Origin: an uncultured SAR86 cluster bacterium
GTDB taxonomy: Bacteria > Pseudomonadota > Gammaproteobacteria > Magnimaribacterales > D2472
Direction of reading: 5' to 3'
Assembly: GCA_902547295.1 (NCBI GenBank)
Contig: CACCNJ010000009.1
Span: 1-54,345 of the forward strand
DNA length: 54,345 bases
The notes under the pieces are model-generated. The model was not told the DNA's origin. It saw only the letters and a program-made list of their open reading frames with translations, and did no database searches. The first letter of the stretch is position 1, and each line of letters begins with the position of its first letter. Shown piece after piece: positions 1-54,345 of the stretch. Both the position numbers and the translations under genes were made by a program.

Positions 1-1
1 G

Positions 2-1648
2 TTACAAAATCAAGCCTCTCTTCTTGTAGAAGTTGTTGATGAAGTTGATACTATTGGAGATCTTAATGAAGCTGACTCTATAGCTGACAGACTGGGTAGT
101 GCATCAAATTCTAGAATAACACTTATATTGTCTGATGGTAGAGTAATTGGTGACTCAGATGTTGACACTCAGAATATTAATGACATGGATAATCATATTA
201 ATAGACCTGAGGTTCAAGACGCTTTTTCAAAAGGAAGAGGCTGGTCTATTCGTTATAGCGATACCGTAAAACAACAGCAGATGTATTACGCTATTCTGGA
301 TAATAATGACGTGAGTCCAAATGTTATTAGAATAGCAGTTCCCTATGTAAATGTTGATTCTGCAATAGGAAGTTTAAATCTTTCTATAATTTTAATTGCT
401 CTGGTTGCTTTTATTGTTACATCAATAGCATCTGGTATAGCTGCGAACTATGCCTACAGAAGTATTGCAGATCTAGCTTATGCAACTTCAAAAATTGCAG
501 ATGCAGATGGAAAGGCAAGAAAGAAAGACTTAAAAGCTCTTCCTACTGAGAGGACTGATGAATTCGGTAATGTTGCCCAAAGTGTTTCACAAATCTCAGA
601 GGAGCTTAAATCCAAAATCAATTTAATTGCTAAACAAAGAGACCAGTTTGGTTCAGTCTTAGATGATTTAGGAGAGGGGATTATAGTTGCTGATATAGAT
701 GGCAAAATCACATATGAAAATGAACAAGTGTCATTGATCTTGAATAAAAATGAATTAGTTGGAAAAAAAATTACTGACCTTAATATCAAATCACTTAATT
801 ATTTATTAAAAAGGGCGAAAAAGAAAAAAAGAGCCGATATTGAATTTGAAATTGAGTTAAACGATAGAAGCACTAGATGGGTTCTTGCAACAATAAATCA
901 ATCTAAAACTACAAAAGAATTTATTTTGGTTGTTCATGACATTACTCAACTAAGAAGATTTAGCTCTATGAGAAGAGATTTTATATCAAATGTTTCTCAT
1001 GAATTAAGAACGCCAGTAAGTGTTATCATGGCAAATTCTGAAACTCTTGTCGATGGCGCGCTTGATGACAAAAAACAGTCAAAAGTTTTTGCAAAGGCTA
1101 TTTTGCATAACGCTGAAAGACTTAGCGATATGGTATCTTCTTTACTTGATTTATCAAGAATCGATTATGGAGAGCTAAAACTAAACATTGAAGAACTCCC
1201 CATAAATGAACATATTAATAAAGCTATAGATTCTCTAAAAAATCTTGGCAAAAGAAAAAATATATCTATTATGTGTTCTTGCTCTAAAGGAAAAATAGTT
1301 TTAGCAGATAAAAATGCTCTTGAAAGAATTCTAAATAACCTAATTGAAAATGCTTTTAAGTATTCTGATTCTCAATCGACAATCAATATCTCTACAAAAA
1401 AAGTAAAAGATCATTTAGAAATTAGTGTAAAAGATAGTGGAAGAGGTATTCCTGATGAAGAGCAAGACTTTTTATTTGATAGGTTTTACAGAACGGCTGA
1501 AGCTAGAGCAACTGAGGAAAAAGGAAGTGGTCTAGGTCTTGCTATTGTAAAAAATCTTGTAAATAATTTAAATGGTGAGGTTGGGGTAAAAAATGCAAAA
1601 CCTCAGGGATCAATCTTTTGGTTTACTTTACCTTTAAAAACTTCATAA
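2..1648 (+). CDS. phoR: PhoR-like phosphate sensor histidine kinase (5' end outside window)
   Basis: Membrane sensor kinase of a two-component system, probably pairing with a PhoB regulator to control phosphate-starvation genes. The frame is open from base 2, so the N-terminus is cut by the window edge; the TTG at 128 is internal. Visible order: an extracytoplasmic sensor segment with the DGRVIGDSD signature and a later NRPEV motif, one membrane segment (about 379-450), a HAMP-like linker, a PAS domain (LGEGIIVADIDG), the HisKA box SNVSHELRTP with the phospho-acceptor His at 998-1000, then ATPase motifs NLIENAFKYS, DSGRGIP and GSGLGLAIV. This architecture is that of PhoR/PnpS kinases. A Pho-box-like array follows directly, supporting the phosphate assignment. 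The histidine kinase call is certain; the ligand specificity is inferred. Confidence 0.85.
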   Translation, partial: LQNQASLLVEVVDEVDTIGDLNEADSIADRLGSASNSRITLILSDGRVIGDSDVDTQNINDMDNHINRPEVQDAFSKGRGWSIRYSDTVKQQQMYYAILDNNDVSPNVIRIAVPYVNVDSAIGSLNLSIILIALVAFIVTSIASGIAANYAYRSIADLAYATSKIADADGKARKKDLKALPTERTDEFGNVAQSVSQISEELKSKINLIAKQRDQFGSVLDDLGEGIIVADIDGKITYENEQVSLILNKNELVGKKITDLNIKSLNYLLKRAKKKKRADIEFEIELNDRSTRWVLATINQSKTTKEFILVVHDITQLRRFSSMRRDFISNVSHELRTPVSVIMANSETLVDGALDDKKQSKVFAKAILHNAERLSDMVSSLLDLSRIDYGELKLNIEELPINEHINKAIDSLKNLGKRKNISIMCSCSKGKIVLADKNALERILNNLIENAFKYSDSQSTINISTKKVKDHLEISVKDSGRGIPDEEQDFLFDRFYRTAEARATEEKGSGLGLAIVKNLVNNLNGEVGVKNAKPQGSIFWFTLPLKTS

Positions 1649-1650
1649 AT

Positions 1651-1683
1651 CTGTAACAAATCTGAAAAATTTTGTAACAAAAT
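1651..1683 (+). promoter_or_regulatory. Putative Pho box (PhoB binding repeats)
   Basis: The 33 bases hold three repeats with 10-11 bp spacing: CTGTAAC at 1651, CTGAAAA at 1662 and TTGTAAC at 1672, each followed by a 3-4 base A/T spacer. A weaker CTTCATA precedes them at 1641. Known Pho boxes are 7-base CTGTNAT-like repeats separated by 4 A/T-rich bases. It lies between the PhoR-like gene and the lipoprotein/TBDR pair and about 85 bases ahead of the lipoprotein start, as expected for a promoter whose -35 region is replaced by PhoB sites. Seen by eye, not scored against a matrix. Confidence 0.65.
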
Positions 1684-1767
1684 CGTTGTTTTAATTTTCA
1701 TTAAATTCAATCTTCAGTAACTCAACTAGATTTAAATATCGTTATGTAATCTTAGAAGGAGCTTATT

Positions 1768-4731
1768 ATGATTTTTAACTCTATCAAAAAAACAACTTTA
1801 ATATTATCAACATTTATACTCGTAGCATGTGGCGGGGGTGGCGATACAAGTATTATATCTCCTGGTGAATTAGGATCTTTAGATGATCCTACTGGTGGCG
1901 GTGGTTCAGGCGGCGCTGGCAGCAATGTTCGTACTGGAGAGTGTCCGGAATCTCCGTTTATAACAAATGGATCCCCAGTTGCTGGAAACACAGTTTGTGC
2001 AATTCAAGGACCTATTACGAGTGACCTTACTCTGACAGCTGACGTTATGTATAGAATGCTTGGAAAGGTTGATGTTGGTGTCGACATGGGTGGTGATGGA
2101 ACAAAATCAGGTGGTGTTTCAGCTACATTAACAATACCTGCAGATGCTGTGATCTTAGGAAAAGTTTCTCAGGATTATCTTGTTGTTAACAGGGGTTCAA
2201 AAATCATAGCTAATGGTACACAATCAAAACCAATTAGATTTACACACAATACTGCAATTGAAGGCACAGTTGGAGAATTAGAGAGAGGTCTATGGGGCGG
2301 CTTGGTTATTCTAGGTCAAGCACCAATCAATAAGTGTTCAAACGATGTAAGAGGGACTGCAGAGTGTGAAAGAGTTGTTGAGGGTTCAAACGCACTAATG
2401 GGCGGCGCTAACAAAAATGATAATTCAGGTAAATTAAATTTTGTGAGAGTCGAATACGCAGGATATGAGATTTTTCCAGGCAATGAATTAAATGGCATAA
2501 CTTTTGGTGGTGTTGGTGATGCTACTGAAGTAGATTTTGTTCAAGTTCATAACAACCAAGATGATTGTGTTGAGTTTTTTGGTGGCACTGTCAATGTTAA
2601 GCATCTAATTTGCACAAACGCTGGTGATGACAATCTCGATATCGATTGGGGATACCAAGGAAAAATGCAATTTGTAGTTGTTAAACAATCTTCAGATACA
2701 AGTGATCACGTAGTAGAGTCAGATAATACTAATTCAGACAGCACAGTTGGTTATCTTACAGAACCAAGATCACGTCCTATGGTTACAAATTTTACATTTT
2801 TAGCTCAAGGTGCTGATGAACCTCTAAAATATAAAGAGGGAGTTTCTGGTATTTACATCAATGGTATTGTAAAAAATAACGTATCTCAAAATCTTATTGA
2901 ATCTACTAATATTGAGACTATCCAAGATGGTGCCATAACACCAAAAATTCAGCATCACTCCGTCTTTATGGATGCTGCAGGTGATACATCACCTTTCAAG
3001 GCCGATACTGACTCAAGTGGAGTTACAGCTGCTCAATTAGAGGCTTCAATTAAAGAAAGAGCAACAGATTTAGTAATTGGAACAAATACTCTTGTTTCAG
3101 GATTCTTTTTAGGTGATAACGAGAGTGCAGTCACTTCTGCTTTTGATGTATCAAAAGTTCAGGGTATGTGTGCAGTTGGACCTCATGCTGCAGGAACACC
3201 TACAGATTTATGTCCAACTTATAGTTCAAAAGAGGAGAGATATATTGTTGACACTTGGTTTTCTGCCACTAACTATATCGGAGCATTTTCCCCTGGGTCT
3301 GATATAGAAAACAACTGGGCTTCTGGTTGGACTTTAGGATTATTCACAGATCCTGAATGTCCATCCGGAACGCTCGAATCAGAGGTGCTCCTTGGAAGAA
3401 AAGTATGTTCGTTGTCTGGAGTTCTAGAAACTGATTTAACTTTAGTTGCAGGAAATTATTATAAATTAGATGGCAAGGTTGCTGTCGGTATTGATATAGG
3501 ATCAGACGGAACAAAAACAGGAGGTGTCAGTGCAACATTAACAATTGAACCTGGTGTTACTGTTTTCGGAGAATCTGGAAACGATTATTTAGTTGTCACA
3601 AGAGGCTCTAAAATTAATGCAGTTGGAACTTCATCTGCACCAATAATAATGACTGGAAGACAAGATATTCTTGGAGAAGCAGATATTGTAAATACAAGAG
3701 GTTTATGGGGTGGTTTAGTTTTACTTGGAAGGTCACCAATTAACAAATGTTCATATTCAACAGCTGGAACTTCTACTACAGCTGGAACAAGAGTTAACCC
3801 TTGTGAAAAAGATGTTGAAGGATCTGTTGGAGATACTATGGGTGGTGAAATTCCAAATGATAGTAGCGGAACCTTAAAATATGTCAGAGTTCAATACGCA
3901 GGATATGAAGTTTTTCCTGGTAATGAACTTAATGGAATAACATTCGGTGGTGTTGGGAGTGGAACAGATGTTTCATATATACAAGTCCATAACAACGCTG
4001 ATGATTGTGTTGAATTTTTTGGTGGAACTGTCGATGTTAAGTACCTCGTTTGTACAGGTGCTGATGATGATAACTTAGATATTGACTGGGGTTATCAAGG
4101 TAGACTTCAATATGTAATTGTCCAACAATCCAATGATAAAGGCGACCATATTGTAGAGTCTGATAATACAAACGCTGATAAGGCAGTTGGTTATTTGACT
4201 GAACCAAGATCTAATGCAGTTGTCTCAAACTTTACTTTCATTTCAAAAGGATTTGATGATGTTTTCAAGCTTAAAGAAGGTGTCTCAGGCCAATATTTAA
4301 ATGGAGTTGCAATAGTAAATAGTGCTGTAACAGGCCGAACCACAAATTGCATTGAAACAACATTCTTAGAAACAGTTCAAGCAGGAGCTGTTACGCCAAC
4401 ATTCTCAATGAATTCAGTTGCAATGGATTGTCCTGGTTACATAAAAACAGATGCATCAGAGGGTGGGGCAACTGTTGCACAGGTAGATGCGATCGTTAAA
4501 GCAGGATCAAATAATCTTTATGGCGCTAATTCTGGAGGTGGTTCATACGTAAATACTCTTACTGGAGTCGTTAATGGAACCGCAGAGTCTGCGGCAACCG
4601 TAACCGCAATACCAGATGCATATAACACTGACAGCTGGTTTACAACACCAACATATATAGGGGCCGTTAGCAGCGCTACTGATACTTGGTATAAGAACTG
4701 GACTTTGTCTGGAACTATAGAAGTTCAATAA
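1768..4731 (+). CDS. Tandemly duplicated beta-helix-like outer-membrane lipoprotein
   Basis: A 987-residue secreted lipoprotein. The signal peptide ends in LVAC with Cys21 as the lipidation site, followed by GGGG and a Gly-rich linker (about residues 42-52). Two homologous halves follow, about 57-528 and 529-987. Each carries ITSDLTL/LETDLTL, GGVSATLTI, RGLWGG(L)V(I/L)LG, PINKCS, YAGYE(I/V)FPGNELNGITF, VQVHNN, DDCVEFFGGTV and DDNLDIDWGYQG. The repeated short strands and Asp clusters suggest a right-handed beta-helix, perhaps with bound metal. AAGGAG lies 6 bases before the ATG. It follows a Pho-box-like array and precedes a TBDR by 37 bp without a terminator, so it is probably co-transcribed and may be a surface partner capturing a phosphorus compound. 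Related proteins are sometimes mislabelled 'multidrug transporter'; nothing here supports transport. Function unproven. Confidence 0.8.
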   Translation: MIFNSIKKTTLILSTFILVACGGGGDTSIISPGELGSLDDPTGGGGSGGAGSNVRTGECPESPFITNGSPVAGNTVCAIQGPITSDLTLTADVMYRMLGKVDVGVDMGGDGTKSGGVSATLTIPADAVILGKVSQDYLVVNRGSKIIANGTQSKPIRFTHNTAIEGTVGELERGLWGGLVILGQAPINKCSNDVRGTAECERVVEGSNALMGGANKNDNSGKLNFVRVEYAGYEIFPGNELNGITFGGVGDATEVDFVQVHNNQDDCVEFFGGTVNVKHLICTNAGDDNLDIDWGYQGKMQFVVVKQSSDTSDHVVESDNTNSDSTVGYLTEPRSRPMVTNFTFLAQGADEPLKYKEGVSGIYINGIVKNNVSQNLIESTNIETIQDGAITPKIQHHSVFMDAAGDTSPFKADTDSSGVTAAQLEASIKERATDLVIGTNTLVSGFFLGDNESAVTSAFDVSKVQGMCAVGPHAAGTPTDLCPTYSSKEERYIVDTWFSATNYIGAFSPGSDIENNWASGWTLGLFTDPECPSGTLESEVLLGRKVCSLSGVLETDLTLVAGNYYKLDGKVAVGIDIGSDGTKTGGVSATLTIEPGVTVFGESGNDYLVVTRGSKINAVGTSSAPIIMTGRQDILGEADIVNTRGLWGGLVLLGRSPINKCSYSTAGTSTTAGTRVNPCEKDVEGSVGDTMGGEIPNDSSGTLKYVRVQYAGYEVFPGNELNGITFGGVGSGTDVSYIQVHNNADDCVEFFGGTVDVKYLVCTGADDDNLDIDWGYQGRLQYVIVQQSNDKGDHIVESDNTNADKAVGYLTEPRSNAVVSNFTFISKGFDDVFKLKEGVSGQYLNGVAIVNSAVTGRTTNCIETTFLETVQAGAVTPTFSMNSVAMDCPGYIKTDASEGGATVAQVDAIVKAGSNNLYGANSGGGSYVNTLTGVVNGTAESAATVTAIPDAYNTDSWFTTPTYIGAVSSATDTWYKNWTLSGTIEVQ
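1936..4728 (+). repeat. Protein-level tandem duplication within the lipoprotein gene
   Basis: Two units of about 470 and 459 codons (1936-3351 and 3352-4728) encode the same ordered motifs, including the GNELNGITFGGVG and DIDWGYQG blocks. The DNA of the two units has diverged considerably, so the duplication is old. Both units end with a matching YIGA-x-S segment followed by a Trp-rich tail (NWASGWTLG versus KNWTLSGT). Confidence 0.85.
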
Positions 4732-4768
4732 GGTTGTATTTAAAAACATATATTTAATGGAGAGATAA

Positions 4769-7399
4769 ATGAAATCAAAAAATACATTAAAGTTTCTTAA
4801 GTACAACATTATTATTGGATTTTCATTATTTTCAATTTTTAGTGTGTCTCAAGAAATCGAAGAAGTGGTTGTAAGTGGTTCTTTTATTCCAGATGAAAAA
4901 AGAGATACTTCTGAAATTTCTGCGATTCTTGATTCATCTGAGATAGAAAGAACAGGAGATGATAATATTGCTATAGCTCTAACAAGATTAACTGGTTTAA
5001 GTCTTGTTAGAGGCAAATATGTTTATGTTAGAGGTCTAGGAGAGAGATATTCTGCTGCAACTTTAAATGGTTCAGGTCTTCCAAGCCCAGAACCGCTTAA
5101 AAGAGTAGTTCCCTTAGATTTGTTTCCAACCCAGCTTATTGAATCATCAATTGTTCAAAAGACCTACTCAGCAGATATGCCAGGTGAATTTGGTGGCGGT
5201 ATCATAGAGATTAATACCAAAGCTGTTCCTTCAGAAAGAATTTTAGATCTATCTTTTTCATCAGGATACAATTCTGAAACATCCCTATCAGATGGCCTTT
5301 TGTATGATGGTGGTGATGACGATGATCTTGGATATGATGATGGTACAAGAGATTTTCCGTCATTTGTTCAAAGAGCAATTAATGCTAATCAAAAGCTTGA
5401 TAGGTCAAATTTCAAAACTTATCAACTTGCAAATGCAGGTCGAGAGTTTGTTAATTCAGAACTTTGGGTTATTCAAGCAGGTGATGTGCCATTGGATAAC
5501 TCGGTAAGTTTCACCTATGGGGATGAACTAGACATAGGCATTGAAGATATTCTTGATGATGAATCTGCAACTATCGGTGTTCTTCTTACAGCTGGCGTAA
5601 AAAGCTCTTGGGAAACTCAAGAAGGAATCAGACAAACTGGTGATATTCAAGCTCAAGGAGATGGGACTTCAATAGTTATACGAGGCAATGATAAGACATT
5701 TAAGTCTACTTCAAATGATGTAACTTCATATCTTATGGCTGTTTCAGGTATTAAAACAGACTCTGCAGAACTTAAATATACTGGCATGTATATTCATAAA
5801 GGTACAAAAGAGGCTAGAACCCTTCAAGGATATGATACCTCTGATTCAGGAAATGTCAGAGAAGATTTCACTGAGTTTTTTGAAAGAGAGCTTATAAATC
5901 ACCAACTTAACTATAATTATCTTTTTCAAAATAATATGGAGCTTGATATAAGGCTTGCTGGTGGTGATGCTTCAAGATATGCACCATACGAAAGAGTAGT
6001 CTTCTATGAAGATACTGATGATAGAGGCTTTTATCGTTACGATGTAAATACCGGCAGAAATCAAACACAGTTTAGTTATGTAAATGATGATAATGAGAAT
6101 TTTGGTATCGATTTAACATTCCCATTACAACTTGGAGACCAGGAAGTAATTATAAAGACAGGGTTTGATCAATCAAATAACTATAGAGACGCACAGGTTA
6201 GAAGTTATAGATTTTTAGCTGAGGGTGGACCAATACCAACCGATGGATTAGACAACAGAATTGATTATATATTTGAAGATAAAAATTTTGATCCATCAAG
6301 ATTAATAGTAATTGAAAATACTGCAGCTTCATCGCCAGCAGGTTATCAAGGCGATTTAGAAATTTCTTCTTTATATTTCAACCTAGATGCTTATTTAAAT
6401 GAAAATTTTAGATTGGCAGCAGGCTTAAGGTTCGAAGACGGCGAACAAATGGTAAACACTTATGATGTATTCCAAATTGTTGACAACAATATAGAGAAAG
6501 TTATTGATGAAGATTACACTTTACCTTCTTTCACATTAACTTATTTACCTGAATTTGATGAAAATCTTCAAATAAGATTTGGTCTTTCTCAAACTATTGC
6601 GAGACCAACATTTAGGGAGCTATCCCCAACATTATTTATTGATGTTGATACTGATAGGGTTATATCAGGTTCGCTATACTTAGAAAATTCTGAAATAGAC
6701 AATATTGATTTAAGAGTTGAATATTATTGGGGATTTAACCAGTTCTTAACAGCAGGCTTTTTCTTTAAAGATATTTCAAAACCAATTGAAGAAGTTGTAA
6801 ATGAATCTGGTGACTTAATTATTACTTCATATCAAAACGTACCATCAGCTGAAGTGACTGGTTTTGAAATTGAGTATGAAAGAATTTATGAAGATACATT
6901 ACCTGATTCAAAATGGGGTAGCACTAAGGAATTTATTTTTAAAATGAATTTTACTGCTACTGATTCTGAGGTAATTTACAGTGATACGGATACTTATATA
7001 AATACACAAGGAAGAGAAGTTAATGCTGCCAGCTTGTTTGCAAATGGAAGAGATACAAGACTTCAAGGCCAATCTGAAGAAATTGCAAACCTTCAACTTG
7101 GATGGGACGATTTACAAAATGGCACTCAAGGAACACTCATAGTTAATTATGTAAGTGACAGAGTTAGAGCGAGGGGTATTGACGTTCTTCCAGATATATA
7201 TGAGGAACCGCCACTTCTAGTAGATTTTGTATATTCCAAAACAATATCATATGCTAGCAATGATTCTGATTTGAAGATATCACTTGAATTAAGAAACATC
7301 CTTGATGAGGAGTATTATGCTGCAATGGCGGATACTGTAATATATGATCAATATAATCTTGGAACTTCATTATCTTTAGGCTTTAAATTAAGTTTTTAA
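4769..7399 (+). CDS. TonB-dependent receptor (phosphate-regulon candidate)
   Basis: An 876-residue outer-membrane active transporter energised by TonB-ExbBD. An N-terminal signal peptide (about 1-28) is followed by a TonB-box-like EEVVVSGS, a plug domain containing [21 protein letters not shown] and [13 protein letters not shown], and a beta-barrel ending in an aromatic C-terminus (GFKLSF). GGAGAG-type ribosome site 4759-4764. It sits 37 bp after the duplicated lipoprotein with no terminator between, and downstream of the Pho-box-like array; together they look like a receptor/lipoprotein uptake pair for phosphate or a phosphorylated compound. The receptor call is firm; the substrate is inferred only from regulation and context. 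A strong hairpin follows 13 bases after the stop. Confidence 0.9.
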
Positions 7400-7412
7400 T
7401 TTATATATTACA

Positions 7413-7441
7413 AAAATGAGCTACACTAAGTAGCTCATTTT
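7413..7441 (+). terminator. Intrinsic terminator after the first TBDR
   Basis: A perfect 12-bp stem (7413-7424 with 7430-7441) and a 5-base loop; the 3' arm ends in TTTT. It closes the lipoprotein-TBDR transcript. It ends only 4 bases before the gspC ATG, leaving no room for a separate ribosome site or promoter. Confidence 0.85.
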
Positions 7442-7445
7442 GATT

Positions 7446-7850
7446 ATGAATTTTATTAGATTTAAACAAGTGATAATTATAATTCTGGCTATTCCTGCGC
7501 TTTATTTTTTATGTCTTTTATTTATTTCTTTTACTAATAAACCACTAATTGAAAATATAAATGTGCCAGATATGACAAATTTTGAATTTCAAAGTAATCA
7601 AAATGACATTCGGGATAACAATAATCAAATTGAAAGTCCCTTAACTTTTGATTATAAATTAATTGGTTATAGAGCAGGATCAAATAATTCTTCAGTAATT
7701 TTAAAAAAAGGCAACGAGGAGTATGTGGTTTCAAAAGGTGAAAAACTTGAAGGAGTATATGAGTTAATTGAAGTTTCAAAGGATGAAGTAGTATTTCGCA
7801 AAGATAAAAAATTATATAAAATTGAAAATCTTGTTGGGATTAGCTTATGA
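7446..7850 (+). CDS. gspC: Type II secretion protein C (short, no PDZ domain)
   Basis: Inner-membrane clamp protein of the type II secretion system that links the secretin GspD to the cytoplasmic-membrane platform. At 134 residues it contains one N-terminal membrane segment (about 8-29) and a periplasmic homology region (FDYKLIGYRAG...SSVILKKGNEEYVVSKGE) but lacks the PDZ or coiled-coil end of longer GspC proteins. A TTG at 7440 is in frame but lies inside the terminator stem, so the ATG at 7446 is preferred. No Shine-Dalgarno sequence is visible, since the terminator arm directly precedes the start. Overlaps gspD by 4 bases. Identity rests on position and the homology-region pattern. Confidence 0.75.
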   Translation: MNFIRFKQVIIIILAIPALYFLCLLFISFTNKPLIENINVPDMTNFEFQSNQNDIRDNNNQIESPLTFDYKLIGYRAGSNNSSVILKKGNEEYVVSKGEKLEGVYELIEVSKDEVVFRKDKKLYKIENLVGISL

Positions 7851-9697
7851 AATATAAATTTGTAACTAAATACACATTAATAACATTATTTATTGTTGCA
7901 CAAAATTTATATTCCCAAGATTCATATATTTTGAATTATGAAGATGTAGATATTAGAAAAGTAACTCAAGATATTGCACAATTTTCAAAAAAAACTATTA
8001 TTCTGGATCCGCGAGTTAAAGGAAAGGTAACAATATATTCAAATGCTAATCTAGATAGCAATCAAATTTGGGACGTCTATCTAAGAACTATTCAAGTGAA
8101 TGGATTTAGTGCGATTTCTGAAGACAGTTTTGTTAGAGTTGTTCCTGAAAATGAAGCTACACGTGATCAGACTCGAGATTATTCAAATGGAGGTGGCTTT
8201 GAAACAGAAGTAATACCTTTAATAAATAGATCTACCGAAGAAATTCTCCCAATGATAAAACCCATTACTGGTAGACAATCTCATTTATCCAGTATTCCTT
8301 CAGTAAACTCAATACTAATCGTTGATCGAGCTAGTAATATTGAAAGGATTAAAGAATTACTCTCAGACTTAGATAAAAATAATACAGCTAAGATATCTAT
8401 AATTAAGCTTGAAAACTTATCTTCTATTGAGGCTGTAAGAATTCTTGACAGATTAAAAGCTCAAAACAATCCAACAATAAATAAATTTATTGCAATTCCT
8501 TTTTCACCTTCAAATTCAGTAATACTATCTGCTAATGATTTAATTACCAGAAATATTATGTCCACTCTAGATTCATTAGATAAAGATATTATGTCAAACG
8601 ATTCTATGGATGTTATATACCTTAAATATGCTCAAGCCTCTGATATTGCTGGAATCCTAAACTCAATATCTGGAAGTTTTATAAGTGATATTGAAGGACA
8701 AAAAACAGTTATAACTCATCATGAGAAAACTAATGCCCTTATTATTTCTTCTGCAGAAGAAAATCTTAACTCCATTCGAAATATTATCGCTAAATTGGAT
8801 ATAAGAAGAGCTCAAGTATTGGTTGAGGCAATTGTAGTTGATCTTTCTGAAACTGCTGCCAGAAGACTTGGAGTAGAAGCAATTTATTCAGGTAATGACG
8901 AAGATAGTATTCCAGTTGGAATTACAAGATTTTCTGGTTCTGGTGCAGACTTGCTTGCAATTGCTGGTGCAGCTGACGATGAGCAAGACGTCACTTTGAC
9001 AACAACGGCAATTTCATCTCTTCTAAATACTCAAGGCCTAGTAGCTGGTTTCGGAGATCTAACAAAAGGAGATGATAATTTTGTTGGAATTTTAAATGCA
9101 ATTGCAGATGATACAGATTCAAATATCTTATCGACTCCTTCAATTCTTGCTATGGATAATGAACCAGCAAGATTGTTTATTGGTCAAGAAATACCAATAA
9201 CAACCGGAGAAAGTCTAGGAACAAATAATTCAAATCCTTTTAGAACAACATCAAGACAAGAGGTTGGAATTGAATTGGAAATAACTCCTCAGATTAATGA
9301 GGGAGCCTCAGTGATTTTAACAATTAAGCAAGGTGTTTCAGGTATTGCTGGAGTTGCTCAAAGTGGTTTAGATATTATTACAAATAAAAGAGAAATAGAA
9401 ACAACAGTTTTAGTAGATAACAATCAAATAATTGTTTTAGGTGGACTAATAGATGAAGATGTTCAAGAGGTAGTCTCCAAGGTTCCAATTTTAGGATCCA
9501 TACCTCTTTTAGGAAGGATTTTTCAATCATCTTCAACAAGTACTAGTACAAAAAATCTAATGGTTTTTTTAAAACCAACGATTCTTACTGATTCAGATTC
9601 CGCAAATGAGATTTCACTTGAAAAATATAATTATTTTAAGGCTGAACAAGAACTTAAAGATAATATTATTATAGATCTTACTAATCCCAAAGACTAA
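7847..9697 (+). CDS. gspD: Type II secretion secretin
   Basis: Outer-membrane multimeric channel through which folded proteins leave the cell. 616 residues: signal peptide (1 to about 24), N0 domain (YILNYEDVDIRKVTQDIAQF), N1-N3 repeats (for example KLENLSSIEAVRILDRL), then the secretin core with the late VPILGSIPLLGRIFQ signature and a short C-terminal tail. It is somewhat shorter than many GspD proteins and no S-domain for a pilotin is obvious. Start overlaps the gspC stop (ATGA). It is flanked by gspC and gspE in canonical order. Confidence 0.93.
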   Translation: MKYKFVTKYTLITLFIVAQNLYSQDSYILNYEDVDIRKVTQDIAQFSKKTIILDPRVKGKVTIYSNANLDSNQIWDVYLRTIQVNGFSAISEDSFVRVVPENEATRDQTRDYSNGGGFETEVIPLINRSTEEILPMIKPITGRQSHLSSIPSVNSILIVDRASNIERIKELLSDLDKNNTAKISIIKLENLSSIEAVRILDRLKAQNNPTINKFIAIPFSPSNSVILSANDLITRNIMSTLDSLDKDIMSNDSMDVIYLKYAQASDIAGILNSISGSFISDIEGQKTVITHHEKTNALIISSAEENLNSIRNIIAKLDIRRAQVLVEAIVVDLSETAARRLGVEAIYSGNDEDSIPVGITRFSGSGADLLAIAGAADDEQDVTLTTTAISSLLNTQGLVAGFGDLTKGDDNFVGILNAIADDTDSNILSTPSILAMDNEPARLFIGQEIPITTGESLGTNNSNPFRTTSRQEVGIELEITPQINEGASVILTIKQGVSGIAGVAQSGLDIITNKREIETTVLVDNNQIIVLGGLIDEDVQEVVSKVPILGSIPLLGRIFQSSSTSTSTKNLMVFLKPTILTDSDSANEISLEKYNYFKAEQELKDNIIIDLTNPKD

Positions 9698-9699
9698 AA

Positions 9700-11199
9700 G
9701 TGAGTAACTCGATTAAAGAAAATATAAATACAGATATTTTTCCATATGATTTTGTAAAAGAAAATGAAGTAATTGCTTTTCAAAATGGAGAAGGGATTGT
9801 AGTCTCATCGCCAAAACCTATATCACTTAATCTTTATCAAGAAATTCAAAGATTTTTAAATTCTGATTTTAGATTTGAGTTATGTGATTCAAATAAATTT
9901 AATGAAATTCTTACTAATTCATTCACCTCAAGCGATCATCAGAAAAATATTTCTGAGGAATTAACTGATGAATTTAATCTGCAAGATTTTGCAGGAAGTA
10001 TCAACGCTACAGAAGATCTTTTAAGCGGAAATAATGACGCGCCAATCATCAAGCTAATCAATGGTGTTATCAGTCAAGCAATTAAAAGCAGGGCATCTGA
10101 TATTCATTTTGAACCCTATGAAGATTTTTTAATAATACGTTTCAGGATTGATGGCATTCTTAAAGAAATACTTAGACAAGATAGTAAGATTGCATCAATT
10201 CTCATTTCAAGAATTAAGATTATTTCTGGTCTTGATATATCGGAGAGAAGATTGCCACAAGACGGGAGAGTATCTTTGTCTCTTGGAGATAAAAATATTG
10301 ATGTAAGAGTATCAACGCTTCCGTCATCATACGGTGAAAGAATTGTACTGAGGATTTTGGATAAACAAGCTGCTCAAATAAATATAGATGACTTAGGATT
10401 ACCTGAGAAAATTCTTTCAAACTATAAAAGCTCTCTTAAAAATCCTGAAGGAATTATACTTTTCACTGGACCCACAGGTTCAGGAAAAACAACTACACTT
10501 TACTCTGGTTTAAGATATTTAAGTGATTCATCTCAAAACATTCTTACAGTTGAGGATCCAATTGAATATACTCTTCATGGTATAGGTCAAACCCAGGTGA
10601 ATACAAAAACAGGCTATACATTTGCAAAAGGTTTACGAGCAATTTTGAGACAAGATCCAGATGTGGTTATGGTTGGAGAAATGAGAGATATTGAAACCGC
10701 TCAGATAGGAATTCAATCTAGTTTGACTGGGCATCTTGTTCTATCAACCGTTCACACTAATAGTGCGGTTGCTGCAATAACTAGACTCAGAGATATGGGA
10801 ATCGAGTCCTTTTTACTTGCATCAAGTTTAAGAACAATAATCTCACAGAGACTTGTGAGGAGGCTATGCTCTCATTGTAAAATTGAGAATAAGCCAACTT
10901 CAGAATCTGTAAATATATTTGGACTGGATAAAAATAAATCTGTTTTTTCTGCAAAAGGATGTGATCATTGTAATCATACTGGTTATCAGGGAAGAATTGC
11001 TATTGCTGAATGCATTCAAATAGACAAGACTTTAAAAGATTTAATTCATAATAATGCCTCTGAAAATGAAATTTCAGATTATGTCTTTAAAGATAATCAA
11101 TCTATAGATAAAGCTTCAATTGACCTAATAGTAAGTGGAGTAACGTCATGCGAAGAGATAATAAGAGTAAATAATATAAAAGAAGATGCCAGCATATAG
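9700..11199 (+). CDS. gspE: Type II secretion ATPase
   Basis: Cytoplasmic hexameric ATPase powering pseudopilus assembly. 499 residues with Walker A GPTGSGKTTT at about 257-266, an Asp box and Walker B region (LRQDPDVVMVGEMRD), the His box (TGHLVLSTVHTN) and the C-terminal zinc tetracysteine module (CSHCK...CDHCNHTGYQGR). The GTG start at 9700 is 2 bases after the gspD stop. The final 14 bases overlap gspF. All ATPase motifs are intact. Confidence 0.95.
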   Translation: MSNSIKENINTDIFPYDFVKENEVIAFQNGEGIVVSSPKPISLNLYQEIQRFLNSDFRFELCDSNKFNEILTNSFTSSDHQKNISEELTDEFNLQDFAGSINATEDLLSGNNDAPIIKLINGVISQAIKSRASDIHFEPYEDFLIIRFRIDGILKEILRQDSKIASILISRIKIISGLDISERRLPQDGRVSLSLGDKNIDVRVSTLPSSYGERIVLRILDKQAAQINIDDLGLPEKILSNYKSSLKNPEGIILFTGPTGSGKTTTLYSGLRYLSDSSQNILTVEDPIEYTLHGIGQTQVNTKTGYTFAKGLRAILRQDPDVVMVGEMRDIETAQIGIQSSLTGHLVLSTVHTNSAVAAITRLRDMGIESFLLASSLRTIISQRLVRRLCSHCKIENKPTSESVNIFGLDKNKSVFSAKGCDHCNHTGYQGRIAIAECIQIDKTLKDLIHNNASENEISDYVFKDNQSIDKASIDLIVSGVTSCEEIIRVNNIKEDASI

Positions 11200-12376
11200 T
11201 TATACAGCTATTAATAAAGTTGGTACTAAGAAAAAAGGCATCATCAGTGCTATTTCAGAGAGAGAAGCAAGGAAGTTAGTAAAAGATCTTAATTTAACAC
11301 CGTTAAAAATATCTGAATCTAAAAATTTAGGCAAGACTTTAAGAATTAAAAATAAAGATATTGTGCTGATGACTAGACAACTTGCGACATTACTCGAAGC
11401 TGGCACACCAATTGTGGATTCAATCGATATCACCGCAAAACAAATTAGAAATAAAAACTTAATACAAGTTTTGTTTAACCTCAAAGAAGACTTGGTACAA
11501 GGAAAAAGATTAGGCAATTCAATGAAAAAATTTCCAGGCGTTTTTTCAGATACTTATATATCAATGGTCTCAGCAGGGGACTCTTCAGGTAACTTAGATA
11601 CTGTTTTTTCAAAACTTGCTGATTATCTTGAGGAAAGCGCTTCAATAAGACAAAAAGTAATATCAGCTTTAACTTATCCATTAATTTTGATTGGATTTTC
11701 CCTTATTGTAATTATATCTTTGCTTGCTTTTGTTCTGCCTCAAGTCGTCAATCAATTCATTAAGGCGGGAGCCGAGCTACCATTTATAACAAAGTTTTTA
11801 ATTGGAATCTCAAATAATATTATTCCAATATTAATAGTAGTACTTTTTTTTGCTGTAGGCCTATATTACCTTTATAAGAAATATACTAATAATAAAGATA
11901 ATAAGATATTTATTGATAAAAAGATTCTTGCCATTCCATTTTTAGGTAACTTTATTCTTAATTCAGAATTAGAACGATTTTCCAGTACTATGGAATTACT
12001 TTTAGCTTCAGGTACTAATCTAGATATAGCTCTAGGGGAGTGTTCAAAGATTTTCAACAATCAATATTTATCTAATATTGTTATGAATGCCAAAAATGAT
12101 GTGATTGAAGGAAAAGACTTTATAGCCTCTATGAAATATGGCCAAGTTTTCCCAGATATTTTTATTCAATTGATTTCAAGTGGTTACAGGTCTGGTAATC
12201 TTGAGAAGATGTTTAATAAGGTTTCGAATTTTATGAAATCTGAAATTGAAAATAAAAGGTCTGTATTTTTATCACTTTTAGAGCCAATAGTAATAATTTT
12301 TATGGGTGGATTTATTATGATGATAGTTCTAGCTATACTAATACCAATTATGCAAATGAATACATTAGCAATATGA
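11186..12376 (+). CDS. gspF: Type II secretion inner-membrane platform protein
   Basis: Polytopic inner-membrane protein that couples GspE to pseudopilin assembly. 396 residues, near the usual family length, opening with the typical PAYSYTAINKVGTKKKG motif. It has two GspF repeats (around 60-180 and 260-380), each with the TRQLATLLEAGTP- or ERFSSTMELLLASGT-type start, and three hydrophobic segments (about 160-185, 205-225 and near the C-terminus). Overlaps gspE by 14 and gspG by 4 bases, indicating translational coupling. Confidence 0.94.
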   Translation: MPAYSYTAINKVGTKKKGIISAISEREARKLVKDLNLTPLKISESKNLGKTLRIKNKDIVLMTRQLATLLEAGTPIVDSIDITAKQIRNKNLIQVLFNLKEDLVQGKRLGNSMKKFPGVFSDTYISMVSAGDSSGNLDTVFSKLADYLEESASIRQKVISALTYPLILIGFSLIVIISLLAFVLPQVVNQFIKAGAELPFITKFLIGISNNIIPILIVVLFFAVGLYYLYKKYTNNKDNKIFIDKKILAIPFLGNFILNSELERFSSTMELLLASGTNLDIALGECSKIFNNQYLSNIVMNAKNDVIEGKDFIASMKYGQVFPDIFIQLISSGYRSGNLEKMFNKVSNFMKSEIENKRSVFLSLLEPIVIIFMGGFIMMIVLAILIPIMQMNTLAI

Positions 12377-12810
12377 AACTAAAAGATAACGAAAAAGGTT
12401 TTACACTTATAGAATTAATGGCTGTTTTGGTTATTCTAGGTATTTTAGCGACAGTTGTTGTTGTAAGTGTAGATCCAGTTTTTCAAAGAGCGAATCTTGA
12501 AAAAATTAGGGCTGATATGGCAAACACTAATAAAGCACTCGAGTTATATAGATTTAACGAATTGTCTTATCCTTCTACTTCACAAGGTTTAGATGCTCTA
12601 GTAAAACCCCATTCTGAATTAAAGAATCCTTTTTTGTATCCTCAAGGTGGTTATATATCGGCAATTCCAAAAGATCCATGGGGAAGAGAATATATCTATG
12701 AATATCCTTCAAGACGCACTCAAAAATATGATTTATATACATTAGGTGCTGATGGCATTGAAGGAGGATCTGGTGAGGATGCTGATGTTGGAAATTGGAT
12801 GCAACAATAA
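12373..12810 (+). CDS. gspG: Major pseudopilin
   Basis: Main subunit of the periplasmic pseudopilus that pushes substrates through the secretin. 145 residues with a short basic leader and the prepilin peptidase site KG^FTLIELMAVLVILGILA (Glu at +5), then the GspG C-terminal domain with NPFLYPQGGY, IPKDPWGREY and a LYTLGADGIEGGSGEDAD stretch containing the Asp/Glu residues that bind calcium in this family. Overlaps gspF by 4 bases and gspH by about 26. No prepilin peptidase (GspO) gene lies in the window. Confidence 0.95.
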   Translation: MKLKDNEKGFTLIELMAVLVILGILATVVVVSVDPVFQRANLEKIRADMANTNKALELYRFNELSYPSTSQGLDALVKPHSELKNPFLYPQGGYISAIPKDPWGREYIYEYPSRRTQKYDLYTLGADGIEGGSGEDADVGNWMQQ

Positions 12811-13294
12811 AAGATATCGATCAGGTTTTACTCTTATTGAAATACTTGTCGTACTGATTATTATTGGAATAACATCAACATTAATTACCTTAAACTTTAG
12901 CACGTTTGATTTAATAGAGAAAAAAGCTAATTCATTTCAAAAAACTGTAAGCTATTTAACGGAGGAAAGTATTATTACAGGAAAAATTATTGGCTTATAC
13001 CTAAGTTCTGATAATCAATTTGCAAAGTATCTTACAGAAGAAAATCAAAACGAAATTGATTCAAGTTACAAAAATACTTTTTGGTCTGATACAACTTCAC
13101 TTAGGAAAACATTTAAATTTGTAGATGGGTCAATCATAGAACTTGATAATCAAATGCTAGATACACCAGTAATTATTTTTTACCCATCTGGAGAAAACTC
13201 TGGCGGTCAAATAGATATCTACGGCCCACAATATATTCAAAGAATAATTATTTTTAGCAATGGAAAAACTAAGGATGAAATTATCAGTTATTAA
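12785..13294 (+). CDS. gspH: Minor pseudopilin H
   Basis: Minor subunit at or near the pseudopilus tip. The processing site SG^FTLIEILVVLIIIG starts 12 codons after the ATG at 12785, giving a normal 13-residue leader; an upstream ATG at 12746 would give an unusually long one, so 12785 (or TTG 12788) is preferred. About 169 residues, low similarity after the first helix as usual for GspH. Overlaps gspG by 26 bases in another frame. Assignment to H rather than another minor pseudopilin rests on its position between G and I. Confidence 0.8.
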   Translation: MLEIGCNNKRYRSGFTLIEILVVLIIIGITSTLITLNFSTFDLIEKKANSFQKTVSYLTEESIITGKIIGLYLSSDNQFAKYLTEENQNEIDSSYKNTFWSDTTSLRKTFKFVDGSIIELDNQMLDTPVIIFYPSGENSGGQIDIYGPQYIQRIIIFSNGKTKDEIISY

Positions 13295-13643
13295 AAAAGG
13301 GTTTAGTTTAATTGAAGTAGTTGTTGCTTTATTTATTTTAAGTATTTCGGTTATAACGATCTACAATCTAATAATTTCTACCTCAGTTTCAAGCTATGAC
13401 CTTGAACAGAGATATTTGGCTAAAGAGGTAGCAAATAATCACATTGCACTTTTAAATACAATTGAAAAACCTCTAAGATCAGGAAACAGAAAAGGTGAAA
13501 TGATTATGGGAGGTCAAAATTGGGTTTGGGATGAAGAAATATACGATACTTTAAATGAAGATTATTTTGAATATGAAGTACGTATTAAGCTTGCAGGACA
13601 AGATAAGTATATTTATTCAACAAAAGGTTATTTAATTAAATGA
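13260..13643 (+). CDS. gspI: Minor pseudopilin I
   Basis: Minor pseudopilin forming the tip complex with GspJ and GspK. Prepilin motif KKG^FSLIEVVVALFILS followed by a compact domain ending VRIKLAGQDKYIYSTKGYL. 127 residues from the ATG at 13260, or 122 from the ATG at 13275, which gives a tighter 9-residue leader; neither has a clear ribosome site because both lie within gspH. Overlaps gspJ by 4 bases. Confidence 0.85.
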   Translation: MEKLRMKLSVIKKGFSLIEVVVALFILSISVITIYNLIISTSVSSYDLEQRYLAKEVANNHIALLNTIEKPLRSGNRKGEMIMGGQNWVWDEEIYDTLNEDYFEYEVRIKLAGQDKYIYSTKGYLIK

Positions 13644-14233
13644 AGAAGGGATTTACTTTAATTGAAATCTTAGTTTCTCTTGTAATACTATCTATGATTG
13701 CAGTCATTTCATCAAACATTCTTCAGTCCTCTATTGAGATTGAAAGAACTTCTTCAGAGCGTCTTAAAGTATCACGCTCATTAAATTTATCATCAATAAT
13801 TTTAAAAAGAGACATAAGACAAATTATAAATGTGCCACTAAGAGATAATTTTGGAAACCCTATGAATTTAACATTTTTAGGAAGCAATCTTGATAAAAAA
13901 ATATCTTTTAATACTCAGATTAAATCAATTTCAAATAAGATATCGCCTGTAAAAAGAGTTGAGTATGGTCTTGAGAATAACAATTTGATTAGAAAACAAT
14001 TTTTTTCATCAAATCCAATAAATATTGATGAAAGCTTCAAAACAAATTTAATTGAAGAAGTTTCTGAAATAGATATAAGATTTTTGCATGAGAAAATGTG
14101 GTATCAAGAATGGCCGGTCGATCCAATCACTCAAAGAAAAATTCCAGAATTAATAAAGCTCGAGTTTACAAAAAATAATAAAGAATACACATGGATAATA
14201 GAACCAAATTTTGATTATGTCTTCAAGTACTAA
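13640..14233 (+). CDS. gspJ: Minor pseudopilin J
   Basis: Component of the pseudopilus tip complex. 197 residues, with the leader MKKG followed directly by FTLIEILVSLVILSM. Downstream features fit GspJ: an ILKRDIRQ segment in the first domain and a WPVDPITQRKIPELIKLEFT strand near the end. ATGA overlap with gspI and a 17-base overlap with gspK. Confidence 0.88.
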   Translation: MKKGFTLIEILVSLVILSMIAVISSNILQSSIEIERTSSERLKVSRSLNLSSIILKRDIRQIINVPLRDNFGNPMNLTFLGSNLDKKISFNTQIKSISNKISPVKRVEYGLENNNLIRKQFFSSNPINIDESFKTNLIEEVSEIDIRFLHEKMWYQEWPVDPITQRKIPELIKLEFTKNNKEYTWIIEPNFDYVFKY

Positions 14234-15185
14234 AGGAGTTGTTCTTATTTCAATACTATTAATAGTTTTGCTACTATCATCAGTAGCAATATTATTTGGA
14301 AATAAATATCTCTTATCTTTAAAAAGAGCACAATATATTGAATTTCAATCACTATCATTAAATGCCTTTAGAAACATTGAGGCATTATCAAAAGAAAAAA
14401 TAAAAAAAGAACTTAGATTTAATAAAAATAAAATATCAAAAAACAATCCTCTTCTTAAAGAAAGCTTTTATTATAATCTTAACGGTGCAGATATTGTTGT
14501 AAGAATCTCAGATGCAAGTAATTGCCTAAATATAAATTCTATTGTTCTTATCGATAATGGTGAATTCGTTGAAAATAAAAAATCTACGGCATCAATCAAA
14601 AAAATTCTCTCACTAGAAGAAGTAGATAATAATGTTATTGAAGAGATTATAGATCAGGTCATTGACTGGATTGATTATGATTCAAATCCAAGGGCTAATG
14701 GTCTTGAGGATTATTATTATTCTGGACCACTTCATAATCCAAAAGAATACACTGGAATGAGATTAATGGTTTCTATAGAAGAGTTAAAAAGTATCCCAGC
14801 AGTGAAACAAATTGATTGGTCAATAATGCAAAAAAATTTTTGCGCTCTTCCTGAAGCTAATCAAATATCAATTAACATTAACACCCTCAATATAAATGAC
14901 GATTATTTATTGAGCTCTTTATTTCCAAATATATCTTTACAAGAGGCTAAGTATATTTTGGATAATATACCAGATTCAGGTTTTGACGATTTAATTAACT
15001 TCAAGAATAATTTTCCTGATATGAATTTTGAGGACGCATATGGAGAAATTAAATTTAATTCAAATATTTATGAAATTAATACAGAGATTAATTTTGAAGA
15101 TTTTGTTTCATCCTCTATAAGTAAACTAATTTTTGAGGGCAATAATAATGGTTTTATTATCTCAAGAATTTATAATGGAATTTGA
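14217..15185 (+). CDS. gspK: Minor pseudopilin K
   Basis: Large tip pseudopilin that caps the pseudopilus. About 322 residues from the ATG at 14217 (a TTG at 14211 is in frame). The N-terminus KGVVLISILLIVLLLSSVA is the GspK type, which lacks the Glu at +5 seen in the other pseudopilins. DASNCLNIN and IDWIDYDSNPRANGLED match the GspK core that binds calcium, and SMIEEL-like helical repeats follow. The stop overlaps the gspL ATG by one base. Confidence 0.88.
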   Translation: MSSSTKGVVLISILLIVLLLSSVAILFGNKYLLSLKRAQYIEFQSLSLNAFRNIEALSKEKIKKELRFNKNKISKNNPLLKESFYYNLNGADIVVRISDASNCLNINSIVLIDNGEFVENKKSTASIKKILSLEEVDNNVIEEIIDQVIDWIDYDSNPRANGLEDYYYSGPLHNPKEYTGMRLMVSIEELKSIPAVKQIDWSIMQKNFCALPEANQISININTLNINDDYLLSSLFPNISLQEAKYILDNIPDSGFDDLINFKNNFPDMNFEDAYGEIKFNSNIYEINTEINFEDFVSSSISKLIFEGNNNGFIISRIYNGI

Positions 15186-16339
15186 TGAGTACGATTGTTG
15201 CATATCCAGATAATTTAAGTTTCAGTAATGGTAAATATCACCATAGCTCAGATAACTATAAACAAAGAAACACTTTTTCAAATTTAAATGAATTTGATTC
15301 TTTGAATCAAAAAGATACTTTTATATATCTTGTTCCATCTTCAATTATAAGTAGCTATGTTTTTGAGAATAATGAAAATCTTTCAAAACAAAATAATCTA
15401 GCTAATTTCATGTCAGATATTGATTCATTTATCGTTGACGATATTTCAAAGAACGAATTTTTCATTTTTGATAAAAATGGTTTTGTAATTAATAAAACAT
15501 TGTATGAAGAATTAAATACCATATTAAATTCATTGAATTGTAAAGTTCTAGTTTTGCCAGATTATTTTTTAAATAGACAATACGGAAAAGATACCATTAC
15601 AGAATTTAATAATAAGTTTTTATTTTCCTTCAAAAATGGCACAGGTAGTTCAATTGAACATGATTCATTAAATCAATATATTGAAACAGTGAAAAATAAC
15701 TATCCAGATTTTGATCCTATTATTTATTGTGATAATGATGTGAAAGCCTTGGAAATATTTAAGACTAAAAAGGAATTTAATGTATCTGATTTTGTTAGCA
15801 ATAAAAATGCTAAAGAACTAAATCTATTTAAGTTTGAAGTCTCTATTAAAAATATTTTTAATAAACTTAATTTCACAAGAATGGAGTTATATTTATGCAC
15901 ATTTCTAATATTTTGTTCTTTGTCTCTTCCTTATTTATTTTTATCTCAAAATAATAAGCAAATAAGCATATACGAATCAGAAACATTTAATATTTTTAAA
16001 GCAATAGATAAAAATACTAATAGAGTAGTGACCCCAAAGATTCAAATAGATCAACTAATTAATCAAATATCTATTACTCCATTAGCAGAAATAGAAAACT
16101 CTAGTTCGAATTTTAGTAATTTTAACTTTTTGGTTTCTCTTGGTGAAAATTATCTTAAAAGTGTAGATATAGATTTTAATTCAAATGAGGCAGTACTATT
16201 TTTAGAGGGGTTACCAGAGATTCAATATCGATTGATTAAAAATACTGTTGGAAGCTTAAATGTAGAAATTATAGATGAGAATTTAGCTTCAAATGAAAAT
16301 TTGATTTCTGGTGAGATTAAGATTGGATTTTTACAATGA
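15185..16339 (+). CDS. gspL: Type II secretion protein L
   Basis: Inner-membrane protein that recruits GspE through its cytoplasmic actin-like domain and binds GspM in the periplasm. About 384 residues from the ATG at 15185: a long, divergent cytoplasmic domain, a single membrane segment near residues 236-256 (YLCTFLIFCSLSLPYLFLS), and a periplasmic ferredoxin-like domain (LVSLGENYLKSVDIDFN). Sequence similarity is weak by eye; the assignment leans on topology and on position between gspK and gspM. Confidence 0.75.
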   Translation: MSTIVAYPDNLSFSNGKYHHSSDNYKQRNTFSNLNEFDSLNQKDTFIYLVPSSIISSYVFENNENLSKQNNLANFMSDIDSFIVDDISKNEFFIFDKNGFVINKTLYEELNTILNSLNCKVLVLPDYFLNRQYGKDTITEFNNKFLFSFKNGTGSSIEHDSLNQYIETVKNNYPDFDPIIYCDNDVKALEIFKTKKEFNVSDFVSNKNAKELNLFKFEVSIKNIFNKLNFTRMELYLCTFLIFCSLSLPYLFLSQNNKQISIYESETFNIFKAIDKNTNRVVTPKIQIDQLINQISITPLAEIENSSSNFSNFNFLVSLGENYLKSVDIDFNSNEAVLFLEGLPEIQYRLIKNTVGSLNVEIIDENLASNENLISGEIKIGFLQ

Positions 16340-16785
16340 ATAACTTTTTGAGTAGCTTAAATAATAGGGAAAGAAATTTAGTATTGGCTACTTTATTAAT
16401 GGTTGTTACATTAATATTATTTTTTATTTTTACTAATACAATTCAGTCCTTGAATTTTTCATCAAAAAAACTTGAAAAAGCTAAATCTGATTATGAATAC
16501 GTCGTTCTAAAAGCTCAACAGCTAAGTAATTCATTTATTAATCAGTCAAATGATCCTGCTGAAATCAAATCATTTATAGACAACTCGATAGATTTAGATA
16601 TAAAAAATCTTCAAGTAGATAATATTGATAATTATTTAAAAATTTCTTTTGAAACTAAAAATTTACAAGAATCTTTTTCTGTTTCAGATAAGATAGCGTT
16701 TATGTTAGAAAAAGATTTTAGTAAAGTTACTTATTCAAAAAACGAAAACGGATCTTTTACAGAGCTTTTTATAATCAATCTTTAA
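16336..16785 (+). CDS. gspM: Type II secretion protein M
   Basis: Small inner-membrane partner of GspL. 149 residues: short cytoplasmic NNRERNLV motif (the usual GspM start), one membrane helix (about 18-36), then a periplasmic coiled and ferredoxin-like part. Last gene of the operon; no gspN follows, and the 3' end overlaps the convergent aquaporin gene by 11 bases, so there is no separate terminator. Confidence 0.8.
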   Translation: MNNFLSSLNNRERNLVLATLLMVVTLILFFIFTNTIQSLNFSSKKLEKAKSDYEYVVLKAQQLSNSFINQSNDPAEIKSFIDNSIDLDIKNLQVDNIDNYLKISFETKNLQESFSVSDKIAFMLEKDFSKVTYSKNENGSFTELFIINL

Positions 16786-17410
16786 AGAAATATTTATAAA
16801 CTATAAACGCTATAATTGATCCGATAATCTGTGCTAAACCAAATGAGAAAACATTTTCGGGGCTTATACCAGCAAAGCTGTCAGAGAACATACGTCCAAT
16901 CGTGCCGGCTAGGTTTGCAAATGATGTAGATGATGTAAACCAATATGCTGCACCAATATATGATGCAACAATTAATGCAATTTTATCTTTATTTGAAATT
17001 AATATAAAAAATACCAACCCAAAAGTAGCAATAATTTCGGAAAGATAAATATTGAATCCAGACCTGTTTTTATTAGAGAGCTGAAATAATTCAACATCAA
17101 ACATAATATTTGCAGACAAAACTCCAATGATTGCTCCTAAAATCTGCAAAAGTGTAAATAGTACAAACGTTTTAAAAGAAATTTCTTTGTTTAAAAAAAA
17201 TGCTAGAGATACAACTGGATTAAAATGATTACTGTATGACTCAAATGATGAAATTAAGAAATAAAGAGCGAAAAAAGTTATAACAGCATTAACAAACAAA
17301 ATAATTGACTCATCATTGGTAAGTGATTGACCCATTATTCCGGAGCCCACAACTGCACAGAATAGAAAAGCTGTTCCTAAAAACTCAGAAATATATTTAT
17401 TTAATTTCAT
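16775..17410 (-). CDS. Aquaporin-family (MIP) channel with altered second NPA motif
   Basis: Six-helix membrane channel for water or small neutral solutes. 211 residues, opening MKLNKYISEFLGTAFLFCAVVGSG. The first pore motif is HFNPVVSLA and the second is SFANLAGTIGR, where family members usually have NPA followed by V-x-x-A-R; Pro is replaced by Leu, while the selectivity-region Arg remains. FSDSFAGI follows, typical of a bacterial subgroup that includes arsenite-conducting AqpS-type channels. Overlaps the ppx gene by 4 bases, so it is translationally coupled to the ppk2-ppx operon. Substrate unknown; the motif changes may alter selectivity. Confidence 0.8.
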   Translation of the reverse strand: MKLNKYISEFLGTAFLFCAVVGSGIMGQSLTNDESIILFVNAVITFFALYFLISSFESYSNHFNPVVSLAFFLNKEISFKTFVLFTLLQILGAIIGVLSANIMFDVELFQLSNKNRSGFNIYLSEIIATFGLVFFILISNKDKIALIVASYIGAAYWFTSSTSFANLAGTIGRMFSDSFAGISPENVFSFGLAQIIGSIIAFIVYKYFFKD

Positions 17411-18270
17411 TTTTCATTATATATTGATATTTTTTTTGAATAAATTTCATGGAAAATTTTAACTGCAATTGAATCAGAGACACCCCATTTGGTTGATTGT
17501 ATAGTTTTAATCTCTAATTTTTTTATAATTCTCTCATAGATTTTTAATCCAAAATCAATGACGTCAGCTCTATCATTTGCAAATCCATACTTGTTAATTT
17601 TTTCTTCTATTTCAAGATTTCTTAGATTCTTATATTTTTTTAAAAAATCATCAGATTTCATTTTTTTTAATTTATGAGCATTTAAAAAGGCTCTAATGTT
17701 ACCTCCAAGTCCTATGATCTCTGTTATATCATTGAATTGCTTTAACCATTTATCCAATCTATCCCATTCTTTTCTCTTATCTTTTTTAAGCATTAATCTA
17801 ACACCACCTAATTGAAAAGATTGAATTGAATGTTTTGGATTATTGTAAATATAGATCTCAGTACTTCCCCCACCAACATCAACATATGCTTTATTATTTT
17901 CTTTTTGTGCCTTTGGATGAAAACCTATTAACTGAGCTTCTTCAAGACCTGAAATTATTCGAATTGGATGTTCAATTTTATTTTCTATATATGTTCTTGC
18001 TTCTTCCGAGTTAATGGTATTTCTTAATGCGCTAGTAGCAATAATTTCGTATTGATCAATTTTATCTTTAGTAAATTTTTTCTGATATCTTTTTAGCGTA
18101 CTTACTAATTCTCTTAGTTTTTTATCAGATATCTTTCCCCCTTCAAAAACTTCTGCTCCAAGACGAATTGGGGAACGTATTCCATCAATAAACTTAATTG
18201 AGGTGGGTGTTGTTTCAAAAATCTTAGATTTTACTGCATTTGTGCCAATATCTACGGAAGCAATTTTCAT
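17407..18270 (-). CDS. ppx: Exopolyphosphatase / Ppx-GppA family phosphatase
   Basis: Cytoplasmic ASKHA-fold phosphatase that trims inorganic phosphate from polyphosphate or the 5' phosphate from pppGpp. 287 residues cover only the two-domain catalytic core, lacking the HD-type C-terminal extension of E. coli Ppx/GppA. Motifs: ASVDIGTNAVKSKI (4-17), ATSALRN (78-84), SGLEEAQLIG (107-116) and DVGGGSTE (131-138). It starts at the last base of the ppk2 gene and overlaps the aquaporin by 4 bases. Pairing with PPK2 favours polyphosphate as substrate. Confidence 0.85.
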   Translation of the reverse strand: MKIASVDIGTNAVKSKIFETTPTSIKFIDGIRSPIRLGAEVFEGGKISDKKLRELVSTLKRYQKKFTKDKIDQYEIIATSALRNTINSEEARTYIENKIEHPIRIISGLEEAQLIGFHPKAQKENNKAYVDVGGGSTEIYIYNNPKHSIQSFQLGGVRLMLKKDKRKEWDRLDKWLKQFNDITEIIGLGGNIRAFLNAHKLKKMKSDDFLKKYKNLRNLEIEEKINKYGFANDRADVIDFGLKIYERIIKKLEIKTIQSTKWGVSDSIAVKIFHEIYSKKISIYNEK

Positions 18271-19109
18271 TATATGTCGTCGCTATATTTGCTTATGATC
18301 ATAAATTGCTCATATGAAAGGTTATCAAATTTAACTCCTTCTAGACTTGTTGAATAATTATTCAAAGACTTTGACCATTTTGCAGGCTTAAGAATCTTCT
18401 TCCCATGATATTCAGTTTTATTCAATAGATATCTTAGTGATGTTAACCGCGCAATCATTTTATTATTCGAATTAATTGAAACCCATGGACTAACTTCAGT
18501 TCCAGTTTTTTCAAACATCTGCTCTTTGTATAATGTGAAGGCGTTCCATTTAGTAATTACTTTTTCATCATTTTTTGAAAGCTTCCAATACTTAAGTTCA
18601 GAATTTTTTCTTGCTTTCATTCTAATTTTTTGTTGATCTTTTGATAGTGAAAAATAAAATTTTGTTAATTCAACTCCATCACTTATTAATTGCTCTTCCC
18701 AATTATTAACTTTTTTCATAAACGCTCTGTATTGATTTTCAGTGCAATAACCCATAATGGGTTCAGTTATTGCTCGTGTATACCAAGATCTGTCAAGAAA
18801 TGAAATTTGACCGCTATTTGGAATTACCTTTTTCCATCTCTGGAACCAGTGAGATGATTCCCATTTTGTTGGAATTCCTAGCTGAATGTAATTAAAATGT
18901 TTTGGCATTAAGTATTCTGAAAAGAATCTAATTGCTGTACTTTTACCAGCAGTGTCTCTGCCTTCAAATACGATACATATTCTTCTATTATTTTTAATTA
19001 CATCTTCTTGAAGTTTCAAAAATTCAATTCTTAGTCTTCTTTTTTCTAAATCGTAAGATTTTGCATCAAGTTTTTTATAATCAGTTTGATCTAAATTTAT
19101 AATTTTCAT
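18270..19109 (-). CDS. ppk2: Polyphosphate kinase 2
   Basis: PPK2-family enzyme, which transfers phosphate between polyphosphate and nucleotides (usually regenerating NTP from NDP). 279 residues with Walker A EGRDTAGKST (49-58), lid segment ELKYWKLSKND, and Walker B SFLDRSWYTRA. The arrangement resembles class I PPK2 rather than the AMP-using fused forms. First gene of the minus-strand operon ppk2-ppx-aquaporin; divergent from the PiT permease with 89 bp between the starts, which must hold promoters for both. No convincing Pho box is visible there. Confidence 0.9.
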   Translation of the reverse strand: MKIINLDQTDYKKLDAKSYDLEKRRLRIEFLKLQEDVIKNNRRICIVFEGRDTAGKSTAIRFFSEYLMPKHFNYIQLGIPTKWESSHWFQRWKKVIPNSGQISFLDRSWYTRAITEPIMGYCTENQYRAFMKKVNNWEEQLISDGVELTKFYFSLSKDQQKIRMKARKNSELKYWKLSKNDEKVITKWNAFTLYKEQMFEKTGTEVSPWVSINSNNKMIARLTSLRYLLNKTEYHGKKILKPAKWSKSLNNYSTSLEGVKFDNLSYEQFMIISKYSDDI

Positions 19110-19198
19110 TTTCTATTTAAATTAGATGACACCTAAAAGTTTTATATTCTTAACACAAATGATAACATTTAAGCGTAAAATTTTTTCTCAAAAATAAT

Positions 19199-20446
19199 AT
19201 GGAAACTCTATTCTTAAGCCCTCTTGCAATAGTAATTATAGCATCTATAGTTGGGTTCTTTATGGCATATGGAATAGGTGCTAATGATGTTGCAAATGCT
19301 ATGGGAACTTCAGTTGGAAGCAAGGCAATTACTCTAAGACAGGCTATTATTATTGCTGCAATATTTGAATTTCTTGGAGCATATTTTGGAGGTGGTGAAG
19401 TTACCTCAACAATAAGAAAAGGAATTGTTGATCCAACAATTTATGAGGATGCAAATAAATTTATTATTGGAATGTTATCGTCATTATTAGCCGCAGGAAC
19501 ATGGTTAATTATTGCCTCAAGAAGAGGCTGGCCAGTCTCCACAACTCATTCAATCGTTGGTGCAATAATTGGTTTTGTTTCAATTTCAAAAGGTGTGAGT
19601 TATGTATCTTGGGGGACAGTAGGTGGCATAGCTTCAAGTTGGGTAACATCGCCAGTAATTGCAGGATTCCTAGCATTTTTAATTTATTTAAGTGCAAAAA
19701 AATCCATTCTTGATAGCGCTAATCCAGGTGGAAGAGCCGTTAAAATAATTCCTATATATAGTTTTTATGTTGCTTTTATTATTTCATTAGTTATAGCAAG
19801 AAAAGGACTGAAAAATATAGGACTTGAGTTATCAGAGTCAGATGTATATATGTTTAGTTCAATTTTTGGAATTATTGCAGCTGCAATTACTTATACTCTT
19901 TTAAGACAGAATTTTTCAAAAATCAAAGAAAATGGAATTGAATCTGCATTTGCAATTTTAATGATTGTCTCGGCATGTGCAATGGCTTTTGCTCATGGCT
20001 CAAATGATGTTGCTAATGCAATTGGACCTCTTGCTGCAATTGTCTCCACTGTAAATTCAAATGGTATTATAGATACTTCGTCTCCAGTTCAAGCTTGGAT
20101 TCTTTTTTTAGGGGCAACAGGAATTGTTTTTGGTTTAAGTATGCTTGGAAAAAATGTAATAAAAACTGTAGGAGAAAAAATTACTGCATTAAAGCCTAGT
20201 CTTGGTTTTTCAGCCGAACTTGCTACAGCAACTACGGTTGTAGTTGCTTCTTACGTTGGATTTCCAATTTCAACAACTCATACACTAGTTGGAGGAGTTA
20301 TTGGAGTTGGATTGGCAAAAGGGGCTAAACATTTAAATACTAAGTCAATAACGAGAATTATTACTTCATGGTTGATAACAATTCCAATTGGAGCTTTTTT
20401 AACAATCTTGTATTGGGTTTTTCTAAGAATAATATTCGGAGTTTGA
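19199..20446 (+). CDS. pitA: PiT-family inorganic phosphate transporter
   Basis: Inner-membrane low-affinity phosphate symporter. 415 residues, with the duplicated PiT signature: GANDVANAMGTSVGSKA (about 27-43) and HGSNDVANAIGPLAA (from 266). About ten membrane segments, and the paired PVSTTHSIVGA and PISTTHTLVGG repeats. Divergent from ppk2, so phosphate import and polyphosphate formation are physically linked. It ends 2 bases from the convergent tetR stop. PiT proteins also admit arsenate, relevant to the aquaporin in the neighbouring operon. Confidence 0.92.
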   Translation: METLFLSPLAIVIIASIVGFFMAYGIGANDVANAMGTSVGSKAITLRQAIIIAAIFEFLGAYFGGGEVTSTIRKGIVDPTIYEDANKFIIGMLSSLLAAGTWLIIASRRGWPVSTTHSIVGAIIGFVSISKGVSYVSWGTVGGIASSWVTSPVIAGFLAFLIYLSAKKSILDSANPGGRAVKIIPIYSFYVAFIISLVIARKGLKNIGLELSESDVYMFSSIFGIIAAAITYTLLRQNFSKIKENGIESAFAILMIVSACAMAFAHGSNDVANAIGPLAAIVSTVNSNGIIDTSSPVQAWILFLGATGIVFGLSMLGKNVIKTVGEKITALKPSLGFSAELATATTVVVASYVGFPISTTHTLVGGVIGVGLAKGAKHLNTKSITRIITSWLITIPIGAFLTILYWVFLRIIFGV

Positions 20447-20448
20447 TT

Positions 20449-21042
20449 TTACCTCTTTATCCAGCTGGTCATGTATGCAACCACAGCTCTAGATGCTTCA
20501 ATTTTTCCAATATCATTTAATTTACCACTTTCTTTTGTGTTTAATGAAAATATTGAAAGAATAATTTGAGCTACAACTCTGCAAACACCTTCTTTATTAA
20601 AAACATTATCGAGACTTATGGATTCTTCGTAAGTTTCTTGAATGACATTACCTAACTGATGAATTGAATCTGAGTCTAAAGGCGGATTTATGGTATTACT
20701 AAGAATTAATTTTTGTGCTATTGAAGAATAAAAGAAATATTCATAAATATTATAAATAATATAATTTGTAACTTTTATAAGATCTCCTTTATCACTATCA
20801 CTTAAGATGTTTTTTGAAAAGTTTTCTAGACATTCATTAATACATTTTGAGATTATTAGTTTTTTTAAGAAATCTACAGTTGGTATGAATTTATAAGTCG
20901 ATGTTCTTTTTAAACCAGATTTTTCTGCTACTTTTGCAAGAGTAAGATCATCAATCTCACCATCTTCAACAATATTAATTGCAGCATCAATTATTTTATT
21001 AATTCTTTCTTTGCTTCTGTCTTGTTTTGCTAAAGTCTCCAC
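20449..21042 (-). CDS. TetR-family transcriptional regulator
   Basis: DNA-binding repressor-type protein of 197 residues from a GTG start. The N-terminal helix-turn-helix is clear (ERINKIIDAAINIVEDGEIDDLTL, AKVAEKSGLKRTSTYKFI); Thr/Ser stand where the usual YYHF recognition end occurs, but the pattern fits. The C-terminal ligand domain is divergent, so the inducer is unknown. Divergent from the second TBDR with an inverted repeat between them, so it most likely controls that receptor, itself and possibly the phytase. Confidence 0.85.
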   Translation of the reverse strand: METLAKQDRSKERINKIIDAAINIVEDGEIDDLTLAKVAEKSGLKRTSTYKFIPTVDFLKKLIISKCINECLENFSKNILSDSDKGDLIKVTNYIIYNIYEYFFYSSIAQKLILSNTINPPLDSDSIHQLGNVIQETYEESISLDNVFNKEGVCRVVAQIILSIFSLNTKESGKLNDIGKIEASRAVVAYMTSWIKR

Positions 21043-21051
21043 TATTTAATT

Positions 21052-21067
21052 ATGGACAAATGTCTAT
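21052..21067. promoter_or_regulatory. Candidate TetR operator
   Basis: A 16-base inverted repeat (ATGGACA, 2-base centre AA, TGTCTAT) with one mismatched pair, 10 bases from the tetR start and inside the divergent region shared with the TBDR. TetR-type repressors usually bind such short palindromes. Not tested against other sites. Confidence 0.45.
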
Positions 21068-21095
21068 AAATGTAAACATAAAAGAACTTAAAAAA

Positions 21096-21117
21096 TTCAC
21101 ATAATGTTCACAAATTT
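21096..21117 (+). repeat. 11-bp tandem repeat upstream of the second TBDR
   Basis: TTCACA occurs at 21096 and 21107, each followed by five A/T-rich bases, giving an exact 11-bp period. This is the spacing of PhoB half-sites, but the core (TTCACA) differs from CTGTNAT. A neighbouring stretch 21061-21080 has TGTCTAT and TGTAAAC cores 10 bases apart, closer to the Pho pattern. Either could be a regulator site; support is weak. Confidence 0.3.
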
Positions 21118-21172
21118 ATGTTATTTCTGTTGCACTCTAAATTTAAAATTTGTGCATTATATTGGAGATTTC

Positions 21173-23710
21173 ATGAAAAAATATATATTCCCATTGTTTC
21201 TATCACTATCTTTATTTTCTCAAGAGTCAGAAAATAATACTAACGATGAGCAAGTTGAAGAAGTTGTAGTAGTTGGTACAAAAGCTAGTATTGTTTCTGC
21301 TATTGAAAAACAAAGACAATCAAATTTAATTGTTTCTGTCGTAGATTCTGATGCTTTAGGTGACTTTCCAGATACAACAGCAGCTGAAGCCATAAGAAGA
21401 CTATCAGGTATTTCAGTTGAAAACGATCAAGGCGAAGGCAGATATGTAAATATAAGAGGTATATCTGGTGATCTTAATTCAATTGCAGTTAACGGTGCTC
21501 TTGTTCCTGCTCCAGAGGGAGGTAGGGCTGTTATGCTTGATGGTCTGCCAACTGAATTGCTAGATTCAATAGAAGTATACAAGACACTAACAGCAGATAA
21601 AGATGCTGACTCAATTGGCGGAAGAATTGAGTTTAATACTAAAAGAGCTACTTCAATTGACGGAACACTTCTAAAATTTAAAGCAGACACTTCATACAAT
21701 GAGCAATCTAAAAATTCTGATAATCCAAAAATTGCGTTTACTTATGGTTCAATGATTAATGAAAATATTGGACATGTTCTTGGTGTTACATACGCATCTA
21801 AGCAGATTGTTACCTACAACAACGAAACCGGTTTTCCAGCTTGGGATACAGACGACGGAAATATCTTTCTTGATGATGATTGGGAGATGAGGTTTTATGA
21901 TTTAACAAGAGAAAGAACAGGTGTTACATATGATATCGATATGATGATAGATGACGATACATCAATTTATGCAAATCTTTTATATAACAAATATGATGAT
22001 GATGAATTAAGGAACAAAGAAGAATTTGGCTCTCTTAGAACCGGTAACGTATATGCAGGCTCAAGCGAGATTAATAGAGTTAGAAGAGATGCTGAAGTTA
22101 GAAAAAGAATAGAAACACGTGAAATAAGAACCGTGATATTGGGCGGTGAGACATTGATAAACGGCTGGTTCGCAGAAGTGCAGTTTAGTCACTCTTACGC
22201 TGAAGAAAATGATACAGATAATGTTGATGTAACATTTAGAAGCGATAGAATTGATACTGATGATTGCGGAGGTCCTTGTGGCTCATTCTTTTATCAAGAT
22301 CCTCAAAAAGTCGGTTTATCTCTCTCATCATATGCTCAAGGTGTGCTTTATGCTGATTTAAATGTTGATGCATGGGAAGAAGATTGGAGTTTAATCAAAG
22401 ATACTGAAACAGCGTTTAGTATAGATATGACGAAAGATGGATTTACGTTTATGGATGTTCCAACAAAAGTAAAATATGGTTTTAAATATAAGTCTAGAGA
22501 GAAAAAAGGTGATAGCAATCAAATAGAAGTTGATGATGATAATGTGCAAGCTTTACTTCAATCTGAATTTGGACCATACATAAGATCTTGGCCATTCGCC
22601 GGACAACAGTACGGTCCTCATGCTGATGAAAATCTTTTATATGCAAGAAAGGGTCAATACACTGGTGGTCCTGATTATGATAACTTTGAAGAAGACTTTA
22701 CAACAAATGAAGATATTACCGCGATATATTTTATGGGTACAATGGATTTTGATAAGGCAATTGTTATAGCAGGTATTAGGGTTGAAGATACTGATTTCGA
22801 TACTCTTGGATATAATGATGGTGATGTAGATGATGTGTTAACAGCATCAAAGAGTTACACGTTTGTCTCGCCAAGTTTAAATGTTAAATATTTCTTAGAT
22901 GATCAAACTATCATTAGAGGTGCAATATGGAGAGCATTATCTAGACCGGGTTTTGGTCAAGCAAACTTGATAGCAGATATAAGAGAAAGAGATGATGGTA
23001 ATTATCGAGGTGAGATGGGTAACCCAGATCTTGACCCGTATGAAGCAACTAATTTTGATTTATCAATTGAATATTACGGTGATGGCTCTTTCGCATCATT
23101 TGGATATTTTAAGAAAGAAATCGAAAATGCAATTTATCCACTTGCAGTGGCTAATACAACAGTAAATGGTTTGCTTTTTGACGAATTATTGACATTTGTA
23201 AATACAGATGACTCTGATGTTGATGGTTTTGAATTAAATATATTTCAAGAGCTAAATATGCTACCAGAACCCTTTGATGGCCTGTTTGTTTCAATGAACT
23301 TTACTACTACTGATGGAACTTCATCATTAGATGTAGATAATGGAACTGTAACATTTCCATTCAGAAAATTATCAGAAGATGTTTCTAATATCTCTATAGG
23401 TTACGATAAAAATAAATTTGATATAAGGCTATCGTCTGTTTCAAGATCGCCTTATTTAGATTACCTTGCAGATGATGATAGCGAAACCATTCAAGAGGAT
23501 TTAGATAATAATAATATTAGGTACACAGATGATCACACTCAAATTGATTTTAATCTTAAATATAAAATTAATGACAATCTAAGTCTTAAATTTGATATCA
23601 ATAACATAACTGATGAACCAGAGTTTTACTATTGGGGAACTCCAAACAGATTATCTCAATATGACGAGTATGGAACAACCTATTCAATTGGCATAAGATA
23701 TAATTTATAA
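21173..23710 (+). CDS. TonB-dependent receptor linked to phytase
   Basis: An 845-residue outer-membrane transporter of the Xanthomonas-Caulobacter TBDR type. The ATG at 21173 has a good ribosome site (GGAGA, 7 bases upstream) and yields a signal peptide MKKYIFPLFLSLSLFS; a longer frame from 21104 would spoil it. TonB-box-like VEEVVVVGTKAS, plug motifs DFPDTTAAEAIRRLSGISVE, GRYVNIRG and LDSIEVYKTLTADKDADSIGG, then the barrel ending GIRYNL. Directly upstream of a phytase and divergent from a TetR regulator. Probable substrate is phytate or a lower inositol phosphate, inferred from context. Confidence 0.9.
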   Translation: MKKYIFPLFLSLSLFSQESENNTNDEQVEEVVVVGTKASIVSAIEKQRQSNLIVSVVDSDALGDFPDTTAAEAIRRLSGISVENDQGEGRYVNIRGISGDLNSIAVNGALVPAPEGGRAVMLDGLPTELLDSIEVYKTLTADKDADSIGGRIEFNTKRATSIDGTLLKFKADTSYNEQSKNSDNPKIAFTYGSMINENIGHVLGVTYASKQIVTYNNETGFPAWDTDDGNIFLDDDWEMRFYDLTRERTGVTYDIDMMIDDDTSIYANLLYNKYDDDELRNKEEFGSLRTGNVYAGSSEINRVRRDAEVRKRIETREIRTVILGGETLINGWFAEVQFSHSYAEENDTDNVDVTFRSDRIDTDDCGGPCGSFFYQDPQKVGLSLSSYAQGVLYADLNVDAWEEDWSLIKDTETAFSIDMTKDGFTFMDVPTKVKYGFKYKSREKKGDSNQIEVDDDNVQALLQSEFGPYIRSWPFAGQQYGPHADENLLYARKGQYTGGPDYDNFEEDFTTNEDITAIYFMGTMDFDKAIVIAGIRVEDTDFDTLGYNDGDVDDVLTASKSYTFVSPSLNVKYFLDDQTIIRGAIWRALSRPGFGQANLIADIRERDDGNYRGEMGNPDLDPYEATNFDLSIEYYGDGSFASFGYFKKEIENAIYPLAVANTTVNGLLFDELLTFVNTDDSDVDGFELNIFQELNMLPEPFDGLFVSMNFTTTDGTSSLDVDNGTVTFPFRKLSEDVSNISIGYDKNKFDIRLSSVSRSPYLDYLADDDSETIQEDLDNNNIRYTDDHTQIDFNLKYKINDNLSLKFDINNITDEPEFYYWGTPNRLSQYDEYGTTYSIGIRYNL

Positions 23711-23727
23711 TCCAAATAAATTTAAAT

Positions 23728-23759
23728 AATAAGGCAAGTCTTTAACTTGCCTTATTTTT
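23728..23759 (+). terminator. Intrinsic terminator after the second TBDR
   Basis: A 12-bp stem (23728-23739 with 23745-23756), 5-base loop and a T-rich end. It separates the TBDR stop (23710) from the phytase ATG (23767), leaving only 10 bases to the start codon. It may act as a partial terminator that lowers phytase expression relative to the receptor. Confidence 0.85.
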
Positions 23760-23766
23760 ATAAGAA

Positions 23767-24852
23767 ATGAAATACTTATTAACAACATTATTTATATATT
23801 CGCTTTCTGTAGTATCTGATCCTATAGATAAAATTATTCATATAGTTCCTGCAATCGACGAGACTCCTCAAGTAATCTCAAAAGGAGATGCTGCAGATGA
23901 TCCTGCCATTTGGCTAAATAAATTAAATCCAGATAGATCACTAGTATTTGGAACAGATAAGAGAAGTGGCATATATACATATAACTTAAAGGCCGAAAAA
24001 ATAGGCTACACAGAAATTGGAGATATCAATAATATTGATGTTAGAACAATGAATGTTACTGATGATGATAACAAAGACATAGGTAGTTATTCATTTATCT
24101 TTGCATCAAATAGAACTACAAACACACTTGATATTTGGGTATATAAAGACACTAATATTGATAAGGCTATAAAGGATAATAATTTTGAAATTTCAAAAGA
24201 GCCATACATAAATGCTAAAGCAAACATGGTAGTTTATGGAGTTTGTGCAGGCATTGATTCAAGATTTGGATTAATAGCATTTCTAACAGAAGATGAGGGA
24301 TCAAAGGTACAGATGTGGAATTATGGTCCCTTTGGAATGACTCTTTTAACAACATTTAATAATGGAAATGCAACTCAATCTGAGGGATGTGTTTACGACG
24401 ATGAAAATAGAACTCTTTTTATATCTGAAGAACAAGATAGAGGTATTTTAAGAGCCTATAAAATAAATAACGAATTAGATTTTTCAAGTCCTATTATTAT
24501 TGATAATAGATCTGGAAATATAGATGATGATCCTGAAGGTGTAACAGTTTATAAGTCTTCTGAAAAAGATGGCTATGTTATCGTTTCATCTCAAGGTGAT
24601 AGTTCTTTTAATATTTATAATCGACAAGAGCCTTATAACTACCTAGGCAGTTTTAAAGTTGGTAGTAACAAGGACATTGATAATGTTAATGACACTGATG
24701 GTATTGACGTTATTAATTTCAATTTTGGTAATAAATATCCTTTGGGTTTATTTGTCCTGCAGGATGGAACAAATGATGGTAAAAATAAGGTTAAGAGACA
24801 GAATTTTAAATATGTTTCTTTTGCTGATGTTCTAGAAAAATTAGATCTTTAA
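23767..24852 (+). CDS. Beta-propeller phytase (3-phytase)
   Basis: Secreted calcium-dependent hydrolase releasing phosphate from phytate. 361 residues: hydrophobic signal peptide (1 to about 17), then six-bladed propeller signatures ISKGDAADDPAIWL (38-50), FGTDKRSGIYTY, TQSEGCVYDDENRTLFISEE, DDDPEGVTVY, VIVSSQGDS and a late TDGIDV plus GLFVLQDG. The acidic residues used for calcium and phosphate binding in this family are present. Its start lies just after the TBDR terminator with no strong ribosome site (only AAGAA). Convergent with, and overlapping by 12 bases, the epoxide hydrolase. The signal peptide allows periplasmic location or export by the type II system. Confidence 0.9.
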   Translation: MKYLLTTLFIYSLSVVSDPIDKIIHIVPAIDETPQVISKGDAADDPAIWLNKLNPDRSLVFGTDKRSGIYTYNLKAEKIGYTEIGDINNIDVRTMNVTDDDNKDIGSYSFIFASNRTTNTLDIWVYKDTNIDKAIKDNNFEISKEPYINAKANMVVYGVCAGIDSRFGLIAFLTEDEGSKVQMWNYGPFGMTLLTTFNNGNATQSEGCVYDDENRTLFISEEQDRGILRAYKINNELDFSSPIIIDNRSGNIDDDPEGVTVYKSSEKDGYVIVSSQGDSSFNIYNRQEPYNYLGSFKVGSNKDIDNVNDTDGIDVINFNFGNKYPLGLFVLQDGTNDGKNKVKRQNFKYVSFADVLEKLDL

Positions 24853-25962
24853 TTTCTTTATAAATTCTATAATATCCTTAGAGAGTGATTCAGGTTGCTC
24901 TAAGGCTGCAAAATGTCCGCCTTTGTGAGTATTCCATTGAACTACATTATAGATTTCTTCAGCCCATGCTCTTGGAGGTGCAATTAAGTCTCTTTCAAAA
25001 ACTGCGCCTGCCATAGGTTGCTTAATGTTCTCAAAAGAAAATCCTAAGTCTCCATTTTCTTTATACAACCTTGTTGATGAAGTTATTGATTTACTAAACC
25101 AATACAAAGATACTATTGCCAAAACTTCATCATTAGAAACAACTAGTTTATTCTCATCACCATCAAACCAGCCATAAAACTTCTCTACAATCCATGCAGC
25201 AAGTCCAACAGGAGAGTCATTTAAGCCATAACCAAGTGTTTGTGGTTTTGTTTTTTGTATCTCATAGTATCCAACTCCTTGTTCTTTATATTTTTCATAA
25301 TTCGCCATCAATTTTTGTTCTTCTTGCGAGGTATTTTCTAATGGATCTTTATCAGCAGGTGGCCAAGCAATAACCATATTAAGGTGAATGCCAATACAAT
25401 GATCTGGATAAAGTTCAGCCATCCATTTGCTTATGGTAGCTCCCCAGTCACCACCTTGAACAATATATTTATCATATCCAAGAGCTGTTAGAAGCTCATG
25501 CTGCAAAATAGCAATCTGTTTGGAATCCATACCAACTTCTTTTGGTTTATCGGAAAATCCAAACCCTGGAAGAGAAGGGCAAATAATATCAATTGGAATA
25601 TCAGAGTTTTTTTGAATAATTGGTATTATTTTTAAAAATTCTTGGATGCTTCCAGGCCAACCATGAGTCATTACTAATGGAATAGCATTATTGTTGTTTG
25701 ACTTTGAATGAAGGAAATGAAGCTTAAGTCCGGACTTGGTTGTATATCTGTAGCTACCAATGTCATTAATCTTTTTTTCATGATCTCGCCAATTAAATTC
25801 ATTTCGCCAATAGTTTGTTAGTTCTTTTAAGAAATTAAGATCCGTTCCATGAGACCATCTATGATTTATTTCATCAGGCCATCTTGTTAGATCTATTTTT
25901 TTATTTAGTAAATCAATATCTTTTTCAGATACTTTTACTATAAATTCTTCTGTATTTTTCAT
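24841..25962 (-). CDS. Epoxide hydrolase (microsomal type)
   Basis: Alpha/beta hydrolase that opens epoxides to diols. 373 residues from the ATG at 25962 (a TTG at 25968 is in frame). The N-terminal EHN domain (LTRWPDE, LKELTNYWRNEFNWRDHE) precedes the core with the oxyanion motif HGWPGS (100-105), the nucleophile GGDWG (Asp172) and the catalytic His in GGHFAALE (His350). Physiological substrate unknown. No signal peptide; probably cytoplasmic. 70 bp upstream of it starts the divergent dedA gene. Confidence 0.9.
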   Translation of the reverse strand: MKNTEEFIVKVSEKDIDLLNKKIDLTRWPDEINHRWSHGTDLNFLKELTNYWRNEFNWRDHEKKINDIGSYRYTTKSGLKLHFLHSKSNNNNAIPLVMTHGWPGSIQEFLKIIPIIQKNSDIPIDIICPSLPGFGFSDKPKEVGMDSKQIAILQHELLTALGYDKYIVQGGDWGATISKWMAELYPDHCIGIHLNMVIAWPPADKDPLENTSQEEQKLMANYEKYKEQGVGYYEIQKTKPQTLGYGLNDSPVGLAAWIVEKFYGWFDGDENKLVVSNDEVLAIVSLYWFSKSITSSTRLYKENGDLGFSFENIKQPMAGAVFERDLIAPPRAWAEEIYNVVQWNTHKGGHFAALEQPESLSKDIIEFIKKLKI

Positions 25963-26032
25963 AAGCAATTATTTAGTTTAATTTATATCACACCTTAAAT
26001 ATATTGAAGTAAAATATCTTTTTTAGGTACAT

Positions 26033-26536
26033 ATGTTTGAAAATATAGAGTCTTTTCTTAGTAACAATAATGAATTAGCTTGGATTGCTATATTCATGTT
26101 TGCTTTTATGGAATCGTTTATCTTATCTGGCATTATTGTTTCAAGTGCTATTTTGTTTTCAGTATGCATTTTTGTTTTCAATATGGAGTTATTACCTTTA
26201 TACACAATCGTCATGGTTGCAATGCTTGGCGCTCATTTGGGTGATATTTCAGGGTTCTTTTTTGGGAAAACTGTTGGTCCAAGCTTGTTAGCAACTAAAT
26301 TTATTTCTAAAAGAGAAAAGACAATAAAAAGAGCTCAAAAATTTTTAGATAAAACAGGACAATACACTGTAATTTTGGGTAGATTTGTTCCTGCCATAAG
26401 ACCGATTGTTCCTTTTTTGCTTGGTATTTCTGATCTAAAAGCTGTAAGATTTTATATTGCAGATGTCATCGCATGTACATGTTGGGGAATTGCTCTAGCA
26501 TTACTGGTAACAGGAGTTGGATCTTTAATAGGATAA
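26033..26536 (+). CDS. DedA-family membrane protein
   Basis: Inner-membrane protein of the DedA/VTT superfamily, which in bacteria supports membrane homeostasis and flipping of polyprenyl phosphate or phospholipid carriers. 167 residues; typical motifs HLGDISGFFFGKTVG, GQYTVILGRFVPAIRPIVPFLLG and a C-terminal membrane helix. The conserved G-R-F-x-P-x-x-R segment is intact. First of a short plus-strand run with a small membrane protein and a HIT protein. Confidence 0.88.
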   Translation: MFENIESFLSNNNELAWIAIFMFAFMESFILSGIIVSSAILFSVCIFVFNMELLPLYTIVMVAMLGAHLGDISGFFFGKTVGPSLLATKFISKREKTIKRAQKFLDKTGQYTVILGRFVPAIRPIVPFLLGISDLKAVRFYIADVIACTCWGIALALLVTGVGSLIG

Positions 26537-26540
26537 AAAT

Positions 26541-26729
26541 ATGTTAAGTATGTTTATATTAGTAGTTAGTTCAATAGCAGTTTTATTTTTGTTATTTCAA
26601 TTAATCAAAGCAAGCAGACAAGGTAGATTTCTTCAGACCTTAAGAGATCTTTTAATCATACTTTTAGCTATATTAATGACTGCAGCAATTTTTTATATTG
26701 GATTTAGATTCTTCAGAACTTTTATTTAG
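26541..26729 (+). CDS. Small two-helix membrane protein
   Basis: 62 residues, not recognised. Two hydrophobic helices (about 1-20 and 37-57) joined by a basic loop (KASRQGRFLQTLRD). ATG at 26541, 4 bases after the dedA stop and 1 base before the HIT start codon, so it is almost certainly translated as part of that operon. Function unknown. Confidence 0.7.
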   Translation: MLSMFILVVSSIAVLFLLFQLIKASRQGRFLQTLRDLLIILLAILMTAAIFYIGFRFFRTFI

Positions 26730-26730
26730 A

Positions 26731-27072
26731 ATGTCATTAACTTTATTTGAAAAAATTATTAATAAAGAAATACCTGCTGAAATTATCTATGAAGATGAGA
26801 TTTCTATTGTTATCGAAGATATCAATCCACAGGCGCCTACTCATTTACTGATTATTCCAAAAAAAGTAATTCCTAAATTGTCTGATGCATCAAATGAGGA
26901 TCAAGAAATATTAGGTCATTTAATGCTTGTAGCTGGGAAAATTGCAGACCAGCTTGGTTTAGACGAAACTTTTAGATTGGTTGTGAATAATGGCGCAAAA
27001 GCAGGGCAAAGCGTTTTTCATCTTCACCTCCATCTTATCTCTGGAAGGCCTTTTAATTGGCCTCCAGGCTAA
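26731..27072 (+). CDS. hinT: HIT-family nucleotide hydrolase (HinT-like)
   Basis: Cytoplasmic purine nucleoside phosphoramidase of the histidine-triad superfamily. 113 residues from the ATG at 26731 (the frame runs upstream but this start gives the normal N-terminus SLTLFEKIINKEIPA). The triad H97-x-H99-x-H101 sits in VFHLHLHLISG, and HLLIIPKKVI is typical of HinT. It ends in FNWPPG, the usual Trp-Pro-Pro-Gly tail. Its stop overlaps a convergent small gene by 3 bases. Confidence 0.92.
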   Translation: MSLTLFEKIINKEIPAEIIYEDEISIVIEDINPQAPTHLLIIPKKVIPKLSDASNEDQEILGHLMLVAGKIADQLGLDETFRLVVNNGAKAGQSVFHLHLHLISGRPFNWPPG

Positions 27073-27167
27073 AAATAAATATAAGCGCCTATACCAAGAA
27101 AAAAGACAATAATCCCTATTCCAATAGCAAAAAAAGAGCCATATTTTAAAGTTGAACTGTCATCCAT
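27069..27167 (-). CDS. Very small single-pass membrane protein (32 aa)
   Basis: Found by hand translation of the minus strand. The peptide begins MDDSSTLKYG and continues as one hydrophobic helix (SFFAIGIGIIVFFLGIGAY). A strong ribosome site (AAGGGG, complement of 27175-27180) lies 7 bases before the ATG at 27167. The stop falls inside the end of the convergent HIT gene. Acidic N-terminus plus one helix resembles small regulatory or assembly peptides; no function can be named. Confidence 0.6.
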   Translation of the reverse strand: MDDSSTLKYGSFFAIGIGIIVFFLGIGAYIYF

Positions 27168-27259
27168 AATAAATCCCCTTAAAAAAATATATCAAAAATT
27201 AATTCTTTTTCAAATGATTTTTTAAGATAAAATGATCTAAAATTCATAACTATTAAATC

Positions 27260-28507
27260 TTGAATAAATCAAAACTATCTAGAGAAATTAAAGCTTGGAT
27301 ATCATACGATCTAGGTAACTCAGCTTTTGCAACTACTGTTTTAGCAGCATTTTTTCCTATTTTTTATAATCAATATTGGGCAACTACATTAGACTCTACT
27401 TTATCAGCAGAGTATTTAAGTTGGACTCTTGTAATCTCAAACCTCACTTTATTATTCACCGCACCTCTCATAGGAGCCATAACTGATATAAGTAAGTCTA
27501 CTAAATTGATGTTTATATCAATGGTTTCAATATCCATTATTTGCGTTGGTTTATTATATTTTTTACAAGTTGGGTCTTGGTTATATGCTTTAGTATTTTT
27601 TGGTATCGCTAACTATTTCTTTTCTGCTTCAAACGTTCTTTATGACAAAATTTTAGTTCAAATAGCATCTCCTGATTTATTTTCAAAAATTTCAGGTTAC
27701 GGGTATGCCTGGGGATATTTTGGAGGAGGGTTACTTTTTCTTGTAAATGCTTTGATGAGCCTTTATCCAGAAATGTTTGGATTGAGCTCTCAAGCTGATG
27801 CAATAAGATGGTCATTTATTACAGTATCTGTATGGTGGACAATATTCCTATTACCTCTGTCAATTACATACAAAGAAAGAGTTGTTAATTCATCACAAAG
27901 GGTACTTAAGGACTCTTTTAGAAATTTTGTTAATACTCTTAAATCTGTTTCAGAGTATAGAAATGCATTTGTATTTTTGATTGCCTTTTTTCTATTTATA
28001 GATGGCGTTCATACTGTTATCGCACTTGCTTCCACCTTTGCTATAAATCTAGGTCTTGATACAAGCTCAATTATTATGGCTTTAATTTTAGTTCAATTTG
28101 TAGCATTCCCATCAACATTGATGTGGTCATTTGTCGCTGAAAAGTATGGAGATAAATTAGTAATAAATATAACGATCATTATCTACATCATATTGATTTT
28201 ATATTCATTTAATTTATCTGATGGAATTGAATTTTATATTCTTGCAGGATTAATAGGTTTTATTCAAGGAGGCATTCAAGGAAGTTCTCGTAGCTTGTTT
28301 GCTAAGTTAATTCCATCTGATAAAGCAGGAGCATTTTTTGGTTTGTTCAACACCTTTGGAAAGGCTGCAGCATTTATAGGTCCAGCACTTATAGGCATTT
28401 TCTTAGCAGTTTTTAAAGATACAACATTAATGCTTTTGCCTTTATTAATTTTATTTGTATTAGGGATTGTTGTTTTATATTTTGTTGATACCGATGAAGT
28501 TATTTAG
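27260..28507 (+). CDS. MFS transporter, UMF1 (Atg22-like) family
   Basis: Inner-membrane major-facilitator protein, 415 residues, about 12 membrane segments. The opening IKAWISYDLGNSAFATTVLAAFFPIFY and the central GYGYAWGYFGGGLLFL are typical of the UMF1/Atg22-like group, often thought to export amino acids or other small metabolites. C-terminal GGIQGSSRSLFAKLIPSDKAGAFFGLF is also typical. A TTG start at 27260 is used here; no upstream in-frame ATG is better. Overlaps the next small gene by 14 bases. Confidence 0.85.
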   Translation: MNKSKLSREIKAWISYDLGNSAFATTVLAAFFPIFYNQYWATTLDSTLSAEYLSWTLVISNLTLLFTAPLIGAITDISKSTKLMFISMVSISIICVGLLYFLQVGSWLYALVFFGIANYFFSASNVLYDKILVQIASPDLFSKISGYGYAWGYFGGGLLFLVNALMSLYPEMFGLSSQADAIRWSFITVSVWWTIFLLPLSITYKERVVNSSQRVLKDSFRNFVNTLKSVSEYRNAFVFLIAFFLFIDGVHTVIALASTFAINLGLDTSSIIMALILVQFVAFPSTLMWSFVAEKYGDKLVINITIIIYIILILYSFNLSDGIEFYILAGLIGFIQGGIQGSSRSLFAKLIPSDKAGAFFGLFNTFGKAAAFIGPALIGIFLAVFKDTTLMLLPLLILFVLGIVVLYFVDTDEVI

Positions 28508-28679
28508 TACAAAATCAATAATTTTTTATAGCATATTAGGAGCAATAACAGCCTTTGTAATCGCTCCATTTATAAGAAGTCTTATTGATTTTAGTACTGG
28601 CATTGAGTTACTTATCACCACAGCAATAATAATCCCAATGTATGCTGTCATCACAAGATTATTAAAAAAGTATCTTTAA
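28494..28679 (+). CDS. Small two-helix membrane protein
   Basis: 61 residues starting MKLFSTKSIIFYSILG; two hydrophobic segments (about 7-24 and 34-52) and a basic C-terminus (RLLKKYL). The ATG at 28494 lies in the last codons of the MFS gene, so the two are coupled. Overlaps the convergent glycerophosphodiesterase gene by 4 bases. Not recognised. Confidence 0.65.
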   Translation: MKLFSTKSIIFYSILGAITAFVIAPFIRSLIDFSTGIELLITTAIIIPMYAVITRLLKKYL

Positions 28680-29410
28680 GATTTTTGAAGTGTCTCAAAT
28701 AGAAGTTTTGGTTTGTCAGTAATTATTCCATCAACTTTAAGATCGATTAAATAATTGAATGTTTTAACATCATTAATTGTCCATACCATTATTTTGATTC
28801 CTTTTGATTTTAAGTAGTTAACAAATCTTTTTGTCACAATTCTTACTCCGTAATATCTAATAGGTATTTGAAGACAATCACCAGGAATGATTCCACTATA
28901 GATGCGAAAACTCGACATCAGCGTTTTGGCAACCTCATTGGGGCCCATAGATATGCACAAATGCGGATGAGTTGATCTTACATTATTTAATCTTTCGCTA
29001 TTAAAACTTGCCACACATACTCTTTCAGAGGCGTTTGATTTCGAAATAACTTCTAATGCAGGATCTACAACTTCGTCTGTTTTAAAATCTATTTGAAATG
29101 AAGTTGAAGGAAATATATTTAAAGCATCTACTAATTTAGGAATCTTATGATCACCAAATATTCTCAAATCATCAATTTCTTTACTAGAGAGGCTATCAAA
29201 TTTAAAAGGCAAATCACAGATTCTTTTAAGATCATTATCATGAAAAATATATGGGATACCATCTGAGGACACTTGAACATCAGTTTCAATGAATTTACAA
29301 CCTAAAGATATTGAGTATTCAAAAGATTCAAGAGTATTTTCTGCTGCTTCTTCAGCTCCACCTCTGTGAGCAAGAACCTCAAGGCCATCATATTTTAGAT
29401 AAGTCTTCAT
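28676..29410 (-). CDS. ugpQ: Glycerophosphodiester phosphodiesterase
   Basis: Hydrolyses glycerophosphodiesters to glycerol-3-phosphate and an alcohol. 244 residues forming a TIM barrel with the GDPD signatures LAHRGGAEEAAENTLESF (His15, Arg16), IETDVQ (Glu42, Asp44), IFHDNDLKR (His57) and the C-terminal GIKIMVWTINDV...GIITDKP. No signal peptide, so cytoplasmic like UgpQ. It adds lipid-derived phosphorus recycling to the region. Divergent from the acyltransferase gene with 64 bp between. Confidence 0.92.
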   Translation of the reverse strand: MKTYLKYDGLEVLAHRGGAEEAAENTLESFEYSISLGCKFIETDVQVSSDGIPYIFHDNDLKRICDLPFKFDSLSSKEIDDLRIFGDHKIPKLVDALNIFPSTSFQIDFKTDEVVDPALEVISKSNASERVCVASFNSERLNNVRSTHPHLCISMGPNEVAKTLMSSFRIYSGIIPGDCLQIPIRYYGVRIVTKRFVNYLKSKGIKIMVWTINDVKTFNYLIDLKVDGIITDKPKLLFETLQKS

Positions 29411-29474
29411 TAATCGATATTGTATACGTTAATATTGTAAAATATGTCTCTTTAATGCGAAGTTAACTATTTCA

Positions 29475-30584
29475 GTGAATAAATTTGATTCTATAAGACC
29501 TTATCACGACGATGAAGTTCATCAAGTTTTGATAAACCTATCTAACAACAGAAGATTCTTAAAAATGCTTTTTTCTACTGGTAGGTTTAATAAAATAAGT
29601 TATCTACCTTTTTCAAGAAAAATTCTTAGCTTTGTTTTTAAAAATAAAATAAAAAATATAAAAAGTGTCAGCCAGTATCAAGATGTATTTGAAGCAGTAG
29701 TCTCTGAGGTAATAAAGATTTCAATAAATAAATTTTCGATATCTGGTATTGAAAATTTAGATATTAATAAAGGATATCTATTTGTAGCAAATCACAGAGA
29801 TATAACCCTCGATTCAGCATTACTTAATTTTTCATTACATAAAAACAAATTTAATACCACTTATAATGCAGTTGGTAATAATTTATTGAGTGAGAAGTGG
29901 GCATCAGATCTTATGCGATTGAATAAAAGCTTTATTATTGATAGAAGTGATAAATCAAAAAGAGATATATATAAAAGCTTAAATCTAGCATCAGAATTTA
30001 TATTCAACACAATAGTAAATAATAATGATTCTATTTGGATTGCCCAAAAACAGGGCAGATCTAAAGATGGCAATGATTACACAGACCCGTCTGTAATTAA
30101 AATGATACATTTAAACGCAAGAAAGAGATTGCCTGTTAATGATTACCTCAACAGCCTAAATGTTATTCCAGTTTCAATATCTTATGAAAAAGATCCTAAT
30201 GATCTCCTCAAAGCTAAAGAGATGTACCTAACAGACCTTAATCAAAAATATACAAAAGAAAGAAAAGAGGACATGGAAAGTATTTTTCTAGGCATTAGTG
30301 GCTTTAAAGGAAATGTCCATTTAAATATTGGAAAAGTAATGCATTTTTATATAGATTCATATGAAGAATGTTCTGATCAAATTACTGAAGCTATAAAGCA
30401 ATCGTATTATTTACATTCTACAAATTATGCTGCTGCAGTAATTCAAGGAAAACCAAATAAAAACGACAGATTTTCACCGGAAGAAATTAATGATTCAATA
30501 GAGTATCTTGAAAATAGAATGACCCTCATACCAGAAGATATGAGACCATATTTCCTTAATCAATATTCAAATCCTGTTTTGTAG
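29475..30584 (+). CDS. PlsC-type 1-acylglycerol-3-phosphate acyltransferase-like protein
   Basis: Glycerophospholipid acyltransferase fold, 369 residues from a GTG start. The catalytic motif is ANHRDITLDSAL (His107, Asp109/Asp113), and WIAQKQGRSKDG matches the phosphate-binding motif III where EGTRS is usual. The longer N- and C-terminal parts resemble a bacterial subgroup distinct from PlsC proper. It might acylate lysophospholipid or glycerol-3-phosphate, which suits its position next to a glycerophosphodiesterase. No signal peptide is evident. Confidence 0.78.
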   Translation: MNKFDSIRPYHDDEVHQVLINLSNNRRFLKMLFSTGRFNKISYLPFSRKILSFVFKNKIKNIKSVSQYQDVFEAVVSEVIKISINKFSISGIENLDINKGYLFVANHRDITLDSALLNFSLHKNKFNTTYNAVGNNLLSEKWASDLMRLNKSFIIDRSDKSKRDIYKSLNLASEFIFNTIVNNNDSIWIAQKQGRSKDGNDYTDPSVIKMIHLNARKRLPVNDYLNSLNVIPVSISYEKDPNDLLKAKEMYLTDLNQKYTKERKEDMESIFLGISGFKGNVHLNIGKVMHFYIDSYEECSDQITEAIKQSYYLHSTNYAAAVIQGKPNKNDRFSPEEINDSIEYLENRMTLIPEDMRPYFLNQYSNPVL

Positions 30585-30616
30585 GCGTATATTCAGTATT
30601 AATTAATAAAAGAAAC

Positions 30617-30653
30617 AAAAAAAAGAGAAGAGCTACTTTCGTAACTCTTCTCT
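30617..30653 (-). terminator. Terminator of the torF-glnK-amtB operon
   Basis: Stem of 9 bp (30624-30632 with 30645-30653) extended by 3 more pairs after one mismatch, with a 4-base loop. On the minus strand it is followed by eight T, so it terminates amtB transcription 60 bases after the stop. On the plus strand the hairpin is followed by A residues, so it is a poor terminator for the acyltransferase. Confidence 0.8.
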
Positions 30654-30713
30654 AAAAAATTTAATCTTATGACTTAGTTATTGGGGGAGCACTATGACGT
30701 CATTACAATTAAA

Positions 30714-31976
30714 TTATTTAAACTCCGGATAAGCTTCTATACCTACCTCAGAGATATCGAGACCAGCTTCTTGTTCAGCATCTGATGCTCTAATTGGCAT
30801 TACCGTGTTGATAACATATATTGTTCCTAGACTTGCTAAATAAGTAAATGCAGCAATCATAACAACACCTGTAAGTTGCCCTATAAATGAAGCGCCACCT
30901 GTTAGTGCAACTACAAGAACACCATAAATACCAACTGTTCCGTGAGCTGATATTGCGCCCACAGGGTCATCCACGCCAGCTTTTTCAAGAAATACAATTG
31001 AAAAGTAAACTATAGCTCCACCAATAGCACCAACTATTACAGCAGTACCTCCAGCAGGACTTAGTGGGTCAGCTGTAATTGAGACTAAACCAGCAATAGC
31101 TCCATTTATTGCCATTGTTACATCCATTTTACCTGTCATGAACAAACTCATGAAAAGTGCAGCTAAAACTCCGCCAGCTGCAGCCATATTTGTGTTTAAG
31201 AACACTTGGCTAACTGCAGTAGCACTGCTTACTTCAGAAACTTTTAGCTCAGAACCACCATTGAATCCAAACCAACCTAACCATAAAATCCATGCACCAA
31301 GAGCGGCCATTGGAATATTTGATCCAGGCATTGGGTTTGGTGTTCCATCGTAGGCGTATTTACCATTCCTTGGTCCTAACACAGTTACAACTGCCATTGC
31401 GGCTGCTGCACCACAAAGGTGAACAGTTCCTGATCCAGCATAATCTGAATATGAAATACCTAATGATTCAAATCCACCGCCCCAGTTCCAAAATCCTTGA
31501 GTTGGATATATAAAACCAGTTAAAACAACAGCAAATAAAAAGAAAGGTAACATCTTCATTCTTCCAGCAACAGCTCCTGATACAATTGACATAGCAGTTG
31601 CAACAAATACTACTTGGAAAAAGAAGTCAGCTTGATGAGAATAATACCCAACAAAATCTCCGCCTTCTACTGAACCATCTGATCCATACATCATAGGATC
31701 AGCCTCTGTAGCCATTGATAATGACCATGAACTGCTAATGTTAGGTAGTAAACCTCCTAAATAGCTATCTCCAGAGTACATGAGTGCAAAACCACAGATC
31801 AAATACATAATACATGCGATTGAATATAGACCTAGGTTTTTCGTAACAATTTCAGATACATCCTTTTTTTGAACCATCCCTGCTTCAAGCATTGTAAAAC
31901 CAGCCGCCATCCACATAACAAGGGCGCCTGCCATTACTGCATAGAATGTATCTAAAGCAAATTTAATTTCTTCCAT
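30714..31976 (-). CDS. amtB: Ammonium transporter
   Basis: Trimeric inner-membrane ammonium channel, 420 residues with about 11 membrane segments. Signatures: MWMAAGFTMLEAGMVQKKD, DYAGSGTVHLCGAAAA (first pore His), AAGGVLAAL and GAISAHGTVGIYGVL (second pore His). It has an N-terminal AGFTMLEAG without the cleaved signal of E. coli AmtB. Starts 20 bases after glnK, with an AAAGGAGAG ribosome site, as last gene of a sigma-54-type operon. Blocked by GlnK under nitrogen sufficiency in known systems. Confidence 0.95.
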   Translation of the reverse strand: MEEIKFALDTFYAVMAGALVMWMAAGFTMLEAGMVQKKDVSEIVTKNLGLYSIACIMYLICGFALMYSGDSYLGGLLPNISSSWSLSMATEADPMMYGSDGSVEGGDFVGYYSHQADFFFQVVFVATAMSIVSGAVAGRMKMLPFFLFAVVLTGFIYPTQGFWNWGGGFESLGISYSDYAGSGTVHLCGAAAAMAVVTVLGPRNGKYAYDGTPNPMPGSNIPMAALGAWILWLGWFGFNGGSELKVSEVSSATAVSQVFLNTNMAAAGGVLAALFMSLFMTGKMDVTMAINGAIAGLVSITADPLSPAGGTAVIVGAIGGAIVYFSIVFLEKAGVDDPVGAISAHGTVGIYGVLVVALTGGASFIGQLTGVVMIAAFTYLASLGTIYVINTVMPIRASDAEQEAGLDISEVGIEAYPEFK

Positions 31977-31996
31977 TTTTTCTCTCCTTTAAATAT

Positions 31997-32335
31997 TTAA
32001 ATAGCATCAGAACCAGTTTCACCTGTTCTGATCCTTACAATTTCTTCAATGTTTGTCACAAATATTTTCCCATCTCCAATTTTTCCTGTTGAAGCTGATT
32101 TTGTGATAGTTTCTATTACAGATCCAACATTTTCATCATCGATAAGAATATCAAGTTTCATTTTAGGTAATGTATCAACAGAATATTCAGCACCACGGTA
32201 AAGCTCTGTATGACCTTTTTGTCTTCCATATCCTTTAACTTCAGATACGGTGAGACCGATTACACCAGATTCTACAAGAGATTCTCTTACCTCTTGCAGT
32301 TTGAAAGGCTTGATTATTGCGCTAACAAGCTTCAT
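31997..32335 (-). CDS. glnK: PII nitrogen regulatory protein
   Basis: 112-residue signal protein that binds ATP/ADP and 2-oxoglutarate and gates AmtB. Start [20 protein letters not shown]-loop with the uridylylation site Tyr51 in [10 protein letters not shown]-loop [13 protein letters not shown] and C-loop RIRTGETG are all present. Lies 5 bases after torF and 20 before amtB. Confidence 0.95.
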
Positions 32336-32340
32336 AGAAC

Positions 32341-32937
32341 TTATAAGCTTGCTGATACTGAGAAAACAAATGCATCTTCATCAGCACCGTATCCATCATC
32401 AGAAAAATCTGAGTATGTTAATGCACAATCATATGATCCACATGAAAACCCATAGGATATCCCAAAGTTATCACCGTAATCATCATATTGACCGAAAGAT
32501 ACACCAACAGGTCCAATACCATATGAAACTTCGGTATAGTCTGGAGCACCATCAACACCTGATGCATATGTAAGACCAAGGTCACCCATACTCAAACCAA
32601 CATAGATTTCTTCAAAATCTAAGTCAGCATCGTTTTCAGGATATCTGTATTCGATGTAACCAATATCTACACCAACACCACCAACTTCAAAACCATATCC
32701 AAAATATAGATCTAGCTCTGAACCAGCGCCTGGATCATAATTAAAGTTAACATTTGATCCCCATAATCCTGCATAGAAACCACCATCAGAAGCATAATCA
32801 AATCCACCTTGGACAGCAGGTCCATCGGATTGAGTCATTCCTCTCCAAATATAATCGCTTGCAAAGCTTACATTTGCACTAACTGATGCAAAAGTAGGCA
32901 ATGAAACCATTGTTAATAAAAGTAATAATTTTTTCAT
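32341..32937 (-). CDS. TorF-family putative porin
   Basis: 198-residue outer-membrane barrel candidate. Signal peptide [21 protein letters not shown], then the family hallmark [29 protein letters not shown], aromatic-alternating strands and a C-terminal FVFSVSASL. Very acidic (many Asp/Tyr). The family is repeatedly found ahead of glnK-amtB, suggesting it admits ammonium or another nitrogen solute across the outer membrane; this is an inference. Strong AAAGGAGAT ribosome site. First gene of the operon. Confidence 0.85.
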
Positions 32938-32975
32938 TCGATATCTCCTTTAAAATATATACTCATTAATATATA

Positions 32976-32992
32976 TGCAATTGATGTGCCAA
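32976..32992 (-). promoter_or_regulatory. Sigma-54 (RpoN) promoter of torF-glnK-amtB
   Basis: On the minus strand TTGGCAC (32992-32986) is followed by five bases and TTGCA (32980-32976). This matches the -24/-12 consensus YTGGCACG-N4-TTGCW at all key bases except the G after GGCAC, with exact spacing. Predicted start near 32965, giving a leader of about 28 bases that contains the AAAGGAG ribosome site. No clear NtrC enhancer palindrome is seen upstream. Confidence 0.85.
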
Positions 32993-33055
32993 TTATGTAA
33001 TTATTTTATTTATATAAAAAAAAGTTATAATTTTTACTTAATTAAAGGAGTAAAT

Positions 33056-33826
33056 ATGGATCTAAATAATAAAGTAGCATTAGTCACAGGTGGAGCTTCT
33101 GGATTAGGACAGGCTACTGTAGAAGCTTATGTGGCCAAAGGAGCAAAAGTAGTCATATTAGACATAAATGAAGATAAGGCTCTAGAGATAATAAACAATT
33201 TAGGTGAAGACAAAGTTATGTTTATATCAACTGATATTATGAAAGAGGATCCAGTAGTGGAGGCTATAAATAAAATTAAAGATAATTTTGGAGGACTACA
33301 TATTGCAGTCAATTGTGCTGGAACTGGATATCCAGGAAGAATCTTAGGTAAAGAAGCACCTCATCCATTAGATGCCTTCCAATTTATTGTTAATTTAAAC
33401 CTTGTTGGTACTTTTAACGTTATGAGAATAGCAGCTGAATTAATGGATAAAAATGAACCAGATCAAAAAGGTGAAAAGGGAGTTATTATCAATACAGCTT
33501 CTATAGCAGGTATTGAGGGTCAAATTGGTCAATCAGCATATAGTGCATCTAAAGCAGGTGTTATTGGATTGACTATTACTGCTGCTAGAGATCTAGCAAG
33601 ACATGCCATAAGAGTATGTACGATTGCTCCAGGAATTTTTGATACTCCACTTATGCAATTAGCACCAGATAAGGTAAGAGATCCTTTATTAGAATCTACT
33701 CAATTTCCTCATAGATTTGGGCAGCCAAATGAATTTGCAGATTTGGCAGTTCATATTGTAGAAAATACATACCTAAATGGTGAGACAATTAGGTTAGATT
33801 CTGGAATGAGAATGAAACCAAGATAA
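33056..33826 (+). CDS. Short-chain dehydrogenase (HSD10 / 3-hydroxyacyl-CoA dehydrogenase type 2-like)
   Basis: NAD(P)-dependent oxidoreductase, 256 residues from the ATG at 33056, which has AAAGGAG 5 bases upstream; a longer upstream frame lacks one. Rossmann TGGASGLG (11-18), NCAG, catalytic Ser in INTASIAG, and YSASK. The PHPLDAFQFIVNLNLVGTFNV and APGIFDTPL segments match the type-2 3-hydroxyacyl-CoA dehydrogenase subgroup, so a role in fatty-acid or branched-chain breakdown is likely. Convergent with a small membrane gene one base away. Confidence 0.85.
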   Translation: MDLNNKVALVTGGASGLGQATVEAYVAKGAKVVILDINEDKALEIINNLGEDKVMFISTDIMKEDPVVEAINKIKDNFGGLHIAVNCAGTGYPGRILGKEAPHPLDAFQFIVNLNLVGTFNVMRIAAELMDKNEPDQKGEKGVIINTASIAGIEGQIGQSAYSASKAGVIGLTITAARDLARHAIRVCTIAPGIFDTPLMQLAPDKVRDPLLESTQFPHRFGQPNEFADLAVHIVENTYLNGETIRLDSGMRMKPR

Positions 33827-33827
33827 A

Positions 33828-33959
33828 TTATTGAACAGTTACCCAGTATGTCATTGCGATAACAGCAACAATAATTAAAAACAAAATAACTTTAGCATCG
33901 CTTTTGCTATCAAGGTTTGCTTCTTCCGATTCATAGAATTCTTTATAGTCATCTTTCAT
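33828..33959 (-). CDS. Small single-pass membrane protein (43 aa)
   Basis: Found by hand on the minus strand. Acidic, soluble N-terminus MKDDYKEFYESEEANLD, then one helix (VILFLIIVAVIAMTYW). Ribosome site GGAGAA lies in the last codons of the upstream oxidoreductase gene, and the ATG is 2 bases after its stop, so it is the third gene of trxB-oxidoreductase-small protein. Function unknown. Confidence 0.7.
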   Translation of the reverse strand: MKDDYKEFYESEEANLDSKSDAKVILFLIIVAVIAMTYWVTVQ

Positions 33960-33961
33960 AT

Positions 33962-34945
33962 TTATTCTCCATGTTGTATTACAACTCTACCAATTTGGTC
34001 ACCTTTTAGAATTTTATCAATTTCTTCTTTAATTTCTGAAATTTTTACTATTTTCGTTTGATTTAAAAGATCAAGCGACCATTCATTTGATAATAATTCC
34101 CACAATTCTTTTTTTAGTTCTATGGATGATTCGGCTGAATCAATTCCACTTAATTGAATACCTCTTAAGATAAAAGGAAATACAGATGAAGAGAATTTTG
34201 GTCCAGCGACATTTCCACAGCATGAAATTACACCATGATTTGCAATCATTGTTAGCATTTTAGATAAAATTTCACCACCAACGGTATCTACCGCTGCAGA
34301 ATATTGAGCTTTATCCATAGGTTTTATAGGATCAGACATATATTCATTTCTGTCTAAAATTTCATTAGCTCCCATCATTTTAAGAGTATCGACTTGTGAA
34401 GATTTCCCTGAAATTGCATGAACTTCATATCCAATTTTTGAAAGTATTCCCACTGAAATTGAGCCAACACCACCTGTGGAACCAGATACTAAAACTGGAA
34501 GTTTTTTTGAACAGTCACCATCAACAATTTTTTTTATACATGCTGCAGCAGTAATACCAGCGGTTCCAAATGACATACACTTTATATGATCTAACTCAGA
34601 CGGCATTTTTATAACCCAATTGCTTGGAAGATGGACGATTTCTCCAAAACCTCCAAATTCAGACATTCCAATTTTATATCCTGTTGCAATAACATTATCA
34701 CCGACAGAAAAATCTGTTGTTGATGATTCAATTATTTCTCCGGCAACATCTATTCCAGGAACAAATGGATAAGAAGATGCTACGCCTTTTGCTCCGGATG
34801 CGGCGAGAGCATCTTTATAATTTAGAGATGAGTAGTGAACCTTTATTAATACTCGGCCTTGTTCAAGTTTTGGAATATCAATATCTTCTATTGAACCATT
34901 AAAATTTCCTTCGTTTTCTCTTACAAGATAACCTTTAAATTTCAT
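33962..34945 (-). CDS. MDR oxidoreductase, YhdH/AcuI-like
   Basis: Zinc-independent medium-chain reductase, 327 residues. Motifs: YSSLNYKDALAASG (37-50), PFVPGIDVAGEI, GGFGEIVHLPSNWVIKMP, the NADP loop SGSTGGVGS, and DTVGG. The family includes acryloyl-CoA reductase AcuI, used in DMSP catabolism by marine bacteria, and YhdH quinone oxidoreductases; which applies here cannot be decided by eye. Two bases after trxB, so co-transcribed. Confidence 0.82.
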   Translation of the reverse strand: MKFKGYLVRENEGNFNGSIEDIDIPKLEQGRVLIKVHYSSLNYKDALAASGAKGVASSYPFVPGIDVAGEIIESSTTDFSVGDNVIATGYKIGMSEFGGFGEIVHLPSNWVIKMPSELDHIKCMSFGTAGITAAACIKKIVDGDCSKKLPVLVSGSTGGVGSISVGILSKIGYEVHAISGKSSQVDTLKMMGANEILDRNEYMSDPIKPMDKAQYSAAVDTVGGEILSKMLTMIANHGVISCCGNVAGPKFSSSVFPFILRGIQLSGIDSAESSIELKKELWELLSNEWSLDLLNQTKIVKISEIKEEIDKILKGDQIGRVVIQHGE

Positions 34946-34947
34946 TA

Positions 34948-35925
<978 letters not shown>

Positions 35926-35963
35926 TTATGCCTATAATTAGACCAATAATTAGATATAGTTAA

Positions 35964-38261
35964 ATGCCTCCATATATAAAAAATACGTTATTAAATTTTC
36001 TAAGTTTTTTTCTTATAGCATTCTCTTTATATATTTTTATATCACTTGTTTCTTATGATATTTCCGATTCTGGATTCTTCAATAAAAATTCTAATGAAAC
36101 AGTTAATAATTTAGGTGGACCTCTTGGTGCAACAATATCAGATTTCTTATATACAATTTTTGGTTTTGGTGGATATTTAGTTCTTCTTATTGGTAGTGTT
36201 TGGGCTATTCAAACGTTATTTTTTGAGGATCCATATTCATCTTTAAATAAGTCCTTAGCAAGACTTTTGAGTTCTATCCTTTTATTAGTGTGTTTTTGTT
36301 CAATAGGATACTTTTATTTTCTTGATAGCTTTGGAGGTGTTGTAGGAAAAGAAATAATCCTTTCATTATCTTCTTCAATTGGCAATATAGGATCTTTAAT
36401 ATTTTTAGTCATATTGTTAATACCTTCTGCATCATTGGCTTTTAATTTTTCGTGGTTAAAAACTATTGATAAAACAGGAGAAATTTTGATTATTTTTGGA
36501 AAATTTAGTTTTGAAATAATTTTAAGACTTCTAGTAAATCTAAAAAAAATAGTAATTCTTTTTTTTACCAAAGTAAAAAAAATTGTAACTACAATGCAGA
36601 TTAGAAATGATAATAAAGTTAAGTCAGCAACAAAGCCCAAAATTTCAAAAGAACCTCAAATCAAAGAAAAACAGGTTGAGGAAATTAAAAAAGATCTCAC
36701 ACAAGGTGATTTACCTATTAAAGATGAAATACCACTAAAAGAAGTATTAAAAGAAAGCTCTGCCAATGACGAAGAAAAAAAAGAAAAGGCTGTTATGCCT
36801 AGTACTGAATTACTTGATAGAGCGCTTGATGATGGAAGCTCATTGTCTGAGAGTGAATTAAATCAGATAGCTGAACTTCTTGAAGCTAAATTAGAAGAAT
36901 TTGGCATCGAAGCTACTGTTGAATCAGTTTTACCAGGACCAGTTGTAACTAGATTTGAAATTCAGCCAGCACCAGGAACAAAAGCAAGCAAAATTACAAA
37001 TATTGCACAAGATATTGCAAGATCATTATCGGTAAGCAGTGTTAGGGTTGTAGAAGTGATTGAGGGAAAATCATACGTGGGTATTGAGATACCAAATAAT
37101 AATAGAAAAATGGTTAGGCTTACTGAAATACTCTCTTCGAAAGCATTTAAATCCTCTCCATCAAACCTTAGCGTAGCGCTTGGTCAAGATATTTCAGGTA
37201 ATCCAATTGTTGTAGATTTATCCAAGATGCCCCATTTGTTAGTTGCTGGCACAACCGGATCAGGAAAGTCAGTAGGACTTAACGCAATGTTGCTGAGTCT
37301 GTTATTTAAATCTGATCCTGAAGAAGTAAGATTAATATTAGTAGATCCAAAAATGTTGGAGTTGGCTGTCTATGACGGCATACCTCATCTACTTACTCCA
37401 GTTATTACAGATATGACAGATGCATCTAATGGTTTGAGGTGGTGCGTGGCAGAAATGGATAGAAGATACAAATTAATGTCAATGATGGGAGTAAGAAACT
37501 TGGCAGGATTCAATAAAAAAATTCTAGATGCTGAAAAAAATGGAAAACAGATATTAAATCCCTTAAATGAGAATGAAGACGAATATCTTGAAGTATTACC
37601 ATCCATAGTTGTAGTTGTTGACGAATTTGCAGACATGATGATGTTAGTAGGAAAAAAAGTTGAACATCTTATTGCTAGAATTGCGCAAAAAGCTAGAGCA
37701 GCTGGCATTCATCTAATATTAGCAACTCAAAGACCTTCTGTAGATGTCATAACTGGTTTAATTAAAGCAAATATACCTACAAGAATTGCCTTTCAAGTTT
37801 CTACAAAAATAGATTCCAGAACAATTTTAGATCAAGGTGGAGCTGAACAATTATTAGGATATGGAGATATGCTTTATTTACCCCCAGGAGTAGGTGTTCC
37901 AGTTAGAGTTCATGGAGCCTTTGTTGGAGATGATGAGGTTCACAGAGTTGTTAATGATTGGAAATCTAGAGCTGAACCAAATTATGTAGATGAAATAACT
38001 TCATCAACCCAAGATACTGGACCAATTCCAGGCTGGACAGGTACTGACGCAGTCAATTCAGACGAGCAAGATGAATTATATGATGAGGCTGTAAACTTTG
38101 TTATTGAATCCAGAAGGGCATCAATATCTGCTGTTCAAAGAAAACTGAGAATCGGCTACAACAGAGCCGCAAGACTAATTGAAACAATGGAAGAAGCTGG
38201 ACTTGTATCGGAAATGAGCTCAAATGGGTCAAGAGAAGTATTAGTTCCCAAAAGAGATTAA
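35964..38261 (+). CDS. ftsK: DNA translocase FtsK
   Basis: Septal DNA pump that clears and resolves chromosome termini at division. 765 residues: N-terminal membrane domain with about four helices, a short charged linker (about 215-265, shorter than the E. coli linker), the alpha/beta motor with Walker [11 protein letters not shown] (from about 430), Walker [12 protein letters not shown], and a C-terminal gamma domain ([20 protein letters not shown]...[14 protein letters not shown] type) for KOPS recognition. First gene of ftsK-lolA-crcB-serS. Confidence 0.95.
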
Positions 38262-38262
38262 A

Positions 38263-38763
38263 TTGAAATTCATTTTTATAAATTTCTTACTGTTTTTTAA
38301 TTTGCTTGTTTCAGCAAATACAGTTGAGCCTCTAAATGAATTTTTCAAAAACAATCTAGAATTTGTCCAAACAAGTTTTAATTCTATAAAAAATACCTTT
38401 GATAAGTCGTATGGTAATTTCTCTAGAGATTCTAATAACAACATAAAGATAGAGATTAATTCTCCATTTAAAGAAATATATTTTATAAATGAAAATGGAA
38501 TCGAAATACATGATTTAGAATTTAATCAAAAGAGATACATAAAAAACCAAGATATCTCAAATAATATTTTAAAATTTATTAAAAATGGATTTGATGATGA
38601 ATCGTTAAATTTAGAACAAATAGGTGATTCTAAATTTAAGATTACTGAACTTGAAAAAAATTATTATTTTGAATTTCTTAGTAATGACATATTACAAATA
38701 AAATATAAAGATAATATGGACTTAGATAATTTAATTAATTTTTCAAAACAAAATGATAAGTAA
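38263..38763 (+). CDS. lolA: Outer-membrane lipoprotein carrier LolA-like
   Basis: Periplasmic chaperone shuttling lipoproteins from LolCDE to LolB. 166 residues (shorter than the usual about 200) from a TTG start one base after ftsK. Signal peptide MKFIFINFLLFFNLLVSA, then NNLEFVQTSFNS and ending with a beta-rich part (IYFINENGIEIHD, YIKNQDIS). Similarity is low by eye; the call relies mainly on its place after ftsK. Overlaps crcB by 11 bases. The duplicated lipoprotein at 1768 would be a client. Confidence 0.7.
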   Translation: MKFIFINFLLFFNLLVSANTVEPLNEFFKNNLEFVQTSFNSIKNTFDKSYGNFSRDSNNNIKIEINSPFKEIYFINENGIEIHDLEFNQKRYIKNQDISNNILKFIKNGFDDESLNLEQIGDSKFKITELEKNYYFEFLSNDILQIKYKDNMDLDNLINFSKQNDK

Positions 38764-39112
38764 CATTTTATTTGTTGGGTTCGGCGGTGCATTAGGAGCC
38801 ATATCAAGATTTGGAATTAATGAGATCTTGGAAAGATATCTCATCAATTCATCATCCTACTCTGTGCTCTTGGTAAATGTTGTAGGATGTTTTTTAATTG
38901 GTTTAATTATTGGAACCTCCATGCCTGAAAAAAATACGACGTATTATTTTTTTATAATTGGTTTTTTAGGGTCATTTACAACTATGTCTGCTCTGACATA
39001 TCAGACAATTGTTATTGCTAATACAAATTTAATTCATGCGGTTTCATATATAATAATCACTATTGTAATAACTATTGCTGCAACTTACATTGGAACAATA
39101 ATCGCTAAATAA
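38753..39112 (+). CDS. crcB: Fluoride exporter CrcB
   Basis: 119-residue dual-topology fluoride channel with four membrane helices. Signatures: GFGGALGAISRFGI, LLVNVVGCFLIGLIIG and GFLGSFTTMSALTYQT. No fluoride riboswitch is visible, as the start lies inside lolA. Its last base overlaps the serS start codon. Confidence 0.9.
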   Translation: MISNILFVGFGGALGAISRFGINEILERYLINSSSYSVLLVNVVGCFLIGLIIGTSMPEKNTTYYFFIIGFLGSFTTMSALTYQTIVIANTNLIHAVSYIIITIVITIAATYIGTIIAK

Positions 39113-40359
39113 TGTTAGACATCAAAAAATTAAGAGATAATTTTAAGGACATTCAACTTTCCTTAAATAAGCGTGGTTATGATTTAGATGAATCTTCTTT
39201 TAAATCTTTAGATGATTCTAGAAAAGAGCTTCAAATTGAGGTTGAGGATCTTCAAGCTGAAAGAAAAAAACTTTCATCAGAATTTGGAAAACTTAAATCA
39301 TCTGGAGAAGAGACCTCAGAATTAAAAAAAATTATTGATAAAATAAATTCTGACTTAGAAAAAAAAGATTCTGACCTTCAAGAAGTTTTAAAAAATCTAA
39401 ATAACTTGTTATTAGATATTCCAAATATTCCTCACGATTCTGTTCCTGAAGGATTATCAGAAGAAGGTAATAAGATTGTAAGTCAGCATGGTAACATCAT
39501 TAGTACTAATACCCTTGACCATCTAGAAATAACAAAAAAAATAGATACCGAGCTAGCTGTAAAATTATCTGGATCAAGATTTGCAGTCTTAGAAGGAGAT
39601 TTAGCTAAACTTCAACGGTCATTAATTACTTTCATGATTGATTGCGCTATACAAAATGGATATAAGGAATATTATGTTCCTTTTATGGCAAATGAAGAGT
39701 CGTTGACTGGAACAGGACAGCTACCTAAGTTTGAAGAAGATTTATTTAAAGTTTCAGATAAACTATATCTTATTCCAACTGCTGAAGTTCCTCTGACTAA
39801 TCTATTCAGAAATGAATTTCTTAACGAGAAAGATTTACCAATCAAAGTAACATCTCATACTCCATGTTTTAGATCTGAGGCTGGAAGTTATGGTAAGGAT
39901 ACAAGAGGCTTAATAAGACAACATCAATTTGAAAAAATTGAACTCGTACAAATTACTCATCCAAATAACTCAATGGATTGTCTAGAAAATTTGCTTAATA
40001 ATGCATGCGAGATTCTTAATAAATTAGAACTTCCTTATCAAATCGTTGAATTATGTACTGGTGATTTGGGTTTTTCATCTGCTAAAACATTTGATATTGA
40101 GGTCTGGATGCCAAGTCAAAATAAATACAGAGAAATTTCATCATGCTCAAACTTCACAGATTTCCAAGCTAGACGTTCTAACATAAAATTTAAGACTAAA
40201 GAAGGAAATAGTTTTGCACATACAATCAACGGATCAGGTCTTGCAGTCGGCAGATGCTTAATTGCACTTATTGAAAATAATTTCGATGGTAAAGATACTA
40301 TCAATATTCCAAATTGTCTTGAGCAATATTTTGGTTCAAACGAAATAAAAATAAGTTGA
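39112..40359 (+). CDS. serS: Seryl-tRNA synthetase
   Basis: Class II aminoacyl-tRNA synthetase, 415 residues. The N-terminal tRNA-binding coiled coil (about 25-105) is followed by the catalytic core: TGQLPKFEEDLF, CFRSEAGSYGKDTRGLIRQHQF (motif 2 region), ELCTGDLGFSSAKTFDIEVW and the motif 3 segment NGSGLAVGR. Complete. The stop overlaps the TTG start of the PhoD-like gene. Confidence 0.97.
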   Translation: MLDIKKLRDNFKDIQLSLNKRGYDLDESSFKSLDDSRKELQIEVEDLQAERKKLSSEFGKLKSSGEETSELKKIIDKINSDLEKKDSDLQEVLKNLNNLLLDIPNIPHDSVPEGLSEEGNKIVSQHGNIISTNTLDHLEITKKIDTELAVKLSGSRFAVLEGDLAKLQRSLITFMIDCAIQNGYKEYYVPFMANEESLTGTGQLPKFEEDLFKVSDKLYLIPTAEVPLTNLFRNEFLNEKDLPIKVTSHTPCFRSEAGSYGKDTRGLIRQHQFEKIELVQITHPNNSMDCLENLLNNACEILNKLELPYQIVELCTGDLGFSSAKTFDIEVWMPSQNKYREISSCSNFTDFQARRSNIKFKTKEGNSFAHTINGSGLAVGRCLIALIENNFDGKDTINIPNCLEQYFGSNEIKIS

Positions 40360-41315
40360 TAAAAATTTTTTTAATCTTTTTTTTATTTTTAATTTCTAGT
40401 TCAAATTACATTTATGCAGAATCAATAAAAATTGGTCTTGGTTCATGCCTTGATCAAGATTATCCTCAGCCAATTTGGCAATCAATTAAAGAGGAAGATT
40501 TAAATTATTTCATTTTTTTAGGTGACAATGTATACGGAGATACACCAAGTGGATCACTTAGAAAAATGAAAAGTGCATATGATAAGCAAAAAAAAGTTTT
40601 GCCAGATTTTTTAGATGATATTTCTATTTTTTCTATTTGGGATGATCATGACTTTGGAATCAATGATGGTGGTGCTGATTATAGATTCAAGAGACAAGCT
40701 CAGGAACTTTATATAGATTTCTGGGAAATACCAAAGGAAGATGATAGATCTAATCGTGATGGAATATATTTTTCAAAAAATGAAATTTTTTTTGATAAAA
40801 AATTTAAATTTATTTTTCTTGATACAAGATTTTTTAGATCAAAATTAAAAGGTAAAAAAAGTAACTATGTTGAGAATATTGAACCTGACGCAACAATTTT
40901 GGGTGATGCTCAGTGGATGTGGCTTGAAAATGAACTCAAAAATGATTTTGATTTTTTATTTATCTTTAGTTCTATTCAAATAATTGCAACAGATCACCGT
41001 TTTGAGAAATGGAGTAATTTTCCTAATGAAAGAGTTAAACTTTTTGAACTTCTAGAGCAATTTAATGATAAAACAATGTTTTTTTCAGGTGACAGACATC
41101 GTGCTGGCATATATAGGAAAAATGGAATAATAGAAGTTACATCTTCATCTATGAACAAACCTGGCTCATTCTTTAATGAAACTGATAATTATTTGATTGG
41201 TAAAACATATCCTCAAGAAAACTATAGTGTTTTAGAAATTTTTGAGAATACTATTAGAATTAATATAAAAGATGTTTATGGTAACAATCTTGATACAGTT
41301 GTTCACAAATATTAA
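40356..41315 (+). CDS. PhoD-like metallophosphatase (alkaline phosphatase D family)
   Basis: Exported phosphoesterase candidate, 319 residues from a TTG start overlapping the serS stop. Signal peptide MIKIFLIFFLFLISSSNYIYA. Metal-site motifs of the PhoD/calcineurin-like group: GLGSCLDQ, FIFLGDNVYGD, IWDDHDFGIND, and FSGDRHRAG; a conserved Asp-Thr-Arg (FLDTRFFRS) follows. It is shorter than Bacillus PhoD (no N-terminal domain) and resembles bacterial one-domain homologues. Likely periplasmic or secreted, releasing phosphate from mono- or diesters. No Pho box found in front, as it starts within serS. Confidence 0.85.
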   Translation: MIKIFLIFFLFLISSSNYIYAESIKIGLGSCLDQDYPQPIWQSIKEEDLNYFIFLGDNVYGDTPSGSLRKMKSAYDKQKKVLPDFLDDISIFSIWDDHDFGINDGGADYRFKRQAQELYIDFWEIPKEDDRSNRDGIYFSKNEIFFDKKFKFIFLDTRFFRSKLKGKKSNYVENIEPDATILGDAQWMWLENELKNDFDFLFIFSSIQIIATDHRFEKWSNFPNERVKLFELLEQFNDKTMFFSGDRHRAGIYRKNGIIEVTSSSMNKPGSFFNETDNYLIGKTYPQENYSVLEIFENTIRINIKDVYGNNLDTVVHKY

Positions 41316-41432
41316 AAATTAGGCCTTAACTTTAGTTCACAAAAAATTTTCAAAAATGTAATAGTCCTTATCGAAGTTTTGATATATATTATCTATATAA
41401 CTTAATTACCACATATAGGGGTGTGTTTTATT

Positions 41433-44400
41433 ATGATACGGAATTTTTTAAAAATCTCTCTATTCTCAATTTTTCTCTTACCAAACCTTAACTCACAAGA
41501 ACTTACATCTGATATAACTGGATCAGTTAGTTCTGCAGATGGTTCTGTAAGTGGAGCTCAAGTTGAGATTACTTATGAACCTACCAATACAGTTGTAACT
41601 AGAACAACTGATTCTTCTGGTAAGTATTTTGCAGGTGGTTTAAGACCTGGCGGACCATACACAATTAAGGTGTCAGCTGCTGGTCTTCTATCCGACGAAG
41701 TCACTACCAGTTTAGTTGTTGGTGAAACATCAAGACTATCCTTTGTCTTAAATTCAGCAGAATCTGTTGACGATGTCATAGTTACTGCACAAAGAGTAAC
41801 TGCAGATGATGGTTTAGGATACTCTTCAACGATTGATGCTCAAACCATTCAAGAAACGCCATCTGTAACTAGAGACATAAAAGACTTGATTAAATTAAAT
41901 CCAATTGTTTCTCTAGATGATACTGAAGATGGATATGAAAATATCTCAATTGCAGGAGCTCACCCAAGAAGTAATGATATTAAAGTTGACGGAGTTTCCT
42001 TTAATGATGATTTTGGACTTAATGATAATGGTTATCCTTCCCAAAGGAGTCCAATTAACTTAGATTCTATCGATCAAATGTCAGTTAAAGTTGCACCTGC
42101 ATCTGTAGAATATTCAAATTTCAGAGGTGGAATCATTGAGTTTGTAACAAAAGGTGGTACTAATGAATTTGAAGGAAGTGTTGGTTTTTACGATCGTGGT
42201 GATCAATTTTATGGAGATAAAATTGAAGGTAAAAAATATACCTTTGATAAAGAGGATACAGCAGAAAGTTTCACCTTTGGCGGTCCAATTATTAAAGATA
42301 AAGCATTCTTTTACTTAACATATGAGGAAACAACAGTAACCAATCCAGTTTTATATGGTCCTGCAGGATCTGGTGCTGCAAATGAACAAGTTATTACACT
42401 TGAGCAAATAAATTACATTAGAGATCTTACTAAATCTAAATACGGATGGGATCCTTTAGGTGTTGCTTCAACAACGGAATCTAATCAAGAAAATACGTCT
42501 TTAAGACTAGATTATATTATTAATGATAGTCATAGATTGACATATAATTATAAAAGTACTGAAGGTGATCGTTTAAGAGCTGAGGGAAGTAACTCTAGTT
42601 TTTATTTTGAATCAGCCTCATACTTTAAAGGTGAAGAAACAGATACTTCTAGTATCCTCTTAGTTTCAGACTGGGCAGATAATTTAATATCCGAAATCTA
42701 TTACTCAACAAAAAGTACTGATACCAGTCAAAATTCTCCAGCAGGGCAAGATGTTCCAAATTTCTATATAGATGATGCATATGGTATGAGAGTTTATTTA
42801 GGAGCTGATATATATAGAAGTGCAAATGCTTTAGCAACTGAGACTGATTTCTTCAAAGGTAAGATCACTTACTATACCGGAGATCATAAAATTACTGCCG
42901 GATATGAAAATACAACATATGACATTTATAACGTATTTGTTGTAGCACAAGATGGTGCCTGGGAATTCGATTCACTTGCAGATTACGAGGCGGGTGTAGC
43001 AAGTGCTTTTGAAGCTAATAATGCAAAAGATGGCAATGTCGATGGTGCTGCTGCAATATTTGATTACGGACTCTCATCTATATACGTTATGGATGAATAC
43101 ACATACTCTGATAGGTTAAGTTTGACCGCAGGAATTCGATACGATGAATATGATTCAGATGACTCTCCATCAAGGAATGCAGACTTTGAAGCTACTTATG
43201 GATTTCCTAATGGTGGTATCGATGGCGCTAGCTTGCTAAATATTAGATTGGGCATGGATTTAGTTATTGATGATGTAAGTGATATAAATATAACTTATGG
43301 AACATATTCATCAAAGTTACCAACTGTTTGGATATCTAATGCATACACTAATGATGGAGTAAGAACATCTGCTTATGATGATGACTATGCACCAGCAGGA
43401 TGTAACCCTCTATTATCGGCAGGATCAGGTCTGCCAGCTTGTGTTCAACAAGCAATAGCAGATGCTCCTCTCACAAGCGCAAAAATTGACTTTATCGCAC
43501 CAAGCTTTGATTGGCCTGAATCCAAAATATTAAATATTACTTATGAAAGAGATCTTCCTTATGATATGGATATGACAGTTACATATCTTAAAACTGAAGA
43601 AGAAGAGGCTTTGTATAAAGTAATAGACACAGGATATCCATTAGTTGGAGACACTCCTACTGTTCCAACTGAAACAGCACCTGATGGAAGACCAATCTAC
43701 AATATGACTGGTAGAAAAACTTATAAAGCAGGTCTTTATAATGATTGCTGTGGTGAGAGAGAAGTAATTTCTGCTACTCTTAATAAAGCATTCAGAGATG
43801 GCGATACCGTTATTTCTTTGAGTTACACTGGACAGGACAATACTGCTCTTAATGGTATGACATCCTCAACATCTAATTCAAACTATGGTAAGACTGGAGC
43901 AATTGATTTTAATAATAGAAGAGCTATGAGATCAATCTATGAAACTGAGCATAGGCTTCTTGCAACATTAAGATCTAAACACTACTTCTTCGGTGCAGAT
44001 AAACCAACTACATTTACTTTAATATTCGAGAGAAAATCAGGCTTACCTGCTTATCCAACTTTTGATACTTTCACAGGTAGAACAAGTGACTATAAAGCAA
44101 GAGCCTTTGGTTATGACTATAATTTGAATGACGATAGCTCATCTCTTTTATATATACCTACAAGAAATGATCCATTGGTTTGTTACTCATCAAGCTGCCG
44201 AGATGAAGGATCTGCTGATGCTTTAGCTAGGGAAGAAGCAGTATTAAATCTTTTATACAATGTTTTTGGTCTTGAAGGTAAGGCTGGACAAATTGCTGAC
44301 AGAGGGTCCATGAGATTCCCATGGCAATCATCTTTAGATTTCAAGGTCACTCAAATCTTGCCAGGTTTTAGAGATGATGATGAGTTTGTTATAACACTTG

Positions 44401-44624
44401 GCATAGAAAATTTACTCAATTTAATTGATGACGATAAGGGCGTAATTCGATATGGATATTATTCTGGAAGAATTCCGGTGATTGATTTAAAAATCATTGA
44501 TGGATCCAGATATGACTATAGTAGAAACGCTTTCAGATATAGTTTTGACAGACCATATAACATGAGTCTTTCTGCCACACAGAGTGTTTGGAGAGCTCAA
44601 CTTGGAATTAAGTATAATTTCTAA
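41433..44624 (+). CDS. TonB-dependent receptor with N-terminal carboxypeptidase-regulatory-like domain
   Basis: A 1063-residue outer-membrane transporter of the Oar-like type. Signal peptide to about residue 22 (ending LNSQ), then a CarboxypepD_reg-like Ig fold (SDITGSVSSADGSVSGAQVEI, TTDSSGKYFAGGLRPGGPYT), a TonB-box-like DDVIVTAQR, a plug (DIKDLIKLNP, SNFRGGIIEFVTKGGTNEF) and a long barrel ending AQLGIKYNF. ATG at 41433 is preferred over the GTG at 41421. Two Cys pairs in loops (NPLLSAGSGLPAC; NDCCGE). Substrate unknown; oxygenase and nucleoside transporter genes follow. Confidence 0.88.
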   Translation: MIRNFLKISLFSIFLLPNLNSQELTSDITGSVSSADGSVSGAQVEITYEPTNTVVTRTTDSSGKYFAGGLRPGGPYTIKVSAAGLLSDEVTTSLVVGETSRLSFVLNSAESVDDVIVTAQRVTADDGLGYSSTIDAQTIQETPSVTRDIKDLIKLNPIVSLDDTEDGYENISIAGAHPRSNDIKVDGVSFNDDFGLNDNGYPSQRSPINLDSIDQMSVKVAPASVEYSNFRGGIIEFVTKGGTNEFEGSVGFYDRGDQFYGDKIEGKKYTFDKEDTAESFTFGGPIIKDKAFFYLTYEETTVTNPVLYGPAGSGAANEQVITLEQINYIRDLTKSKYGWDPLGVASTTESNQENTSLRLDYIINDSHRLTYNYKSTEGDRLRAEGSNSSFYFESASYFKGEETDTSSILLVSDWADNLISEIYYSTKSTDTSQNSPAGQDVPNFYIDDAYGMRVYLGADIYRSANALATETDFFKGKITYYTGDHKITAGYENTTYDIYNVFVVAQDGAWEFDSLADYEAGVASAFEANNAKDGNVDGAAAIFDYGLSSIYVMDEYTYSDRLSLTAGIRYDEYDSDDSPSRNADFEATYGFPNGGIDGASLLNIRLGMDLVIDDVSDINITYGTYSSKLPTVWISNAYTNDGVRTSAYDDDYAPAGCNPLLSAGSGLPACVQQAIADAPLTSAKIDFIAPSFDWPESKILNITYERDLPYDMDMTVTYLKTEEEEALYKVIDTGYPLVGDTPTVPTETAPDGRPIYNMTGRKTYKAGLYNDCCGEREVISATLNKAFRDGDTVISLSYTGQDNTALNGMTSSTSNSNYGKTGAIDFNNRRAMRSIYETEHRLLATLRSKHYFFGADKPTTFTLIFERKSGLPAYPTFDTFTGRTSDYKARAFGYDYNLNDDSSSLLYIPTRNDPLVCYSSSCRDEGSADALAREEAVLNLLYNVFGLEGKAGQIADRGSMRFPWQSSLDFKVTQILPGFRDDDEFVITLGIENLLNLIDDDKGVIRYGYYSGRIPVIDLKIIDGSRYDYSRNAFRYSFDRPYNMSLSATQSVWRAQLGIKYNF

Positions 44625-44643
44625 TAATACTTATATATAATTT

Positions 44644-44668
44644 AAAGGCGGTTTTTAACCGCCTTTTT
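44644..44668 (+). terminator. Intrinsic terminator after the third TBDR
   Basis: Perfect 10-bp stem (44644-44653 with 44657-44666), 3-base loop and five T at the end. It leaves 3 bases to the ATG of the oxygenase at 44672. Confidence 0.88.
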
Positions 44669-44671
44669 ATT

Positions 44672-45574
44672 ATGACTAACTTAATACCAGAACTATCTTT
44701 TAGAGAAATTGAAAAGGGTGATTTACATTCAATTAATCTTCTTAAAACAGCTCTATCAGATCATGGTTTCTTCTCAATCACCGAACATGGCCTATCTAAA
44801 GAACTAGTTGATGATTGTTATAAATCATCAAAAGCTTTTTTTGATTTAGACTATGAAATTAAAAATATATACAGCTCGGTTGGATCAAAGGGCGCTAGAG
44901 GCTATACACCAAAAGGTATCGAAACAGCAGTAGGTGAGAAGATAGCAGATCAAAAAGAGTTTTGGCATCATGGACCTGTTATTGATGATTCATTTGATAA
45001 AAAAATACCTAAAAATCTCAACATAGAGGAAGTGCCTCAATTTAATTCTAATTTTGATCAACTTTATGATGAGTTACATAAAATAGGCTCAAGAGTCTTG
45101 TCTGTAATTGCATTGTCATTAGGCCTTGATGTGAATTATTTTACTGATTGGGTTGAGAAGGGTAATTCTCTCTTGAGATCTATTCATTATCCACCTGTCG
45201 AATCTATATCAAATCCACATAGGGCAAGAGCTCATGAAGATATTAATTTAATAACTCTATTGATTGGTGCTGAAGAAGGCGGTTTAGAGGTTTTAAATAA
45301 AGATGGATCATGGATTAAGGTTGAACCAAGTTCTGAAGCTATAGTTTGTAATATTGGTGACATGATGCAATTAGTTACTGATAAGAAATTGAAAAGTACT
45401 ACACATAGAGTTATTCAAGATCCTGAGGCAGAGCCAAAATCAAGATACAGTATTCCATTTTTTCTTCATCCTGCTCCATCAATTAATTTGAAATCAATTT
45501 TTAGAGATGATGACGAAGGAATACTTGCTGATACTTTCTTAGATCAAAGGCTAAAAGAAATTAAACTTTATTAA
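44672..45574 (+). CDS. 2-oxoglutarate/Fe(II) oxygenase, isopenicillin N synthase-like
   Basis: Non-haem iron dioxygenase of 300 residues. The iron triad is His188-x-Asp190 (RAHEDINL) and His245 (TTHRVIQ); Arg258-x-Ser260 (SRYSIPFF) binds 2-oxoglutarate. N-terminal DHGFFSITEHGL is the family start. Substrate unknown; related bacterial enzymes hydroxylate small molecules, including pyrimidines, and a CNT nucleoside transporter starts one base later. Translation start is only 3 bases after a terminator. Confidence 0.88.
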   Translation: MTNLIPELSFREIEKGDLHSINLLKTALSDHGFFSITEHGLSKELVDDCYKSSKAFFDLDYEIKNIYSSVGSKGARGYTPKGIETAVGEKIADQKEFWHHGPVIDDSFDKKIPKNLNIEEVPQFNSNFDQLYDELHKIGSRVLSVIALSLGLDVNYFTDWVEKGNSLLRSIHYPPVESISNPHRARAHEDINLITLLIGAEEGGLEVLNKDGSWIKVEPSSEAIVCNIGDMMQLVTDKKLKSTTHRVIQDPEAEPKSRYSIPFFLHPAPSINLKSIFRDDDEGILADTFLDQRLKEIKLY

Positions 45575-45575
45575 T

Positions 45576-46826
45576 ATGGATTTTTATTCACTACTGCAAA
45601 TAATAATTGGATTCTTTGGCTTAATAATCATAGCTTTACCTTTATCAGATAATTACAAAATCATAAATTATAAATATGTAATTTATGGTATTTTGTCCCA
45701 AATATTATTAGCAGCTATATTATTAAAAGTGCCATTAATAATAAGTGCATTTGAAATATTGGGTAATGGAGTAGTAATTCTTCAAGAGGCAACAATTGAG
45801 GGAGCTAATTTTGTTTTCGGTTACCCTCCATCTGATGATACAAATCCATATAGATCTTTACTAGAAACGTTTGCATTTGGGGTTCTTCCATACATTATCG
45901 TAATGGCATGCATATCTGCAATATTGTGGTATTGGGGAATCTTACCTTTTATTGTTAATTTGATTTCTAAAGCATGCCAAAAACTCTTTAATATAGGAGG
46001 ACCTGTTGGTCTTGGCGCAGCTGCAAATATATTCGTTGGTCAAGTTGAAGCACCTTTATTAGTGAGACCATATGTAAGCAAATTATCAAATAAAGAACTA
46101 TTAATTTTAATGACTGCAGGTATGGCAACCGTTGCAGGCTCAGTAATGGTTGCGCTTATAAGTATTTTAGAAAGTGCTTTTATAAATGAAAATTTGATTC
46201 AACATTTTATAACTGCTTCAGTTTTATCAGTTCCTGCGGCAATAATGTATGCAAATATCATGATTCCCTCAAATTCAATAACTGATTTTAATGAGAATAA
46301 GGTTCCAAAAGTTTACAAAAGTACAATGGATGCAGTTACCAGAGGTGCTTCAGACGGAGCGAGTATTGCAGTTAGTGTTGGAACAATTCTTATTGCTGTA
46401 ATTGCTTTAGTATATATTGTGAATTCAATTTTAGGCGCTGTCTCATATCAGTTTGGTTTTGATTTATCCATAGAAATTATTCTAGGCTATATTTTTGCTC
46501 CAATTGCATGGTTAATGGGTATCCCATGGAGCGAGGCAGTAATTGCTGGAGAATTACTTGGTATTAAAACTACTCTTAATGAATTTGTTGCTTATCCTGG
46601 ATTAGCTGCTTTAGATAACGGTGAACTTTCAGATAGATCAAAATTAATTACTTTCTATAGTTTGTGTGGCTTTGCTAATTTGTCTTCAGTGGGTATATTA
46701 ATATCTGGTATAACCGCAATGGCTCCTGAAAGAAAAGATGATCTTATAAGTGTTTCTTTCAAGGCACTAGTTGGAGCAACTCTCGCATCATGCATGACTG
46801 GCCTAATTGTTGGAATTTTTATTTAA
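45576..46826 (+). CDS. nupC: Concentrative nucleoside transporter (NupC family)
   Basis: Inner-membrane Na+- or H+-coupled nucleoside importer. 416 residues, multiple helices, with the CNT core GLGAAANIFVGQVEAPLLVRPY and TAGMATVAGSVMVALIS, the second half MDAVTRGASDGASIAVSV and LLGIKTTLNEFVAY. One base after the oxygenase gene, so probably co-expressed. Ends overlapping the convergent tspO by 4 bases. Confidence 0.93.
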   Translation: MDFYSLLQIIIGFFGLIIIALPLSDNYKIINYKYVIYGILSQILLAAILLKVPLIISAFEILGNGVVILQEATIEGANFVFGYPPSDDTNPYRSLLETFAFGVLPYIIVMACISAILWYWGILPFIVNLISKACQKLFNIGGPVGLGAAANIFVGQVEAPLLVRPYVSKLSNKELLILMTAGMATVAGSVMVALISILESAFINENLIQHFITASVLSVPAAIMYANIMIPSNSITDFNENKVPKVYKSTMDAVTRGASDGASIAVSVGTILIAVIALVYIVNSILGAVSYQFGFDLSIEIILGYIFAPIAWLMGIPWSEAVIAGELLGIKTTLNEFVAYPGLAALDNGELSDRSKLITFYSLCGFANLSSVGILISGITAMAPERKDDLISVSFKALVGATLASCMTGLIVGIFI

Positions 46827-47263
46827 TTATTTATAACAATAAAAAGGTTCAAATAAGAAGCAAAACATAACCAAATAACATAGGGCATGTATAAAAAAGT
46901 AGATATCCTATCTGTTTTAAAAAGTACTATTGTTATTTTTACATTTAAAAATATTAGTAACCATATATCTAGTAAAGCTATTACTGGCAAATGGAAAGCA
47001 AAAAACAACCAAGACCATATAGTATTAAAGAATAGCTGAATGAAAAATATTTTATATATTTTTTCAAACACCCTGTATGCAGATATAGACATGAATAAAT
47101 AAAGAATTGGCCAGACAATACCAAATACATAACCAGGGGGATTTAGAGATGACTTTGTAAGCTCTTGGTACCAGATGTCATCACCAGTATTTGACGAGGA
47201 CAGTCCACCCAATAAAAGAGCTAGAAAAGTAAAGGCAAAAACACTTAGCTTTTTGTCAAACAA
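46823..47263 (-). CDS. tspO: TspO/MBR family tryptophan-rich sensory protein
   Basis: Five-helix membrane protein binding tetrapyrroles and sterol-like ligands. About 146 residues from a TTG at 47263, giving MFDKKLSVFAFTFLALLLGG; a longer frame to TTG 47311 would overlap a small gene and add a non-family leader. Signatures: WYQELTKSSLNPPGYVFGIVWPILYLFMS, FNTIWSWLFFAF, YMPYVIWLCFASYLN. The start choice is uncertain. Confidence 0.82.
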   Translation of the reverse strand: MFDKKLSVFAFTFLALLLGGLSSSNTGDDIWYQELTKSSLNPPGYVFGIVWPILYLFMSISAYRVFEKIYKIFFIQLFFNTIWSWLFFAFHLPVIALLDIWLLIFLNVKITIVLFKTDRISTFLYMPYVIWLCFASYLNLFIVINN

Positions 47264-47264
47264 A

Positions 47265-47408
47265 TTATCTATTTCTAAAAAATCTTCCGATGGTATCGGA
47301 AATATTACCAAATAAATTTGAACCCTTTGGTCTGGCTTCTATATAAATGTAAAAACCAACAAAAACCAAGGAGATAAGAAAAACCCAAACTGCGTCATAT
47401 TCACCCAT
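47265..47408 (-). CDS. Small single-pass membrane protein (47 aa)
   Basis: Found by hand translation upstream of tspO on the same strand. MGEYDAVWVFLISLVFVGFY is a short N-terminus followed by a helix, then a basic, Gly-rich tail (ARPKGSNLFGN, GRFFRNR). Its stop TAA is one base before the proposed tspO TTG, suggesting coupling. No clear ribosome site. Unknown function. Confidence 0.5.
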   Translation of the reverse strand: MGEYDAVWVFLISLVFVGFYIYIEARPKGSNLFGNISDTIGRFFRNR

Positions 47409-47449
47409 AGTTAAATTATAAATGTTTTATTATTTTAAATATATTCTTA

Positions 47450-48565
47450 TTAAATTTTTTCAACAATTATTGAGCAAACTGAGTAACCTGCTCCAAACGA
47501 ACAGATTAATCCTTTTTCTCCTGATTGCAGGTCATTATGAAGATTGAATGCAAACATTGATCCAGCACTAGCCAAATTACCAAATTTTTCAATAGGAAGA
47601 GGAGCTAATGATGTATCAAAATCGTCTGACCCTATAATTTTAGAAACAATTAAATTTACCATTCGAGCATTGGCCTGATGTAACCAAAACTTTTTAATAT
47701 CATCGGCTTTAAGATTATTTTCTTCGAGTTGATTATTAATAATATCTGCCACCATTGGACAAACTTCCTTAAAAACACTATTGCCATTTTGATAAAAAAG
47801 TAAATCATCATAAGATTTTTCATCGCTAGCAGCTCTTGCAAGATAACTCCAATCACTTCTGATATTATTTGAGAATTTTGTAATTAATTTTCTATCTAGA
47901 ATTTTAAAGCCATTATTTGAAGTATTATTTTTTGATACTACTGTAGCAACACAACCATCTCCAAAAATGAAATGTATATCTCTTTTTGCATAGTTTACAA
48001 ATGGAGTTGATATCTCAGGGTTTATTACAAGAACAGTATTTGCAATACCTGAGGCGATATCACTAACGGCATTATTAATTGCAAATGTTGTTGAAGAACA
48101 ACCAACTAGCATATCATATGCATATCCATCAATACCAAGCTCATTTTGAATTTCGATGGCTACGGAAGGATAGTTTCTGGCAGCATGAGATGTGCCTAAA
48201 ATTACTGCATCAATATCATCTGGAGTAACGCCAGCATTATCCATTGCTTTTTGAGCTGCTTTAATTCCAACTTCTGCATGAATTGACATCTTTGATTCGT
48301 CTTCATGGACTACTGAAGGCATCATTTTATTTATATCTAAGATATTTTTTTTATCGATTACATGTCTGGTTTTTATACCTGATGCTTTTTCAATAAATTC
48401 GGTTGATGAATATTCAAGTTTTTCTATTTCACCACTATCAATTCTATCTTTATTACTTATATTAAAATTATCTACATAAGAATTGAATGAGAGAACGATT
48501 TCATCATTACTAATTGTATCTTCTGGATACCAAATGCCCGTGCCAGCTATATGAATATCTTTCAT
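47450..48565 (-). CDS. Beta-ketoacyl-ACP synthase III-like enzyme (FabH family)
   Basis: Thiolase-fold condensing enzyme, 371 residues. Catalytic triad Cys156 (DMLVGCSSTT), His296 (WLHQANARM) and Asn330 (FGNLASAGS). Longer N-terminus and a VHEDESKMSIHAE insert set it apart from housekeeping FabH (about 320 residues), resembling the larger Pseudomonas-type homologues that can use acyl-CoA. Could initiate or shunt fatty-acid synthesis. Divergent from an alpha/beta hydrolase gene, 38 bp apart. Confidence 0.85.
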   Translation of the reverse strand: MKDIHIAGTGIWYPEDTISNDEIVLSFNSYVDNFNISNKDRIDSGEIEKLEYSSTEFIEKASGIKTRHVIDKKNILDINKMMPSVVHEDESKMSIHAEVGIKAAQKAMDNAGVTPDDIDAVILGTSHAARNYPSVAIEIQNELGIDGYAYDMLVGCSSTTFAINNAVSDIASGIANTVLVINPEISTPFVNYAKRDIHFIFGDGCVATVVSKNNTSNNGFKILDRKLITKFSNNIRSDWSYLARAASDEKSYDDLLFYQNGNSVFKEVCPMVADIINNQLEENNLKADDIKKFWLHQANARMVNLIVSKIIGSDDFDTSLAPLPIEKFGNLASAGSMFAFNLHNDLQSGEKGLICSFGAGYSVCSIIVEKI

Positions 48566-48603
48566 AATATTTTAAAAATCTTTATAACCTATTATTATAA
48601 ATT

Positions 48604-49503
48604 ATGATTTTAAACACCTCCATTGATAATAGCTATTTATATGTGTATTTATCAAACATTTCAAACACTAAAGGAATTGTTCATATATGCCATGGTAAAG
48701 GTGAACATATTGGGAGGTATAAGTGGCTTATAAATAAATTAAATCATGATGGATATCATGTGATATCAATTGATCATAGAGGACATGGGAGATGGATAAA
48801 AAATAATCATAAAAAAGGTATCTTTGCTGAAAATAATGGATGGGAGATAATTACGGACGATCTCAAAAATCTAATCATTAGTACAAGTAAAAATTATCCT
48901 AATTTAGATCAATATCTTCTAGCACATAGTATGGGTTCATGGGTGGCATTAAATTTGATAATGAATGATATAAATATTAAAGGACTAATAATTTCTGGTT
49001 CTTCAAAGTTTCCAGCATTTCTTATGTTAGCCCAAAGATTTTTATTAAAAATATCTATATTCTTATTTGGTAAAAATTCAAATAATCTTGTTTTAGATTT
49101 TTTGACAGATAAAACATGGAATAAAAAATTAAAACCTAATAGAACATCTTTTGATTGGATATCGTCTGACCCAAAAAATGTAGATGAATATGTTGATGAC
49201 GATCTTTGTGGTTTTAGTGTAACTAATTCGATGTGGAAAGACATAAACCAAGGGTGTTCTATGGCTTTTAATAAAAATAACTATGTTAATTCAAATAAAA
49301 ATCTACCGATACTATTAATTGCAGGAACCAAAGACCCTGTAAGTGATTTTGGCAAAGGAATGGATTCTCTTTATGAAATGCTAAACAAAATTTTTACCAA
49401 CATAAATCATGTAAAAATTAATAATGATAGACATGAGGTTTTTAGCGGTCTTAAAAAAGAACTAGCATATAATGAATTAATATCATTCATTAAATCTATA
49501 TGA
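48604..49503 (+). CDS. Alpha/beta hydrolase, monoacylglycerol lipase-like
   Basis: Serine hydrolase of 299 residues. Lysophospholipase/monoglyceride-lipase pattern: HICHGKGEHIGRYKWL, SIDHRGHGRW, nucleophile elbow AHSMGSW (Ser109), Asp in IAGTKDPVSDF and His in NDRHEVF. No signal peptide, so cytoplasmic. Overlaps the next esterase gene by 4 bases. Confidence 0.85.
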   Translation: MILNTSIDNSYLYVYLSNISNTKGIVHICHGKGEHIGRYKWLINKLNHDGYHVISIDHRGHGRWIKNNHKKGIFAENNGWEIITDDLKNLIISTSKNYPNLDQYLLAHSMGSWVALNLIMNDINIKGLIISGSSKFPAFLMLAQRFLLKISIFLFGKNSNNLVLDFLTDKTWNKKLKPNRTSFDWISSDPKNVDEYVDDDLCGFSVTNSMWKDINQGCSMAFNKNNYVNSNKNLPILLIAGTKDPVSDFGKGMDSLYEMLNKIFTNINHVKINNDRHEVFSGLKKELAYNELISFIKSI

Positions 49504-50543
49504 AATTTTTACTTTTAGTATTTTTTACAAGTTCTTTGTTATCAGAAAGCATGCAATATAAGGACTACGATTTCAATAGTACTAAAAGAGAGTATTTAGT
49601 TTATGAACCAGAGAACTTCCATAAAGATAGCACTAAAAAACTGGTTATTGGTTTTCATGGCTATTCAGGAACTGCCTCTGCTTTTGAATCAGAAATAACT
49701 GGAGGATTAAATTTAATAGCTGAAAAATATAATTTTTTAGCAGTTTATCCTCAAGGAAAATATTTTTTTGACCTTGAAACATATACCTCTAAAACGTTTA
49801 TATCATCCTGGAATGATTTAACTGGATCTGTTACAAAGACACCTAATGGAGAAACATGCGACATTGATGCTGATATTTACCCTAAATATCCTGATTGTCC
49901 TGATACTGGAAGATGTTCCTGGCAAACTTGCGCTGATGATATCGGGTTCATTAATTCACTAATTGATTCTTTAAAAGAAAAGTATGAAATAGATGAAATA
50001 TATCTTATTGGAAATAGTGGAGGTGGAATGTTTGTTACAGCATTTGCATGTTCTTATCCAGAGAAAATATCAGGAGTATTAAGTGTTAACGGTATGCAAG
50101 CAAAAGATTTAGCTTGTACACCTGATCGTCCAGTCAATGCAATACTTTATGGATCTTTAAAAGATACAGGAGTGCCACCAGTTGATATAAGATCAGATGA
50201 TGGTTATTTTTGGGAACCATTAGAAAACACAATAAATTCATGGGCAAAAAAATTTAAATGTAACAAAGTATCTGAAAATAAATTTTCATTTAAAGAAAAT
50301 TATGTTGAAAACACTTACTCCAATTGTGATCAAAATAAGAGAGTTATATCAATCCTAAACTTAGACGCTGAACATGTATGGCCCGAAACAGGTTATATTG
50401 ATGATACGAAAAGTATATATATACCTTATGGTTATTGTGCAACAGACATTCAATCGTATTTAGGTTATCAAAAATGTGAAACAATCAATGATAATTCAGT
50501 TACTGAATTTTTAATTACAAAACTATTTGAATTTAAGATTTAA
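49500..50543 (+). CDS. Secreted esterase, PHB depolymerase / LpqC-like
   Basis: Extracellular or periplasmic esterase of 347 residues. Signal peptide to about residue 16, oxyanion region GFHGYSGTASAF, nucleophile GNSGGGM (Ser173), and a late His in AEHVWPE. Eight or more Cys (for example ETCDIDADIYPKYPDC, GRCSWQTC, FACSYPEK) point to disulfides outside the cytoplasm. Family members cleave polyhydroxybutyrate or feruloyl/acetyl esters. A candidate client of the type II system. Overlaps the next minus-strand gene by 11 bases. Confidence 0.82.
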   Translation: MKFLLLVFFTSSLLSESMQYKDYDFNSTKREYLVYEPENFHKDSTKKLVIGFHGYSGTASAFESEITGGLNLIAEKYNFLAVYPQGKYFFDLETYTSKTFISSWNDLTGSVTKTPNGETCDIDADIYPKYPDCPDTGRCSWQTCADDIGFINSLIDSLKEKYEIDEIYLIGNSGGGMFVTAFACSYPEKISGVLSVNGMQAKDLACTPDRPVNAILYGSLKDTGVPPVDIRSDDGYFWEPLENTINSWAKKFKCNKVSENKFSFKENYVENTYSNCDQNKRVISILNLDAEHVWPETGYIDDTKSIYIPYGYCATDIQSYLGYQKCETINDNSVTEFLITKLFEFKI

Positions 50544-51408
50544 TTATTTGGACAAGAGTATCTGAGATCAATTTTCTATCTTCAAAAAATGGAAAATGAC
50601 CAACATCCTCAAGATGAATTATATCTTTGTCATGATCTATATTTTGAAGTAATTCATTTTCAGGATTAAATCTAGCTAATTTATCTTTTTCGCTAAAAAT
50701 ATATTTGACGTTTTGTAATTTCAATATTTGGTCTTTTGAAAGCCTGAAAACATTACATGACTTTAAATCTATTGAACTAATTTCTTTCTCTGACTGATTA
50801 AATAATCGCTTCAAAGGATAAAGTTTAATTTCTCTTTCAGGATCATCTTCAACAACTTTTGTTCCATAAGGAGATTTAATTTGTCCTTTAGATCTTCCAT
50901 AAAATCCAGAACCCATTGTTCCAAATCCTTTTGTTTTTATTTCAGTTTCAGGAAATTTATGAATCCCATACTTCATTAAAAATTCAACAGCTTGATCTAG
51001 ATTACCTTTTGCAAAGTCAAGCAACATATCACCTACAAGGAATGGATATGCAATGTTCATACAAATTGTCATTTTATTTTGAAATTCTGTCGATAAATCC
51101 AAAGCGACTAACCCACCCCAACTATGACCAATCACAATTGGTTTCTTTATTCCGATTTCATTGAATACGTCTATGCAAAAATGGGTATGATCTCTAATTG
51201 AATCTACTATTGGGCCTGAAGTATATCCATGACCTGGTAAATCAATACCAAGAATATTAAATCGGTCATAAAGGTCTTCTAAATTAAACATTGAAATTAT
51301 TCTATGATCCATTCCTGCTCCAGGCACAAATATTATTGATGTTTTACTTACATCAAATGGAGTTTTTTCAAAAATATTAGCTCTATGATTTTTTAAATTT
51401 AATTGCAT
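50533..51408 (-). CDS. Alpha/beta hydrolase
   Basis: Cytoplasmic serine hydrolase, 291 residues: FVPGAGMDHRIIS (oxyanion), GIDLPGHGYTSG, nucleophile GHSWGGL (Ser96), Asp in FSEKDKLARF, His in EDVGHFPFFE. Substrate unknown. Its start overlaps the end of the BCCT carrier gene by 26 bases, so both are transcribed together. Confidence 0.85.
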   Translation of the reverse strand: MQLNLKNHRANIFEKTPFDVSKTSIIFVPGAGMDHRIISMFNLEDLYDRFNILGIDLPGHGYTSGPIVDSIRDHTHFCIDVFNEIGIKKPIVIGHSWGGLVALDLSTEFQNKMTICMNIAYPFLVGDMLLDFAKGNLDQAVEFLMKYGIHKFPETEIKTKGFGTMGSGFYGRSKGQIKSPYGTKVVEDDPEREIKLYPLKRLFNQSEKEISSIDLKSCNVFRLSKDQILKLQNVKYIFSEKDKLARFNPENELLQNIDHDKDIIHLEDVGHFPFFEDRKLISDTLVQIIKS

Positions 51409-52858
51409 TTTTAATGATCGATAATATTAGAAATAAATAAATTAGAATCAATGGTACAGATATTACAACTAAAAGCCACATAAATGAGTCCTTACCTCCT
51501 AAAAACATAATTAAAGCTGGTTGTATCATAAGAATTATTGCAAAAAAAACTCTCAAACTTCTAGAAGGTTTATCTTTAAAATTCTTCATTGATGCTGTAG
51601 CCAAAATATATGACAGAGAATCATAAGTTGTGCACAAAAATACTACTGCAATTATGGTAAACAAAATTAAGAAAAATGTTCCATAATCTAACGATGATAT
51701 AGTTTCAATAACAAGAGCATGTGATGTCATAGATTGGTCTGCATATATTTTTGGCGCATCCAAGATACCATTCTCATAAGCGTAAATAGATATATTTGAT
51801 AGAACCCCAATATGGAAAATACAGCCCAATGAACCAACAATCAAAGCTCCAAAGATCAATTCCCTCACAGTTTTATTATTTGAAATATTAACTATAAAAG
51901 CTCCTACTGCTGGTGCTAGAGCTATATACCATGCCCAATAAAAAACAGTCCAATCAAGCGAGTACTGTGATTTAAGTAAGCTAAGTGACAAATAGTTTTT
52001 TACAACATATGTAACTGGTTCAAATGTATTAATGACAATATATTTTGTAGGACCAGTTATTAAGATTAGTGTTAAAAAGGAGATAACAAGAATAATATTA
52101 AAATTACTAAGTTTTTTAATACCGTTTTGAAGGCCTCTATAAACACTTATTGAAACAATACTCATACATATTAATAACATGACAAAATCTAAATAAATTG
52201 TTTGATTAAGTCCAAACAATTTTGATATAGCAGCTGACATAAGAGGAAAGGATAGCGCCAGACCAACACCTGCTCCGGTTAATATTGCACCAATAAAAAA
52301 GATATCTAATAAAATTCTTATTGGTCCAGATTGTTCTTTTAGGAGTATTCCTGAAAAAGTTAGTGGAGTATTTGGATTCTTCATAAGTGAAAAAACAAAT
52401 GCTACTGTTGGAAGTATGTATAGGGCCCAACCTGTAAACATCCAATGGAATAATGGATAGGACCTTGCTTTCAGTAAAGATTGATCTTCACCTTCAATAG
52501 GATTTGTATAATAAACAAGCCATTCATAAGTAGACCAATAAAGAAGTGCAGCACCCATCCCAGTTGCAAATAACATTGAATACCATGAAAAATATGAATA
52601 ATTTGATCTCCCTTCAAGAACAATTTTTCTTGAACCACTTTTCGAAAATGCTATTACGACTAAGAAAACTAATACACCAAAACCAATATATAAAAATAAT
52701 GACTCAAAGTTTATTGCAAAAAAGGTATATATTGAGAGTAGATTTTTTGCACTACCTTTTGGATCAATAAGCACATAAGAAGACAGTAAGAGCAAAAAAC
52801 TAAATGTAATTACTAATACTGTTTTGCTCCAAAGAGGATTTAATTTTATATTAAACAT
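51383..52858 (-). CDS. BCCT-family transporter
   Basis: Inner-membrane carrier for betaine, carnitine, choline or DMSP-type solutes. About 491 residues from the ATG at 52858 (a TTG at 52888 is possible). Twelve helices; signature SWYSMLFATGMGAALLYWS (the Gly-Met-Gly region before the substrate Trp), LDWTVFYWAWYIALAPAVGAFI, and ATASMKNFKDKPSRSLR. The conserved aromatic box Trp residues are present. Promoter must lie in or near the neighbouring gene, as only 20 bp separate it from the divergent start. Confidence 0.9.
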   Translation of the reverse strand: MFNIKLNPLWSKTVLVITFSFLLLLSSYVLIDPKGSAKNLLSIYTFFAINFESLFLYIGFGVLVFLVVIAFSKSGSRKIVLEGRSNYSYFSWYSMLFATGMGAALLYWSTYEWLVYYTNPIEGEDQSLLKARSYPLFHWMFTGWALYILPTVAFVFSLMKNPNTPLTFSGILLKEQSGPIRILLDIFFIGAILTGAGVGLALSFPLMSAAISKLFGLNQTIYLDFVMLLICMSIVSISVYRGLQNGIKKLSNFNIILVISFLTLILITGPTKYIVINTFEPVTYVVKNYLSLSLLKSQYSLDWTVFYWAWYIALAPAVGAFIVNISNNKTVRELIFGALIVGSLGCIFHIGVLSNISIYAYENGILDAPKIYADQSMTSHALVIETISSLDYGTFFLILFTIIAVVFLCTTYDSLSYILATASMKNFKDKPSRSLRVFFAIILMIQPALIMFLGGKDSFMWLLVVISVPLILIYLFLILSIIKNAIKFKKS

Positions 52859-52878
52859 ATTAAATAAGAATATTGCTA

Positions 52879-53559
52879 ATGATAACAAATAAATATAAAT
52901 ATCCAGAACTTAAACGAATTGAAAATACCCTTGGACGATTCTATATAGATCCTGAAAATAATGAAGTGCCAAGTGTTACTACTGTTTTGGATAATATGTC
53001 TGATAAGCAATCATCCTTGAGTGAATGGAGAAACAGGGTGGGTGATATTGAAGCAGATAGAGTTATGAAAGAGGCTACAGATATTGGAACCATGGTGCAT
53101 TTATCTCTAGAAAATCATCTTAATGGTATTGATGAGGATATCTTTTCTGATAATAGCTTAGGCAATATGGCAAAAAGAATGTCAAAAAAATTAATAGATG
53201 ATGCTCTTGTAAACATCTCTGAAGTTTATGGATTAGAGGTCCATCTTGTCCTAAATAAACTTTATGCTGGAACAGCAGACTGTATTGGTGTTATTGATGG
53301 AAAAGATACTATTATTGATTTTAAAACATCAAAAAGAATTAAAAAAAAAGAGTGGATAGATGATTACTTTCTTCAGGGATGTGCTTATGCTAATGCTCAC
53401 AATATTATGTTTGAGACCAATATCTCACAAGTTGCTATATTAATGGTTGATAGAGACTTAATGTATAAAAAATTTTTAATCAAGGAAAGTGAATTTAAAC
53501 ACTATACGAATCTTTGGAAACAAAAGTTATTAAAATTTCATAACACCTTTAGCTGGTGA
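52879..53559 (+). CDS. PD-(D/E)XK exonuclease, MGME1/phage-type
   Basis: 226-residue nuclease. The core is seen as Glu120 (GLEVHLVL), Asp134 (AGTADCIGV) and Asp147-x-Lys149 (IIDFKTSK), with GTMVHLSLENHL and QGCAYANAHN around them; PSVTTVLD near residue 31 is usual for the MGME1-like group, also common as single-strand exonucleases in podophages. No recombination or phage neighbours are seen, so it may be a domesticated gene. ATG 52879; TTG 52873 also possible. Start 20 bp from the divergent BCCT start. Confidence 0.75.
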   Translation: MITNKYKYPELKRIENTLGRFYIDPENNEVPSVTTVLDNMSDKQSSLSEWRNRVGDIEADRVMKEATDIGTMVHLSLENHLNGIDEDIFSDNSLGNMAKRMSKKLIDDALVNISEVYGLEVHLVLNKLYAGTADCIGVIDGKDTIIDFKTSKRIKKKEWIDDYFLQGCAYANAHNIMFETNISQVAILMVDRDLMYKKFLIKESEFKHYTNLWKQKLLKFHNTFSW

Positions 53560-53565
53560 AATATT

Positions 53566-54345
53566 TTATTCCTCAATATCAATCGGCGCAGCGATACTCA
53601 TATCAGTATTCCTGAAACTTTGATCACCAAGAATTGGTTTAATTTTTTCAAGGTCGCTGTACATTAAAACGCCAGTAAGATCTATCATTGTTGAAGTTTG
53701 CTGAATAAACAATTCTGAGTTCCATTTGCTTATATCAGAATATTTGTTCCAGTAGTATCCTAAGAAACCACCTTGACCATATGCTGGTACATTTAAGCAT
53801 GTCCAAACTTCACAACTTGACCCATTCCAAACCAAAGGACTATTAGAAGTTAGGCTTTCGTCACAAGAATATTCATCGCAATCTTCATTATCTCTTAGTT
53901 CATTTGCTAATGCGATAATACCAACTCCCCACCATACTTGTTGAATGTTACCATTAGGGCCGGGCCTTTCAGGAACGGACAATATTCCTCTAGACCAACC
54001 ATACCTGTCTAAAGCATTTTTAGCAGACTCTATTAAATAATCATTATTTCTCGTCCATAAATATGATTGTTCTGTATAGCCAGTGGGGAGCACTTCTCCA
54101 TTCACCTCTTTATAGTCCATTTCTCCAAGGTGTTCTGCTTGTATTAATCCAACAACCTTATCTTTTAAATTGGGATTTTTTTTCAACCAAGAAACATCTT
54201 TGTGGGCTTGTTCCATACCAGGCATATAATGTCTGCAATCAAGATAAATAAGCAAAGTTCTATCTCTTTTTTCTTGAGGAATGTTAGAGAAGTATTTAAT
54301 TATACCTAATATACCTAAAGCACCATTATCTTGAGTAATAGATGG
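53566..54345 (-). CDS. M28-like zinc peptidase homologue (5' end outside window)
   Basis: The frame is open to the window edge (54345), so this is the C-terminal 259 codons. DNGALGILGIIKYFSNIPQEKR followed by RTLLIYLDCRHYMPG resembles the M28 pattern D-x-x-x-G...LL...R-T-L-x-F-x-x-x-x-x-E-E, but a Cys-Arg-His appears where metal-ligand Glu-Glu is usual. Several later Cys (DCDEYSCDES, CEVWTC) suggest an exported protein. Likely peptidase-related, possibly catalytically altered; modest confidence. Confidence 0.45.
   Translation of the reverse strand, partial: PSITQDNGALGILGIIKYFSNIPQEKRDRTLLIYLDCRHYMPGMEQAHKDVSWLKKNPNLKDKVVGLIQAEHLGEMDYKEVNGEVLPTGYTEQSYLWTRNNDYLIESAKNALDRYGWSRGILSVPERPGPNGNIQQVWWGVGIIALANELRDNEDCDEYSCDESLTSNSPLVWNGSSCEVWTCLNVPAYGQGGFLGYYWNKYSDISKWNSELFIQQTSTMIDLTGVLMYSDLEKIKPILGDQSFRNTDMSIAAPIDIEE

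Follow-up and report, generated by a model that had tools for sequence, protein, structure and literature searches.

The site that we describe here is very probably a working sigma-54 promoter that switches on the torF-glnK-amtB operon of an uncultured SAR86 bacterium under nitrogen shortage, through the activator NtrC. This reading, made from sequence, is supported by an exact -24/-12 site, by the presence of rpoN and ntrBC in the same genome, by a co-directional operon that ends in a hairpin, and by conservation of the site across SAR86. Taken alone, the promoter is an ordinary example of a familiar type. What appears to be new is the picture that the genomes suggest around it: there is one activator, most promoter boxes lack a near enhancer, some operators stand without a box, and a sister genus has apparently swapped to riboswitches.

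On the minus strand of the window (the whole stretch of 54,345 nucleotides that was analyzed), the letters TTGGCAC (32992-32986), ATCAA (32985-32981) and TTGCA (32980-32976) follow one another and form a sigma-54 (RpoN) promoter, TTGGCAC-N5-TTGCA, at 32976..32992. The sequence, a motif scan and conservation all identify it, and GG at -24, GC at -12, the spacing and the near-consensus letters are all in place. Taking the C of TTGC as -12, the spacing predicts a transcription start at 32965 on the same strand and a leader of 28 bases (32965-32938) up to the torF ATG at 32937, with an AAGGAG ribosome-binding site recognized by eye at 32945..32950 (minus strand). The minus-strand reading therefore bears out the original prediction of an exact site followed by a 28-base leader. 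The same prediction held that no other such site was visible. This is correct for the window, where only the torF site matches TGGCACN5TTGCA with 0 mismatches and the runner-up matches carry 2; it is also the only such match in the whole genome assembly of 1,053,698 bases. Elsewhere in the genome, a second likely site, TTGGTATGTAAATTGCA, precedes a 36-aa ORF on contig C4. From composition alone, TTGGCAYN5TTGCA would be expected 0.009 times in a window and 0.17 times in a genome, and the 17 matches with at most 2 mismatches in the window, against 10.2 in shuffles, were given no weight. When 25 near-consensus sites of the bacterium's own genome were examined, 23 fell within ORFs of at least 80 codons on either strand, among them the torF site itself, which the frame of the divergent gene overlaps when it is read from an upstream start. 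The remaining two lie in a 71-aa ORF on the opposite strand (L010) and before the microprotein (L131). A looser sigma-54 pattern gave 255 matches, and the weaker own-genome sites were judged among the matches listed.

The genes behind the promoter, all on the minus strand and all identified as ORFs with profile matches, are torF (32341..32937), coding for a TorF family putative porin (TIGR02001), glnK (31997..32335), coding for a P-II protein with Tyr51, and amtB (30714..31976), coding for an ammonium transporter of the marine subtype TIGR03644. They are co-directional and lie 5 and 20 bases apart; an intrinsic-terminator-like hairpin was computed 3′ of amtB at 30624..30653 (minus strand). On its other side, the promoter region of 118 bp is bounded by the ORF of a divergent short-chain dehydrogenase gene (33056..33826, plus strand), whose likely -10 element, TATAAT at 33026..33031 on the plus strand, was recognized by eye in a block that recurs in most relatives. 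The top named relatives of torF come from SAR86 cluster genomes, the best being 97 percent identical.

The pattern TGGCA[CT]N5TTGC[AT] precedes torF in 64 of 67 SAR86 records (L051-L117). The exceptions are L114, where the sequence has an N gap, and L111 and L113, which carry glutamine riboswitches instead. The fixed letters of the motif are conserved by construction of the search pattern; in the columns that the pattern leaves free, 44 representatives below 80 percent identity have T before TGG in 44 cases, A before TTGCA in 43 and T following TTGCA in 43, in contrast to the flanks and most of the spacer, which are variable. Six non-SAR86 records (L122-L127) were excluded from these torF counts. 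Three distant torF records with 41 to 44 percent identity (L118, L119 and L121) have a similar box, and no glnK neighbor was found in them. Across the 34 genomes of the window's genus, TTGGCAYN5TTGCA occurs 94 times, 0 to 5 times per genome, and its reversed control 0 times; related genomes in these counts are non-independent events. In four records (L083, L084, L085 and L087), the gap between torF and glnK has grown to 58-90 bases and holds an additional sigma-54 box, 594 bases behind the torF start.

The hypothesis stands with regard to rpoN, which had to be present in the genome and was found there. The host is a SAR86 draft genome of 1.05 Mb that is 77 percent complete, and its rpoN, directly 3′ of an LptB-like ABC protein gene (named by reading), breaks off after 353 codons, where contig C8 ends. 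The truncated protein matches TIGR02395 with 224.7 bits, to be read against a full-length cut-off of 277.35, and retains the activator-interacting domain, the core-binding domain and part of the DNA-binding domain. In the family sample, 49 of 61 genomes have an rpoN match, and the C-terminal RpoN box is found in 29 of 30 rpoN loci. The check for ntrC likewise came out positive, as the genome carries glnII-ntrB-ntrC, with both regulators behind glnII and above their NCBIfam cut-offs: NtrC reaches 632.3 bits with TIGR01818 (cut-off 558.6) and NtrB 267.6 bits (cut-off 240). NtrC retains its DNA-binding domain (HTH_8, 51.1 bits, residues 424-462). The glutamine synthetase that heads ntrBC (L019:4479-5450) is of the short GlnII type, with 323 aa, and scores 353.9 bits against the GlnII model, below the cut-off of 500. 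Together with the conserved promoter, rpoN and ntrBC support the RpoN-dependent nitrogen control that was originally claimed. A single strong match to PF00158 (E below 1e-50) is seen in 27 of the 34 genomes that represent the genus; the other 7, which are 63 to 82 percent complete, lack one, and none of the 34 has two. Other PF00158 matches are weak and mostly pairs within frames of 700-odd codons. Since there is never more than one strong match per genome, NtrC is probably the only sigma-54 activator in the cells of the window's genus.

In the mechanism that we propose, the sigma-54 polymerase would wait at the torF site. Under nitrogen limitation, NtrB would phosphorylate NtrC, and the AAA+ domain of NtrC would open the polymerase complex, leading to more porin, GlnK and AmtB; upon the return of ammonium, GlnK would block AmtB. 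The DNA-binding domain of NtrC would be retained for the operators before glnII-ntrBC and some second amtB genes.

The enteric glnK-amtB operon is under sigma-54 and NtrC, and textbook NtrC promoters have near operators. The torF promoter departs from this. The SAR86 NtrC operator, as read before glnII of other genera, is TGCAC-N7-GTGCA, and we scanned for it in the 300 bases upstream of each box (for glnII, before the gene start) at a threshold of 9 or 10 of 10. A score of at least 9 was found at 20 of 29 glnII loci, against 0 to 0.6 percent in shuffles, and at 0 of 67 torF upstreams (64 from L051-L117, L119, L121 and the window). The same scan gave 0/17 for the 130-aa gene, 0/12 for the TonB receptor (12 of 13 loci), 0/4 for the 92-aa gene and 0/2 for the microprotein. 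For torF, no operator of at least 9 was present from -1500 to +700 of the gene start in the 67 records either. NtrC sites had been suggested in the region upstream to 33055, where neither the enteric consensus nor the SAR86 operator turned any up; an NtrC operator close upstream of the glnK-amtB promoter, the textbook trait, is thus missing at torF. Based on this lack of operators in both scans, our leading but tentative proposal is that NtrC acts at torF from solution or through weak sites. Activation free of enhancers would be affordable with a single activator in the cell.

It is less likely, although still worth considering, that NtrC specifically binds weak or unrecognized sites near torF. 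The torF upstreams were scored against one palindrome only, so that degenerate sites would escape, and GCAC-like half-sites were seen by eye upstream of two of the distant torF records (L119 and L121). However, the best operator scores upstream of torF average 6.60, near the 6.46 of shuffles.

We consider it rather unlikely that the NtrC enhancer for torF lies downstream and loops back from within amtB, where the operator scan found an NtrC-operator-like palindrome of 9 of 10 at 31407..31423 (minus strand), about 1.5 kb behind the promoter. Enhancers can act from distances of about 1.5 kb. A palindrome of 9 or 10 recurs near the same place (+1462 to +1526) in 17 of 67 records, but the other 50 stay below 9, in a count that ignores relatedness. 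The palindrome overlaps conserved residues, TVHL[CS]GA, whose codon choices are skewed relative to the rest of the frame: GTG (12/43 vs 7 percent), GGT (34/43 vs 49 percent) and GCA (27/43 vs 40 percent) are raised, whereas CAC is not favored (21/43 vs 56 percent). Given the recurrence and the skewed codons, the palindrome could be a downstream enhancer, or it could reflect coding constraint. That another promoter drives the operon, with the sigma-54 box being secondary or a relic, is very improbable, as the box is kept in 64 of 67 records while its flanks vary, and a sigma-70 scan of 30600-33100 found 3 sites, fewer than in shuffles and all on the other strand.

Elsewhere in SAR86, NtrC does seem to have near enhancers. 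Seventeen records carry a further box at 2.28 to 2.45 kb downstream of the torF start, and in 10 of these records a short-string test places an Amt-like start after the box; the window has no second amtB gene of this kind. Nine of these 17 boxes have an operator of 9 or 10 located 33 or 73-75 bases upstream (L052, L053, L065, L076, L078, L079, L081, L082 and L101; about 2.3 kb behind torF and partly before a second amtB), which suggests that SAR86 NtrC uses near enhancers at some sigma-54 promoters. The reading that glnII is the only sigma-54 promoter with an operator was rejected, because operators precede second amtB boxes and the palindrome inside amtB recurs. Of 11 glnII loci in the window's genus, 10 have retained the operator and 1 the sigma-54 core, and in the other genera, except the riboswitch genus, the core is found in 11 of 11 parsed loci. 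In the window's own genome, glnII is preceded by the operator TGCACAGAATTAATGCA and lacks a sigma-54 box (the best candidate matches 8 of 12); no sigma-70 promoter turned up on its strand in a simple scan. As glnII in this genus keeps its operator and has mostly lost its box, predicted operators and predicted sigma-54 promoters partly come apart.

The motif sites outline what would be a small NtrC regulon. Besides torF-glnK-amtB, it would contain a second amtB and the genes of a TonB receptor, a protein of about 130 aa and a 36-aa microprotein. Our census covers 42 sites in 40 stretches, picked among motif matches and mostly away from torF. Seventeen sites precede the ~130-aa protein, 13 a TonB-dependent receptor and 4 a protein of about 92 aa; the rest precede torF (2), a second amtB (2) of the classical type TIGR00836, the 36-aa microprotein (2), another ORF (1, L271) or no ORF (1, L250). 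These last two are exact motif sites without a recognized conserved gene behind them, and the ORF in L271 is of low complexity and rich in Ser/Thr. The ~130-aa protein (L241:1120-1506, homologs L275-L298) has homologs in 24 of 34 genomes, and none was found in the window's draft genome. Among the 23 loci parsed for it, 21 have a box, matching 12/12 in 17, 11 in 2 and 10 in 2, and 2 have none. Two members were scanned, and the sole Pfam match was to a winged-helix domain, in one member with an E of 0.11. One of two scanned members of the ~92-aa family matches PAN_1, barely above the cut-off. The microprotein, which is membrane-like, is present in 12 of 34 genomes, including the window's own (L131:1379-1489, on contig C4, with the box ending 11 bases before the ATG), where it follows a tRNA-like sequence recognized by eye. 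All 9 parsed microprotein loci have a box, and in 6 of them it lies 11 bases before the ATG, which would place the ATG at +2 of a near-leaderless transcript. The rows that were not parsed are L195 for glnII, L291 for the 130-aa gene and L305-L307 for the microprotein.

Two torF records with riboswitches, L111 and L113, are linked to a sister genus, g14 (genomes G086 and G091, respectively). At the place of the torF sigma-54 promoter, the RF01739 scan found three glutamine riboswitches in L111 (3683-3858) and two in L113 (3740-3875), the last of which is separated from the ATG of torF by 142 and 125 bases, respectively; a further torF record, L120, has three (3653-3827). All eight score 61.9 to 69.1 bits, where the gathering score is 35. 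Riboswitches also precede glnII in 7 of 7 g14 loci fetched, two in six loci and one in the other, with 67.9 to 71.4 bits. Neither the window nor L175 gave an RF01739 match; the glnII loci outside g14 that were scanned with Rfam are L175, L190, L194 and L019, the others having been checked by a short-string test. An rpoN match is found in 0 of 10 g14 genomes, compared with 49 of 51 in the other genera of the family sample. In the two g14 glnII loci that were read (L346 and L351), ntrB and ntrC are absent beside glnII, and the gap lies between glnII and a rhodanese-like gene. The neighbors known from the window's genome are kept on both sides of it: a UbiA-like gene, and genes that resemble those of a rhodanese, a phosphoglycerate mutase and MutY (as named by reading). 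It therefore appears that rpoN and the ntrBC pair next to glnII have disappeared from g14 and that riboswitches control glnII and torF there. The g14 genomes are 78 to 93 percent complete, yet it is hardly credible that incomplete drafts created a genus without rpoN, given the 0/10 against 49/51, the ntrBC missing between intact neighbors in both loci and the riboswitches at both operons. The replacement may have been a single event for the whole genus; in the glnII tree, 6 of 7 rows of the riboswitch genus group together and G091 stands apart, and the tree does not resolve the genus. The torF-amtB operon of L111 (4001-5863) has no glnK, and behind amtB, on the opposite strand, L111 and L113 carry an IMES-1 RNA (RF02034; L111:6190-6002 with 199.8 bits and L113:6523-6333 with 190.5 bits), which was not found in the window.

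Put together, these observations suggest an overall model that we offer with reserve. A single sigma-54 activator would work free of enhancers at most targets, near operators being confined to glnII and part of the second amtB genes, and a motif match would denote a regulon member, including the near-leaderless 36-aa microprotein; g14 would have deleted rpoN and ntrBC and rebuilt the control of both operons with tandem glutamine riboswitches.

Similar to the enteric glnK-amtB operon, the SAR86 operon has the same gene order, a -24/-12 promoter, NtrB and NtrC in the genome and a P-II protein with Tyr51. However, it starts with the torF porin, its AmtB is of the marine subtype, no NtrC operator was found near its promoter, and a GlnII-type synthetase heads the ntrBC operon. 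Another parallel is offered by FlgR of Helicobacter and CtcC of Chlamydia, which the available text of two papers presents as enhancer-independent activators without a DNA-binding domain (PMC3162934, PMC7175178). As with these, a SAR86 genome apparently has a single activator, and its sigma-54 promoters lack a recognized near enhancer, but its NtrC keeps the DNA-binding domain and finds operators at glnII and at some promoters of second amtB genes. As for the riboswitches, glnA RNAs, some of them in tandem, have been linked to genes for P-II proteins, glutamine synthetase and ammonium transporters in the portion available of PMC2864571, and a phage riboswitch features in that of PMC9004378. 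The g14 copies resemble the known RF01739 elements, with torF preceded by two or three aptamers and glnII by one or two, and differ in that they occupy the place of the relatives' sigma-54 promoter and belong to a genus where rpoN had no match. The charge of SAR86 Amt has been studied (PMC9277239), and amtB is core to the order (PMC11582366, which also reports the SAR86 isolate HIMB1674); in their available text, the former does not mention an operon, a promoter or sigma, and the latter mentions neither sigma nor regulation. Among the matches listed for the open-licence PubMed Central literature, no description of sigma-54, NtrC or riboswitch nitrogen control in SAR86 was found.

From a biological perspective, one activator and a sharp motif would make the SAR86 nitrogen regulon readable from genomes and checkable in metatranscriptomes. 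The combination of promoters without near enhancers and operators without promoters offers a test of whether a single activator makes enhancers dispensable. Finally, the riboswitch genus would be a natural experiment in which a streamlined genome drops an alternative sigma factor, and in which the same operons seem to be kept under nitrogen control through another sensor. If this is true, a whole circuit was swapped from protein to RNA sensing in this sister genus.
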